Assembly (NCBI GenBank): GCA_009667805.1
Contig: CM019065.1
Coordinates: 153,858,101 to 153,922,100, forward strand
DNA length: 64,000 nt
Reading direction: 5' to 3'
Source: Leptobrachium leishanense
Lineage: Eukaryota; Chordata; Amphibia; Anura; Megophryidae
A program made the position numbers and the translations under genes. This document shows, piece after piece, positions 1-64,000 of this stretch (within the stretch, counting starts at the first letter, position 1; each line of letters begins with the position of its first letter). Under the pieces are notes generated by a model. That model was not told the DNA's origin. It saw only the letters and a list, made by a program, of their open reading frames with translations, and did no database searches.

Positions 1-990
1 TGGCTTTATATGCACAGGCTTAGTCATCCTATGCAAAAACAAAAAAACACCCAAGGTTTCGGGAAACTCCTAAAGAAATTAGATCTTTATTATTAATGCT
101 ATTACACTTAAAGAAACATGTGAGTTCCCCTACCTGACGAGGACTAAATTGAGAATATATTTTGATTTGCTGCCATAAAAGAAAATCCTAAATGTTTGAT
201 GGGTAGTAAAATAGGCCATCACTTGCCTGTATACTATTACCTATATCTGTCTCTGAAGCCTACTTTTGCTAGACACTTGTTAAAGTTTGACATCTTGGAC
301 ACTACGCTCATCCTAACATATCTTCACTAGGCTAAAGCTAATGGCTCTAATATGTCATACTATGGTCAGGACCATGTAACACCTACCATTCACACCACTA
401 GAGCCTTATCAGATTGCTTTCACTAGATTAGTGTATATTTTACTGTAAACAGTGATTACAGAGAAAGTATAGCTCTTAATTTAGACATATGTATCAATGT
501 AAATCCCTCAGGCGTGCACTTCGCAATCATCACTGTAATCCGATTCCACCCTGTACAGGTCTCTAACAAATGTTGAGGTAGTTTTACGTCATTTAGGAAT
601 TTCCAATCTTGCAGCATTGGGAATGCGGATGGCAACCTTTTCCTTGTACTTCAAAATGCTATGAGGTATTATGTGATGTAGAAACTAAAAATTTCTGCAG
701 TGAAAGAGGTAGGAGGGTCCAGAGGTGTATACAAACTTTCATGCACATGGGTCTTGAAGGGTGTCGGGGTCAGCACAACCGCAATACATGATGCAAGTAA
801 ATGTCCGGAGCTCTACACTAGCAAAAAAGGTGTAAAATTGAGGGACACAATATTAGCTCAGGCACTGAACTCTCTACGAAAATGCTGGCGTAAGGAGGAC
901 ATTATAAATGAATTGTAAGGAGGGATATAACAAAAAGGAAGGCTGTGCAGGTATCTTGCCTGTATGCGGCAGACACCAGATTATATATAT
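1..990. other. No gene recognised
   Basis: AT-rich sequence. The only open frames are short and overlapping, and none resembles a known family. I see no repeat termini, RNA gene or exon with clear splice sites. Confidence 0.5.
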
Positions 991-1364
991 ATTAGGGCTG
1001 CAACTAACGATTATTTGCACAATCGATTAGTTGGCCGATTTTATTTTTTCGATTCATCGGATTAAAAAAAAATACTTTGTCTTTACTTAAAAAGGAATAT
1101 TATGGGGGGGGGATCAACCCCTGCCTCCCCTCTTTTTTTCCACAAGCTATTTGCGTAGTGTGTAAATTACTTTCGTACGTACATACGCAAATTACATACT
1201 TATCGCACACAAGGTCAGTGAGCGCCTAGGCACAGTGATGGATCGATGCTGCGTGCGCAGCTTAAGCCCATGTCTGCTTTCTCCCCAAACAAACGTTGCT
1301 ATGAGCACTCAGGTATATATGTCAGCACATAAGCAGTGTGAGAAGAGGGGAGGCACTTCACGTA

Positions 1365-1421
1365 GCATGACCACTTTAATAAGCTAAAGTGGTCAGGGTG
1401 CATAGAATGTCCCTTTACAAT
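1365..1421. repeat. Fragment of TTAAAGGGACA-type repeat end
   Basis: A small hairpin (GACCACTTTA...TAAAGTGGTC) is followed by CATAGAATGTCCCTTTA. The last part is the reverse complement of a TTAAAGGGACA-like terminus, which also appears near 42596 and 45413. Only the end is present. Confidence 0.4.
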
Positions 1422-1589
1422 AATTTCATGATGGTGGCACAGGACTCCAGACTCATGTAAGTACAAAACACCAGCGGTACAGCACCCATACAGAGTGGCA
1501 GTATCCCAGGGCTTGTGTAATAGCGCTGCTACAGTTGTAAACTGAACAAAAACAAACTGGCTATGTCTGATTTATCCCTATAACTAAAT

Positions 1590-1671
1590 CATACCAACCC
1601 AGGACATACATGAAAACGAGAGAAATCTCAATGTATCCTTCCTGGTAAAATCCTTTATAAATAAATAAATA
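1590..1671 (+). repeat. LINE 3' tail fragment
   Basis: The sequence CCTTCCTGGTAAAATCC followed by TTTATAAATAAATAAAT matches the tail that ends the LINE at 27762-28910. It recurs at 20695-20745 and 41403-41468. The AAAT-rich end is on the right, so the fragment is plus-oriented. Only the tail is kept, consistent with extreme 5' truncation. Confidence 0.6.
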
Positions 1672-1949
1672 ATACCGAGTAAAGCAGCAGCATGTCTTCT
1701 CCAATCAGCTCCGAAGCATTCAAAGGGTATAAAGTTTAACTCAGTCTGACCCTAAACAGTGTGTGTTGTACACAAATCGAATCAAACGACAACTGATTAA
1801 TCGATAATGCGAATAGTTGACAAACATTTTCCTTTTTTTTTTATATTTAGAATTTTTATTTTGTATATAAGTCAGCGTACAATCAGACATATTACAGGAA
1901 GGGCCACGTAGGACCACCCAAAACTGACAGCATAGGTGCCTCGTATGAA

Positions 1950-2438
1950 AAATTCTAATTTTGTTTCATCAGTCCACAGAACACTATCCCAAAACGTCTG
2001 TGGTTTGTCCACATGACTTTTGGCATACTGCAGTCGACTCTTCTTATTCTTTGGAGACAGCAAGGGGGTGCGCCTGGGAGTTCTGGCATGGAGGCCTTCA
2101 TTACGCAGTGTGCGCCGTATTGTCTGAGCTGAAACTTCAGTACCCACATCTGACAAATCTTTTCTCAGTTCCTCAGCAGTCACACGGGGACTTTTCTCCA
2201 CTCTACGCTTCAGGTAGCGCACAGCAGTCGAAGTCAGCATCTTCTTTCTGCCACGACCAGGTAGCGTTTCAACAGTGCCCTTTGCCTTGAATTTGCGAAT
2301 GATGCTTCCTATGGTCTCTCTTGGTATGTTTAACATCTTTGCAATCTTCTTATAGCCATTGCCCTTCCTGTGAAGAGTAATCACCTCTTCTCTTGTCTTC
2401 CTGGACCATTCTATTGACTTCACCATGTTTGTAACCAC
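1950..2438 (-). pseudogene. Tc1 transposase, C-terminally truncated
   Basis: This encodes the N-terminal part of a Tc1/mariner-superfamily transposase, which binds the element's inverted repeats and cuts and pastes it. From the start at 2438, residues 8-60 form a helix-turn-helix of the paired type (KIAKMLNIPRETIGSIIRKF). It is followed by a GRGRK AT-hook-like linker, a second helix-turn-helix near residues 75-115, and the first catalytic motif WTDETK near residue 155. The similarity ends just afterwards. The remaining residues to the stop at 1872 are unrelated flanking sequence, so the second aspartate and the glutamate are absent and the copy is dead. The stretch around [14 protein letters not shown] is in frame here but frameshifted in copy B. 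Confidence 0.8.
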
Positions 2439-2802
2439 ACCAGTAAATGTCTAGAAGGAGATGAGTATCACAGTCATTTTAAAGCTGCCTAATTGGTGCT
2501 TGTTATGCTTTATTGCTGCTCCGTGACATCCACAGGTGTTTTCAATACCTGATTGAAAACACTTGAATGAACCTCTGTTCTTCAGAGTGGTAGTCTTTAA
2601 GGGGTTGAATAATTGTGTCAATGAAGAATTCACAAAATAAACATTTACTACTGTATTACAAAACCAATTGATGTCATTTTAGTTGCATATGGTTCTTTAA
2701 AAAGTCCTAATAGGATTTCATTCTGAATACAATTACAAATGTACACTAAATTCCCTAAAACCCTTTACAGCATTGGGGGTTGAATAATTTTGAACACAAC
2801 TG
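1950..2802 (-). mobile_element. Tc1-type transposon, truncated copy A
   Basis: The right end (GGTTGAATAATTTTGAAC...ACTG followed by TA) is the Tc1 terminus, also seen in copy B at 22744-24359. The sequence matches copy B inverted, from the 5' untranslated part through the DNA-binding domain to the first catalytic aspartate. It then stops matching near 1950, so the 3' half and left terminus are missing. Confidence 0.8.
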
Positions 2803-2819
2803 TATAATATATATATAAT

Positions 2820-4195
2820 CTCCCCCAATACAGACTTGTGTGTGTGTGTGTCCCATATAGACCTCAGACCAGACTCAAGCAGGAAAAAGAAGGAGGGCAC
2901 TGGCTCACAGGTAGCAAGGAGGGATGAAGAGGGGAGGCAACCGAGATCTTCAGAACACCTCGAGTGATGAGCAGGTGAATGGGGACTCAGAGCGCCGCTA
3001 GGTGAGAGAGATCTACAGGACACGGTGCATGCGCCGTGTGCTGCAGATCCTGCCCCTCCCCTCCCGCGGCCAAAGTTAAACTTTTCCAACTCTCGCCACT
3101 CAGCGACGCATAAAGCCGCCGGCTGAGCGAGGGCGACGGAAAATGCGTTCACACTGAGCATGTCTCAACGCGTGGTGCCGCTTAGAGGTGCCGCGCGGCG
3201 CTTCGTGCTCAGTGTATCTCAGGCTTAACTTCTTAAACTGTACAGGCTGCATTGAGTGACCCTCCCTCCAGTCCCGTTATGCCGTTATCGCTGTGTGAAG
3301 CAGAAGAGTTTCCTCCTCCCACACAGCTGTCACTTGGCAGAAGGAATATTGAATATCCCCCCCCTGCCAGGGACCAACTCAGGGACTGATGACAAAGCAT
3401 GTCATGCCAGGCCGAGCGAAGGGCTGCTAGGGGTGGCTACATTTCATACATTTGTGGTCATCCTCCTGCCGTCGGCTATAGAAAGTGCTGAAATAGCACT
3501 TCGGAAGTCTAGGAATAGCATGCCCTTTTGGAGCTGAGGCTGGCCTTCGGCCCACCTACAATGCGTGTACTCTGATAGCGTAATTGGCTGCTGTGGTCCC
3601 GCAGCAGATATTGATGCAATAAGCGCATGTGCAATGTAGGCAGGCCAATCGCATATAACAGAAGGCTGTGGGGCGTGCTATACCGACTCACAGTTTTTAG
3701 GCCCACTCTCCGTGGGGATGGCAAAGCACGCCCTGCAGCGTGAAAGGGTTAAATCACGACTGGTAACCACTTCCCATGTTGTGGTTTCACTTTGTAACTC
3801 CTCAGCGCCATATTAAAGTTCTGATCTATTTATTCTGTGTACTGACCATAGCTCGTTTTCTTGGCTACTCTTTGTGCCTTCACCCTGTATTGCGATTACT
3901 CCTGTGTAGGAGGATTACCTCTAAATTCCACTGACTACGTTTGCGAATTAACCCTTTGTTGTTCTGTTTCTCTTGTGTACAAATCATGGCTACTCTCACA
4001 GATTACATTTGTGCTTTAACACCTCATTGACAATGCATACTGTGTACCAGACTCGCACAACATGCGGTAGAATTTCGTGTGGCCCATGAGTAGGTATGGC
4101 AGCCGCCTGGGCCTCGGCTAGCCCTGTTGAGGGGGTGTGTGTGGATGCGACTGAATGTGCGTGGGTATATTTGACTGCGTGTGGATGAGTGACTG
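2820..4195. other. No gene recognised
   Basis: GC content is mixed, with a short TG run near 2838. There are overlapping short frames on both strands but no motif or repeat terminus I can name. The stretch 3030-3200 is GC-rich with several CpGs. I would not call it a promoter without an adjacent transcript. Confidence 0.4.
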
Positions 4196-4197
4196 TA

Positions 4198-4640
4198 GGG
4201 GTGATTCACAAAGTGGCGAACTTGCCACTGAATTGCACCAAACGGCGAATCTCACCGTACATGCAATTTCGTGACATTTCATCTATTCACAAAGCGGTCA
4301 ATTCCCCAAATACTGGCAAATTGATGGCGAAATACGCTATAATTCACCGTAGATCGCTGGTCTTCGGCAGTGGCAAAATTGTCCTGTAGAGAAGTGATGG
4401 TTAATCTATTCACAGAACTCCGAACTTCACAAATTGCTGACATCCTCTTGTCTCTGACAGCTCGCATCTGTGAGCATTCTAGGAGACAGCACCTGTGGAC
4501 TGTTGCTGTGAGTGCGTGCACAGCACCAATCCATCGTTCTACGCAGGTGCTGAATAAGATGCATATGAAAGTACGCAAGTTTCGCGTGATACACAATTTG
4601 CAAAGCGTACGTACAAAAGTTATGGCCGGGTCGGAATAGG
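4198..4640. repeat. MITE-like palindromic repeat, old copy
   Basis: It contains GTGATTCACAAAGTGGCGAA and the sequences TTGCACCAAACGGCGAA and CACCGTACATGCAATTT. These motifs recur at 7891, 38330, 42311 and 60346. This copy is diverged and its exact ends are not visible. It has no coding capacity. Confidence 0.5.
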
Positions 4641-5629
4641 GACCTTAGACTTCATTCTAAGAAAACATTATCCGCAGCAGCATGTCTTTAACACAAAGCC
4701 TTTGATTTTGAAATGTTTCATAGTCTACAAAGAAGATCATTATTTATTGTGTAAATATTGCTGGAAGTTAGTAATGATCTAGTAAATGACATATTTCGAG
4801 GGTGTGAAACTGTGAAACATTTCCTTATATTCTTAGACTTTTTGAATAATGTTTTTTTCTTTTTAGCAAATACAGGATATAAACAGTAAGAAATATGAAT
4901 TAAAACTAATAGTGTCTTCCATACATCATGCGTAAATCTTTATTATTTAACTTGTTTTTTTTATAGCAGATATGAAAGAGTTTGGAGACACATTATTAGC
5001 GGCTGTCGTGATCCGTGTTTATTAATAACTCTGTTATAAAGATGGTCTCTTCATCATACTGATGCATGTGGCAAGGAGGGGGTCACCTTTCCGTTCTTCT
5101 AGGCGAAGAACAAAGAAAGGAAGAATAGTCTCTCTCTATGCTTCCTGGTCCTGGTCTGTCCACTATTGTCCCTGGGAAGATATTGTCCCTGACAGACGCC
5201 ATGTGTAAGTCTGACGGCCTCCCCGGTGTACCACCCAATACTTTCTTGTTTCAAGGTAATTATTCGGAACCCCCTGAGACCAATAAAGATATACAAAGAC
5301 ACTCATTGTATAGAACACAAATTCAAAGAGAAATTCTAGATTGTTGTAGAGGCCAACAGGTCATTTGAATTAGTGTTCTACAATATGTCCTGTATTAGTG
5401 TGTAAATATAGGGCTATGAAACCAGGCAGAATCAGAATGGCAATTATTTATCAGGATGTGCAATCTAAGCAGCAAACTTATGAAATCATAGACAATTCTA
5501 GACCTGAGTTCCAAGGACGAGACATTACATTTAAATAAATAGCAAATTCCAAATGTATAATTGCTTTGTCTTTTTTAAAATATTCAATAGAAATATGTAA
5601 CAATGACATATCAATCTACTCTTTTCATA

Positions 5630-5812
5630 CAGGTCTATTCACTAAAAGGTGCAGTCTGTAGAATTGGCAGAAGAAGACGAGAACAATGTAGACCAAATAG
5701 CCGATTTGGAAAGTGAGATAAATGGGTGATTTTTTTCAGGTTTGGCTATTTTGACCTAGAATTTTCACTTCTGCCAATTCTTCTGATTTTTCACCCTTAG
5801 TGAATAGACCTG
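5630..5812. mobile_element. Palindromic MITE (CAGGT terminus), 183 bp
   Basis: The left end CAGGTCTATTCACTAA is mirrored by TTAGTGAATAGACCTG at the right. Inside, GCCGATTTGGAAAGTGAGAT and GGTTTGGCTATTTTGACC also occur in the MITEs at 26509, 28622 and 44488. The flanks are ATA on the left and ATG on the right, compatible with a 3-bp target duplication carrying one mutation. Confidence 0.75.
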
Positions 5813-5819
5813 ATGGTTA

Positions 5820-7315
5820 AAAGCACTGTATAACCTCACCGATCCAACATCATTTTACCCTCCTGTGTATTTTTTAATTAGTATTATTATAGAGGTGATG
5901 TCGCACACTGTGTTTTATTACTTTATTGACACTAATTTCAATATTGTTTTTCCTCATGTTTTCCGATGATCATCTGTATGTTGGACATACATCTGCAATT
6001 ACCTATTTTGCACTCCTTTATTTTTCTGTACACCTTATATTTTTTCTCCTCAATAAAAATTGGGAAAGAGAAAAACTTTCTAAAATCAAAATGGGTCAAC
6101 ACTCGTTTTTTCAAATAAAAAGAAAATATGTACATCATGTAAAAAAAAAAATCACATCATTAAAAATGTTTCTATCGGTCCTCCTTGTCACTTGCGGTCT
6201 GTTTTTAATCTCTGTGGAACACAGAATCACAATTTAGCCAGAACTAGACTTTAACCTTCTAAGGGCCTGGGCAGTCCTGCCAGTGTGTGAGAGCGTGCTC
6301 AGCTTCTGGGTCTGGCCAAAACCCAAAGCCAGAGCTCTGACAATTGGTTTAAACTGATATGCAGGCATTACGCACACATACAGATATTTTTACATATCAG
6401 GGGTGTGTTTAGGCTCGGCATTGCCCCAGGCAGGCACTCCAGATTAGCTACCAGCCGCACCCAAAATCAAATACATTTGAACAGCAGCTGTGAATATTTG
6501 TTTTAATTTTATCTAGGACATTTATGTCATTGACCTACCCCCCTCCATTCTGCTGCTCTAAACCGAGGTCTTGTTGGCCTGTGCAAGAATACATGCCTGC
6601 TGCATATTGAAAGTACAGCAACACCTTGTTTCTATACTGTACATGGATTTTCAGCAGTTATAACCACCTGAATGTTTTCCCTGTACAGTTGTGAGGGACC
6701 GTAAAGCGCTACTTTTTTTAAGTAATAGAGGATGACAGTAATGTGCTCTCTGAGAATTTTGTTTCTTTCAAGGGAGAACAATAATCTTGCATTAAAAGGA
6801 TCTGCAGATGTTGTATTATATGTTAACATTAATTTTTCATTGTATTTCAGTGTAAAATTATGTATACAGATTTTTGGTAGTAAATGGATAAATACTTATT
6901 AGAATCTTTATATACTTTTATACTTTTATTTTTCACGATTTTTGAACACATGCATTTTCTGTATGTGTGAGCAAAAGGCACAAAATAATTTCCCATTAAT
7001 GGTCAATGTTGCTATCAGGTAACAGGGTTTTTGGAATTTGTTTAAAGGAAAATAGGCAGTGGTGGCTCTTTAATTAGGCGAATGAGGTTGCCATCTAAGG
7101 CCTCGTGCTTACAGGGCCTCGCAGCCACCTACTTTGCATAATGCACATGCAAGCAGCACAATAAATTATTTTGTGCTGCCTGTACTGCGTATTCTGGCGG
7201 CAGGTGTCTGACATTAGAGAGGGTGTGCGGACATCTGTCGCCCACTTGTTTCTCATCCGGCCACACCCTGCCTGCTTGTTACCACGCACCACCACAAATC
7301 GACGATCCCTCATTC
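5820..7315. other. No gene recognised
   Basis: AT-rich sequence. An open frame of 103 codons at 5926-6237 has hydrophobic stretches, but its composition is what AT-rich DNA gives by chance, and I see no family resemblance. No repeat terminus was found. Confidence 0.4.
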
Positions 7316-7319
7316 TGCT

Positions 7320-7665
7320 CACAGTGGGTTCTGATGTCTGAGTATACATGTATCTTGGGTCTGATGTCAGGGTATACATGTTTGTGGGGTCTGATGTCTG
7401 GGTATACATGTATCTGGGGTCTGATGTCTGGGTATACATGTTAATGGGGTATGATGTCTGGGTATACATGTTAATGGGGTCTGATGTCTGGGTATACATG
7501 TTAATGGGGTCTGATGTCTAGGTATACATATATCTGGGGTCTGATGTCTGGGTATACTTGTATATGGGGTCAGTGTCTAGATATACATGTATCTGGGATC
7601 AGTGTCTAGGTATACATGTATCTGGGCTCAGTATCTGGGTATACATGTATCTGGGGTGAAGACAT
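7320..7665 (+). repeat. Minisatellite, about 30-bp unit
   Basis: About eleven tandem units of the type GGGGTCTGATGTCTGGG followed by TATACATGT and a variable TATCT or TAAT. The later units near 7565-7660 have shortened to CAGTGTCTAGGTATACATG. Unit length is a multiple of three in much of the array, which explains the repetitive open frames on both strands. Confidence 0.9.
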
Positions 7666-7890
7666 ATCCGTTGATTAAGCCTCACCTCAGGACTGTATTA
7701 TATTGGCTTGTATAGTGTTGGCATCGTCTGCTGTCTTTTAATACTCTATCAATTCTGCATTGAACAATGAGTAGAACTAACCAATTTGCTCACCAAAACC
7801 TCCTAAATGTGGCCTATTGTGTTGTTGTAAAGATACCTGCTTAGAAAGTAAAGGAGCTGCTGAAGACTCAAAAAGCTCCTCATATACTAA

Positions 7891-8350
7891 CAGGGTTAGT
7901 CAAAGAGCGTTGAATTGGCCCTGAAATTGCACCGAACAGTGAATTTCCCCATGTGGTGCAATTTTCAAAAAGCTGGCAGTTGACCAAATATTGGTGAATT
8001 GCCAGCGAAATACAGTGCTGTGCGACGGCAGTGGACCTCCTATAGAGAAGTAATGGTTAATCTTTTCAGAGAACGCCAAACCGCATTGAAATGTCAGTGA
8101 AATGCCCTGATTTTCAGTGATTTCATTTGACAGGTTTAATCAGAATACTGCAGAAAAGCACTTCCCAGCAGTGTGTGGATTCAAATGCTGCATTGAAATC
8201 TATGGGTCAAAAGCCTTGTTTCTTTGAAAAAAGTTAGGAAACCTAAAATTTCCCCCAACAAATGCCTAAAAAATACAATAGGAATAAATAAGTAAAGAAA
8301 CGTTCATTCTATTGGTAGTAATCTACTTCCCATTCTTAAATAAGCAATAA
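7891..8350. repeat. MITE-like repeat (CAGGGTTA terminus), degraded
   Basis: It starts CAGGGTTAGTCAAAGAGCG and contains TTGCACCGAACAGTGAATTT, as in the copies at 42311 and 60346. The right end is not clear. Confidence 0.5.
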
Positions 8351-8538
8351 AAAAATTCAAAATAACTCATAAAAAAAACGAAAAACCAACTGATCTGAAT
8401 CACCCGAAATGATCTGAATCGCCGAAATGATCCGAATCGCCGAGATGATCCGAATTACCAAATCAAACCAATCCGAAATGAAAGAAAAACTGTTCAAAAT
8501 TATCCGAAACGAAAAAAAAGGTCATGCACATCCTTACA
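8350..8538. repeat. CGAAA-rich element, right-end fragment
   Basis: Repeated CCGAAATGATC-type words lead to TCATGCACATCC at the right. This is the terminus found on the CGAAA-rich element at 26349-27482. Only about 190 bp is present. Confidence 0.5.
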
Positions 8539-8562
8539 AACCATGCATGTGTGGTACTTTAA

Positions 8563-9187
8563 CCCCTTAAGGGCCACTGACGTACCCTGTACGTCCTGTC
8601 CTCGGGTCTCCCTTACAGGGTACGTCAGCGGCGCCTAATCCCCCTCCCGCCCGATACTCACCTCCCTCGCTGGATCCCTCGGCGATCTGGCATCGAGGCT
8701 GATGACGTCGCCACGCTGCGTGGCGATGTCATCAGCAGGCGTCCCCATGCAAAGCAATGGAGGGGAGGGGGGGCTCCTTCGGAGCCCTCTATCTCCCCAA
8801 CCATTGCAGCTAGGGAGATGCTTTTTACACCGCTGAAAAGGGGAGAGTCTCCCCTTTTCAGCGGTGTATAGCTATAGCATTAACTGTTTTGCCGCCGGAT
8901 CACGTTTCGGCGCCAATTGGCGCCAAAACGGGATTCGAACCTGGAGGGGGGCTGACATCTTGGATGCCAGCCAAGCCTCCAGGTCCCCCCCCACCCACTG
9001 ACAACCTCACCATATGTGTGAGGATGTCAGTGGGCCAGTTAACCATCTAGCTGCCATGTAGAGATAAGGGGATCCTAAGGATCCCCATATCTCCCGATCC
9101 ATGGCAGCTAGATGGTCATATTTGACATCATTTGAAAGGCCTGATTATGGCCTTTCCAATGATACCAAACATGACCAGGTTTGGTTT

Positions 9188-9218
<31 letters not shown>

Positions 9219-9722
9219 TAAAAAAATGATTTTTTTTTAAAGTTTTTTTTGTCTGGGGGGGTTTAATTAAATAGGACCTAGGCTGTCATCTAAAAATAAT
9301 TAGCACAAAATGGTCAGAATGAGCGCAGCGCACATAGGTGAACTGTCTCAGCAGTGAAGGGGTTAAAAAGCAAACGCATGTAAAAATTGGGTATTTCTAG
9401 TCTCGGGACAAAATTTTGAACCTATTTAGCCGGGGTCTTTTTGGGTGGTTGTAGATTTTGGGGATTAAATTACGAAAAAGTGTGTTTTTACCATTCTTTC
9501 CTCATATTTCATATTTTTTTTATAGTAGATTATTCGATATGATGGAAATAATGGTATTTCTAGAAAGTCCATTTAATGGCGGGAAAAAGGGTGTATAATA
9601 TGTGTGGGTTGAATAAACGAGTAAGAGGAAAATTTGACCTAAACACTAACAGCGCAGAAACGTAAAAACAGCATCGGTCACTAAAAGAGGGATTTGTGTA
9701 AAACCGCCCGGTCACTAAGGGG
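8563..9722. mobile_element. piggyBac-type non-autonomous element, hairpin-rich
   Basis: TTAA at 8559-8562 and at 9723-9726 flank the element. Its ends are CCCCTTAAGGGCCACTG on the left and, read inward from the right, CCCCTTAGTGACCGG. A TTAA target and CCC-starting termini are the piggyBac signature. There is no transposase frame. The left 600 bp consists of consecutive hairpins, for example near 8580-8630, 8683-8745, 8822-8870, 8895-8930, 8938-8985, 9000-9040 and 9041-9120. An inner GTGAAGGGGTTAA at about 9355-9366 may be an alternative or older end. Confidence 0.75.
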
Positions 9723-9807
9723 TTAAAGGGAAATAGTTTTAGTTTTTGGATTTTAAAATAAGATTCAAAAGTAATAGTTTCACTTTAGATTGATATTTTT
9801 TTTTTAA

Positions 9808-11044
9808 CCCTTTCGCTGCTGAGGCTTTTCCCACCTCTGTGCTGAGGTCATTTTTTCTGGTTTTGCTCATCATGTTTAAACGTGTTTTGAAGGCTTATTT
9901 TAGTATATGACCCAGACATATTACATGTCGTTCTTTCCGTCAGACTCGGCAGATTCAGAATATGTCATTATTATATGTATACGTCATGACCTGTCTGTAT
10001 ATTATAACAAAAAATGCAATAAAATATGATTTTTCAATAATTTACAATGTGTAAAGTGTTTTTTTTCACATTTTAACACGCGAGCAATTGCGGTTATATT
10101 TTGTATGGGGTGCGCTTGTTAAAAAAATTAGAGATGGGGTCTCGTTACATTTTTTTTTGGGGGAAATTACGCGATTTTTAACAAACGCACCGCATGCAAA
10201 AATCGTTAGTGCAGCATCATTGTTCACAATATAATTGAAATGGGAACAATATTGCTGCATTAACAAACCAAAAAAAAGAAAAAAAACTTGTTTATTTTTT
10301 TTTTATAATTTTTTTTAAATATTTTTTTTTTTTTTTTTGTTAATTTTTTTTTTTTTTACAAACTTTTTCACTTTCGTGTTTAGTATCGTTGGAACGGCCA
10401 TGCTCTGGCCGATCCAACAATAACAATCTTTAACCCCTAGCTGCCACGGATCGGGAGATAGGGGGTTCCAATGAACTCCCTATCTCCACCATTGGTGGCA
10501 GCTAGGGGTTAACTCCAGGACTGGCGTCATCGTGCTATGCACGATGACGCCAGTCCTCAGGGGGAGTTCCCGGAGGCTTGGCCGACATCCAAGATGTCGG
10601 CCAGCTCCGGGAAAGGATCACGAACCGGCGCTTTTCAGCGCCGATTCGTGATCCGGCTCCCCAGGGGTTAATGCCAGGTACCATTTGGAAGGGCAGGCTG
10701 TGCCCTTCCAAATGGTGCCTGGGTTAACCCCCGCAACGCCGCCGATCGGGAGGGAGAGAGGTCCGAAGGACCTCCCCCCCCTCCCTTTCAGGCGCCTCCT
10801 CCGCACATGCGGGGGGGCGCCTGAATTAGGTGTCATCGCGCTGCCGCGATGACACCTAATTAGGCCGGCGGCGGTTCCGGATGCTGGGCTAACATCGAGG
10901 ATGTCAGCCCGCACCGGGGGGGCCAGCGATCGGCCGGAACCCGGCCGAACGCTGACCCCAAAGGCTGGACGCGCTCAGCGCGTCCTCCGCACGCAACGTG
11001 ACATGCGGTTGGACGCGCTGAGCGCGTCCGCCGCAGCGAAGTGG
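9808..11044. mobile_element. piggyBac-type non-autonomous element, copy 1
   Basis: Flanked by TTAA at 9804-9807 and 11045-11048. The ends are CCCTTTCGCTGC and, on the right, GCAGCGAAGTGG. A second copy in the same orientation lies at 25163-26345. The first 600 bp is AT-rich and the rest is a chain of GC-rich hairpins, including ones near 10440-10510, 10524-10555, 10570-10610, 10618-10652, 10675-10725, 10790-10825, 10828-10865, 10868-10915 and 10968-11030. The short open frames here are by-products of the palindromes. It has no transposase. Confidence 0.8.
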
Positions 11045-11145
11045 TTAAATCTCCAGCTCTGGGCACTCAGTTACTTCGAAACGGAAGTAGATGGTTATTG
11101 GCTAAGTTAAGACTTGGCATCCATGGCCCAACAGACGTTTTGGGC

Positions 11146-11369
11146 CTACTGTGGCCCCTATTACGATCTCCACGCTAACGGTAGCGCTTACCTGCGTGAG
11201 CACTACCGTTAGCTGCGGTATTTACCTCCTATTACAATCCAAACGCAAACGGGTTAAAAAACCCGCTTGCGTTTGGGACCTTGCGCTTCTCAGCGCAAGG
11301 TTACTGCACTTTGCGCTCCCTGTACTTAACATGGGGAGCGCAAAGCGTTAATCAGCGTTAGGATTACAA
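11146..11369. repeat. Snap-back repeat family A, left part (split by L1)
   Basis: A series of hairpins: TAACGGTAGCGC...GCACTACCGTTA, CCAAACGCAAACGGG...CCCGCTTGCGTTTGG, ACCTTGCGC...GCGCAAGGT, and TTTGCGCTCCC...GGGGAGCGCAAAG. The same order of hairpins occurs at 14734-15260. The repeat continues after the L1 insertion at 13503. Confidence 0.75.
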
Positions 11370-11392
11370 TGTCCCAGCACGCAGGTACGGAC

Positions 11393-12795
11393 ACAACTAT
11401 GGACACAATCAACGTCCTAAAAATTAACGTAATGCCACGCCTCCTATATGTGCTCCAAGCATTGCCCTTATCTCTAACGCGCCTGTTTTTTAAGGAATTG
11501 GATTCTATCTTCCTTTCCTTTTTATGTGGCCTAAAGGTCGCCCGATGGTCAAGACTCACCTACTCCGTCGCCCGAGGCTGGAGGGCGGATTGGCTTTGCC
11601 TGACGCAAAGCTTTATTTTTACGCAGCACAATTAACAAGGATCATGGATTGGATGCTCATTGGGTCAGACAAATTATGGCTGGACCTGGAGGAGAGACTC
11701 GCATGCAGACCCTTGTGGACCGCGCCATGGTTGCCCTCACAGCTCTTGAGACCTGATGTACCTCCCTCTGGTTTATACAGGGACACGCTTTTGGTGTGGT
11801 GGAGGATCAGGGGCCCCTTTGGTCTGTCACCCTCCTTATCACCGCTTTTACCTCTCCAACACCACCCGGGATTCTGCCCGGGAATGGGAACTAGCCTACA
11901 TCGTCGATTTACGGACGGGACTAGGCTGTTTCTATTTCAAGTGCTTCAGAATGATGTGGTTACGATACCCGGATCCTCTGACGGTGATGACACTTTATCT
12001 TTTGGAGACAGATTTGCTCTCCATCGATTGCGACATTTTGTGAGATCTCTCCCGAGGGGATTTCGCCCACTGTGTCCACTCACACCCTTCGAAACCTTCT
12101 GTAAACTTTCCTTACCACTCTCTAAGAGCATTTCTACCATATATGCTCTCCTCCAGAAATGTGATACCTCACTACCGCCCTTATGCGGTCGCTGGGAGAC
12201 GATCCTAGAACTTGACTTTACACCTGAGATATGGGCTAAGACCTTTTACCTTACCTTGTATGGTTCCCGAGCGTTTAAGGTGTTCGAGACATCTTACAAA
12301 CTACTAACGTTTTGGTATTACACTCCCCATCAGACTGCACACTTTTCACTTTCATGTGACTTGATATGATGGCGTTGCGGGACACAGACCGGCACATATT
12401 TACACATATGGTGGACCTGCGAAAAGATTACCCCTTTTTGGCGGTTGGTAGCGGAGGTCGTGATGGAGGTTACGGGGCTAGACTTGCCTTTTGCAACAGC
12501 AGTGTATCTTCTTCTACACTTGCCTGGAAAACAACGAACGTTGCGTAACTCAGTGGCCCTACACCTCCTCTTGGCTGCGAGACGCCTTATCCCGGCTCAC
12601 TGGAGATCATTAGAGGTCCCTTCATTTATGGAATGGGCGGAAGCAATTGAACAATTAAGGGCAGTTGACAACCTAGTCACCCAACAATCCGACAGACAAA
12701 ACCCAAATCATCTGCTGAAATGGTTCTACTGGGACGGATTCCGTACCTCCTCTGCATTCCGCCGCAGAATCGAACCTACTAATATAATAATCTAG
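11393..12795 (+). pseudogene. L1/Tx1-type LINE ORF2, C-terminal part, frameshifted
   Basis: This is the part of a non-LTR retrotransposon ORF2 downstream of the reverse transcriptase motifs (connection and C-terminal zinc-knuckle regions). The protein would normally nick DNA and copy the element RNA. The first frame (about 11400-11530) carries INVLKINVMPRLLYVLQALP, a phrase typical of vertebrate L1-like ORF2 after the reverse transcriptase. A frameshift near 11530 leads to the main frame to 12369, with WRIRGPFGLSPSLSPLLP. A stop (TGA in place of a cysteine codon) precedes the zinc-knuckle-like WRCGTQTGTYLHIWWTCEKI near 12366-12430, and the frame then runs to 12795. Endonuclease and reverse transcriptase are absent through 5' truncation. 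Confidence 0.75.
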
Positions 12796-12954
12796 TAATA
12801 TAAACAGAGATCCCTTGTAGAAGGTCAGTAAACAGACCCGAACGCCCACATGCCTCACACGATTGAGGATGATTACCGATTGGAGCAGGGTGGAGGATGA
12901 GAGATGGGCCTCTTTCTATCACGCCTTTGTATCGGAGTTATATCGTGGCCCTCC

Positions 12955-13150
12955 TTCGCAGGTTGCCCCTCCTCCCTCCCCCCCCAGCAGAAAGAAAAAG
13001 AAAGAGAAAAAAGTGAAGAGAAACTACCGTACCCCTCCCCCGTTTTTTTTTTCTTTCTTTCTTCCCTTCTCTTTTCTCTCCCCTCTTCTCTCCTCTTCCT
13101 CTGTCTTCCTTCCTTTGCTCATCTCTCTCCTCACTCTTTTATACTCCCCT
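12955..13150 (+). repeat. Polypyrimidine tract in L1 3' region
   Basis: Mostly C and T on the plus strand with TTCTTTC, CTCTCC and TCTTCC runs, after a short AAAGAAAAAG stretch. It lies in the 3' untranslated region of the L1 copy. Such tracts are common in L1-like 3' ends. Confidence 0.6.
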
Positions 13151-13502
13151 TACATACACTCTTGTTCTATTCCTACTTTTCATTCACCTGCTTGTCCCCA
13201 TTAATACACATGCTTATTTCCCGGTATGGAAAACAAAAACAGGCTTTCACTAAAATATTACAGTGATAAATATTGTATGTTTATTCGACATGCCGCAAAT
13301 ATACATCTATGTACCGGTCCTTACTTACCAAACTGATTTTAATTTACAATGTCTCTACTGGATTACCTTATATGAATACGATCGTATGTTACACTTTTCT
13401 GTTATTTCTATTTGATCCTTATTCATTTGTATGTTGTCTGATTCCTGTTTATCACTTCAGTAAAAGCCTCAGAATACAAAAAAAAAAACACTGTCCCAGC
13501 AC

Positions 13503-13720
13503 TGATTAACGCCTGGCTCTGGTCAGCGAAAAGTTAACCAGAGCCAGGACCTGGTGTTAACGGATTCCGCTTCTGTAGAATCCGTTAACACCAGCTTAAA
13601 AAATAAAAATATAAATCTAATACTCCCCCTATGTCCCGCGGCGAGGACCGCCGCTCCGATCGCCTCCTCCTCGCGAGGTGAGATCCGGCTGGTCATGTGA
13701 CCAATAGAGCCCTGTATATT
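13503..13720. repeat. Snap-back repeat family A, right part
   Basis: Continuation of the repeat split by the L1. Hairpins are GGCTCTGGTCAGCG...AACCAGAGCC and CTGGTGTTAACGGATTCC...GAATCCGTTAACACCAG, followed by CCGCGGCGAGGACCG and GAGATCCGGCTGGTCATGTG. The same order is seen at 14960-15245. Confidence 0.75.
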
Positions 13721-13760
13721 TCTTGTGAGATTCAAATAATCTAATGAATACCTGAGCATC

Positions 13761-13803
13761 ATATTCCAAAACATGTGGAGGGCCATGGTTGCTGACCCTG
13801 GCC
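13761..13803. repeat. hAT terminal fragment
   Basis: AACATGTGGAGGGCCATGG followed by TTGCTGACCCTGGCC matches the end of hAT elements of the CAG(A/G)GGTC(A/G)GCAACC type. A related left end is at 37269. No matching left end was found near this one. Confidence 0.5.
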
Positions 13804-14688
13804 TAAAGAAATGTTTCTCGTAGAAAAGGAAATCTTAAAAGTCTCTTGTCGCAGGTACTTGCAAGTCCTTTGTACAAAGCATGCAGCTCCAAACTCGCAA
13901 GTGCTTGCACTTCCCTCCTTCTTTAGCACATACAGAGGGCTATATTACAAAGTTGGTGCTAACTTAACCAGAGCTGTTGTAAACTTCCCAGAGCCATTAT
14001 AGCCTATGGAGGTTTTAAGTTTACAACTGCTCTGGTTAAGTTAGCACCAGCTATGTAATACTGCCCAGAGTATGCTGCCATTACAAAGTATCCTTTTTTT
14101 GATATAACGCCAGGAGTTATAGCTTCAGGCTTTCTGATTGACAGAGCTTTGGGAAGTAACTACTATCTCTTTTTTCATTTTTTTTTTTTTTTTTTTTTAA
14201 GCCCCGTTCTGACAAAAAAAATTAAAAGAGAAACTAGTGGTGTTTGCACCATACTCACTTCATTAATCTGAAAGGTCATGGTGTCTAGAATGTTTATATT
14301 ACTGTGCTGCATCTTGTGTATTGTAGGAATTTTGAGTCTCAATTTTTTTGCTTAAACTAGAGATGGATCCGTACTATATTGCCATATGACAAGATATCTG
14401 AAAATGTTTGTTACGAGAGTCAAGGTCGAAGATTTTCCCTTCCGCCGTCATGACTCATTTTCCTCCACTAGTCCCGGGATTCTTGCCTCAGCAAGCAGTG
14501 CTGAATCCATGTCAGTTCTTAATTTCTCCCAATAAAGCAGACAACACTGGTCATATTAGGTTAAGCAGACTCTCTGGCTATTTCAGCAGACCTCTTTTAA
14601 TTTGGTACAGAATCAGATAACACAGTTAACATCCCAGCCCACCCAGACATCCCGGCACTGCAGTTTTCCATGGTCTCTATCAGGTCCT
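13804..14688. other. No gene recognised
   Basis: A hairpin with arms TTACAAAGTTGGTGCTAACTT and its complement (about 13953-14072) is present. The rest is AT-rich with a T-run at 14177-14199. No coding signature. Confidence 0.4.
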
Positions 14689-14689
14689 C

Positions 14690-14733
14690 TCCGATTGTAA
14701 GCTCTTGAGCAGGGGCCTCCTGATACTGTTCTA
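14690..14733 (+). repeat. L2 3' tail fragment
   Basis: GATTGTAAGCTCTTGAGCAGGG followed by CCTCCTGATACTGTTC is the L2-type 3' region, also seen near 19082 and 44096. It is cut off by the snap-back repeat that follows. Confidence 0.55.
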
Positions 14734-15260
14734 TGGGTCCTATTACAATGTTAACGGAAACGTTAACGCTCACTTGCGTGAGCATTAACGTTCGCCACGG
14801 TATTTACCGCATATTACAATCCAAACGCAAACAGGTTAAAAAACCCGTTTGAATTTGGTACCTTGCACTCCTCTGCGTGAAGTTACTGTACTTTGCGCTC
14901 CCTATGCTTTACATGGGGAGCGCAAAGTGTTAATCAGAGCTGTATTACAAAGTCCCAGCGCTGATTAACGCCTGGCTCTGGTCAGCGAAAAGTTAACCAG
15001 AGCCAGGACTTGGTGTTAACGGATTCCGCTTCTGCAGAATCCGTTAACACCAGGCTAAAAAAATTAGAAATGCAGCCTATACTCACCTCCTGTCCCACGG
15101 CGAGGACCGCGGCTCCAATCGCCTCCTCCGGCCGGCGGGAACTGGGAAAGACTGGGGGAAAAAGTCCCCCCAGTCTCTCCCTGCGTATCACTACACCGAC
15201 CGGTCGGGTCTCGGCTCGCAAGGCGAGATCCGGCTGGTCATGTGACCGGCAGGGGGGAAC
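14734..15260. repeat. Snap-back repeat family A, uninterrupted copy
   Basis: It starts GGTCCTATTACAATG, and its hairpins match those of 11146-11369 plus 13503-13720 in order. At 14945-14975 the site reads CAAAGTCCCAGCGCTGATTA, the empty form of the site occupied by the L1 at 11381. It has no coding capacity. The GGxCCTATTAC start resembles the Harbinger-like element at 19519, but no target duplication is clear here. Confidence 0.7.
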
Positions 15261-15379
15261 TCAATGGAGTCCATCGAGTGGATGCTCGCGGCTAGAAATT
15301 TCTTCACTGCCCTCCTCCATTATCCATTCTACCCCATTGACTCCCTGCCCCCTCTTCTATTAGGTCTTCTTTTTTTCCG

Positions 15380-16658
15380 GTCTCAGAAGAGGATATCTCA
15401 GAAGTTCTCATGTCCTCCTGCCCGACCACCTGCCTGCTTGTCCCCCATCCCCTCACACCTTATTCGGTCTGTTCTGCCAGTCATGGTCCCTGCTTTGACT
15501 CATATTTTCAAACTCTCCCTCTCCTCTGGAGTTTTTCCTTCTGCATTGAAACATGCTTTGATCATCTCCATTCTGAAGAAGCTGTCTCTCGATCCCACCT
15601 CCCTTTCGAACTATCATCCCATCTCTTTGCTCCCCTTTGCTTCCCAAATCCTAGAACGCTTGGTCTATAACCAGCTCACCAGTTTTCTTGCAGCCCACTT
15701 TCTACTTGACCTGCACCAGTTTGGCTTTCGGCTCCCAGCACTCCACTGAAACTGCTCTGACCAAGGTGACTAATGATTTAATTGCTTCCAAAACCAAAGG
15801 TCACTTCTTTCTGCTTATTAGTCTTTATCGTTCCGCTTCACTCGACACTGATGACTACTCTTTCCTGCTCCTCACCTTGCGTCAATTTGGTCTCAGCGAC
15901 ACCACTCTCTCCTCGTTCTCTTCCTATCTCTCTCTTCGCTCCTTCAGTGTCTCCTTTGCTGGTGCCTCTTCACCACCTGTTCCTCTGTTGGTCGGGGTGC
16001 CTCAAGGCTCTGTCCTGGGTCCCCTACTCTTCTCAATCTATACACTATCTCTTGATCTCTCTCCTCCTGAGTTGGTCCGTGTTACAGGCAGCTTGCCTAT
16101 CGGCTGTCTCCGACTGGATGACTTCCCGTTTCCTAAAGCTCAACTTCTCTAGAACTGAACTTCTTGTCTTCCCTCCCTCTAAAACCTCAATTCTTGTGCT
16201 CATTTCCCTTCAGGTGAATGGTGCCACCATTTTTTATACAGCTCAGGCTTATTGCCTAGGGGTCATTTTGGACTCTGATCTATGCTTTACTCCTCACATT
16301 CAGTCACTAACCAAATCTTGCTATTTCCACCTAAAAACCATTGCACACATCCATCCCTTTCTTAATCAGGACTCTAGTAAAATGCTCACACAAGCTCTTA
16401 TTATCTCCCACCTTGACTACTGTAACCTCCTTCTCTCTAGCCTTAAAAAGTCCCAGATTCTCCCGCTGCAGTCTATAGTGAATGCCTGTGCCAGGCTAAT
16501 CCACCTCACATCTCGCACCTCTCACACCTCACCTCTTTGTCAATCTCTACTCTGGCTCCCTGTTTCCTTTAGAATCCATTTCAAAATACTGGTGTTCACA
16601 TACAAAGCTCTCCATAACTGCGCCCCTGCCTACATCTCCTCCCTTATGATCTGATGCT
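15380..16658 (+). pseudogene. L2-type LINE ORF2, reverse transcriptase region, broken (copy 1)
   Basis: This is reverse transcriptase and C-terminal sequence of an L2-clade (Jockey group) LINE, which makes element cDNA at a nicked target. The frames join in the order: 15400-15749 with [19 protein letters not shown], then 15720-16060 with [13 protein letters not shown] and the motif [13 protein letters not shown], then 16060-16654 with YCLGVILDSDLCFTPHI, ISHLDYCNLLLS and LCQSLLWLPV. At least two frameshifts are present, and the YADD catalytic box is deleted or destroyed between [10 protein letters not shown] and the following frame. The element is 5'-truncated and interrupted at 16659 by a second L2. 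Its 3' part resumes at 18412. Confidence 0.85.
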
Positions 16659-16668
16659 ATAATTTCCT
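16659..16668. repeat. Target duplication, left (L2 in L2)
   Basis: ATAATTTCCT here and at 18402-18411 bound the second L2 copy. Confidence 0.7.
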
Positions 16669-18401
16669 CACATCTCACCACGTGCCCGCTTTACCCCATT
16701 CCCTCACATCTAATTCCTCCCCTCTCCTCCTCCCTCACCCCTGCTCTCACACACATCTTCAACCTATCTCTCTCCACTGGCTCCTTCCCATCTGCCTTCA
16801 AACACATGCTAGTTACCCCTTTACTAAAGAAACCATCCCTCGATCCCAACTCTCCATCCAACTATCGCCCTGTATCCCTGCTTCCCTTCACATCTAAGCT
16901 CTTAGAAAAACTAGTTTTCAACCGCCTCTCCCTCTTCCTGTCCTCCAATTCCCTACTCAACCCACTGCAATCGGGTTTCCATCCCCTACACTCAACTGAA
17001 ACTGCCCTCACCAAAGTCACCAACAACCTCATGACTGCTAAAAAACACGGACACTATTCTATCCTCATCATGCTTGACCTCTCGGCTGCTTTTGACACTG
17101 TTGACCACCCCCTCCTTCTGCAGACCCTCAGCTCTCTTGGTCTCTGTGACACTGCACTCGCTTGGGTTGACTCCTATTTATCCAACAGGTCCTTCTCTGT
17201 GTCCTTTTGCTGGTAACTCCTCCTCTTCATTGCCTCTATCTGTTGGTGTACCTCAAGGCTCTGTCCTTGGTCCTCTGCTCTTTTCCATCTACACCTCCTC
17301 CCTGGGCAAAATCATTAATAGCTTTGACTTCAATTACCACCTCTATGCTGATGACACTCAGATCTACCTCTCTACCCCTGATCTCTCTACCCCTGATCTC
17401 TCTACCCCTGTCCTTTCCAAAGTCAGCGACTGTTTATCTGGCATCTCCTCCTGGATGGCCTCCCACTACCTAAAGATCAACATGTCTAAGACTGAGCTCC
17501 TACTAATTCCTCCTTCTAATGCCTCTCCACCTCCTGACTTTTCCATTACGGTGGAGGGTATCACTAATCAATATCTCCCCATCAAACCAGGTTCGCTGTC
17601 TTGGAGTTACACTTGACTCTGCTCTTTACTTCATCCAGTCTCTTTCCTCCTCCTGCCGATACCAACTACGTAATATTTCCAGAATTCGGCCATTTCTTAC
17701 CACTGTCACCACAAAACCACTAATCCATGCCCTGGTAATCTCCCGATTTGACTATTGCAATAATCTCTTATCCGGCCTCCCTCTCTCCCGCCTCTCCCCC
17801 CTACAATCCATCCTGAACACCTCAACCAGGCTAATCCACCTCACCCGCCTCTCTGTCTCTGCCGCTCCCCTCTGCGAGTCCCTTCACTGGCTCCCCATCC
17901 ACTGCAGAATTAAATTTAAAATCCTTACCGTGACCTACAAAACCCTCACTAACTCAGCTCCCCACTACCTGTCCTCCCCAATCACCCCAACCCACTCCCT
18001 AAAATCAAACAGTGACCTACGCCTAGCTTCTCCCCGCATCACCTCTTCCCATGATAGACTGCAGGACTTCTCAAGCGCAGCCCCCATCCTCTGGAACGCT
18101 CTCCCTCGTACGGTCAGACTTTCCCCTAATTTCTCTTCCTTCAAACGCTCCCTTCAAACGTTCCTATTTAGAGAAGCCTACCACCCAACTCACCGACGCA
18201 ACCATCAATTACTCCCACCTTGCAGTCCTCTCCTCCTGTTTCCAACTCCAACCCTTCTAGATTGTGAGTTCCTACGGGAATAGGGCCCTCATCTCCTCCT
18301 GTGCTGTTTGTCAAATGTTGTTCAATGTATTGTAACCCTGTCTATACTGTGCCTATTGTACAGCGCTGCGGAATATGCTGGAGCTTTATAAATAAAGAAT
18401 A
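16669..18401 (+). mobile_element. L2-type LINE, copy 2, inserted into copy 1
   Basis: A 5'-truncated L2 with an intact 3' end. The sequence TTGTACAGCGCTGCGGAA followed by GAGCTTTATAAATAAAGAATA is the typical L2 terminus. It is flanked by a 10-bp duplication (ATAATTTCCT), and copy 1 resumes exactly after it. Sequence between is colinear with L2 ORF2. Confidence 0.85.
16682..18283 (+). pseudogene. L2-type LINE ORF2, reverse transcriptase to C-terminus (copy 2)
   Basis: Better preserved than copy 1. The frame 16806-17216 carries [20 protein letters not shown], then [18 protein letters not shown] and the palm-A motif [12 protein letters not shown]. After a frameshift near 17210, 17074-17616 carries [18 protein letters not shown] and the catalytic box YADDTQIY (near 17344-17367), followed by three tandem STPDL units. 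Another frameshift near 17590 leads to 17519-18283, with FRPF-like RIRPFLTT, VISRFDYCNNLLSGLP and the L2 C-terminal APILWNALPRTVRLSPNF. The endonuclease domain is missing through 5' truncation. It can no longer encode an active protein. Confidence 0.88.
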
Positions 18402-18411
18402 ATAATTTCCT

Positions 18412-18641
18412 TTTACCCGCAGCCCCAACTCTCGCCTTCAGGACTTCTTCGAGCTGCCCCCTTTCTATGGAACTCCCTCCCTCACAACATTAGACTCTGT
18501 CTCTCCAGTCTTTCAAGAAGTCTCTATAGGCTCACTCCATAATCCCCCTCTGTACATTTCTTCCCATTCAGTCCACATGCACCCCGCTACTTCACATACT
18601 CTGCTATTACCCTCACCTAATATGCCACCCTTCTCCTCTTA
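18412..18641 (+). repeat. L2 copy 1, 3' part resumed
   Basis: CCCCAACTCTCGCCTTCAGG and GGACTTCTTCGAGCTGCCCC continue the ORF2 C-terminus of the interrupted copy. The same sequence is uninterrupted at 43840-44100. It is interrupted again at 18642 by a MITE and ends at 19080-19215. Confidence 0.8.
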
Positions 18642-19079
18642 GGCTAGGGTCAGACGAAAGCATTTTTCCCCGCGAACGTGAAAAAGTGCGTCCGAACGCA
18701 TTGACGTATTTTTTCACAGAATGCGCAAAAACGGTCAGACGACGCGTATTTTCGGGCGTGATTTTGTACGGATCGTCAATAAAACTCTTTTTGCGTCTAG
18801 ACGTTATGTAGGCTGGACATTAGCAGCGTCTGGCATCTCCTAATCACGCACACACGCCGCTATGCCACAGCTGCGCACTCAGTACGTCAGTACTAGCGGT
18901 TCAGCGTTCTCAAAAAAATGCGTTCAAATTCCACTTGCGTTGCACGGCCGGACTTTTGTGCGGCCGTACATCGTATATTGGCCGTCATTGCCTGTCATCT
19001 GCCCGTCATCTGCTGCTAGTGCGGCTGTAATTATGTGCGCCTGAACGCACGTTAAAAGTGCGCTGGTCTGACCCCAGCC
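18642..19079. mobile_element. Harbinger-like MITE, 438 bp
   Basis: Flanked by TTA at 18639-18641 and 19080-19082. The termini GGCTAGGGTCAGAC and GTCTGACCCCAGCC are inverted repeats. A 3-bp TTA duplication and GG-starting ends fit the PIF/Harbinger superfamily. The L2 tail is colinear across the insertion. No coding capacity. Confidence 0.8.
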
Positions 19080-19215
19080 TTAGATTGTAAACTCTCGAGC
19101 AGGGTCCTCTCTCCTACTGTTCGGTGTGTGTATCGTGTATGTATATTTGTTATTCTGTCTCACCCATTGTACAGCGCTACAGAACTTGTTGGTGCGTTAT
19201 AAATACTTGTAACTG
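19080..19215 (+). repeat. L2 copy 1, 3' terminus
   Basis: GATTGTAAACTCTCGAGCAGG to TTGTACAGCGCTACAGAAC and GTTATAAATACTTGTAAC is the 3' end of an L2-type element. It continues directly from 18641 if the MITE is removed. Confidence 0.8.
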
Positions 19216-19518
19216 TTAAAACAGAAACACAAGAATGTATTTTTTTCAAAAAATATTTACCATTTATTAAATTATCGTAACATCAATTTTTATTGATCCC
19301 AATCTGTATCTATCTTACACACACATGCCCAGAATGATTTAATGAACAAAATGAATAGGCAGCTTGCTTGGCTCTTAGGCAAATTGATCTCAGAAGCCTT
19401 ATAAGTAATTCTATATGAAAAATGCTGCTTGAAAACATGTATATTGAAATATTTCTAATCAAACCCTGATAACTGAGTTATATTAGTGATTTTTCAAAGT
19501 ATGTGCAACCCCAATTTA

Positions 19519-20169
19519 GGCCCCTATTACACAATTCGCACAAATGCCCTCACACAGCCCTTTTTTTTTGCGCACGCAAAAAAAACGTTATCGCGCGAAA
19601 ATTGATGCGGCATTCTGATCCGAGCGCATTTTTTCAGCCTTCATGTTTTTTCGTGCGCAAATCCGAAGCGCAAATTCGTGCGCAAATGAACGTTGCGTGC
19701 AGGAATCGGTGGGCAATCAGAATTAAGAACCTCCATTTTCTAAAGTTAGGTTGTTGCGCCTGTCAAAGACAATCTGCGTATATGTGCTGTAGCAAAAAAT
19801 TTTGGACAAATTATTAATTTTTGATGTCTGGGAATCTGTAACTGTACTGTGCTGTATTTTTTTTTATTGCTGAGTTATTTCGTTTCGGCCACAACTATCA
19901 TATTTGCAGTTAACACCAAGTTTTCAAAGACGTTACGAAAATTCGCGCAAACGTCGCTCGTACGAGTTAGTGCGGATGGTATTACAATCTTCGTGCAAAC
20001 GCATTTGTGCTCACAATGTTAAGTATAGGATGCGCGCACGAACTTGCGCTCGCTCTGGGTTCGCACGGAGTCAATCGCGGTAGACGATTACGCGCAAATG
20101 GTTTTGTCCTCGCGCAAAAGCCCATTTGCGCACACGCAAATGCGCTGCGCGAAGCGTGTAATAGGGGCC
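19519..20169. mobile_element. Harbinger-like non-autonomous element, 651 bp
   Basis: Termini GGCCCCTATTACACAATTCG and CGAAGCGTGTAATAGGGGCC are flanked by TTA at 19516-19518 and 20170-20172. The ends are rich in GCGCAAA words. A related element with TAA duplications is at 39739-41400. The open frame at 19503-19817 has no recognisable domain and lies mostly in the terminal repeat. Confidence 0.8.
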
Positions 20170-20251
20170 TTATAGTTTTATAGAGATTTTTGCAAAACTC
20201 AGTAAATTAGGGATTCTCAGACACTGATAATCGCTAACTCTACTTTGTAGG

Positions 20252-20943
20252 TGTTAGGCTTGTGCCAGGAAGGAGCCATGGCACTGCCTCTGTGTGATGT
20301 TATATTCCCAAGCGCTGGGGGTGAGCAGGCAGAAAGACAATGGAGGCTGTATATGCACAATAAAGCTTGTATTGTAGGTATGGTTTACAGCAAACAGTCT
20401 TATCACAATACAGGTTGTAATACAAAAACACAGGCAAGAGGATGATGGGCCACGTAGTCTCTCTCCAGATCCACTTGAGGAGAAGCAGGAGCCTTAGGCA
20501 ACAGTTCCTTGATTGAAGGTTAACCTCCTTGGAGAGAGCTTGAGAGCTAGAAGTCACCTTAGAGTCTCTGGACCAACTGGATAGTGGGTCACGCAGTAGA
20601 TAGTCCAGCCAGCAGGAACCAGGTAATGCAAACACAGCGAGGATAGAAAATATTGGTATACACGGCAGAGCAGGTAAATCATGAAACATGAAATTTATTA
20701 ATTAATTTATTTATTTATAAAGGATTTTACCAGGAAGGATACAATAACAAGAGGGGGCTCTCAGGACCTCTGAACAGGAAGGGAAATGAACCAAAATGGA
20801 AGAGCGAGGCTAGGAGGGAGTGATCAGGTTATATGCAAACACTCAGGAATGGGCACAGGAATTAACCCGTGAGAGGAATGCAGGTAAGGAGCAACAGCAA
20901 GCTTCTTCGTGTATACAGGCAGGCCGCTAGAGCTGGCATGACA
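20252..20943. mobile_element. Solo LTR, 692 bp
   Basis: It starts TGTTAGGCTTGTGCC and ends GAGCTGGCATGACA, and is bounded by GTAGG on both sides (20247-20251 and 20944-20948). TG...CA ends with a 5-bp duplication fit an LTR retrotransposon or retrovirus LTR left by recombination. An AATAAA lies near 20360. A LINE 3' tail has been inserted at about 20695-20745. The family is not identified. Confidence 0.7.
20695..20745 (-). repeat. LINE 3' tail fragment in solo LTR
   Basis: TTATTTATTTATAAAGG followed by ATTTTACCAGGAAGGATAC matches the tail at 27762 in the minus orientation. Confidence 0.6.
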
Positions 20944-20948
20944 GTAGG

Positions 20949-21760
20949 GGTTGATTACCAATACATCTGTTTTCAAGTGTCGTCTTAAATTCCCCGATTA
21001 ATCAGTGATCCTTATCAAATGTTGTTTATTGTCGTTTCTGTACAATGAACTTATGCGTACGGCATGTCTAAACCCTTCTACTTCCACTTTAACAGAAATT
21101 GCTTGCGTCACGGAGGGCTCGTAATACAGTATAACACTAACAGACTATTACATTACATGGATCTCAGACGATAAAGAATTTCAATGGTTTGGACTTTTAC
21201 AACAGAGAAAAGTATAAAGTCTGGGGCTGCATGTGTCTGTGGGGGGGACAGCATCGCTTTTTAGGATAAAGGTGTTTGAGAATTGCTCATGTCAGAGTCA
21301 TAATGAAAGTCAGATATTAAAAGTGGCTTAAACTGGTTTCTCACCCCCTCCACTCTGCAATATAACTGCTTGTTTGCGAACTTTGAACATACATGACGTG
21401 GACGGACAGGGGGAAGCCCTCTGACTAATGCTAACTCAGATGGAATTTCTTCCTCATGCAGCTATCAGACTGTGGGATCATGGTTTGTATAAAGAAAACG
21501 GAAACGCAAGGTCAACTCAAACGTCTTTAAGCATTCTTCACCACAATGCAGCAAACATGTTAGAGACAAACAATGGCAATAAAATAATTTATTGTGGAAC
21601 CTAACATATAGTACAAAGTAACACTTGGAAGCAGTTACAGACTCTGCTGCTTGTCTGCCTTTAGTGTAAAACATTCTAGGTCACAGGCATGATGCTAATA
21701 GACCAGATGAAGTATAATATAAGCTACTGAACGTCTTAAACTGTGTTCTCTCTTTGTAGA
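20949..21760. other. No gene recognised
   Basis: No repeat terminus, coding motif or RNA gene is seen. Confidence 0.4.
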
Positions 21761-21761
21761 A

Positions 21762-21984
21762 AGCAAGTCCTTTTTTTGATCTGATATTTGGAAAGGATCT
21801 CACTGGACATGGTACCTACACAGAACTCAAACCGTTTTACAAAGCCAAGGGTTTCCACAAGACATTGCAGGCAATCTTAGAAGCAAAGCGTGTCAAATTC
21901 CGGATAATGATTTGTCATAAGTATTTGTTCCTGGGTGTGTTACCCCAACAATTCAAAGAGATGATATTTAAAGAGAAATTCTAG
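21762..21984 (+). other. Possible exon or chance open frame
   Basis: After a pyrimidine-rich TTCTCTCTTTGTAG, which resembles a splice acceptor, the frame beginning with the codons for KASPFFDLIFGKD stays open for 67 codons to a TAG at about 21982. The encoded residues (for example GHGTYTELKPFYKAKGFHK) do not look like simple AT-rich translation, but I recognise no family. There is no in-frame ATG near the start, no clear donor site, and no neighbouring exon in the window. Confidence 0.2.
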
Positions 21985-22431
21985 AAAATGGGAATTATTC
22001 ATTGTATTGTTAATGCACGAGCAAAAACTGTTAAAATAATATACGTTTTTTGTAGCATTTCACATTTAAAATATTGTCTTCAAAATATAAACATTATAAT
22101 GATGACATCATACTAGCACATCTAAAAGAGCATGGCAACAGTATAGCTCTTTTTGTAGTTCCACCTGTCATTCATCAGAGCCGGGGCCGGCCCGTCCATG
22201 GAGCCAGGTGGTGCAGCCGCTACAGGCGGCATTTTGCCGCCCTGTCAAAGGCCATGATAAGGAGCACACGGACCTCGATGGCCATAACCTCCCCTCCAGC
22301 AGGCCATGCCCTCCCCTCCAGCAGGCCGGCGCCCGCCCCTGGAGAGATCCCAATGTACAAGAAATATGTACTTACATATTCAATAAGGTTCACAGCTGGA
22401 AAGGGTCCACACTCCCAGGCATCAAAAGCAG

Positions 22432-22652
22432 CAAGATATGTATGAATCAGTTCCAGCAGACCGTGATGTATTAGAAATAGGTTTATTCCATTACCATCAA
22501 TAACACATTGTTTTGACCTCACACAGGTCTTTGTCAAGTAGTTGACAAAGACCTATGGGAGGTTGAAACGTTGTGTTATCGATGGTGATGGAATATCCTA
22601 ATTTCTAGTATACCACGGTCTGCTGGATCTTTTTCATACATATCTCGCCCCT
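22432..22652. repeat. Long inverted repeat (snap-back hairpin)
   Basis: Arms of about 100 bp: AGATATGTATGAATCAG through CAGCAGACCGTG and TTCCATTACCATC on the left, mirrored by GATGGTGATGGAA through CACGGTCTGCTG and CATACATATCT on the right. The centre reads AGGTCTTTGTCAAGTAG then TTGACAAAGACCT. A related centre occurs at 31310-31440. Confidence 0.75.
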
Positions 22653-22743
22653 GAAGCAGACCGGCACCCGGCCCTTCAGCATCCTCCGAGTAGCCTGGAA
22701 TAGGGCTGTGCAGGTAAGTTTGTGTCAGTCTGTGTGTGACCTA

Positions 22744-24359
<1,616 letters not shown>

Positions 24360-24619
24360 TATATGTGTGTGTGTATGTGGATGTATGTGACAGTGGGCCA
24401 GGATATGTGGCGCTCTGTGATACGCTCATACACATTGCACATTACTGTGAACTTTATTGCTATGGCGCTCTATGATACACTCATACACACTGCACATTAC
24501 TGGGAGTTTTATTGCTGTGGCGCTCTGTAATACACTCATGCACGCCGCATGTATTTTTTTGGGGGGGTCAGCAATTCATCCTTGGCTCCAGGCGGTACAG
24601 TGGCTTGGGCCGGCCCTGA

Positions 24620-25158
24620 TCAGACCTGTAATGTATCCTTGCTTCCATAGTGCACTGAAGCTGTAACAAAAGCTATCCATGGGATCCGTTTGTTAGGAGT
24701 CCCCTCTCAATGATACACGCACACTAAAACATGTTTTCTGAAGTAGAAATGCTACTATATAAATAATCAAGCTCTAAATGTTTTATTTAACTTTTTTCTG
24801 AAATTGTTGAATTCAAACGATGTATATGACATAATGTAAGAGTCATGAACCATGTCTTGGAACACAAGAGTTAACCAGGCACATGTAGCCAAGTTCCCTA
24901 GCCACATACCAGGGAAGATAGGTTTTGTCTGGGATGGACCTTAAGAAGATGGATTGGCAGTGGTTAGACTGGAAAAAACAGAGTCCAGATGCTTTGTATC
25001 CAAAGGCAGAGTAGGAAAACAAGCAGGAGGTAAGGATAAGTGGGATGGACTAATACTGAGTATACAGCAGCAAGTCCGGTAAAAGGTAATACAAAGAATA
25101 GAAGGTATAAGGTGATGTCAATGGATGTCAGCCGATGCAAAGGTACTGAGGATAATGG
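24620..25158. other. No gene recognised
   Basis: No coding motif, repeat terminus or RNA gene is seen. Confidence 0.4.
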
Positions 25159-25162
25159 TTAA

Positions 25163-26345
25163 CCCTTTCGCTGCTGAGGCATTTCCCGCCTCTGTGCTGA
25201 GGTCATTTTTACCGATTTTGCTCATCATGTTTAAACGTGTTTTGAAGGCTTATTTTAGTATATGACCCAGACATATTATATATCGTTCTTTCCGGCAGAC
25301 TCGGCAGATTCATAATATGTCATTATTATATGTATACGTCATGACCTGTCTGTATATTATAACAAAAAACGCAATAAAATATGAATTTTCAATAATTTGC
25401 AACATGTAAAGTGTTTTTTTTTCACATTTTAACATGCGAGCAATTGCGGTTATATTTTGTATGGGGTGCGCTTGTTAAAAAAATTAGAGATGGGGTCTCG
25501 TTACATTTTTTTTTGGGGAAAATTACGCGATTTTTAACAAACGCACCGCATACAAAAATCGTTAGTGCAGCATCATTGTTCACATTATAATTGAAATGGG
25601 AACAATATTGCTGCATTAACAACCAAAAAAAAGAAAAAACAACTTGTTTATTTTTTTTTATAATTTTTTTTTAAATATTTTTTTTATTTTTATTTGTAAT
25701 TTTTTTTAAAAAACTTTTTTCATAGTCAAGTTTGGTATTGTTGGAACGGCCATGCTCTGGCCGATCCAACAATATCAAACATTAACCCCTAACTGCCACG
25801 GATCGGGAGATAGGGGGTTCCAATGAACCCCCTATCTCCACCATTGGTGGCAGTTAGGGGTTAACTCCAGGACCGGCGTCATCGTGCTATGCATCGTGCT
25901 ATGCAGGCCTCTTGGGGCATTCCCGGAAGCTTGGCTGACATCCAAGATGTCGGCCAGCTCCGGGAAAGGATCACGAACCGGCGCTTTTCGGCGCAGATTC
26001 GTGATCCAGCCCCCATGGGGTTAATTCCAGGTACCGTTAGGAAGGGCAGGCTGTGCCCTTCCAAACGGTGCCTGGATTAACCCCCGCAATGCCGGCGATC
26101 GGGAGGGAGAGAGGTCCGATCGCCCCCTCCCGCCCTCCCTTTCAGGCGCCTCCTCCGCACATGCGGGGGGGCGCCTGAATTAGGTGTCATCGCGCCGCCG
26201 AGATGACACCTAATTAGGCCGGCAGCGGTTCCGGGTGCTGGGCTGACATCGAGGATGTCAGCCCGCACCGGGGGGGCCAGCGATCAGCGCGTCCACCGCA
26301 AGGAACGTTACCTGCGCGTTGAGCGCGTCCACCGCAGCGAAAGGG
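25163..26345. mobile_element. piggyBac-type non-autonomous element, copy 2
   Basis: TTAA at 25159-25162 and TTAT at 26346-26349 (one change from TTAA) flank termini CCCTTTCGCTGC and GCAGCGAAAGGG. The body is colinear with 9808-11044, including the AT-rich left half and the hairpin chain on the right. It differs by small deletions, for example part of the CATCGTGC hairpin near 25880-25905. Confidence 0.85.
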
Positions 26346-26348
26346 TTA

Positions 26349-27482
26349 TTAGAGATGTGCACGTGTTTTTTTGTTTTTTTTTCTTTCATTTCGGCACGCT
26401 TGGTTTTTCAGAAGATTAGTTTCGGATCGTTTCGGCCCATTTTCGTTTCGGCTCGTTTCGGCTCTGTGTTTTGTATAGATTTTTGATTCGTGAAATCGGG
26501 GAATTTTACAGGGTTATTCAGAGAGCGTGAAAAGCAGGAGAATGTCTGGAGAATAACTGGAGAATGAAAAATTCTAGGTCAAAATAGCTGATTTGGAAAG
26601 TGAGATGAAAGGGAGAATTTTTCTGGTTTGGCTATTTTGACCTATAATTTTTCATTCTCCAGTCATTCTCCTGCTTTTCACGCTCTCTGAATAACCCTGT
26701 AAGTCTTTCAAATCGTCTGTTCTCTTCGTTTCAAAGGGTCCATCCTTGTTCTTAGATTTTCGTTTTGACTTTAGACGTATGGTATTTCGGTCGATACGTA
26801 ATCCTGCCGATTCGTTCCTTTCGGACGTATCGTTTTTTTATGAAAGATCCTTTTTTTCTTATGAATATGCATTGCACAACTTTATTTAATCATATTATCT
26901 TGTACTGTTAGACTGGGATTAGGGACAAGCTAATTATTTATAATATCATATTGAAAGAGCTGAAAGCACTAAGTGAAAAAAGTGACTGACAGTGAAGCTA
27001 ACCAATCATAGAGCTTTTCCTACAACACATCACTGTTGCAAAGTAAACATTGCACAACATCATATAAAATATCAATATCTTGTACTGTTAGCCTGGGGAT
27101 TTAGGGAAAAGCTAATTAAATATTTAAAATAAATATATTATTGATGCAGAAAGAAAGCACTGGAACAAGTGAAAAAAGTGACTGATGATACGGAATTCCG
27201 AAATCAGCAACGGAACCGAAACGGACTCGAAACGATACGAAAATACATTGTCCGAAAGTACCCGAAATGGAACCAAAATCACGAATAGCACGAAAATGAC
27301 TTGCAATTTTACAAATTTGATGTCCATACGAAATAACAATTTTTTTTTTGTTTCGTGTCGGGAAATATTTCGGATGGTGTGTATTTTGTTGCCAGTCCAG
27401 TTCGGACCGTCGGACGAATCCGAAGCACCGAATCGGCCCATTTCGTGAGAAAAACAAATCGGTACGAAATGCACATCCCTAA
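26349..27482. mobile_element. CGAAA-rich non-autonomous element
   Basis: Left end TTAGAGATGTGCACG and right end AATGCACATCCCTAA are inverted. Many TTTCG/CGAAA words fill both ends (26370-26470, 26700-26830, 27190-27480). Such dense short subterminal repeats are usual in hAT-like elements, but I cannot confirm a target duplication. A 191-bp palindromic MITE is nested at 26509-26699. The open frames on both strands at 27116-27588 follow from the repeat bias. Confidence 0.6.
26509..26699. mobile_element. Palindromic MITE, 191 bp
   Basis: CAGGGTTATTCAGAGAGCG and CGCTCTCTGAATAACCCTG are perfect inverted ends. The arms extend through GAAAAGCAGGAGAATG and GAGAATGAAAAATTCTAGG to a short centre. The flanks are TTA on the left and TAA on the right. 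Confidence 0.85.
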
Positions 27483-27950
27483 TGGTTAACTGGAATTTGA
27501 GGTGAATTTCACCCTTGGATGGCCTGCTGATCACATAGGCATTTTGTGTGAACCCCTCAAAGACAACTGAATGTGAATTAAGCAGCAACAGATCTAAACC
27601 TTCACATGGAGTCCTGGGGAGAATTCAGAGCCTCTGACGGTGCAGGGGGTTAGTGCAATGAACAAGAAAGCGGTGGCATAAGATCATATTTGTTGTCCTA
27701 TGTTTCCTTGGGGCATTTCTTGAAAAAAAATCAAACATATCAGCAATGATTTGTCAACATTTATTTATTTATAAAGTATTTTACCCGGAAGGATACATTG
27801 AGATTTCTCTCGTTTTCAAGTATGTCCTGGGTTCAAGAACATTGAAATGTTACAGTCGTTCCAGAAATACAAAGTAATACAATGCAAGATATTAAAAATA
27901 ACAACACAAATATACATATTAACAGAAAATAAATATGTAGGAAATAGTCA

Positions 27951-28910
27951 TTATGTTACATGTTTACAGGTGCATTCTGTATTGAGATATGTTAATAGGG
28001 ACTTGAGTGACTTAAGACTGGGGGAAGTTTTGATGGCGTCTGGGAGGTTATTCCATAACTGCGGTGCTCTGTAGGAAAATGAGGATCGAGCCACTTTCTT
28101 TTTGTATTGTAGTACTGCAAGTTTGGTGCTGGTCCTGGATCGGAGGTTATAGGATGAGGGAACTGCTAGGTGAAGCAGCCTATTCAGGTAGGGTGGCAGC
28201 TTCCCAGAAAATTTCTTAAACACCAGGTTGGAAAGGTGAAGGGTGTGTTTAGTCTCCAACGACGGACAGTTTAGTTCTTTTAACATGTCACAGTGGTGGG
28301 TCATGTAGTTACATTGTAGCGCAAAGCGGCAGAATGAGTTATACAATGTAGTAAGCTTCTGAAGGTGCGTTTGCGGGGCCGCTGCATACACTACATCTCC
28401 GCAATCAATAGCTGGCATAAGCATTTGTTGTACAATTTGTTTTCTTACCGCGGGGCTCAGGCAGGATTTGTTTCTGTACAGGGCATGATGTTTGGGGTAA
28501 AGTTTAGATGAGAGTTTTTCAATGTGGGGGCCAAAGGATAGATTTGGGTCTAACCACATACCTAGATATTTGAGAGAAGTGACTGTGGTCAGCGAGCTAT
28601 TTGATTTTGTCCTGACACATACAGGGTTTTTCAGAGAGCGTGAAAAGCAGGAGAATGACTGGAGAATGAAAAATTCTAGGTCAAAATAGCCAATTTGGAA
28701 AGTGAGATGAAAGGGAGAATTTTTCTGGTTTGGCTATTTTGACCTAGAATTTTTCATTCTCCAATCATTCTCCTGCTTTTCACGCTCTCTGAATAACCCT
28801 GATAGATGGGGAGTTTGCAATTTGTGTAGTTTAGGTGCTGTTCCAAAGAGCATCGTAACAGTTTTGTCAGTATTTAAAAAAGTTTGTTGTGTTTGATCCA
28901 CTTTTCTACC
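27951..28910 (-). pseudogene. Non-LTR retrotransposon ORF2 C-terminal region, MITE-interrupted
   Basis: The downstream part of a LINE reverse transcriptase protein. From 28910 the frame reads NTDKTVTMLFGT, is cut by the MITE at 28801-28622, and resumes with TTVTSLKYLGMWLDPNLSF. It then runs in one open frame of about 200 codons to 27951, with IEKLSSKL, a PAIDCGDVVYAA phrase, and the APQLWNNLPDAIKTSPSLKS ending typical of LINE C-termini. The catalytic YxDD box lies upstream of the preserved part and is lost. The frame after the MITE is free of stops, so this copy seems younger than most L2 fragments here. Clade is uncertain among L2, CR1 and Rex1. Confidence 0.75.
28622..28801. mobile_element. 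Palindromic MITE, 180 bp, in LINE ORF2
   Basis: Ends CAGGGTTTTTCAGAGAGCG and CGCTCTCTGAATAACCCTG, with ATA on both sides (28619-28621 and 28802-28804). It is nearly the same as 26509-26699. Removing it rejoins LINE coding sequence. Confidence 0.85.
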
Positions 28911-30325
28911 TCTGTGAATTCAAGTTATTCTTAGAGTAATAACACCAGAAATACAATGTAAAAATTAAGTTGAATATTGGTAACACAGTTTATCTAAATG
29001 AACTAATTGATGACATGAGTAGGTCAGTGTACGATTAATGTGCCATAAGTACATCGCATATATAAGGATATAAAACGGCGTGCACGAAGAACTTTCCAGT
29101 ATGTATAATCAAGTAATTGATAAATTTATTCAAAATCAAACACACAGTCGACAAATTGTTAAAAACCATTAATGTGAATCATTAGAGGCATTTCTGGCAA
29201 CAGATGGAATTTTAACCAATTTAGGAAACCTCTTTCATTAATCATTTGACGGTCCACATATTGGTATTAGAATCTCATGCCGATAAGCTAATTTATTTTA
29301 AATTACTACCTCAATAAGCCTTAAGGGTATCTACCTCAACCTTAGGATTTGATTCTAGTGACAATAAATTATGACTGATCAGATTATCACCATATAGGGT
29401 TAATGAGGTTCATTACTTGGTCAGACTTTATCAAGTTTGCACATTTTCCTTCCCAATGTTGTTTTTAACACAAAAACCTGAAAGCAAAATTGGTACTATA
29501 TAGGTAGAGTTGGTAAAATACCACAATTAGCATATATCTAATTATACAAAAATGCAATAAAGGTCTTTGTTTCATACGGTCACATGGTATTAGTACAGTA
29601 ACCTTTAAGGCATTAGCTCAACAGGGGATCAAGGCAAATTCAGAAGTCGCAGGGTACCAAATCAGCCCATCAAGCCCAAACCAAATATGTATGACCAAAT
29701 AGAGGTCCCATCAATAAATTGCCAGAGGTTAGGACATAAAGACAAAGCAGTTAAAAAATGTGGAACACCCATTGTAGCATGAGAAGGTAGGGTTCCTTCT
29801 TTATCCTATAGTTCTTTAATAATCCATGGTGAAGGAAAGCCTGCTTTATATAAACGCAAACCTGCTGTTGCATATATGTGCAGGACTTGTAGACAGTTTT
29901 TTAGTATTTGTCTCTGGCTAGAAGTCCTGCATATACATTGTAAAATCTTTAACCTATACGTAAAGGGAAGTGTGATGAGGTCCTACAGCTGGATGATTGA
30001 CATTACTTCTCATACCTATGTAATCTACCCTGATTAGTGTTTACATCATCATGCTGCAAGGCATGTGAAAGGATGCATGTGTGCATGGCTATACTTGTAT
30101 TCAGAGAAAAAAACAATTAGGGTCGAGTTAGAAGAGCCCCTTACTTTCACAACAATGTGGCTCAAAGGCTTAAACAGGGAATTCGACCGGAACATGTTTT
30201 TTTTTTTTAAATGTGTTTTTTAATGGCAGAACTGCAAAATTGATGCTGTTTTTTTTTCTCCTTCTCCCTGTTCTTTTTGGCTTTTACAATATTGCCAGAA
30301 TAGAGATGTTTTGATTCGCAATACT
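28911..30325. other. No gene recognised
   Basis: AT-rich unique-looking sequence without coding motifs, repeat ends or RNA genes that I recognise. This is the longest stretch in the window without evident repeats. Confidence 0.45.
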
Positions 30326-30329
30326 CAGG

Positions 30330-30960
30330 GGGCCCTATTCCGTGTGTCGTTCTAAAATAGGGAAAATCTGTGCCTGCAGGTATCCCCGTAGTCTCTCCAT
30401 TTTTTAGCGCTATATTCCGGGGCAGGCACTGTCTCAGCGCCTCACCCTGGAACGCAGCTCTAACTGCAGTGATACTTGTAGTAGCGCTTCCGTGCCGTCG
30501 CCAGTATCACCTCCCGGAGTCCATAGGACCGCGAGCCCTGCGCGATCTCACGAGATCGGCAGTACCAGGCTCACAGCCACAAGAAGCGGAGAATTGGGCC
30601 ACCCTTTTTGCTGTGGGATGAGAGGGAAGTATTGGATTTATTGGGGGATTTTTGGGATTGCTAAATGATTTTGCAAATGCAGAATCATTTAGCACCAGCT
30701 GTTAGGTATAGCTAAAATGTTGCCTTGCGTTTCCTGACGCTAATTAGTGCTAGCACTTTGTAATACCTTACTTACCTTTAGCACTTATTAAAGATTGCGC
30801 TCCCCATGTTAAGTAGAGCATGCTCAAAGTACAGTAAGCTCGCGGAAGCTGGCGTCAGGAATGTAATATGGGAGCATGCGTTAAACACACTTATCCTGGC
30901 AATAACACTCACATATCCAGACACTAACATTGGTGTTGTTAACTAGAGAATAGTGCCCTG
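30330..30960. repeat. Snap-back repeat, distant relative of family A
   Basis: GGGGGCCCTATTCCGTG on the left and GAATAGTGCCCTG on the right resemble the termini of the Harbinger-like and family A repeats. Inside, GCTAAATGATTTTGC...GCAGAATCATTTAGC and GCGCTCCCCATGTTAAG match family A in the reverse direction. Confidence 0.45.
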
Positions 30961-30964
30961 TATT

Positions 30965-31491
30965 GTCAACATACAAAAGAGTCCTCGTGCATACGTGAAG
31001 TTCCAGGAATGTTCTTATCTCTCTGGTGTCCTACAATATAAAAAAACAGGACATACATTGTGCAGCACGTCCTGTACTCGAGAACACACGCAAAAAAGTG
31101 ATCTGTATCAAACTCACTTTTTATGAGCCAATGTAAGCCAGCTCTAAGCTATAACACCGTATACAATATGTAACCGGTAGCTGGTAGGAATCCTCACCAG
31201 TACCATCTGATACGTAGTTCCTTTCCAGTCCCGCACGGGGTAGCTGAACACTTGTAAAAGGCTCCAAGGAAGGCGTCAGAAAGGATCGCCTCACATCGGG
31301 TCAACAAACGTAATTTTATTGAAAAACATATCAATCGCGCACTAACGCGTTTCGACCTTAGTCTTTGTCAAAGTGCACTTTTACAAAGACTAAGGTCAAA
31401 ACGTGTTAGTGCGTGATTGATACATATTTTTCAATAAAATTACATTTGCAATGAGAATTCCTACCAGCTACCAGTTATATATATAGTATAT
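30965..31491. repeat. Foldback repeat, left arm and inner hairpin
   Basis: The stretch from ACATACAAAAGAGTCCTCG to AAGCCAGCTCTAAGCTATAAC (about 30968-31155) is mirrored at 34154-34360. A second hairpin at 31310-31440 (TTTATTGAAAAACATATCAA...TTGATACATATTTTTCAATAAAA) surrounds AGTCTTTGTCAAAG. The repeat is split by the hAT-like element at 31492. Confidence 0.7.
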
Positions 31492-31734
31492 AGGGTTGCA
31501 ATGATACCGATACTAGTATCGGTATCGGTGCCGATACTGACATTTGCACGAGTACTATTTACTCGTGCAAATGCCCCGATACCACCACCGATACCAGAAG
31601 CCAGTGCTGGGCTGGCTTGCTGGTACTCGAAAGGCTGGGACTGCTAGCAGAATGCTTTAAGAGCGTTCCACTAGCATTCCACTACAGCTGGCAGCGGGGT
31701 CTGGGTGCTGGCTGGCTGCGTCACGTGGTTCTCT

Positions 31735-31815
31735 CCACCAAGCGGTCGCCGGGCTGTGACGTGGCCTCGACCCATGATCCGGTGAGATCACGGCTGGAGG
31801 CCACGTCACAGCCCG
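31735..31815. repeat. GC-rich inverted repeat in hAT-like element
   Basis: GCCGGGCTGTGACGTGGCC and GGCCACGTCACAGCCCGGC pair around a short loop with GATCCGGTGAGATC. This is a strong hairpin in the left part of the element. Confidence 0.7.
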
Positions 31816-31921
31816 GCGTCCACTGGAAGGACCAAGTGACGCGGCCAGCCAGCTCTTGCACCCTGCTGCCAGCTGGAGGGGAATGCTATCGGAATGCATT
31901 CCGCTAGCAATGAGGTATATA

Positions 31922-32766
31922 CAGGGTGAGCCAGTCAAACCTGTATTTTTGAAATGACTGTAAAAAATAAACGGATGGATATTTCAAAATTTTATTGTTA
32001 CTATCTTAATGTACATTAAAAAGCATTTAAGAAACAACATTCACTGTTTAAAAATAACTCCAGTAAGATGGTGTCCTTCCCGTTTGAGACAGGTGTCCTT
32101 CCCGAGTAGGCGATTTCTGAAACAGCCCATTGCATCACGGAGCATACGCTGAGGAACTCTCTCGATTTCCAACTGGATTCTCCTCTTGAGTTCCCCAAGC
32201 GTTGGAGGTCGTTGTTCAAAGACTTTACTCTTCAGGTACCCCCACAAGAAAAAAAATCTCACACTGTGAGGTCGGGCGATCGGGGAGGCCAAGAAATTGC
32301 TCCATTTCGGGATATCATCCGATTTGGAAAAACATTGTTGAGAACATTCATGCTCACACGGGCTGTATGACTTGTGGCACCATCTTGCTGGAATAAGGTT
32401 TCATTGTTCATTCCATGTTGACGAAGCTGAGGAATGAAGAACGAATGCAACATTTCCGAATAGCGTTGTGCATTCACAGTAACTGCTTGCTCCCTGTCAT
32501 TTTCAAAAAAATACGGGCCTATGATTCCCAATGAGGACATTGCGCACCAAACTGTTACCTTGCTTGAATGACGCTGAGCGGCTGCATAACTACCACTTTG
32601 GTAAAACGCTTTCACAGCGAATGAACGTTGTTGTTTAGACCACTGCTCCATGACGACTGAAATGCTTAGTTGTGGGGGACACAATGGTAACCTTGCTAAC
32701 TCGCTCCGCCCACTTTCACGACTCTCCCGCCCTTTTCAAAAATGCAGGTTTGACTGGCTCACCCTG
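31922..32766 (-). mobile_element. mariner-like transposon, internally deleted, 845 bp
   Basis: TA at 31920-31921 and 32767-32768 flank inverted ends CAGGGTGAGCCAGTCAAACC and GGTTTGACTGGCTCACCCTG. The transposase gene is on the minus strand, with the middle of its N-terminal half deleted. Confidence 0.9.
32041..32650 (-). pseudogene. mariner-like transposase (DD41D spacing), deleted and frameshifted
   Basis: A Tc1/mariner-superfamily transposase remnant. From the ATG at 32650 (MEQWSKQQRSFAVKAFYQ) the N-terminal DNA-binding part stops after about 26 residues, and the sequence jumps to SKVTVWCAMSSLGIIGPYFF, so roughly the second half of the DNA-binding region and the first catalytic aspartate are deleted. 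The second aspartate is in FQQDGATSHTA. After SPDLTV there is a TGA in place of a sense codon, followed by DFF with the third aspartate. A T-run then shifts the frame to LWGYLKSKVFEQRPPTLGEL, which continues to 32041. I count 41 residues between the second and third aspartates, unlike the 34 of classic mariner. Confidence 0.82.
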
Positions 32767-32769
32767 TAT

Positions 32770-32865
32770 ATTGAGGTCTGCTGTCTGTGTGGAGTATACA
32801 TTTATTGAGGTCTGTCTGTGGGGGTATATATTTACTGAGGTCTGTGTGGGGTGTATATATTGTCG
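32770..32865 (+). repeat. Short degenerate tandem repeat
   Basis: Three or four units of TGAGGTCTGTGTGGGG plus TATATATTTA. The unit resembles the minisatellite at 7320. Confidence 0.6.
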
Positions 32866-33504
32866 CGGAACCCCTTGCTCAGAGACTGTGGACTGTACTA
32901 AAACCTCGCTCTTCTGATATTCCCCTTCTGATATTCCCGTTTATGTTTTATTGTTTAAAGTGGTGTTTTTGTAACTTTCCCCCCTACCAGCACGTAATCA
33001 AAATGCCTTTAAGCCTGTCCCTTATGCTCACTGTGTTATCAGACACCAGGTTTAGCCTGGGATTGAAAGCATGAGCTGGGTTTGAAACCCCAGACAATCA
33101 CCATCCAAGGAGTTAGATGGGCCAACCAATCCCATTCCAAGACGGCACTGCATTGACTTTAATAGAGCCCTCTGCAGAAACTCTAAACCTCTGTGCCCTG
33201 AAACCATGCTCTTTTGGGGTTGGGGTCCTCCTCATGCGAGCTACCGTTGTGGTGATTTTCAGGAGGGAGCTCCATTGGGAACCCACGTTGCTGAGCCTTT
33301 ATTGAACCCAGGAGCTCAGGCAGCAGTGACCATGCAGCATCAGCTGGGAATAACTACTATATGCTGCCATCCGTGCCCCTGCCCCCAGATCTGGACGCTT
33401 TTTGGACTGTGACACCCTAGGGGCCCGAGCTATCAAATGGTACCCCTGGATTGCCGCTGCTCCCCTGGAATCCCCCCCCCCAACAAGGACCTGTGCTCTG
33501 TATG

Positions 33505-33660
33505 ACTGCCGTTACAGTTATTTATAAGGCGTCACCAAGTACCGTAGCGCTGTACAATGAGAAAGACAGGATAACTAATATACATGCAAGTTAAACACAT
33601 AGAACAGTATCAGTGAAGCCCCTGCTAAAGAGCTTGCACTCTGAGAGGACCGGATGGAGA
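33505..33660 (-). repeat. L2 3' tail fragment
   Basis: TTATTTATAAGGCGTCACCAA, GTAGCGCTGTACAATGAGAA and GAGCTTGCACTCTGAGAGG are the L2 3' end read on the minus strand. Confidence 0.65.
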
Positions 33661-33917
33661 ACAGGCGGAATGGCAGTGCTGAAATGTCTGGGGGCGGGGA
33701 ATGTTAACTGTTGTTATCTGATTCTGAACCAAATAAAAGCAGGCCATGTGAAATGGCCAGAGAGAGCCTGCTTAACCCAATCTGAAGAGTGTTATCTGCT
33801 GTATTGGGAGTAATTAAGATATTGTTCCAGAGCTGCGGGCTGAGGGGAGAATCCGGGAACTCGTGAAGGTGAACGAATCAAGACGGCCGAGGGAAAATAT
33901 TTGACCTTGGCATCTCG

Positions 33918-33945
33918 TTATATATATATATATATATATATATAT
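33918..33945. repeat. TA microsatellite
   Basis: A run of TA repeats. Confidence 0.9.
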
Positions 33946-34153
33946 CTGGGGTGAGGTCTGGTGTCTCTGTGGTCGGCTTGTGTGCAGTTGGTAAATGGAA
34001 TGTCTGGCAATACATTTCAATATAAGCATAAATTGGACAGGCTTTCAGCAAAATCCTAAATAATTTACTGGGAAGCGGTCACATGGCTTTAAATAAAATA
34101 AAGGTATCGGTACTTGTACTCGGTCTTAAAAAAGTGGTATTGGTGCATCCCTA

Positions 34154-34365
34154 ATTGTATATGTTGTTATAGCTTAGAGCCGGCTTACATTTTTACTCAA
34201 TGGGAGTTTGAAACAGATCACTTTTTGTGTGTGTTCTCGAGTATAGGACGTACTGCGCAATGTACAGTATGTCCCATTTTTAATTGTAGGATACCAGAGA
34301 GATAAGAACATTCCTGGAACTGCACGTATGCACGAGGACTCTTTTGTATGTTGATGAACCGTTTA
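34154..34365. repeat. Foldback repeat, right arm
   Basis: Inverted match to about 30968-31155, including GTGTTCTCGAGTATAGGACG, CCAGAGAGATAAGAACATTCC and GCACGAGGACTCTTTTGTATG. Confidence 0.75.
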
Positions 34366-34574
34366 TTGTGTGTACATTAGGAGCGAGTACAAACGGGACC
34401 TTGCTGCTAGGTATCGATTAATTTATTTTCCATTGCCCTGGATTGGTTATGTGGTGCATTGGTGCTTTCTATTTGATTTTGCTACTGTGTTTGTGTTTTT
34501 TGTGACACCTCTTTAAGAACATGCAGCATGATGGGAAATGCAGTTTGTGTGTTCCATGCTCCTCCTATTGTCTG

Positions 34575-35790
34575 TATTAAATTATTATTATTGTTATTGT
34601 CATCATTTACAGTTTCCGCAGCGCTTTACAATAACCAAATGGAACGAGAAACAGATAAACGGACGTAAGATGGAAACAAGAGGTGCAGAGGGCCCTGCTC
34701 ATAGGAGCTTACTCTAGAGGGATTGGGGGTTGAGGAAGACAGGGGAATTTTACTGGACGGCAGGATCATTAGTGCCAGTGGTTTGGGAATGGTGGGGCCA
34801 TAGAAGCGGCTTCAATCATGTGTGTGTAGGTGAGCAGAGGGAGGAGTTGCATCAGTGATGTGGTACGCTAATCTGAAGAGAAGGTTTTGAGGGATTTCTT
34901 GAAGGCCTGAAGATTAGGGGAGAGTTTGATAGGGCGAGGCAAGTCATTCCACAGGACCAGAGCTGCCCTTGAGAAATCTTGGAGGCAAGAGCTAGCAGTG
35001 CGAGTGTAGACAGATGACCGGTGGAGATCGCCCACCGACCAGAGTTGTCTAGATGGGACTTGCTGGTGAAGTAACAGAGACATGTAAGGAGGGGTTGAGT
35101 TATTGAGTGATTTGAACGTGAGCATCAGTATTTTAAACTGTGTCCTGGAACGTACAGGAAGCCAATGGAGGGACTGGCAGAGTGGGGAGGAACGCGAGGT
35201 GCGTCTGAGAAAAATAAGCCTGGCCCCTGCATTCATTACAGATTGCAAAGGGGCAATACAGGAGTTGGGGAGGCCAATAAGGAGTGAGTTGCAGTAATCA
35301 AGTCGTGAAATTACAAGAGCATGAACAGCAGGTTTGCAGTATCTTGTGTCAGAAAGGGGCGGACACGGGCGATGTTCTTGACTTGATAGTAACCGCATTT
35401 GTTCACGGTCTGGACGTGGGGAGAGAACGTTAGGTCAGAATCGAAAGTGTCAACAAGGCAGCGAGCTTGAGGTATCGTGCCAGACTAATGAGCGTTCCAT
35501 TTACTCATAGAGAGATAGGTGGCATTGGGTTTTTCTTGGAGGGAGGAATAACGAGAATTTCAGTTTTGGCAAGATTGGGTTTAAGGAAGCGGGAAGACAT
35601 CCAATTTGAGACGGCGAAGAGACAGTCTGACTCGATCCTGGAGAGCGATTATACGGAGGAAAGATATAATTGCGTGTCATCAGTGTGTAGGTGGTACTAG
35701 AATCCAAAGGACCTGATTAGTTTGCCTAGAGAGGCAGCGTAGACTGAAAAAAGAAGAGGACCCAGTACTGAACCTTGCCAAATTTATATA
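34575..35790 (-). mobile_element. L2-type LINE, 5'-truncated, minus strand
   Basis: The 3' end lies at the left, with ATTATTATTATTG-type tail sequence and TTTCCGCAGCGCTTTACAAT on the plus strand, the inverted L2 terminus. The body is ORF2. Confidence 0.82.
34868..35760 (-). pseudogene. L2-type LINE ORF2, C-terminal part, broken
   Basis: From the right, the region near 35700-35500 encodes the end of the reverse transcriptase palm, with the catalytic box visible as the sequence for YT-D-D-T-QLY across two frames. It is followed by phrases such as PSKKNP in different frames, so there are several frameshifts. The last frame (35398-34868, 176 codons) is open and carries AVHALVISRLDYCNSLLIGL, LCQSLHWLPVRSRTQFKIL and RAALVLWNDLPRPIKLSPNL, the conserved L2 C-terminal region. 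The endonuclease is absent by 5' truncation. Confidence 0.82.
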
Positions 35791-36266
35791 TGTTACAACG
35801 TCCATCATATGATGTATTGCATGATTAAGGCCTTATGTCTCACATTGCTTTGATTTTATGTCTGTCCTAAAATAAAGATCCGCTCATTCATAATACACCT
35901 GGAGTGCCTCTCATCTTCTTGGAACAAGAGAGATGTAGTAAAGGGATTAATTGTTGGTATATATACAATATATATGGGGGAGCTCAATGAAGGGGACCTG
36001 TTCCTCAGTAAGTGAGTTTATCCCATGATGGGCAGTCATTAGGTTTGCAGAGTAGGACCTGCCAGAGGGTGGATTACATTGTCGCTGTTGGCAGGCTTAA
36101 GCAATTTACGGCCGTTCATTGCGAACCAAATTTCCACCATTTTATTCAACAAAGCTCAGAGTTTAGAAATTTTCAACATGTGGTAAAAGCTGGTATTATG
36201 CACCCATGCACGGAGCTGTTGTTGCAGGTTTTTGAATGTGTTTGACTGGAGTGCTCTCCTCCTGGT
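35791..36266. other. No gene recognised
   Basis: No motif or repeat end recognised. Short ATAT runs only. Confidence 0.4.
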
Positions 36267-36293
36267 TTATATATATATATATATATATATATA
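36267..36293. repeat. TA microsatellite
   Basis: About 13 TA units. Confidence 0.9.
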
Positions 36294-37268
36294 ATCTCTG
36301 CTGAAGAAAGACTTTTATTGCTGATATTTAAAAAAAATATTTGTCCAGTCTTGCAAGATTAATAAACTATTTTTGCAACTAGAAAACTTCCAACATGTGT
36401 GAACAACTGTGCTTCCCAGTCACCCATTGTAACAACAACAACTGGGTTTTACTGGTCTCCGGTTTGAGGACCGATCCATACCTGGTAGAGTGTTCCTCCC
36501 TTCTCTCCAGGCATGCAGATCCGAAGCATCTTTTGGTCCTTCACAACCCCCAGCCATAATTTGAGGGAGTGCTGTATAATTCTATGCATCTCTCCCCAAA
36601 CACCAGACACAGCTTAATGCAGGGGAAAATAATATCTTTAATTTTAGATAGAGTTTATACAAAAAACAGGGAGTGGAGGTAAAATAATAACAATCAACAG
36701 ACTACATTGTCTAAATAAGGAGGATGTGAATTCCTTCAGGAGATACAGAAACCTTGATTATTATAACACTGATGGGATTAACACGATATCAGCAATCAAA
36801 CATAAAATCAATCAAAGGGCAAACAATTGCATAGACAGGGATAGACAGTACTGATAATGGGTCTATATTAAATTACTTGAGAAAAGAAGGCTCTCTTTCA
36901 TTACTGTTTGGTTCATTTGCAGACCCTGAGCTATAGACTTCCAGTCACTTAATTGTTTGAGACTTTCGTTTTTGTGTAGTTGCATTCTAGTGCCATGAAT
37001 CACTTGTTAAAATAGTTTATAAAAATAATATTTTTTCCATTTTTTGTTTATTGAATTATTGTGTACAGATCTAATCTTTGATCTTTTCTTATTCTGAGGT
37101 TCCATTGCAAAGACAATTTAATAATGAATTACTTGCTGAGCCTGAGAGCCGCTGTTTATGTGGTTAGAATGGTATTTTATTGCAAGGGCATTTAAGGTAA
37201 TTAGCAGCAAAAGTCATGCAATTTAAAACTAAATTTAAGCACATGCAACTGATGTATTACAGTTAAAG
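36294..37268. other. No gene recognised
   Basis: AT-rich sequence without coding motifs or repeat termini that I can name. Confidence 0.4.
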
Positions 37269-37300
37269 CAGAGGTCAACAACCGTGGCCCTCCAGGGGCC
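37269..37300 (+). repeat. hAT left-terminus fragment
   Basis: CAGAGGTCAACAACCGTGGC followed by CCTCCAG matches the start of hAT elements whose opposite end appears at 13761-13803. The right end was not located nearby. Confidence 0.5.
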
Positions 37301-37990
37301 CCTATTCGAAGGTTGCCAATAAGCACAGCACCGAGACGTACAGCAGAACGGCTTGAGCGCTGTACTTATTTTCTTTTTTTAATAAACTTTATTTATAGAT
37401 TCAGGTCAACAATACATTGGTTCAACTAACTTCCTGGTTGAGCAATTGTTTGAAGAAACGGTTTTCAGTGTGTTGCATAACTCCTTGAAATAACTTTCAT
37501 CTGCAAGTGGTCTAAGAGGCACACACGGTAATTTTCCACTTTTTATTTTATATTGTGTATAATGTTATGTCATATCATTTTACATGGACAATGTGATCTG
37601 TTAATGATGTAACTGGATTTATCATAATGCTATTGGAGAGACATGTTCATTTTGCATGAGAGACTTGTAAAGGACTGAGAAATGCATATTTTGAACATTA
37701 TTTGGTTTTATTTCTTGTAGTTTTCACGGTGTCTGCTAAAATGAGAGACAGGATAAAAGAGAAAAAGACACTGTATGAAGCAGCCATTTCTTTAGACCTA
37801 TGCAGCTACAGATATATTATGAAACTTTCATAGTTCACATATACCATAGTTACTTTTTGTTTCAGATATCCCTGTTCCCCAAAATATTACCTGATTTGTT
37901 TCCTGATGTTTGCTATCTCTATCACTAATGTTTGTCTTGAGTTTCCTGTGATCGGGTTTCCATCCCTTGGCTTTTCGAGATGATATATTG
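37301..37990. other. No gene recognised
   Basis: AT-rich; nothing recognised. Confidence 0.4.
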
Positions 37991-39070
37991 AGGGTTATTC
38001 AAGAGCACCGAAATTTCAGGGAAATTTTGGTGGTCTTTAGTTCAGCGCACTTTGGTGTGATTCGGCAATTCCAGTTCTCTGACCCTACGATTAATTCACT
38101 GCAAGGTCCCTGACGTGCGCTTAACGCGGAGCTGCTGAAGACCGCCGAACAGACCACCAAACACCACCGATGACCTCCGAGCGCCCCCAAAGACAGCTGA
38201 TCAGCCAGCTGAAAGCCGATGAGCAACGCCGAACTGCGGAAAAAAATGTAACTATTTTTTAGAAGGTGTTTAAAACAATAAAAATGCATGAAAATGTGTG
38301 GAAATTATAAAAAATGAAAAGGTAATAAGAGCAGAACTTGCTACTGAATTGCACTGAACGGTGAAATTCACCGTACGGTGCAATTTTGTGGCAGTTTGAC
38401 TATCCACCAAGCTGTCAATTCGCCAAATATTAGTGAATTGCCAGAGTAATATGGTGCAGATCGTTGCAAAAAAATTAATCAGCGGCAATGAAATTGTTCT
38501 ATGGAGAAGTAATAGTTAATCTATTCAGAGAATGCCAAACTGCACTGGAACGTTGGCGAAATGCCCAGACTTTCGGTGGTTCAGTTCGACAGGTTTAAAC
38601 AGGCTAATCCCATAGGATTCAATGTAAAAACAAAATTGCGTTTTTATTATTTTTTTATTTAACCTTTTATTCCTTTCATTTGCAGCAACAAGTCTTTCAT
38701 TTTTTTGATATTTTTCATGCAAAATTTTTCATTCCCATTTTTTTATGTTTTTTTTTAATTCTGTAACAGACCATTTTATTATTTTTCTATAGGACCCTTT
38801 TTTTATTTTTATGCATTTTTTTTTTGGGTTTAAACACCTTTTTTAAGAATAGAGTTCCATTTTCTTCCAGGTTTTTTTGTATCCTTTCGGCGGCTGATCA
38901 GTGGATCGTCAGCTATTTTTGGCAGCGTTCAGAGGTCTATTCGGCGCACTTCAGGACCCTGTGCTGAATACTGAATTCAACGCAGGGTCAGCGACCTGAA
39001 ATTGCCAGAGCACACCAAAGTGCTTCAAATGAGAGAGCACCGAAATTTCGGTGCTCTCTAAATAACCCCA
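37991..39070. mobile_element. Palindromic MITE-like element, about 1.1 kb
   Basis: AGGGTTATTCAAGAGCACCG on the left and CGGTGCTCTCTAAATAACCCC on the right are inverted ends. CGAAATTTC is next to both. Inward, CTGACC/GGTCAG and CAGCTGA motifs are also mirrored (38100-38230 against 38885-39000). A smaller related repeat (GCACTGAACGGTGAAATTCA at 38350) sits in the middle. No coding capacity. Confidence 0.7.
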
Positions 39071-39735
39071 GTCTTTGGAGTTTTTTTACATCCATACTTT
39101 TGGTCCAGACTCCTGTATTATGCCTAATAGTTGAACAAATCTTGGAGGAGATCCAGCAACCCTTTCCTGTTTGGAAACAATTATTTATATCTTCTCCATA
39201 AATATTGATCTAAAAATAAAAAGAGGATAAATTTCCTCTTCCTTCATAGATCAACCTTAATCAGATTTCTAATTTATGCTTACATTTTCCATTAATCCTC
39301 TCTCCCTCACAAGCAAAAGTTCTCATGAGGTCGACAAATTATATACACAAGAGAAATTAAATTTCTTCCTTGAAGCGTGTAGTTTGTATAGCCTATGTCA
39401 GCAAGGTATACTTAGCCCTCATACATTGCATTTAGGCCTGGCTTTCAGTGTTTCACATCCAGATTATTTGCTGGGCTCCAAAGATTTATGGAAACTTCTC
39501 CTGTGCAAAGCTTTTAAACTGAAAATAAAACTTGTCACAATTTCTCAAATTGATTCTAGGGTTCCTGAAATGCCATAACCATAGCAAATTTGTAATTCAG
39601 AAGAGTAGCACTTGGTATACTTAGCAACGTACATCACGTTCTTTGAAAAGTCAAAGATGCTGTATTTCCCTTTTTATATGCTGAAAATTTCTCCCATCTC
39701 TACTTGCAAAGGGTCTGATTTATTTATTTATTTAG
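39071..39735. other. No gene recognised
   Basis: A 100-codon frame at 39276-39578 has no recognisable domain. The last part (39716-39735) is an ATTT-repeat that belongs to a LINE tail continuing at 41401. Confidence 0.4.
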
Positions 39736-39738
39736 TAA

Positions 39739-41400
39739 GGGCTCTATTAACTGCTTTGCGCAAAAGCGCACGCGCAGCGCAATTTTTTTTGCGCACAGCA
39801 TTAAACATTAACGCGCGTAAATTAACGCTGGTATTAAAATCCGAGCGCCTTTTTTCATCCGGCAAAAAATAACGCGCGTAAAAAAGACACGCAAACACGC
39901 GCGCGCATTAATGCTGCGTGCAGAAATCGGCGGGCGGACTGTTTTTTCACACGATTCAGCCAATTAGAATTAAGAACCACAATTGTCTCCTGTTAAGTTT
40001 TTGCGCCTGTCAAAATTAATCTGAGTATATATTGTAGCGCTGTTTTAAGATATGTTGCTGCATTTACTTGGTTTGGCCACCAGAGGGAGACAGGCGCAAT
40101 ATGAACTATACTGGACACAAACGGAACTACAAATTCCATCATGCTTTGCGAGAGAGACAGGAAGTGGGTGGGAGAGAAAGAAGGACATCCGCAGCCTCGT
40201 ACGAAGGAGAGCCAGTGTGAGCCGAGCGACGAAAGGAAGAAGACGCACGTGAGACTGCCAGAGATCGAGACCAGGTCGGAGAGCGGGTGCTGCTGATCAG
40301 AGACAGCGACTTGGTGGAGACCTATCTATATATCGCTGAGAGGTTTTGCACAGAGACATAGTTCCGGTTTGGACCCCGAGTAAGGAGACCGCGATGACCC
40401 ATTGGGAGTGCAGGCGGTAGGCCATAGTTCTCGTTGCGGAGATCAAACAAGCAGGAGAAGCGGATACGGTGGCACAGAGTTCCAGTGTAATCCAGCGGAG
40501 AGACATCCTTGATCGGGCAGCGGAACAGATTGTCTAACGGATGGGTGAGAGACCTTCCAGGCCACAGTCTCAAGTTTAACGAAGCACGCTGCATTATTGT
40601 TTAAATCTACAGGGCCCCAACGTGACTAGTCGAAGATTAGCTCATTCCATTCACTGGCCAGTTGAATATAGTACCCGGGAACCTGAGTTCACACACACAC
40701 ACCTTTTTGAGACATTACTTTCGCGGGACTTACATTCCAGAAACGAAGGGGTTAAAGTTTCCTTTTTGCCGCCACGTGTTTTTTCCCGCATTACGAAGTC
40801 CTGTCGTTCATATACCGTGTTTACATTATATATGCCGCTTTATTGGGATCAGTAAAGTATATAATCTATAAAATCCACAACAGTGCTGGTGTATAATTAT
40901 TCCCTAGTGCGGTGAGACTAACCCGAGGTTAAATTCAGCGGCTCCTCCGGGAGTGAGCGCTACAATATGTTGCAGCAATAATAAACACACGCACAACCAC
41001 TCAATTTTATTGTTTGGGTATGTGTAGAATGTGTAACTATACTGTGCTGTATTTTTCTTTCGGGCTGGTGTATTTGGTTTCGGCCAGAACGTTCAGATTT
41101 GCCATTAACACCAGCTTTTAAAAGACGTTAAAATTATACGCGCAAATGTTGTCTGTTAAATTTTGCGCTAAGATTGTAATACCATGCACGCACCAGCGCA
41201 CAAGTGCATTTGCGCTCACAATGTTAAGTATGGGATGCGCGCACGAACTTGCGCTCGCGCAGGGTCACTCGCGTTAGACGTTAACGTGCATTTTGTGCAC
41301 GAATGTCGTAATACGACATTCAGCGCAAAGGGTTTTGTCCCTCGCGTTAATGCGTTTTTGCGCACACGCAAAATTGTGCGCGAAGAGTGTAATAGTGCCC
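39739..41400. mobile_element. Harbinger-like element, split by a solo LTR
   Basis: TAA at 39736-39738 and 41401-41403 flank termini GGGCTCTATTAACTG and GTGTAATAGTGCCC. GCGCAAA words are dense at both ends, as in 19519-20169. The interior is colinear with that element once the solo LTR (40033-40964) is removed. It was inserted in a LINE 3' tail, whose halves lie at 39716-39738 and 41401-41468. Confidence 0.78.
40033..40964. mobile_element. Solo LTR, 932 bp
   Basis: It starts TGTAGCGCTGTTTTAAG and ends GAGTGAGCGCTACA, with ATAT on both sides (40029-40032 and 40965-40968). TG...CA ends and a 4-bp duplication support a solo LTR. The paralogous Harbinger-like element at about 19780-19800 gives the empty site. 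No internal coding sequence was found. Family not identified; Gypsy-like or retroviral origin is possible. Confidence 0.7.
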
Positions 41401-41402
41401 TA

Positions 41403-41468
41403 AGTATTTTACCAGGAAGGATATATTGAGATTTCTCTAGTTTGCAAGTAAGTCCTGGGTTCAAGAAA
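41403..41468 (-). repeat. LINE 3' tail fragment
   Basis: AGTATTTTACCAGGAAGGAT and GAGATTTCTCTAGTTTGCAAG match the tail at 27762-27835 in the same orientation. Confidence 0.65.
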
Positions 41469-41469
41469 A

Positions 41470-42310
41470 TTGAGAGTTCAATTCACTTATAGCCTAATTC
41501 AATGATAGCAGCAGGCAGTCATGGAGTGGAAATTGTCAAGGGAGACCCCGGCACTGAAAAAAGTGTTGTAGGGGATGTGTTGTTCAGCTTTTTAATGTAC
41601 TGAAATGATCCACGAGGTTCTGTTTACAGCAACATCTTTATTATTATAGGACATGAGATGTGAGCTGCTTTCCTGACGCTGAGCTGGCTCTCCTGCACAC
41701 TACAGTAACACTTCCTGGGGCACCAGTTCACTTCCTGTTCCCTGACCCTTATGAATATTCATTACTTACTCAGCTCAGCACAGGGGATGGGGGTCAAAAT
41801 AAGTTAATATTTAAACTGGTCTGGTGATATCTTCACCTCATTTTTATCTTACAGCCTGGCACATTAGCACCTCTCCAAATATTAGATCATTCCTTAATGA
41901 AATCATCTTTCATTGTCATAATAAGTGGCTTTACCATATCCTTAAAGTCACTCATGGTCTTAAGTCAGATATAACTTGTTTTCAAGCTTTTGTTAAGATC
42001 CAACCACAGTATTAGCCTTGGGAAAGAGGGGTAATGAAACTAGACTACCCAAGACCAAGATATATAGCAGCCTGGAGCCCTGCTTTATTTTTGCTGAAAT
42101 TTTGGTAGGGTTCCAGGGCCCTAATCAGCGGAGACTCAGTGCAGTGGGCTCCCAGTTCCGGAGGATCACGGCGCTTGTGAATGATGTCAAGATATTCAGG
42201 AAACCTTATATTTTTCCTCTGTAACATTGCGTAGAGTCCTGGAATTTTATTGTCTGATTTCAGACATTGTGGTCAGGATCTTTATCAGCTCAAGGGCTTT
42301 GAGTCATTCA
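41470..42310. other. No gene recognised
   Basis: No coding motif or certain repeat boundary is seen. The stretch 41565-41800 has TGTTGTAGG and CACTTCCTG words that could be from an LTR, but I found no matching ends. Confidence 0.35.
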
Positions 42311-42464
42311 CAGGGTTATTTGAAGAGCACTGTATTTTGCTGACAATTCGCCAATATATGGAGAACTGCCAGCTTTTTGAATAGCAGAATGGCCACGGAA
42401 ATGCACCGTATGGGGAAATTCACTGTTCGGTGCAATTTTGGAGCCAATTCTTTGAATAACGCTG
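42311..42464. mobile_element. Small MITE, 154 bp
   Basis: CAGGGTTATTTGAAGAGC and, inward from the right, CAGCGTTATTCAAAGAATTG. TCA is present on both sides (42308-42310 and 42465-42467). It contains TTGCACCGAACAGTGAATTT in inverted form. Related to 7891 and 60346. Confidence 0.75.
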
Positions 42465-42595
42465 TCAGTGGTTTCATTAACCCTTTTCTCCATTAAATGT
42501 TAAATGGCCACTACCATCAAGAAATGAAATGTGCTTTTGTTTCTTTTATGTTGCTTATATCTTACATGTACTTTGTTTTTCTCTTGTATGTTTAG

Positions 42596-42830
42596 TTAAA
42601 GGAACAATACACATCCTGACCACTTTATCTTTTTGAAGTGGCCCCCCTTTCTCCCCCAGCCAAATTGATTAAAAAAATTGGATGAAGTGGAGGAGTTTGA
42701 TTCACTCCACCCAGCAATGCATCACCTGCAACTGGGGAATTTGAATTTCCCGGCTGCTGGGTACTAGTTCAGATCTAGTGATGGCAGCATGCACAGAGCA
42801 TGCCAACGTCACTATCTCTGAGACCGATTG
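42596..42830. repeat. TTAAAGGAACA-type repeat
   Basis: It starts TTAAAGGAACAATACACATCC with CTGACCACTTTATC. This is the start of a repeat whose end is seen at 1400 and whose start also occurs at 45413. A TTAA followed by AGGRACA suggests a piggyBac-like group. The right end was not located. Confidence 0.4.
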
Positions 42831-42944
42831 CGTTAGTAATTTGAATTACTTCAAATTTGATATATAAAAATAAAAGCATACAGCATTGTTAAAATGAGAC
42901 AATTACTGACGATAAAATAGTATAAAAGGGAAACTGCATATTAT

Positions 42945-43322
42945 TATTATTATTATTCTTTATTTATAAAGCGCCAGCATATTCCGCAGCGCTGTACAAT
43001 AAGCACAGTATAGACAGGGTTACAATACATTGAACAACATTTGACAAACAGTACAGGAGGAGATGAGGGCCCTATTCCCGTAGGAACTCACAATCTGGGA
43101 GGGTTGGGGTTGGAAACAGGAGGAGAGGACTGTAAGGTGAGAGTGATTGATGGTTGCGTCAGTGAGTTGGGTGGTAGGCTTCCCTAAATAGGAATGTTTT
43201 AAGGGAGCGTTTGAAGGAAGAGAAGTTAGGGGAAAGTCTGACAGTATGAGGGAGAGCGTTCCAGAGAGTGGGGGCTGCGCGTGAGAAATCCTGCAGTCTA
43301 TCATGGGAAGAGGTGATAGAGA
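42945..43322 (-). pseudogene. L2-type LINE 3' end, minus strand
   Basis: The plus strand starts with ATTATTATTATTCTTTATTT and AAAGCGCCAGCATATTCCGC, the inverted L2 tail, close to copy 2 at 18401. Further right, the minus strand encodes the last part of ORF2 in shifted frames, ending near the region equivalent to SSHDRLQDFS of copy 2. Heavily 5'-truncated, about 380 bp. Confidence 0.8.
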
Positions 43323-43324
43323 AA

Positions 43325-44345
43325 TGCAATGTTTACCTTTGTGTTCCTAAAGCTCAACCTGTCTAAAACTGAACATCCTTCAGCTGAATACTGCCACCAA
43401 TACAAATACCTCTCAGGCTCGTTGCTTCGGTGTCCTCTTCGACTCGGATCCCTCCTTCCCTCCTCACATCCAGTCTCTAACCAAATCTTGCTAAATCTTC
43501 CACCTAAAAACATTCCATCCAAGCTCTTATCTCCCACCTTGACTACTGTAACCTCCTTCTCTCTGGCTTTAAGAGAGCCCAGATTATCCCTCTGCAGTCT
43601 GTAATGAATGCCTGTGCCTGTGCTCATCCACCTCACTTCCTGCACCTCTCCCCTTTTGTCAATCTCTACACTGGCTCCCTGATTCCTTTAGATTCTAATT
43701 CAAAATACTGGTACTCACATACAAAGCTCTCCTTAACCGCGCCCCTGCCTACATCTCCTCCCTTATTATTAGGTACATCCCATCCCTACCACTTTACGCT
43801 GCCAATGATCTGATGCCATCACCTGCACGTACCCACACCCCCTAACTCTCGCCTACAGGACTTCTCCCGAGCTGCCCCATTTTTATGGAACTCCCTCCTC
43901 CACAACATTAGACTCTCCCTGTCTCTCCTGTCCTTGAAGAAATCTCTGAAAACACATTACTTTACAGAAGCCTATCAGCTCACTCCATAATTCCCCCTCT
44001 GTACATTCTTGCACCTTCTTCCCACACAGCCTACATCCATCCCGCTACTTCATGTACTCTATTTACCCTCACCTAGTGTGCCACCCCTCTCCTCTTAGAT
44101 TTCAAGCTCTCAAGTAGGGTCCTCTCTCCTACTGTTCTTTGTGTTTAACTTACAGTTACAAGTATTTATAAAGAGCCAACAAATTCCTTAGTGCTGTCCA
44201 ATGGGAGAGACAGAAATACAAATATACAAACACGTTACACACAGAACAGTAGGAGAGAGGACCCTGCTCGAGAGCTTACAATCTAACTTGTTTGTATATT
44301 TGTTATTCTGTCTCACCCATTGTACAGCGCTACGGAACTTGTAAA
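43325..44345 (+). pseudogene. L2-type LINE ORF2 C-terminal part and 3' end
   Basis: Same family as copy 1 (15380-16658). It has the ORF2 end in several frames, with encoded phrases equivalent to LKLNLSKTE, SHLDYCNLLLSGFK and CTGGCTCCCTGATTCC-type sequence. It then has GACTTCTCCCGAGCTGCCCC and the 3' end TTGTACAGCGCTACGGAAC. It shows the uninterrupted form of the site where copy 1 carries copy 2 and the MITE. An inverted L2 tail fragment is inserted near 44160-44290. Confidence 0.78.
44155..44290 (-). repeat. Inverted L2 tail inside L2
   Basis: TTACAAGTATTTATAAAGAG, CTGTCCAATGGGAGAGACAG and GAGAGCTTACAATCTAA are the reverse of the tail sequence at 44090-44345. This gives a local inverted repeat. 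Confidence 0.7.
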
Positions 44346-44487
44346 ATGTGCTGATTCAGAAAACCTAAAATGCCCACAGGCAGTCTAAATTATTTTGGAT
44401 TATGTAATTCAACGTATGAAAATAAGAATACTGGGCTGGTCAGAGCTCAGAATAATATTTTTTTTCATGTCCATGTTTGTTCAATTA

Positions 44488-44626
44488 CAGGTCTATTCAG
44501 GAGAATTGGCAGAAGAGAACAAACAGCAGATTTGGAAATGGGAGAATTTTTCTGCTTTGGCTATTTTGAACTAGATTTTTCACTTCTGCCAATTCTCCTG
44601 AATTTCACCTTTATTGAATAGCCCTG
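44488..44626. mobile_element. Palindromic MITE, 139 bp
   Basis: CAGGTCTATTCAGGAG and, at the right, TTGAATAGCCCTG, with TTA on both sides (44485-44487 and 44627-44629). The inner AATTGGCAGAAG and CTTCTGCCAATT arms match those of 5630-5812. Confidence 0.8.
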
Positions 44627-44629
44627 TTA

Positions 44630-45412
44630 GTATTACTAGAGTTACCCATTTGATGTTTGTTTTAACAATGCAAATTAGATGATTAGATTGGAAAAATTGG
44701 TTAGAAGACCACAATTCATTATATTTTATGGTGATTAATTCAATGGCATGTCCAAAGGAATTCATGAGAAACCAAACACCCAAAGAGATCATTCTGACTC
44801 AGGCATAGATTATGTCAATTTATTAAAATCTCTGTTTTAGAGTACATCATCGCCAAAATAAACAGCTCAATTCCACTTTGACGGCATCAGGCAGCCACTA
44901 ATGGATAAATTTGAGTGAGCCATTAACAATTTGTAACTATCTATTGTCGCCAATGTTATAAGATAGTCACTATATTAGTGGCTCGTCTTGTAGTAGGAAA
45001 TAGCTGCTCACCTATTCCAGTATTGGTACAATCTACGGGAGTTCAGAAGAAATGAGAGCCCACCACAAGTCTCTCTGTATATGATCCTGCAGATCTATTG
45101 TGAATTTTTGCTAGCTGCACCAAACACACCAAATCACCAAATGCAAATATTGGATTTCTTATTTCATTTTGTATTTGTGTTAAGTGATTTTACAGATATG
45201 AAAGTACTCAACAAGAGCTTTAGACAGCTGATTTTTTTTTATATATAAAGCAAAAATTAATGACGTTGAAATTGTTTGTTATTCTACAGCTACTAATACA
45301 TTTGCAATCCCTATCAGTATAGGAAGCGATTCTGTACAGCAAACATCAAGAACACCTGAGCTGCAAAGGAGTATCGGCTAGACTTTAGCATTGACGAGTG
45401 GGGTCAATATAC
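44630..45412. other. No gene recognised
   Basis: AT-rich; nothing recognised. Confidence 0.4.
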
Positions 45413-45800
45413 TTAAAGGGACACGCTAGACAATGTGATCGCTCAATGTAAATCCTCCCCAGCCTTCTCCCCCTCCTAGGGGGGCTCTAGGAGGACTGAT
45501 TCAGCCCTTCGAGTTCAGGGACTAAGTCCCACCCAGACGTTCAGATCAGTGGGAGCTGACCTGAGCTTCAAGGATTGGAACCAGGAAGTGGGAATCAATA
45601 TGGAGTCCACCTCCCTCCTTCTCAACTACTGGATTGGCTTGAGGCTTGTTGGAGCATTCAACCCCCAAATATAGCCACATAATATAATCCAGCTTCTTAG
45701 AACAAGGGAGGACGCCCGTTCCGGAGGATTGGAGAGCCTGTAATTTATTGGATACAAGGTGAGTTTTAAAGGGTTAAAACGGGTAGGGGTCAGGAGGGAT
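45413..45800. repeat. TTAAAGGGACAC-type repeat
   Basis: It begins TTAAAGGGACACGCTAGAC, a start typical of abundant frog repeats with a TTAA target. The right boundary is not certain. No coding capacity. Confidence 0.4.
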
Positions 45801-46540
45801 TAAGTAATCCCTCGGCTTCCTCCCTTTTCTATTTAATTTAGATTGGGCCTTTAATGACACACTTGTAAAATTTAACAATTTACAAAGAATAAGGTTAGAA
45901 ATGTTTGAAGGCCTTAGTCATATGAAATGTTAGTAGTTTACATTTTAATGATGAATTGGACCTTCACATAAAATAACCCAGTACTCACTTTCCTCTTGAC
46001 CGTTGATAACCCTGTCTTCTCCAGAAAAGCCTGCAGTAAATCATGATTAGTTAAAATTATGGGGATGAAACAATGTATTTACAGATAACACATGTAAATT
46101 CAAAAGAAAAAAAGTGGTATCACTTGAGCTGAGTTAGCACATCTTCCTCTGAGCCGCAGATGTCCCACTGGCTATTCTGTCTCCAGGAAATAAAGGGAGT
46201 GAACAGGATTACCTAACATTTTTTTTTCAGATTTGGCTCCGGTCAGACTGGCTCTGTCCCCACCTGTCCTTCGCATTATTCCAGCACTTCTCTTACATGC
46301 TGACTTGTCACAGGGAAGTTAAAGTGCGTAATTGTTTAACTGGGAAACGCCTTTACAGCTCAATTACCCCTAGTGTAAGCGTCTGTGAAAGAATAATAGG
46401 AGCACTGAAGTGTGGGCCAGAGAATCAAGGCGTGTGCCAGGGGCCAGGCAAGTGACGTCTACATGGGGACACAGGGAGGGCATCCAGGTGTTTGCGGATC
46501 TCATAAGTGACTGCAAAACCAGGGCGACACCATACCTACA
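45801..46540. other. No gene recognised
   Basis: No motif recognised. Confidence 0.4.
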
Positions 46541-46566
46541 GAGTGTGTGTGTGTGTGTGTGTGTGT
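46541..46566. repeat. TG microsatellite
   Basis: About 12 GT units in a short run. Confidence 0.9.
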
Positions 46567-46714
46567 CAAGTTCTCCGGAAACAAGGCTTGTATAATTAGT
46601 CTCTAGAGACTTACAATCATTTAATGTGACATTTCCTAACAAAACAGTGCTCAAAATGTAATGAACAAAAAAGTCTTCGTAGGGATGAGAAGACTTGCCC
46701 AGGTGATTATCAGC

Positions 46715-47610
46715 ATTATTTTTTTTTTATAGATTAATAATATTTATTTTGGAAGAATGTCACCAGGAAAACAGACAGTAAGGGTCAATGGCCACGCCGG
46801 GCCAAGTCTCAAAAAACACACATCAGAAACCTGAAAACTGCAAAAAGTGTCTCAACAGCACAGAAAACAAGAATAAAAAACAAAAAAGGGGAGGGGGGGC
46901 GATTAAAACAAACCTAGCAGTCAACACATAGAAGTAGGAGAGGTCCGCAGGGGGAAATCAGGGAAACCAAAAAGAGGGAGGGGGTGTAGGAAGGATGGGG
47001 GACTGCCCAAAAATTGTAGCATTCCCGGCTCACCCCGGCAACCCAAGGGAAGGCTGGGGGCCATGGAAGAGGCCACAAGGCCAGTAGACTTGGGGCCAAG
47101 AGAAACGGCCAGTGCCTGGTTGCCACCCTGATGGCTCACTCAGGACAACCCAATGTCCTGCGCGCACACAAAAAAAAAAGAGGGTTAAGGAAAATCCCAT
47201 TGCCCCAACTAACACGCAAAAGTCTCAGAAAACCAATAACAAGGTCAGCAGAGAAGAGAATTGCGCAGGTATAAGAGTCACAAAAAACAAAAGCATAAAT
47301 TAATAGTGGGGGTGTCATCTGCTTCAATTATGCACACTCAGCCCATGTCCCGGAATATGGGGACAGTCAAGGCCCGTGGCGCAGTGAGGGGGAGGCTCTG
47401 CAGAACGGAGGTAAGTCACTCAGATATGCCATCCTCGTCTGGAAGCAGAACCACCCAGCCAGACATTGTTGCAGCAGGGCCACGGTGTAGGCAAAGCATT
47501 CACCAGAATCCCCGACAACCAGGGCCATCCAGCAGTCACCAGGGACATCCAGCAACATCCCAGAAGGCAGGTGTCACGTCCCACGCCGGTAATTCAAGCT
47601 GGTGCCCAGC
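46715..47610 (-). mobile_element. Retroposon related to 60574-62840, 5'-truncated
   Basis: The left end has the T-run and AATATTTATTTTGGAAGAAT, as in the 3' end of the element at 60574. GCATTCCCGGCTCACCCC (47020), GGCCATGGAAGAGGCCAC and CAGTAGACTTGGGGCC are close to 60938-61020. Orientation is minus, with its A-rich 3' end at the left. The right limit is not sharp and no target duplication was found. Confidence 0.65.
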
Positions 47611-48190
47611 AGCACCATGCTCGGTGGGCAGGGGGCGTGGTGTGGCGCAGCCTAACGACGTGGTGCAGCCAGGTTTAAATCCATTTGGCTGAGAGACACT
47701 CGTTGCCCTGACTTGGTTTTACCTCCTCTCAGTGCCCGTTATAGAAATCATTGTATACTCGTGTATGACCTCTGCTTGTCTGAGTACTCTCCTGGCTCTT
47801 AACCCCTTGGCTCTCGTTTTGGCTACTCTCACTCTCTTTGGCGATACTGACCCTTGGCATACAACTGACACGCTCTCTCTGGCAATACTGACTCCTGACA
47901 TACGGCTGACACTCTCTCTGGCGATACCGACCCCTGGCATTCCTCTGTTAACCCTGTGTATCAGTCTCCTGTTTATCTTGTTTATCTGGTTACTGTTAAC
48001 CCAGAGTGTCAGGCTTTCACTCCACTGCATTTGTGGTTACTGTTTATTGGATTTGGCAATAGGTACATGCACCAACCATTCAAAGGATCGAGGATTAGGA
48101 TACACGTGCGGAGTATAGGGATCAGATTCATAGATATCAGGGGTATCGTGAAAACATACAATGAAACTATTGCATTAATTATTTAGGAAA
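47611..48190. other. No gene recognised apart from a tandem repeat
   Basis: Contains the three-unit repeat listed at 47830-47945. A 128-codon frame runs across it, but its sequence follows the repeat and shows no domain. Confidence 0.4.
47830..47945 (+). repeat. Tandem repeat, about 40-bp unit, three copies
   Basis: Units of the type CTCTCTGGCGATACTGACCC followed by TGGCATAC and ACTGACA. Confidence 0.75.
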
Positions 48191-48676
48191 CCTCCACTCA
48201 GGGCCGGATTAATGTAGGGGCGGATGGAGCGGCAGCTCCAGGCCCCCTTCTGAAAATAGGCCCACAGTACCGCAGCCAAGATGAGCCGCTGGCCATCAGG
48301 CAGACCTTCCACCAGAGCCAGCTCGCAGCACATGCAATGAGTGCACTGCACCCAGCCCCGTGCTGTCATGGGCCCCGCTCATGCAAGCACACTGTGCTGA
48401 GTGCTGGCTCCGCCCCTTCCCTCTCTGCAGCACTGGCACTCTCGTCCCTGGTATTCGGACATTCAGTGTGTTGCCCACTGGCTTAAATTTGTGTTGCCTC
48501 TGTTTACTGAGACAGGCAAGGCAAAATCATGTTAACTTTTTCCAGGGTGAAGCAGGCATTACTCGGGCAGCCATCACTCCTGATGGGTCCTCGTTGGAGG
48601 AGGAACATAAGGAGGGAGGTTCCCACGTGTTCCCAGACAGCACACTGCTCTGCACATCCTGCATGTTAGTGGCCCC

Positions 48677-48680
48677 ATGG
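48677..48680. repeat. ERV target duplication ATGG (left)
   Basis: ATGG directly precedes the LTR here and directly follows the other LTR at 57716-57719. Four bases is the usual size for gammaretrovirus-like integration. Confidence 0.8.
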
Positions 48681-48776
48681 TGTAACCGGAGTCAATCAGG
48701 TTCACTTCATTAACGGCGCCGGACCAGACACAAGCAAGGATTGTCCAAACACTAGTCTCTTCAGGAAAGGCAAGAG

Positions 48777-48782
48777 TTTATT
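48777..48782 (-). promoter_or_regulatory. LTR polyadenylation signal
   Basis: AATAAA on the minus strand, about 96 bases from the LTR 3' end. The same signal is in the other LTR near 57136-57141. Confidence 0.65.
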
Positions 48783-49269
48783 GTGTCGTCACACAAGTGC
48801 TCACACAGGATTGAATCGCTTAGAGTGAGCCCCGATTACACCGAGACATGAGGTTTTATGCCCCAAATACATAATTAGGTACATCCCCATTAGCCCACCT
48901 CCCTATGACACTCTATTCCACCCCACGTGGGTTAATACCTCCCATCATTAATTCGAACACAAAGAACATTCCACATATAACTATAAATTGATACACTTCT
49001 CGTTAGTTTGACAGTCTGTGATTTGTTTGTGCTGTCTTTCTCCGCGCAGTGCCTCCCTCCCTATCGGCTATGTTTATTCAGATGGCCTGGGGCCCGGTCT
49101 TCTATACTCCTTCGTCTTTCCGCCGGCCCCACCGACCTTGGAGTCGCTTTTCTCCTCCGTGCCAGGAACAGACAGAGATCTTTCATAAAACTTTAATTGC
49201 TTTTCTGCTAATCTAAACGCATTCCTAAGTTTCTACGTATACCTCATTCTAGTCTCAGCTACAAACCTG

Positions 49270-49281
49270 TCTATTTATATA
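49270..49281 (-). promoter_or_regulatory. LTR TATA box
   Basis: TATATAAATAG on the minus strand, upstream of the polyadenylation signal in the LTR. The equivalent in the 5' LTR, which would drive the provirus, is near 57629-57640. Confidence 0.6.
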
Positions 49282-49356
49282 CAAGTGAACCAATATTCTG
49301 AACAAGATGGCCGCCTGTGTACAATGGCGGCCGTCTTTCAGCCTATTTCCACTTCA

Positions 49357-49369
49357 TTCCCCCCTTGGC
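49357..49369 (-). promoter_or_regulatory. Polypurine tract
   Basis: AAGGGGGGAA directly upstream of the 3' LTR on the minus strand, the usual primer site for plus-strand synthesis. Confidence 0.75.
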
Positions 49370-49426
49370 TCAAGTGTCAGGATCTTTTCCTGGCACTTGT
49401 AGCCATTACACTCCACTATTCTGAAA

Positions 49427-51209
49427 CTACTGAAAAAGGGGGGTTTCTTTCACTGGGAACATACCCTGTGGAATTATCAGTGGTATCTTCTGTGTTTGTG
49501 TAGATATCAGTGCTGTTTTGCACAGTGGCCATAAACATAGCCCTATACGGTATATCAGTATCCCTATGATCAAAATCACCACTATCATAAGTATCATGGA
49601 TCCAATCCTTGAGATAAATCGTAAGATAGAACCAAACCATTCTCCCATTGCTCCAAACCCACGGAGCAGATTCCAACCTTCGGCAGCAATCCTTCTGGCT
49701 GTGCTACCTTCTCCTGATGATCTTGAATTACCTGGTAATAGTTTGGGACTTCGTGTGTAGTGTTTCTGATAAAGGTGCAACATTCATAGTGCATTGTCAT
49801 TTCACACAACCCATTCAAGGCCGCACTGATCTGCTCAAGCGCCATTTCATATATCATTTGCACCTTTCGTAACTCACGCATTTCCAGATTCAACAGCTGG
49901 ATATCCATACTGGTTCTATTCAGAATCTCATCCATCAGATTGACATAGCTATTCAATCTCCTCATCATCTCTCCTCCCCATCCAGTCCATGCTGGCAACC
50001 ATGTCCATATTCGATCCATCTTCGCAAACAATTCTCTCTTTGGTCTTTCAAACACCAGTGGGTACCTAGGGTGCAGTTCCGTGTCTGTGTTTGTGTCTTC
50101 TCCCCTTAGTCTCTGGATTGGGACCAGCTTAGCCAAATAACACATTCCCGTTATCGTTGGTGGTACCCATGTGTAACACACCCTTTCACAGCACACCTGG
50201 TACCCTCCTGTCACTATAAATGGTGATGAATGTAGTGTTCCCTTTGATATCTCTATCGCAAGATGTCTCAGCCGTCTCATCATATCCACTGCACCCTGCC
50301 TCCCATTGGTCCCATTCCCAATCACCGCCTCTTGGTCTCTAGTGAGTTGCCTGCATCGTATATATAAATAATTCGCCTTTTGTCCTGTTTTGAATATATA
50401 AATATATGATGTCCAGTTGAACTGACTTGAGTTACATAACCCACCCTCGTTATTTGTTTCTTTATCTGGTCCTAGTTGAAAACACCATTCTGGTGGATAC
50501 ACTGGTCCTATTATGGGGTACCCGGGACTGACTGATTCTGTCTTTTCCCTTTGTGCATCGACAGCATGTATTGTGATATTCCCTGATACAAACATACTCA
50601 AATTCATTGGAACAGAGGCAAATGGTATATGAATTGTCTCTGGGTGCAGTCTACTACACACCCAGCATGCAGTTTGCCCAGACTTTTTAGCATAGTCATA
50701 TTTTTGAATTGCACAAGTAAATGTCCTCTTGGGTTGGTTCCAGATAGCGCCTCTCGTTGTTGTCTCCACATGGTACGGTTCTCCATCACCGGGTGCGTAC
50801 TATTCCAGATATGGGAAATATCCACTTTCCCCACATTGCCCGTACAATTAGAGCATACTCCACGCGAGAGTCCATAAATCAAATTAGCAAAATATAAAAT
50901 CAGCACCACAAATGCCCCGAGTGTCAGAATTCCTTGGGCAATTCTTTTTACAGTCACATAAACCCAATCCCTCCCCACCGGAATTTCAAAAGTAAAAAAC
51001 ATTTCTGGATGATCAAGGGTGGGGGCCGGGCCCCTAAAAAGCACCCTGTGGTTATCCCCCGTTGGCAGGTGGTCAGGGTCTGTGCCCATCAAAACACCCA
51101 CTTGTTGATCCTCTGAATCATCAGGGTTAGGATCATTTAGGTGCTCGTGACTGTGGTCTTTGTCAGCTTCAGCCTCAGCGGATTGGTCTCGTTGGCGACG
51201 ACCTTCCAT
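49427..51209 (-). pseudogene. env: Retroviral env, frameshifted
   Basis: Envelope glycoprotein remnant in three frames. The first frame starts at 51209 and has a charged, hydrophilic stretch of about 85 residues before a hydrophobic segment (residues about 90-114), so the signal is an internal anchor. A frameshift near 50760 leads to the second frame (to 49594), with CWVC near residue 35 of that frame, several N-X-S/T sites, a furin-type RPKR site (about 50035-50046), then a TM ectodomain whose cysteine cluster reads C-x7-CC (about 49777-49806). A second frameshift near 49700 moves to the frame ending at 49427, which holds the membrane anchor (SMILMIVVILIIGILIY) and cytoplasmic tail. It cannot be translated as one protein. 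Confidence 0.88.
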
Positions 51210-51920
51210 GTTAGCTCAGGACTGGCAGCTGCTTTTACTCTGGAGTGATGTATCCACGGGACCACCTCGGCAACCTTTACTGCTATAGGGGTTGATAACA
51301 GGACAAAATAAAAACCTCTCCATTTTGGACCTAGTGGATCATTTTTCCACTCTTTTACCCATCATTACTACCTGATCATTTAGTTTAATTTCTCCCAATG
51401 CCCGAAGGTCCCCCCTTAGTCCATTAATCAGAGGGGTTGGCCGTCCAAACATAAGTTCGTACGGACTTAGCTTCAATTGGGGGGTTGGTCTGCACCTAAT
51501 GTGCAAAAGGACTATCGGCAGCAAGTCCAACCAGCCCAGTGACGTCTCTTGGCACAGTTTGGACATCAAAGTCTTTAGAGTACGGTTCATTTTTTTTCAA
51601 CTTTTCCCGAACTTTGGGGCCTGTAGGCGGTATGTAGCTTCCAGGTGATGCCCAGTAGCCGGGCAAGTTGTTGCAAACAGTTCTGGATAAATGCAGGGCC
51701 ATTGTCTGACCCTATCTCGAGTGGAAGCCCGTAACGTGGTATTATTTCTTTCATCAGGCTCTTTACCACTTCTGTAGTCTTTTCAATTCTTGTTGGGAAG
51801 GCTTCCACCCATCCTGTCAAAGTGCACACCATCACTAGTAAATAGTTGTATCCTTTGCAGGGTGGCAGCACTGTAAAGTCTATTTGTAATAATGCCCTTG
51901 GGGATAGCCCGATGGGCCTG
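51190..51920 (-). pseudogene. pol: Retroviral integrase, core and C-terminal domain, frameshifted
   Basis: Catalyses integration of viral DNA in functional relatives. The preserved part starts with the RNase H-fold core: first aspartate in QIDFT (about 51880), the conserved TGWVEAFPT, the second aspartate in SDNGPAF, and the glutamate in SSGKVEK (about 51600). A shift in an A-run at about 51590-51597 follows immediately. The next frame (51590-51339) holds the end of the core. A further frameshift leads to the C-terminal module (DPLGPKWRGFYFVLL and WIHHSRVK, about 51330-51230), which overlaps the env start. The N-terminal HHCC zinc-binding domain is absent. Its place is taken by the OGFr-like segment. 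Confidence 0.88.
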
Positions 51921-51923
51921 TTC

Positions 51924-52484
51924 TCAAAATAACAAATCCTGTCTGTCTTGTGAATCTCTTACTGCTGGTATGAAAAAGTTCATTACACTTTTCTTCATTC
52001 TTGGCAGTCTGTTCTTGATAAGGATCTCCTTGAGGAAGAACCTCACCAGTGGGACTTGATATTCTTCTGCTCCCAATTCTCCCAGACTGTGCAGTATTCG
52101 TGTGATTCGTAGATTATTGTGAGAATTGATTGTCAAATTTTCAAAACGTGACGCGAAATTTTCTGCTCGTTCAACTTCAGTTATTTCTTTGTCTTCCTCC
52201 TCCCCCACTATTTTTACGCCGAAGAATTTCAGCATCATCTTGTAGGCTCTGCGCAGTCTTTGCTGAACTTCTGAGGTGTTAACCATTAGGCGTGTCTCTT
52301 GCGGATTTAGAGGAGTAGAGTAGAAATTTTGGCCTTGTGTCCGAGTTGGGAAAAGCCATTGGATATAATCTTAATTGAGTTCTATCAGTTCATAGTCATT
52401 TTGCCACTTGTGCAGTATTATTTCAATGAACTCGCCGTGGGGTTCAAACTTTTTCAAATTCATGTAGAACTCGTAATTTGGCAT
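51924..52484 (-). pseudogene. OGFr-like domain captured in the ERV, one internal stop
   Basis: Translation from the ATG at 52484 gives 186 codons ending with TGA at 51924-51926, with a single in-frame TAA at 52371-52373 (codon 38). The residues match the conserved N-terminal region of the cellular opioid growth factor receptor family (OGFR, OGFRL1): EFYMN at the start, a KW..DYE block before the stop, DYIQWLFP directly after it, RRAYKMMLKFFG, SHNNLRITRILHSLGELG, and PLVRFFLKEIL near the end. OGFR in mammals is reported as a nuclear-envelope receptor for Met-enkephalin that restrains growth. The segment is intronless, in the same sense as pol, preceded two codons upstream by an in-frame TAA, and followed by the integrase core. 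It is not a part of any retroviral pol I know. Capture from a spliced host transcript is my inference. Confidence 0.85.
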
Positions 52485-52489
52485 GGAAG

Positions 52490-53232
52490 GTTAAGGTTCT
52501 TGCTTGCAGATCAGTACGTTAGCTTGATCTTCTGTTGGCGGTGGCGGTTTTGCAGCTGCTTTTGCGGCCTGGTCTGCGCGTCTGTTACCTTTTGGAATTT
52601 CATCATGGCCTTTTTGGTGGCCACGGCAGTGCCTGATGCTGACAGCACTTGGTTTCCACACTGCTTCCAGGAGGGCCGTGATTTCTGCAGCATATTTAAT
52701 TTGTTGTTCTGAAGACGTGAGTAGGCCTCTTTCTTTTTAGAGTGCACCATGTGCATGGACTGTCATAAAAACGTATTTGGAGTCTGTATAGATATTTACT
52801 CTTTTGCCTTCAGAAATTTCAAGGGCTCTGGTTAAAGCTGTTATTTCAGCTAGTTGTGCTGATGTATGGCCTGGCAGTGGCTTTGCTTCGATGACTTCTT
52901 CTGTTGAGACTACTGCATAGCCGGAGACTTTCTTCCCATCATCCATGTAGCTGCTTCCATCAGTGAATAGCTGTAGATCGTATTTGTCTAGGGGTACGTC
53001 TTTCAAATCCGGCCTGCTACTGAACCAGTAACCTCCTGTCACATCCAGCAGAGCCTTGACAGCGTGGGGCACCTTGACATGAAGAACTTGTCCAAGGGTC
53101 AGTTTGTCTGCTTCTGCTATTAGCATTGCGGTGGCAGCCACTGCTTTCAGGCATGGGGGTAGGCCGCAGGCCACAGGGTCGAGTTGCTTGGAGCTCCTGG
53201 TCTTTGGTTGGGGTATGCGGCACACTGCTTCT
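52490..53232 (-). pseudogene. pol: Reverse transcriptase connection and RNase H, with stop
   Basis: Degrades the RNA strand of RNA-DNA hybrids in working retroviruses. The connection subdomain starts at about 53190 with SKQLDPVACGLPPCLKAVAA and LTLGQVLHVKVPHAV. RNase H follows with its first acid in LFTDGSS (about 52970), ITALTRALE, and NIYTDSKYVF (about 52770). A stop replaces the residue after HAHGAL (about 52740). The frame then reads ERGLLTSSEQQIKYAAE and HCRGHQKG with NRRADQAAK (about 52570). The last codons run to a TAA just upstream of the OGFr-like ATG. RNase H looks nearly complete apart from the stop. Confidence 0.87.
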
Positions 53233-53400
53233 TTTCTTTCTGCCCCCAGTGCACGTTTGGTACCTGTTAACTGGAAGCCCAGGTATTTTACGCTCTGTTT
53301 ACATATTTGTGCTTTCTATTTAGACACTCTGTAACCTGCTTGGCTTTCTGTGGGATATAATATTGTCTTAGAGCCACCGGTGTTGCGCCGGGCTGTGATT
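53232..53400 (-). pseudogene. pol: Reverse transcriptase fragments, core deleted
   Basis: Two pieces are fused. At about 53337-53390 the minus strand reads ATPVALRQYYIPQKAKQ, which resembles the start of a retroviral reverse transcriptase. It is followed directly by a piece from after the catalytic box (AGYRVSK, a stop, then KAQICKQSVKYLGFQLTG, to about 53232). The polymerase palm with its YxDD motif is missing between them. A further small deletion joins the thumb fragment (CRIPQPK) to the connection subdomain. The remaining sequence cannot encode a polymerase. Confidence 0.7.
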
Positions 53401-54390
53401 CAACTCATCTGGGCGGGTTTTCCTCCGCCCCCACCTCAGGAATTCCAAGGAGTAGTGCGTGCGGGGACAACAGGCAGAGTAGGTGCCGTGCGCCATTCTT
53501 CTTCCTTTGACATAACTACTGCGATTTTCACAGATTGGGGGTTGTGCGGGCTGGCTGGATCATGCTGCCGAATAGAGCCGCCACTCTCGGGCAGGTCTAA
53601 TTGAGCGTGACCCCCGGGAAAAAAAAAAAAAAAACCATAATTTGGGCTGGCAATTTGCAAAAAATATCCCGCCCCAGGAGCTGGATGGGACATTCGGGCA
53701 TATACACATACACATTGTGTAAACAATATTCTCAGAGATATTTTCCCGTAGCCCAAAACAGACTCTTAATACCACATCGAAAAAAAAAACAATAAATCAT
53801 TCCATCAAAAATCAAACAAAAACATACCTTTTAAAAACAGTAACCATATTTCAATTTGTTAATAAATTTCATATTTTGGTAGACAATTTTGTATACCATT
53901 ACATACTTATTATTGTTTATATGTAATAATATAAAAACCAGGAATCCTTTTCTTTTCTTTTTTTTTTTTTTTTTTTTATTTAATTCTAGCTCTGAACAAA
54001 ACTAAAACTTTCGGACTAATATTTAACACAAAGTATAAACATATATCTTGCACTCAGACTTCAGACAAATATTCTATTGTAACACACATTAAAATTAGCT
54101 AAGCATAGTACGCTGCACAGATACACAAAGGGTTAGCTATCAGAGAGCAAAGAAAAAACATCCTCCCTTGGCATATTTTACTGACTCCCTCCCTTCCCCC
54201 TTCTCTCTTGCAAACAGTCTGTCAGAAGCACTGCCTATACACCAGAGACGACGCTCAATCTCAACTTTTAATTGAACAGTTTAATAATCAATTAAAAAAC
54301 ACAATCGGACAAAATCAGTCTGAATCACGCACACACAAACTATACAGCACCGCAACCATCTCACTCCGTAAAATATTAATTTATTTTATG
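53401..54390. other. Unassigned sequence inside the ERV
   Basis: This stretch sits where the rest of protease and the start of pol would be. 53401-53600 is GC-rich with no clear domain. 53790-54390 is AT-rich with a T-run (53958-53978) and no open frame of note. It does not read as retroviral protein in any frame I examined. It may be an unrelated insertion or recombined template. Confidence 0.5.
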
Positions 54391-54392
54391 CT

Positions 54393-54540
54393 CCCATAAT
54401 ATCAACCTTATTTCCCATTGGAGATGCAATTTGCTTTGTTACAACAGAATATTCGGCACCTGTATCAACCATAAAAACTTCATCTTTATTTCCCACTCTC
54501 ATTGTGACCGTGGGCTCGTGGCTACCGAGCGGGATGGGCC
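54393..54540 (-). pseudogene. pro: Retroviral protease remnant
   Basis: A short minus-strand frame contains FMVDTGAEYSVVTKQ (about 54445-54480), the catalytic aspartate box of a retroviral aspartic protease, preceded by MRVGNKDEV. The frame ends at a TAA (about 54393) after some 38 codons. The flap and C-terminal parts are missing, so no active dimer could form. Confidence 0.75.
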
Positions 54541-54611
54541 CAGATCCCCGTCAATATACATCCTGCCCTTCAAATGATGTCCCCGCCAGTCCCACAAACC
54601 CCGCTCCATTC

Positions 54612-55922
54612 CCTTCACTTCTTTATTTCCTCTAAATCCCGGTTATGATACACCTTATTAGCGATCTCAACTAATTCACTAATACCTTTCCCCAAAAACC
54701 CATCTATTCTCTGTATTTTGTTCCGTATATCCCTCTTTGACTGACCCACAAACGAGGAGTTAATTAACCACTGATTCTCCGTTGTTTCAGGATCAATAGG
54801 ACTATACATCCTGTACGCATTCAGCAATCTCTCTAGAAACGCACTTGGGGATTTTTTTTTTTTTTTTTTAATCTCTTGCATCACATCTGCTATTTTTTTC
54901 CATGTTTGTGGGTTTCTTCCCTCCCGCTTTAACACCCATAATTACAGCAGTTCTGTATGTCTGCAGATGGGCAACTCCTTCAACTGTATTGTACGGCCAT
55001 TTAGGATCTGTTTTGGGGTAATGTTCCTCTGCCCATGCTTCTGGATAAGGCTTAGCATCTGCTACAGCTTGGGCGAGTAAAATCTTTCGCGCGCTACTAT
55101 TATCCGGGCTCTTTCCTCTGTGGTAAACATTGTCAACATTAATTGCTGACAATCTGCCCATGTGGGGTTATGTGTGAGCATAACTGACTCTATCATACTG
55201 GCCACTGCTGCGGGATTTGTGGAATACAGTGGTGTGTGTGTTTTCCAATTTAAAAAATCCGTTGTCGTGAACGGGACATATGTGTATTGCATTGGCCCTG
55301 GATTCCCATCCGCCAAGGGGGGGCCTGGCACCTCTCGCAAAGGCAACTGCATAGCATTCTTGTAGGGATTGTGTTGGTACGGATCCCGGGGTTATATATA
55401 CTATTCGCTGCGCGTGTGGTAACTCCCTGGTTCTCATCTTCCTCTTTATCATCACTATTCCCGTGGGGCACTAATTTATATACACTCCCATCGGGCATCT
55501 CAATCTTCTCTGGCTGCCCCATAACATAATAGATAGAACGGGGGTAAAACATCACTCTCTCTCTCTTTCTATTATTTTGGGGGTCCTGTTTCTTATTTCT
55601 CCCCGCTATCATTATAAAATAACTCTTATTTTTAATACAATATCTCCATATATCTATATACGGGTATTCTTCAGGATATCTGTACTGCTCTGTAACCTGG
55701 GAATATACCTTCTGTACCAACTCCGGGTCCATTGACCCCTGCTCTGGCCATCCTGGGACTAATAACGGCCACACAACTGTACACATTACTTTTAATTTCT
55801 CTTTTGTCAATTCTACACCATAATCATACGTTTTTATATAATGCTTCAAAATTTCGCACCATATATTCTAGGGGCATCTTACCCTCCTTTACCTTCTTGG
55901 GCTTAGATGACCTGTTACCCAT
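54612..55922 (-). pseudogene. gag: Retroviral gag (matrix and capsid), frameshifted
   Basis: The structural polyprotein of a class I retrovirus, in several frames. The likely start is the ATG at 55920-55922, with glycine as residue 2 (MGNRSSKPKK), suggesting N-myristoylation. A frameshift near 55835 leads to the long matrix frame (55849 to about 55380). Capsid begins near 55310 in another frame, with YVPFTTTDFLNWK, ESVMLTHNPTWADCQQLM and FTTEERARI. The frame 55161-54868 continues it, and a shift in an A-run (54851-54869) leads to SPSAFLERLLNAYRMYSP, ending at a TGA at 54612-54614 after EEIKK. No Cys-His zinc knuckle follows, so nucleocapsid is deleted. Confidence 0.88.
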
Positions 55923-57039
55923 TGTCACTCTTGAAAACAATACTTTTTGCGATACAATTATTATTTCAATAACAGTTAAAATCTACAGTCTGATACTTCA
56001 GTCAACAATTTATCCGCATCCACATACGCTTCCCCCTTCAGTAGCCGACTGCAGTCGCCTGAGCCGAAACCGTACGTTCCAGGGTCCACTCTCGAATTTG
56101 CTTCCTCGCGGAGCGAGTAGGCGCACGTTCACTCACAGCACTCAAGTCAATTCATTCACAACACATTCCGTATCAGATACTTTCAGCATAATATAGAACA
56201 TATATCACTTCAACTCTTTCCATTAGCCGAGGACGTATTCCCTCCTTAGTGGCTCCTTATACCCCGTAATTTGAACTCTAACTCTTGACTGCTTGTGGCT
56301 ATGTGCACCCCGTTCCTTGTCTACACTTCCGTCTGCAATTCCAATCTGCTTTATGGATAATCTACCCACTCAGCACCACTATCTCTGCAGCTATCGTTGG
56401 CTTCACTATAAGCCCTTGTCACTATACGACGTACACACTAGGCACTGACTCAGGCTCTCAGCCCAGTCACAGAAAAATCCTCCTCCTTTCCCGTTTACCC
56501 ACGTGGTGAAGCTCTATTTACAAACACTGAACTATGCAACTCCACGCAGCTACTTTCTCCCTCTCATACAGAACTACCCTTTGATTGGCATTCAATTCCC
56601 CCGAATCCAGACGCCCGCTAGCCACTCTGGCTCCTTAGCAATGTCAGCGCTACCAGCGGCGGGAAAGATATGCCAATAGGATGGTGGCCATCGCATCCTC
56701 TTATCCGTCTATCGCAGTCGGACGTTTCCCTTAGATACCGGTATTTCCTTTAGACATACAAAACATAGAAGACACGTTACCTATCGCCGGCGCTGCTTGC
56801 TGTTTCCTCGGACTCTGGTGTCCCAGATTCCCAGGTTGGGGGGGTCCGTTTGGGACGAGATGAGGTCCACTGTACAGGAAATCCTGCTTGGCGCCTGCAG
56901 ATGTCAGCTCACCTTCAATGGACGCCCCCAACCATCGGGATTCTGGCACTGCTGCAGTCAAGCGCCGCACTGTGTTCAGCAGCCGTTGCCTGTGTCTTGG
57001 CAAAAGGCCCGTTATCCCGGCTATCGAGACCCCAGAAAA
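55923..57039 (-). other. ERV 5' leader
   Basis: About 1.1 kb between the 5' LTR and the gag start, where packaging and splice-donor signals usually lie. I see no coding region. The frames on both strands are short. A splice donor was not assigned. Confidence 0.5.
57017..57034 (-). promoter_or_regulatory. Candidate primer binding site
   Basis: On the minus strand, TGGGGTCTCGATAGCC starts five bases downstream of the 5' LTR end. A TGG start is expected of a site complementary to a tRNA CCA end. I could not match it with confidence to a particular tRNA. Confidence 0.35.
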
Positions 57040-57715
57040 TGTAACCGGAGTCAATCAGGTTCACTTCATTAACGGCGCCGGACCAGACACAAGCAAGGAT
57101 TGTCCAAACACTAGTCTCTTCAGGAAAGGCAAGAGTTTATTGTGTCGTCACACAAGTGCTCACACAGGATTGAATCGCTTAGAGTGAGCCCCGATTACAC
57201 CGAGACATGAGGTTTTATGCCCCAAATACATAATTAGGTACATCCCCATTAGCCCACCTCCCTATGACACTCTATTCCACCCCACGTGGGTTAATACCTC
57301 CCATCATTAATTCGAACACAAAGAACATTCCACATATAACTATAAATTGATACACTTCTCGTTAGTTTGACAGTCTGTGATTTGTTTGTGCTGTCTTTCT
57401 CCGGGCAGTGCCTCCCTCCCTATCGGCTATGTTTATTCAGATGGCCTGGGGCCCGGTCTTCTATACTCCTTCGTCTTTCCGCGGGCCCCACCGACCTTGG
57501 AGTCGCTTTTCTCCTCCGTGCCAGGAACAGACAGAGATCTTTCATAAAACTTTAATTGCTTTTCTGCTAATCTAAACGCATTCCTAAGTTTCTACGTATA
57601 CCTCATTCTAGTCTCAGCTACAAACCTGTCTATTTATATACAAGTGAACCAATATTCTGAACAAGATGGCCGCCTGTGTACAATGGCGGCCGTCTTTCAG
57701 CCTATTTCCACTTCA
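57040..57715 (-). repeat. ERV 5' LTR
   Basis: 676 bp, with TG...CA ends on both strands, TATA and AATAAA equivalents as in the 3' LTR, and ATGG at 57716-57719 outside. It is the promoter-side LTR in the direction of proviral transcription. Confidence 0.92.
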
Positions 57716-58019
57716 ATGGGACAGGTAAAAAGGCTGTCCATTTACATTGGGTAAGATGGCAGAATGGGGTTGATGGTGGGAGGGAGGTAAGTGGTGAGGA
57801 TTTGGAGGTATTGATCTGAGAAATGGAGAAAATACTGTTTTGGAGGGTGAGTGCAAAGCAAAGGGACTGGTGGGGTGGAAGTGGATAACTTTGGGGTATA
57901 AATTGACAGAGCTTTTGTTTATAAGGGATAAGAAGAGTTTCAGAGAGCTGCTTTTTTTAAAAAAACAAACCAATCAGCATCACAGCAATACATAAAAAAA
58001 CCCACTTATTTTTAATAAT

Positions 58020-58045
58020 TTGTATGTGATATATATATATATATT
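58020..58045. repeat. AT microsatellite
   Basis: Short run of AT units. Confidence 0.75.
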
Positions 58046-58190
58046 ACCAATAGGTATTACATATGCATGGTACAGGATCAGTGGTGATCACATACAGGCC
58101 CCAGAAATTTAAAGGGCCAGACCCCTGTGTTTTCTTCATGTCACCTACAGAGCTGCACTCTCCCTCTGTGCTTTGGCCCATCCCCTATAT

Positions 58191-58328
58191 CAGTGATGGT
58201 GAAACCCTCGGCAGCCCAGATGTTTTAGAACTACCTGTTCCATGATGCCTAGTGAACCTTAAAGCTGCCAGAGCATCATGGAACATGTCGTTTCAAAACA
58301 TCTGGGGTGCAGGCTCCCCCGACCAGTG
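58191..58328. mobile_element. Small hAT-like MITE, 138 bp
   Basis: CAGTGATGGTGAAACCCTCGG at the left and CAGGCTCCCCCGACCAGTG at the right are inverted. CAGATGTTTT...AAAACATCTG and GTTCCATGATGC...GCATCATGGAAC pair inside. The terminus type is widespread in amphibian hAT elements. Confidence 0.7.
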
Positions 58329-59290
58329 TATGCAGGGAGTGCAGTTGTAATGTTTTCTGATAAAAAAAACAAAATAATGCCAGAAATACCCCGAACGCGG
58401 AGCACCTGTAGGCGGCTCTGCTGCGTCGAGACACACTCAGTGTATACAGAGGCCCATTCAGTTCCTCAGCAGCTGCTAAATTGCTATATTGCAGCAGTTC
58501 AGTTTGCTGCAGCCGTCTCATTGAACGCTTTGACTGTGAATATTGAAGGAAACGGCCATAGGATTGCTAAGTGAAAGGTGCTGTTTCTGCAATAACCGCT
58601 GTTGTCAATTTTATTAGTACTTTAGTGTTAATGTTTACCATGTTCCTGTAAATATTTGGGGTTTTGGTCCAACAAAACTTCAAACTGAACATTTCAATAT
58701 TGAATTATTTGCTGCGTGGAGGCGGCCATCTTTCCCACGTCAAACTGAGCTAACTACGCAGCAGCTCTCGACTCAGCTGCAAGTGCTAAGTTAACAGTGC
58801 TGAGCGCTGAACTGCAGCACAGCGTTCAGTGCCAAGTTGCTAACTTAGCACTTGCAGCGGCTGAGGAACTGAACACACCTCAGGTCTGCATGGCTGAGCG
58901 CCCAGAGTTGGAAATAGCCTGCTTCGGCCATGATGCGGTGCAAAGCAACTGCTTTACACCGCGGCCGGCATATCTCCAGCTTAATAGTGGCCCCACAATT
59001 TTTTTTAGATATGGTTGCTTCATTTAGTGATCCGGCCCATCCTTACTAGCTTGTCTAGTTAAGTTGTAGTGATTGACTCATATATGGGCCACACATGCTA
59101 ATCCATCAGGAGGCTTGTGATCCGGCGCACTGCAAATCACACTATGCGTCATAGCACACGTGACATACGCACAGTGCACCGCCCAACTCTCTAAACGAGA
59201 AAGTAGCACGGGCCAATTTCTACCTCAGTATCTATAAAAAAGCCCATCAAAATACTCAGCACCAAGCCCATGATACTCTTAATCCGGCCC
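58329..59290. other. No gene recognised (hAT interior)
   Basis: Includes a hairpin near 58770-58870: CAGCTGCAAGTGCTAAGTTA against TAGCACTTGCAGCGGCTG. No transposase motif was found. Confidence 0.45.
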
Positions 59291-59300
59291 TGCCTCCACT

Positions 59301-59657
59301 GTAGTTCTCTTCTCCTTATTTAAGTTTTGTCCACAGAATTGCACCGTGGCACGCCAACTAACACATTCAAAGACTTCAACAGTGGCTTATACATTTAAAC
59401 TTAAGGGTTTATTCAGGGGTCAAGTCCTGGGAAAAAAAGTGAGGGAACTCACCCACGAATTCCACAACCCCTATTACCTGAAGAAAAAATATATATAATC
59501 ACGAGTATAGCCGGACGAGCCGGTGATACCATTTTTATTGGGTTAACTTTACATTTAAAAGACAAGCTTTCAAGAGTGTAAACTGGAAACTATACTGATC
59601 AGTGAAAGGTATCACTACGTACAGGTATACTCGCGATTTTGGCAACTGGACTAACGC
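59301..59657. other. No gene recognised
   Basis: Short unassigned stretch. Confidence 0.4.
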
Positions 59658-59659
59658 AT

Positions 59660-59661
59660 TT

Positions 59662-59698
<37 letters not shown>
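59660..59698. repeat. TA microsatellite
   Basis: About 18 TA units. Confidence 0.9.
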
Positions 59699-59699
<1 letters not shown>

Positions 59700-59779
59700 A
59701 GGCACAGACCCCCAGAATTATATACACAGCACTGGACCCCCAGAATAATATACACGGCACTGGTTATATGGATATATTT

Positions 59780-60072
59780 TCCCAGTTCACATGGATATAA
59801 TTGCCCCAGCTCTCATGGATAATGCCCCCAGCTCTCATGGATATTGCCCCCAGGTCTCATGGATAATGCCCCCAGGTCTCATGGATAATGCCCCCAGGTC
59901 TCATGGATATTGCCCCCAGGTCTCATGGATATTGCCCCCAGGTCTCATGGATAATGCCCCCAGCTCTCATGGATAATGCCCCAGGTCTCATGGATATATG
60001 ACCCAGGTCTCATGGATAATGCCCCAGGTCTCATGGATATTGCCCCCCAGCGTTTCATGGATAATGCCCCAG
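59780..60072 (+). repeat. Minisatellite, 22-bp unit
   Basis: About twelve units of the type CTCATGGATATTGCCCCCAGG, alternating ATATTG and ATAATG, and GGT and GCT. A unit of 22 bases shifts frame each time, so the encoded peptide cycles through three frames (MDNAP, SHGYCPQ, VSWI). Confidence 0.9.
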
Positions 60073-60088
60073 CTCACCTCTCTGCGAC

Positions 60089-60233
60089 CGGCGGCCGCGT
60101 GCTTCCTGTTAGAACGGCCGCTGACAGGAAGTGCAGCCGCTCACCTGGGATCAATGAAACAGCCAGGCGAGCGGCTCCACTTCCTGTCAGCGGGCCGTTC
60201 TAACAGGAAGCACGCAGCCGCCGGCAATGTGCG
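60089..60233. repeat. GC-rich long hairpin
   Basis: GGCGGCCGCGTGCTTCCTG through TTAGAACGGCCGCTGACAGG and AAGTGCAGCCGCTC on the left is mirrored by GAGCGGCTCCACTTCCTG and GTCAGCGGGCCGTTCTAAC to AAGCACGCAGCCGCCGG. The arms are about 60 bp with few mismatches and a loop of about 20 bases. Confidence 0.85.
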
Positions 60234-60573
60234 GCGGCCGCCTGCTCCAGCCTTTCGGGCTCAGGCCACAGCGGGAACGCAGCGTTCCCGCTGTGGGAGA
60301 AGTGCGGGAACGCTGTTCCCGCGCGTTCCCGCTCGACTCGAGCCCTGGGTTTATTCAAAGAGCACCGAATTTTACCGAACAGTGAATTCCCCCGTACAGT
60401 GCAATTTTGTGGACATTCCGCTGTTCAAAAATCTGGCGTTTCTTCAAATAATGGCGAATTCCCTGTGAAATATGGTGCAGTTCGACGGTAGAAGTAATGG
60501 TTAATCTTTTCAGAGAACACAGAACAGCCCTGCAAAGTAGCTGAAATGCCCAGATTTTCATTTGACAGGTTTA

Positions 60574-61078
60574 TATTTCAAAATTTTTTTTTTTTTTATA
60601 TTTCAAAATTTTTATTTTGCAATAAACAAAAGGTCACAGACCGACCAGTCAGGTGGCCTCACAGGGCCAAATGAGATACTCACAAAGAAAGCACAGAAAA
60701 CATAAGGGGGGGTTCATATAGGAAACTACATAAAATCAAAAATAGTGGGGGGGGTGTAGAAACTCGTCAGGGGGGTCATCCTGCAAAAACAAAAGAGAGT
60801 GATGGAGTTCGCTGATGGGGCACCAGGGAAACAAACAAAACCAAATAAAAAAAAAAAAAAAAAAAATATAAAAAAAAAAAAGGGGGGGGGAATAAAAAAA
60901 AAAGGGGGGTAGTGAGGGACTGCCAAACATATCGTGGCATTCCTGGCTCACCCCAGCAACCTAAAGGGAACCGAGGGCCATGGAAGGGGCCACGTGGCCA
61001 GGAGACCTGGGGCCAAAAGGGGGTACAGAGCCTAGGTAGCCACCCTAGCGGCTCTCCCAGGCTACCTCCTAATGTCCC

Positions 61079-61109
<31 letters not shown>

Positions 61110-62840
61110 ATGGTGAGTCCCAGTGCTCCAACAGATGAACAACATGAACCTACAAGCATCAAGGGGGGGGGGAGGGTCAGGAACGCCAGGAATCCAGGTA
61201 TATCCTCCGGGAGGGAATCATTATGGGGAGAAGGGGGGTATAAGGCAACATTCAACAGAAAGTCATCCCCAATTGGGGGGTTTCATCGTAAAATAAAAGA
61301 TACAAAAAGTCTCAGAGTATGGGCAAACAAGAGAATAGGATATCCTCAGCTGGGGAACAGCTTCATCAGAGTCCACGTCAGTAACCAAAAAGGCCTAATA
61401 AAATATGTCTCAGCAGGCATGTGAACGCATAGGAACCAGACAGTAAAAACCCTGAGAGTAAAATCAGCTATCGTCCACAGAGATTGGCAAAAACAGTGCC
61501 GAAAACAAAACTGTCCACAGCAGGGGACGCCCAGGCGAGGAAACCGAGTCAGCAAGGGGTAATTTCAAGAGGGCTGCAGAGGGCGAACGGGTGGTAAACT
61601 CAGCTGGTCAGGCTACGGTCGAGCAGTAGACAGCGGGTAAGACAGACCCCTTCAGCCCGTGTCCCACGGTATCGCGGTGTGTAAATCCTTCACAGGCCCG
61701 TCCGTGCACCTCTCCACACCCCACTCCTGCAGTGTCCAGGCCAAAAGAGACAAATCTAGGGCCAGGATCTCTCTCATCCCGACCAGGTCCCAAGGAAGAG
61801 CAGCAGGCAGCCTTCCATGCTCAGCTTTCCTCTGATGGATCCACCAGGCAGGTAGGGTACTAGGCAGAACGAGAAGAGTCGCAGCCTTGCCACGGGGCAC
61901 CCCAGGAACCGCCACTCGTACTGTAAGCACATCAGACTGCATCACCTCCTCATCGTGTGGTTCCGGGGTCCCCTCTGCCTGTATCTCTCCATCCGCAACC
62001 TCCGCGCATCCACGAGGTAGGGCCTCTCCACCAGCACGATAAATCATCTCAACTTTAGGCTCCAGACACTCCTCAGCTCGGTCAGGAGGCAAAGCTTCCA
62101 CAAAATCCCCCGGGCTGTCTCCGTCATCCTCTCCATCACATCTCTCCTGGGCCGCCCCCCAAAGCGGACGGTGGACCAGCGGCGCAACACTCCGAACCCC
62201 AACTCCACACTCCGCACCCTCAGCGACAGCAGTCAGATCCTCAACATCGGGTGTAGGTAAGTCCTCTTCCGATACGCAGGGGCGGGAGGTCAGCGGCTCT
62301 CTGCATCTCCTCAGCACTGCCATCATTTGGCGCCAGGTCCCCTTCGTGAGTGGGCCCAGGCCATCCCCCTCCAGCAGCGCTAGACAGGCCTCCAGGCCCT
62401 CAATCGCGGCCATTTTCACATCACTGCGGGGAGGGGGGACGAACCGGCGCCCAAACTCACCAGCCTCGTGTGTCTTCTGCAATCCGTCCCAAGTGAATGG
62501 GAGACTGGGGCCCTGCATCTCCGCTACTCCCCTCACGGACCCAGCTAGGGAGGCTTCCTCAGGGGGGCACAGCAAGTAGGTGATTGGGGTCGAGGGGCAG
62601 GCCGCAAGATGGCCGCCGGCAGCAACCTCCATCATAAAATGCCCGGTAATCAGCTGTCTCCGGTCCGGTGGGGGGGCAGAACGGACCCCGGACATCACAC
62701 CTCCGATGGCCAACTACTCGGGGATCCCCGCGTGCTGTTTCCAACAGCAAAAAGCCTTCATAAAGATCCCTAAGAGAGAGGACGGGCCGGAGCTCCACAG
62801 GCACGCGTCCTCTCCCTTCAGCAGCCAGCCACGCCCCCCC
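60574..62840 (-). mobile_element. Retroposon with poly(A) end and 14-bp target duplication
   Basis: ATTTGACAGGTTTA is duplicated at 60560-60573 and 62841-62854. On the minus strand the element starts GGGGGGGCGTGGCTGGC and ends with A-rich sequence (AAAAATTTTGAAATAT and an A-run). This is the pattern of an L1-type retroposon with an intact 5' end. It has no reverse transcriptase or endonuclease, so it was mobilised in trans or is internally deleted. Several G-runs and A-runs near 60890, 61080-61102 and 61165 are in the 3' part. A truncated relative lies at 46715-47610. Confidence 0.85.
61652..62713 (-). CDS. Long open frame in the retroposon, function unknown
   Basis: A 353-codon open frame on the sense strand of the retroposon, starting at 62713, about 130 bases from the element's 5' end. 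The encoded sequence is acidic in the middle (SEEDLPTPDVEDL, GEDDGDSPGDFVE) and contains a KMAA phrase near residue 100. Tryptophan- and leucine-rich pieces lie near the end (PAWWIHQRKAEHG, LDLSLLAWTLQEWG). I find no RNA-binding, zinc-knuckle, endonuclease or reverse transcriptase motif. It may be a degenerate or novel ORF1-like protein, or a by-product of CpG-rich sequence. Whether the 46.7-kb relative keeps it cannot be judged, since that copy is truncated. Confidence 0.4.
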   Translation of the reverse strand: MAIGGVMSGVRSAPPPDRRQLITGHFMMEVAAGGHLAACPSTPITYLLCPPEEASLAGSVRGVAEMQGPSLPFTWDGLQKTHEAGEFGRRFVPPPRSDVKMAAIEGLEACLALLEGDGLGPLTKGTWRQMMAVLRRCREPLTSRPCVSEEDLPTPDVEDLTAVAEGAECGVGVRSVAPLVHRPLWGAAQERCDGEDDGDSPGDFVEALPPDRAEECLEPKVEMIYRAGGEALPRGCAEVADGEIQAEGTPEPHDEEVMQSDVLTVRVAVPGVPRGKAATLLVLPSTLPAWWIHQRKAEHGRLPAALPWDLVGMREILALDLSLLAWTLQEWGVERCTDGPVKDLHTAIPWDTG

Positions 62841-63429
62841 ATTTGACAGGTTTAAACATTTGAATCCCATGGTTTTCAATGTAAAAAAATCCGTTTTTAT
62901 CAAATTTTTATTCAACGAGTTTTTCATTTCAATTGCAGCTAAAGGTCTTTATTTATTTTAAAAGAAATATGCCGAATTATTATGATTTATTTTTTTTAAA
63001 AAAACGTAGGTTCTTTTTATTCTGCATCAGACCTTTTTATTGTTATTCATAGGACCTTATTTTTATTATTTCCGTGCATTATTTTTTATTTAAAATGCAT
63101 TTTAAAAGTTGTGTTTTTGTTTTCTTTTAGATAGCATTCGGCTGGTCGTCGGCTGCGTTTGGTGGTTTATTTGATTCTGTGATTTTTCTGTGGTTTTCCA
63201 GATGAATTTGGCAGATCGATTCAGTGCACTTTGGGGACCCTGCAGTGAATGCTAAATTCGCCGCAGGGTCAGCGAATGGGGTCGCCAAAGGAGAGAACAC
63301 TGAAATTTCGTTGCTCTCTGAATAACCCCTATAGACTATTCATCAGTAAATTCCATAATAAGCAGAGCAGTACTGACCTCTGCTGGCCAATGTGTTCATT
63401 TAAAAAATAGTTACCTTCTAATAAACTTC

Positions 63430-64000
63430 CAGGGTTATTCAAAGAGATACGAATTGCTGGTTGAAAGGTAACCGAACGCTGAAATTCAGCGTTCGGTTAC
63501 CTTTCCTAGCCATTCGGCTATTCAGAGAGCAGGCAGTTTGCCAAATGTTGGTGAATTGCCTGCACATACGGTTCGAGGGCAGAGAACTCCCCGTAGAGAA
63601 GCAATGCTTTGTCTATTCAGAGAGCAAAAACCAGCAGTGAAAAGTTGCCGAAATGCCCTGCCATTCGTTGGTTTCATTCAAAAGGTTTATTCAGGCGAAT
63701 CCCATTGGCTTCAATATTAAAATTCAGGATGTTTTAGGCATTTTTTGGTATTTGTTTGCAAACATTTTTTTTTGTGTTTTTTTTTTAAACTGTTTTTTGT
63801 TTTTTCTGTAACAGTCCTTTTTATTATCATTCATCGGGTCTTATATGTAAATTTCAGACATTTTCATTCTGTAGTTTCTTTGCAAACAGCGTTTCACTTT
63901 TCAAACATTCAAGCGTACTGTTTTTTTTTTTTCCACTCCATTCGTCTGCGGTGTCGGGTTTTTCTGGCAGCTGCTCTGCGCTGTGATCGTCGGCTCGTCG
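63430..64000. mobile_element. MITE-like element running off the window
   Basis: It starts CAGGGTTATTCAAAGAGATACG, then has an inverted repeat GGTAACCGAACGCTGAA...TTCAGCGTTCGGTTACC. Its layout follows 60346 and 37991: T-rich centre near 63760-63800 and CGTCGGCTCGTCG at the end of the window. The right end is outside. Confidence 0.65.

What the first reader, a model, noticed from the sequence alone, without database searches (positions are those of the whole stretch)
51924..52484. A host OGFr-like domain carried inside an endogenous retrovirus
An intronless segment in sense with pol encodes the conserved N-terminal domain of the opioid growth factor receptor family. Anchors visible are DYIQWLFP, RITRILHSLGELG and PLVRFFLKEIL. 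It starts with an ATG placed two codons after a stop and ends with TGA, so it looks like a discrete cistron or cassette of 186 codons, now broken by one TAA. I know of no retrovirus described with this domain. Families and motif recognition come from established knowledge of OGFR/OGFRL1; capture by retroviral transduction is inference.
Basis: partly seen in the sequence, partly recalled or inferred. Interest (0 to 1): 0.93.

Follow-up and report, generated by a model that had tools for sequence, protein, structure and literature searches.

The report
Toad gene domain inside retroviral pol
A family of endogenous retroviruses in a moustache toad carries a piece of the toad's own opioid growth factor receptor gene inside its polymerase gene and has kept it conserved; the copy in this window is a broken member of that family.

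Summary
On the minus strand, 51924-52484 encodes an OGFr_N domain (Pfam E 6.7e-41) inside a provirus with 676-bp LTRs, two mismatches and a 4-bp duplication. The genome (3.54 Gb) is most likely Leptobrachium leishanense.

It is not a separate cistron. In relatives OGFr_N lies in frame in pol, between RNase H and integrase; the window's start and end come from stops and a ~0.4-kb deletion. It was present in 39 of 39 usable copies picked by integrase alone. ERV OGFr sequences form one clade (100/98), grouped with the toad's own OGFR (99/97) against 24 other vertebrate OGFRs. In the toad gene the domain falls in five blocks, in the ERV in one; diverged copies also keep the host N-terminus. So a spliced OGFR mRNA was captured. 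It shows purifying selection (median dN/dS 0.12; integrase core 0.05), with one caution.

None of ten paper searches, an IMG/VR scan or BFVD showed such a retrovirus. Its job is inferred: most likely a Pol domain working beside integrase.

The parts
48681..57715 (-). Provirus, LTR to LTR, with broken gag, pol and env
   Evidence: LTR pair and flanking ATGG at 48677-48680 and 57716-57719; Pfam domains in order
57040..57715 (-). 5' LTR
   Evidence: two mismatches to the other LTR
48681..49356 (-). 3' LTR
55250..55849 (-). gag, matrix-like piece
   Evidence: Pfam Gag_MA E 3e-8
54615..54935 (-). gag, p30-like piece
   Evidence: Pfam Gag_p30 E 1.3e-19
52737..53225 (-). pol, RNase H piece; its tail continues towards 52500 in the frame of OGFr, with stops. 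Homology to the RT end of relatives reaches about 53344; beyond it none was found with the three pieces compared
   Evidence: Pfam RNase_H E 2e-15; frames; blastn to L042, L045, L051
51924..52484 (-). OGFr_N domain of Pol, 3' end cut off, one internal stop
51922..51926 (-). Deletion joint (about 0.41 kb missing against L042: OGFr 3' end, linker, integrase zinc domain)
   Evidence: blastn to L042; same joint in 19 of 20 nearest copies
51587..51871 (-). pol, integrase core
   Evidence: Pfam rve E 8.3e-14
51339..51590 (-). pol, integrase C-terminal piece
   Evidence: no Pfam hit for the piece; named from its place after the core
49594..51209 (-). env region, in two overlapping ORFs
   Evidence: named by place only; no Pfam hit

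Best explanation
Supported by the data: a gamma-like retrovirus of the Leptobrachium lineage took up the 5' coding part of the host OGFR mRNA, from near the start codon to the end of the OGFr_N domain, and placed it in frame in pol between RNase H and the integrase N-terminal region. It stayed: diverged subfamilies carry it, it was in every integrase-selected copy examined, the sampled young lineages lost the host N-terminus but kept the folded domain, and it shows purifying selection. The window copy is a young member of a subfamily that was amplified in broken form. Inferred, about 0.4: the domain is made as part of Gag-Pol, is carried in virions, folds on its own and works beside integrase, either as an extra N-terminal domain or as a separate product cut out by protease, helping the pre-integration complex to reach or use the nucleus or chromatin. 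Inferred, about 0.35: it acts in the infected cell as a truncated OGFR that competes with host OGFR in growth or defence control. The confidence given is for the first, supported part.
For: In-frame order RNase H, OGFr_N, zinc domain, integrase core, MLVIN_C in P0091 (49 member sequences) and without MLVIN_C in P0084. 39 of 39 usable integrase-selected copies carry it. 13 of 20 OGFr-selected copies, picked mostly for lacking stops, have RNase H tail, OGFr, linker and integrase core in one open frame. One clade 100/98, with the toad's own OGFRs on one side of a 99/97 branch. Host domain in five blocks over about 5.5 kb, ERV match unbroken. Host N-terminus present in diverged copies between RNase H tail and OGFr_N. 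Median dN/dS 0.12 over 118 pairs. 85% of host-invariant positions kept. High-confidence fold with low-confidence flanks. Nuclear site of cellular OGFR as summarised in PMC5876317 (passages).
Against: No ERV relative without the insert was examined, so the pre-capture joint is not seen. Low pN/pS (0.13) also in the deletion-bearing subfamily, where OGFr is cut short. dN/dS used unbroken pieces only and pairs that share sequences. No evidence of translation, virion content or cleavage. No informative fold match in the PDB. Seen in one species only.
Confidence: 0.87

Rival explanations
1. A separate accessory gene or cassette with its own start and stop.
For: In the window the segment begins with ATG after a stop and ends with TGA.
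Against: Relatives read in frame from RNase H through OGFr to integrase; the window's end is a deletion joint shared by 19 of 20 nearest copies, and one near copy (L040) has the longer form.
Confidence: 0.04
2. A neutral passenger or spacer in Pol, without function of its own.
For: The host N-terminus was lost in the sampled young lineages; the low pN/pS of the deletion-bearing subfamily shows that such ratios need care.
Against: dN/dS 0.12 over 118 pairs, near the neighbouring linker and zinc domain at 0.09; 1249 of 1467 cells at host-invariant positions kept.
Confidence: 0.08
3. Repeated captures, or repeated gene conversion from the host OGFR, rather than one capture.
For: The donor lineage is one toad's gene, so repeated capture from it could also look like one clade; an internal donor was not excluded for every copy.
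Against: ERV rows are one clade apart from the toad's two OGFRs (100/98). The hinge before the host piece, at a similar place in diverged and young copies (25 of 40 by a pattern written after seeing the flanks), and the linker after it point to one event.
Confidence: 0.08
4. A host OGFR retrocopy that fell into one provirus, or an assembly chimera.
For: None found beyond the bare window.
Against: The same arrangement in 39 of 39 integrase-selected copies on many contigs.
Confidence: 0.01

Closest known systems
Crocodilian ERVs with captured KIT-ligand mRNA or nectin3 (PMC4299795; abstract and passages seen)
   Same: Host mRNA captured by an ERV lineage; the KIT-ligand capture is reported without loss of an ERV domain; purifying selection is reported for captured ORFs.
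   Different: nectin3 is reported as a replacement of a viral part rather than a Pol domain; no in-frame insertion between RNase H and integrase was seen in the passages.
dUTPase within pol of non-primate lentiviruses (PMC1224870; passages seen)
   Same: An extra domain within pol. That it lies between RNase H and integrase is recalled; the passages say only 'within the pol gene'.
   Different: A nucleotide enzyme unrelated to OGFr_N; here a domain of a host regulator.
Acutely transforming retroviruses with host-derived oncogenes (recalled)
   Same: Host coding sequence taken from spliced RNA.
   Different: Those are usually defective and short-lived (recalled); here diverged subfamilies with long open pol frames keep the domain.
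Cellular OGFR of Leptobrachium (P0105, P0115)
   Same: Same OGFr_N domain; 52-62% identity to P0115 in the six ERV rows compared.
   Different: The host gene is split in blocks and has a C-terminal tail that the viral piece lacks.
Marseillevirus LCMAC202 'Opioid growth factor receptor' protein (A0A481YX38)
   Same: A viral OGFr_N-like fold: Foldseek E 1.3e-6, TM 0.76 by target length.
   Different: Giant DNA virus, free-standing 186-aa protein, 21% identity.

Membership tests
OGFr_N domain family (Pfam PF04664) | Score above the curated cut-off | tested here: met
   140.5 bits against 22 in the window; 244.3 in P0091
OGFr_N domain family (Pfam PF04664) | Core positions of vertebrate OGFR kept | tested here: met
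   1249 of 1467 cells at 75 host-invariant positions in 20 ERV rows
OGFr_N domain family (Pfam PF04664) | Opioid peptide binding and growth control | not testable with these tools
   no experiment possible
Host gene captured by a retrovirus | Introns of the donor absent | tested here: met
   Five blocks in the host, unbroken match in ERV copies; block ends are from tblastn, not mapped splice sites
Host gene captured by a retrovirus | Several proviruses share the joints | tested here: met
Host gene captured by a retrovirus | Viral copies nest with one host lineage | tested here: met
   99/97 branch with the two toad OGFRs
Host gene captured by a retrovirus | An otherwise similar virus without the gene | tested here: inconclusive
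Class I (gamma-like) retrovirus | Gamma-type Gag and integrase C-terminus | tested here: met
   Gag_MA, Gag_p30; MLVIN_C in P0091
Class I (gamma-like) retrovirus | 4-bp target duplication | tested here: met
   ATGG on both sides; class trait as tabulated in PMC4299795 (passage)
Class I (gamma-like) retrovirus | Place in a reverse transcriptase tree | not tested
   most of RT is missing in the window; no RT tree was built
dUTPase-type Pol domain | dUTPase homology | tested here: not met
   Pfam shows only OGFr_N between RNase H and the zinc domain in P0091 and P0084
dUTPase-type Pol domain | Extra in-frame domain within pol | tested here: met

The most novel reading that the evidence does not exclude
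A long-lived retrovirus lineage recruited a host nuclear-trafficking and growth-control domain as a permanent Pol subunit that modifies integrase or the pre-integration complex: a built-in copy of a host factor of the sort that other retroviruses borrow from the cell.
Probability: 0.3. Interest if true: 0.95.

Novelty: new variant of a known kind. Interest (0 to 1): 0.87.

Why it matters
Capture of host genes by retroviruses is known, but the cases met here are free-standing or replace a viral part. A host domain kept inside Pol through a radiation of subfamilies makes two open questions testable: what the OGFr_N domain does at the molecular level, and how far the RNase H-integrase hinge of Pol can take in and use foreign sequence. 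The toad is listed among threatened species with ongoing retroviral invasion (PMC10435555, passages), so the process may be observable now.

Tried and rejected
Separate cistron, neutral passenger, single retrocopy and assembly chimera: see rivals. Virus-to-host direction: rejected, since OGFR occurs widely in vertebrates and the ERV rows form one branch beside one toad's genes.

Relatives elsewhere: an IMG/VR scan with alignment A1 gave 273 pattern matches and no relative. Of 1042 protein hits the best 120 were listed; each listed row with an RNase H or integrase domain is from L. leishanense. That search could not return proteins over 1072 aa, nor species that are not in the database.

Cleavage: a hinge [SAVE]x[VMTI]L[LIPS][CY] precedes the host piece in 25 of 40 examined copies, 13 residues before OGFr in most and 73-77 before it in L010, L011 and L013. 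I wrote the pattern after seeing the flanks and made no chance control; it may be a protease site, which nothing here tests.

Papers: ten searches. Listings showed nothing on OGFr in a retrovirus; searches matched 44, 756, 108 and 2032 papers of which only 15, 12, 12 and 10 were listed. Passages only were seen of PMC6895153, PMC10668855, PMC10435555, PMC4299795, PMC8278194, PMC6001957, PMC5876317 and PMC1224870. Preprints, subscription papers and supplements were not searched.

Full report
What is there. The provirus lies on the minus strand, 48681-57715, with 676-bp LTRs, two mismatches, TG and CA ends and ATGG on both sides. Pfam finds Gag_MA, Gag_p30, RNase_H and the integrase core; the two env ORFs and the integrase C-terminal piece have no hit. 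Its 120-aa stretch scores 140.5 bits against OGFr_N.

Whose genome. The window is on contig C3 of an assembly of 3,544,805,047 bases in 4632 contigs. The top hit and the first eleven rows are Leptobrachium proteins; the published L. leishanense genome is 3.5 Gb with 13 pseudochromosomes (PMC6895153, passages). The species is an inference.

A Pol domain, not a cistron. Proteins of that toad join OGFr_N to RNase H (P0020 and P0023 by name and sequence, P0026 by Pfam), to the integrase zinc domain (P0019, P0022), or to both (P0084, P0091). In P0091, which stands for 49 sequences, the order is RNase_H 102-243, OGFr_N 265-468, Integrase_H2C2 526-581, rve 597-691, MLVIN_C 799-852. The genome search scored the best 150 of 5871 loose candidates: 150 of 150 are over the cut-off, 133 without a stop inside the match and nine in an open frame of exactly 1440 codons (my counts from the table). 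These are biased towards intact copies, and 5871 is not a copy number. I fetched 20 of the 150, picked mostly for lacking stops (L041-L060): 20 of 20 have RNase H tail, OGFr_N and linker/zinc domain in that order; in 13 of 20 the RNase H tail, OGFr, linker and integrase core share one open frame.

A sample chosen without regard to OGFr. The window's integrase core was searched (150 scored of 28713 loose candidates). The 20 copies taken near the top of the list (L021-L040) and 19 of 19 usable copies from further down (L066-L084; L065 dropped) all carry OGFr between the RNase H tail and the integrase core. So the domain is fixed at the divergence sampled (core 95% or more identical).

The window's subfamily. 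19 of these first 20 lack linker and zinc domain as the window does and carry its joint, 18 in one alignment at 96.8-99.9% nucleotide identity and L023 in two pieces because of a further gap; L040 has the longer form. Against L042 the deletion is about 0.41 kb. The broken form has thus been copied many times, presumably with proteins from intact relatives (inference).

Donor. In a tree of 46 rows, 20 ERV sequences form one clade (100/98), and the toad's own two OGFR proteins (P0105, P0115) lie with them on one side of a 99/97 branch, 24 other vertebrate OGFRs, spadefoots Pelobates and Spea included, on the other. An earlier tree without the toad's genes put 21 ERV rows (100/99) next to Pelobates, Spea and Hymenochirus (80/85). 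Rows were chosen for being largely unbroken; the oyster row and P0097 were dropped from the second tree.

Spliced origin. The toad's OGFR genes lie in tandem on contig C12. In L093, P0105 residues 1-31, 33-60, about 118-137, 131-161, 162-185, 184-232 and 234-340 fall in seven blocks over about 8.3 kb; OGFr_N (residues 118-320) takes five of them over about 5.5 kb. Block ends are from tblastn, and residues 62-115 of P0105 match the neighbouring stretch L095, so the gene model may mix exons of tandem copies. ERV copies match residues 112-325 in one stretch. Several diverged ERV copies also match the spadefoot OGFR from residue 3-4 to 124-125; L061, L063 and L064 and L013 have the RNase H tail before it and linker and integrase after it. 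So the capture ran from near the start codon to the end of OGFr_N, without the C-terminal tail; the young copies sampled lack the N-terminal part.

Selection and fold. Pairwise dN/dS medians (NG86, dS 0.1-1.5): RNase H tail 0.04 (101 pairs), OGFr 0.12 (118), linker/zinc 0.09 (103), integrase core 0.05 (133). Only unbroken pieces entered, pairs share sequences, and L021-L039 were left out. Against an easy reading: among the window and its 19 deletion-bearing relatives pooled pN/pS is also 0.13, although OGFr is cut short there, and it is 0.19 among the window and L066-L084. L021, L022, L036 and L037 are more diverged and may have split before the deletion spread, or recombined. At 75 positions invariant in all or all but one of 26 vertebrate OGFRs, ERV rows keep 1249 of 1467 cells, while identity to P0115 is 52-62% in the six rows compared. 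AlphaFold (P0020, 33 sequences) gives 20 of the 21 ten-residue blocks from 51 to 260 a mean pLDDT of 90 or more, block 141-150 has 72, and the flanks are low: a compact unit on flexible tethers.

How it may work. Supported: in-frame coding in Pol, fixation in the sampled copies, constraint, a foldable unit. Inferred: translation within Gag-Pol and presence in virions. PMC5876317 (passages) summarises cellular OGFR as a protein of the nuclear envelope that enters the nucleus with its localisation signals, cites work on karyopherin beta and Ran, and reports a nuclear nematode effector with an OGFr_N stretch. With integrase next door I prefer a role in nuclear entry, tethering or integrase assembly (about 0.4); competition with host OGFR is second (about 0.35). 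No tool here separates them.

What is known. Crocodilian ERVs with KIT-ligand and nectin3 (PMC4299795) make capture a known kind of event; pol-borne dUTPase of non-primate lentiviruses (PMC1224870) shows that pol can take in a domain. A host regulator domain fixed inside Pol was not met in the listings of the ten searches named under Tried and rejected, in IMG/VR or among BFVD matches.

Noticed in passing
window 51400-53000 and L021-L039: The window's deletion joint is shared by 19 of 20 nearest copies, up to 99.9% identical: a broken subfamily copied many times.
   Followed up: partly
L021-L039, OGFr part: Pooled pN/pS is 0.13 although OGFr is cut short in this subfamily; older divergence or recombination with intact copies are possible reasons.
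   Followed up: partly
L093-L095 (contig C12): The toad's OGFR gene seems to be tandemly duplicated (two 3' exon sets, three sets of N-terminal matches).
   Followed up: partly
BFVD A0A481YX38: A Marseillevirus (LCMAC202) protein named opioid growth factor receptor has the same fold: another viral OGFr_N, in a giant DNA virus.
   Followed up: no
P0083 (Phyllobates terribilis): A poison-frog protein with two OGFr_N-like stretches in tandem (sequence).
   Followed up: no
P0103 and P0104 (L. leishanense): Gene models that run from OGFr into env-like or late integrase sequence; deletions or gene-prediction joins.
   Followed up: no
window 59781-60070: Array of 13.1 copies of a 22-bp unit beyond the 5' LTR.
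   Followed up: no
window 47830-48015: Short tandem arrays with 41-bp and 24-bp units beyond the 3' LTR.
   Followed up: no
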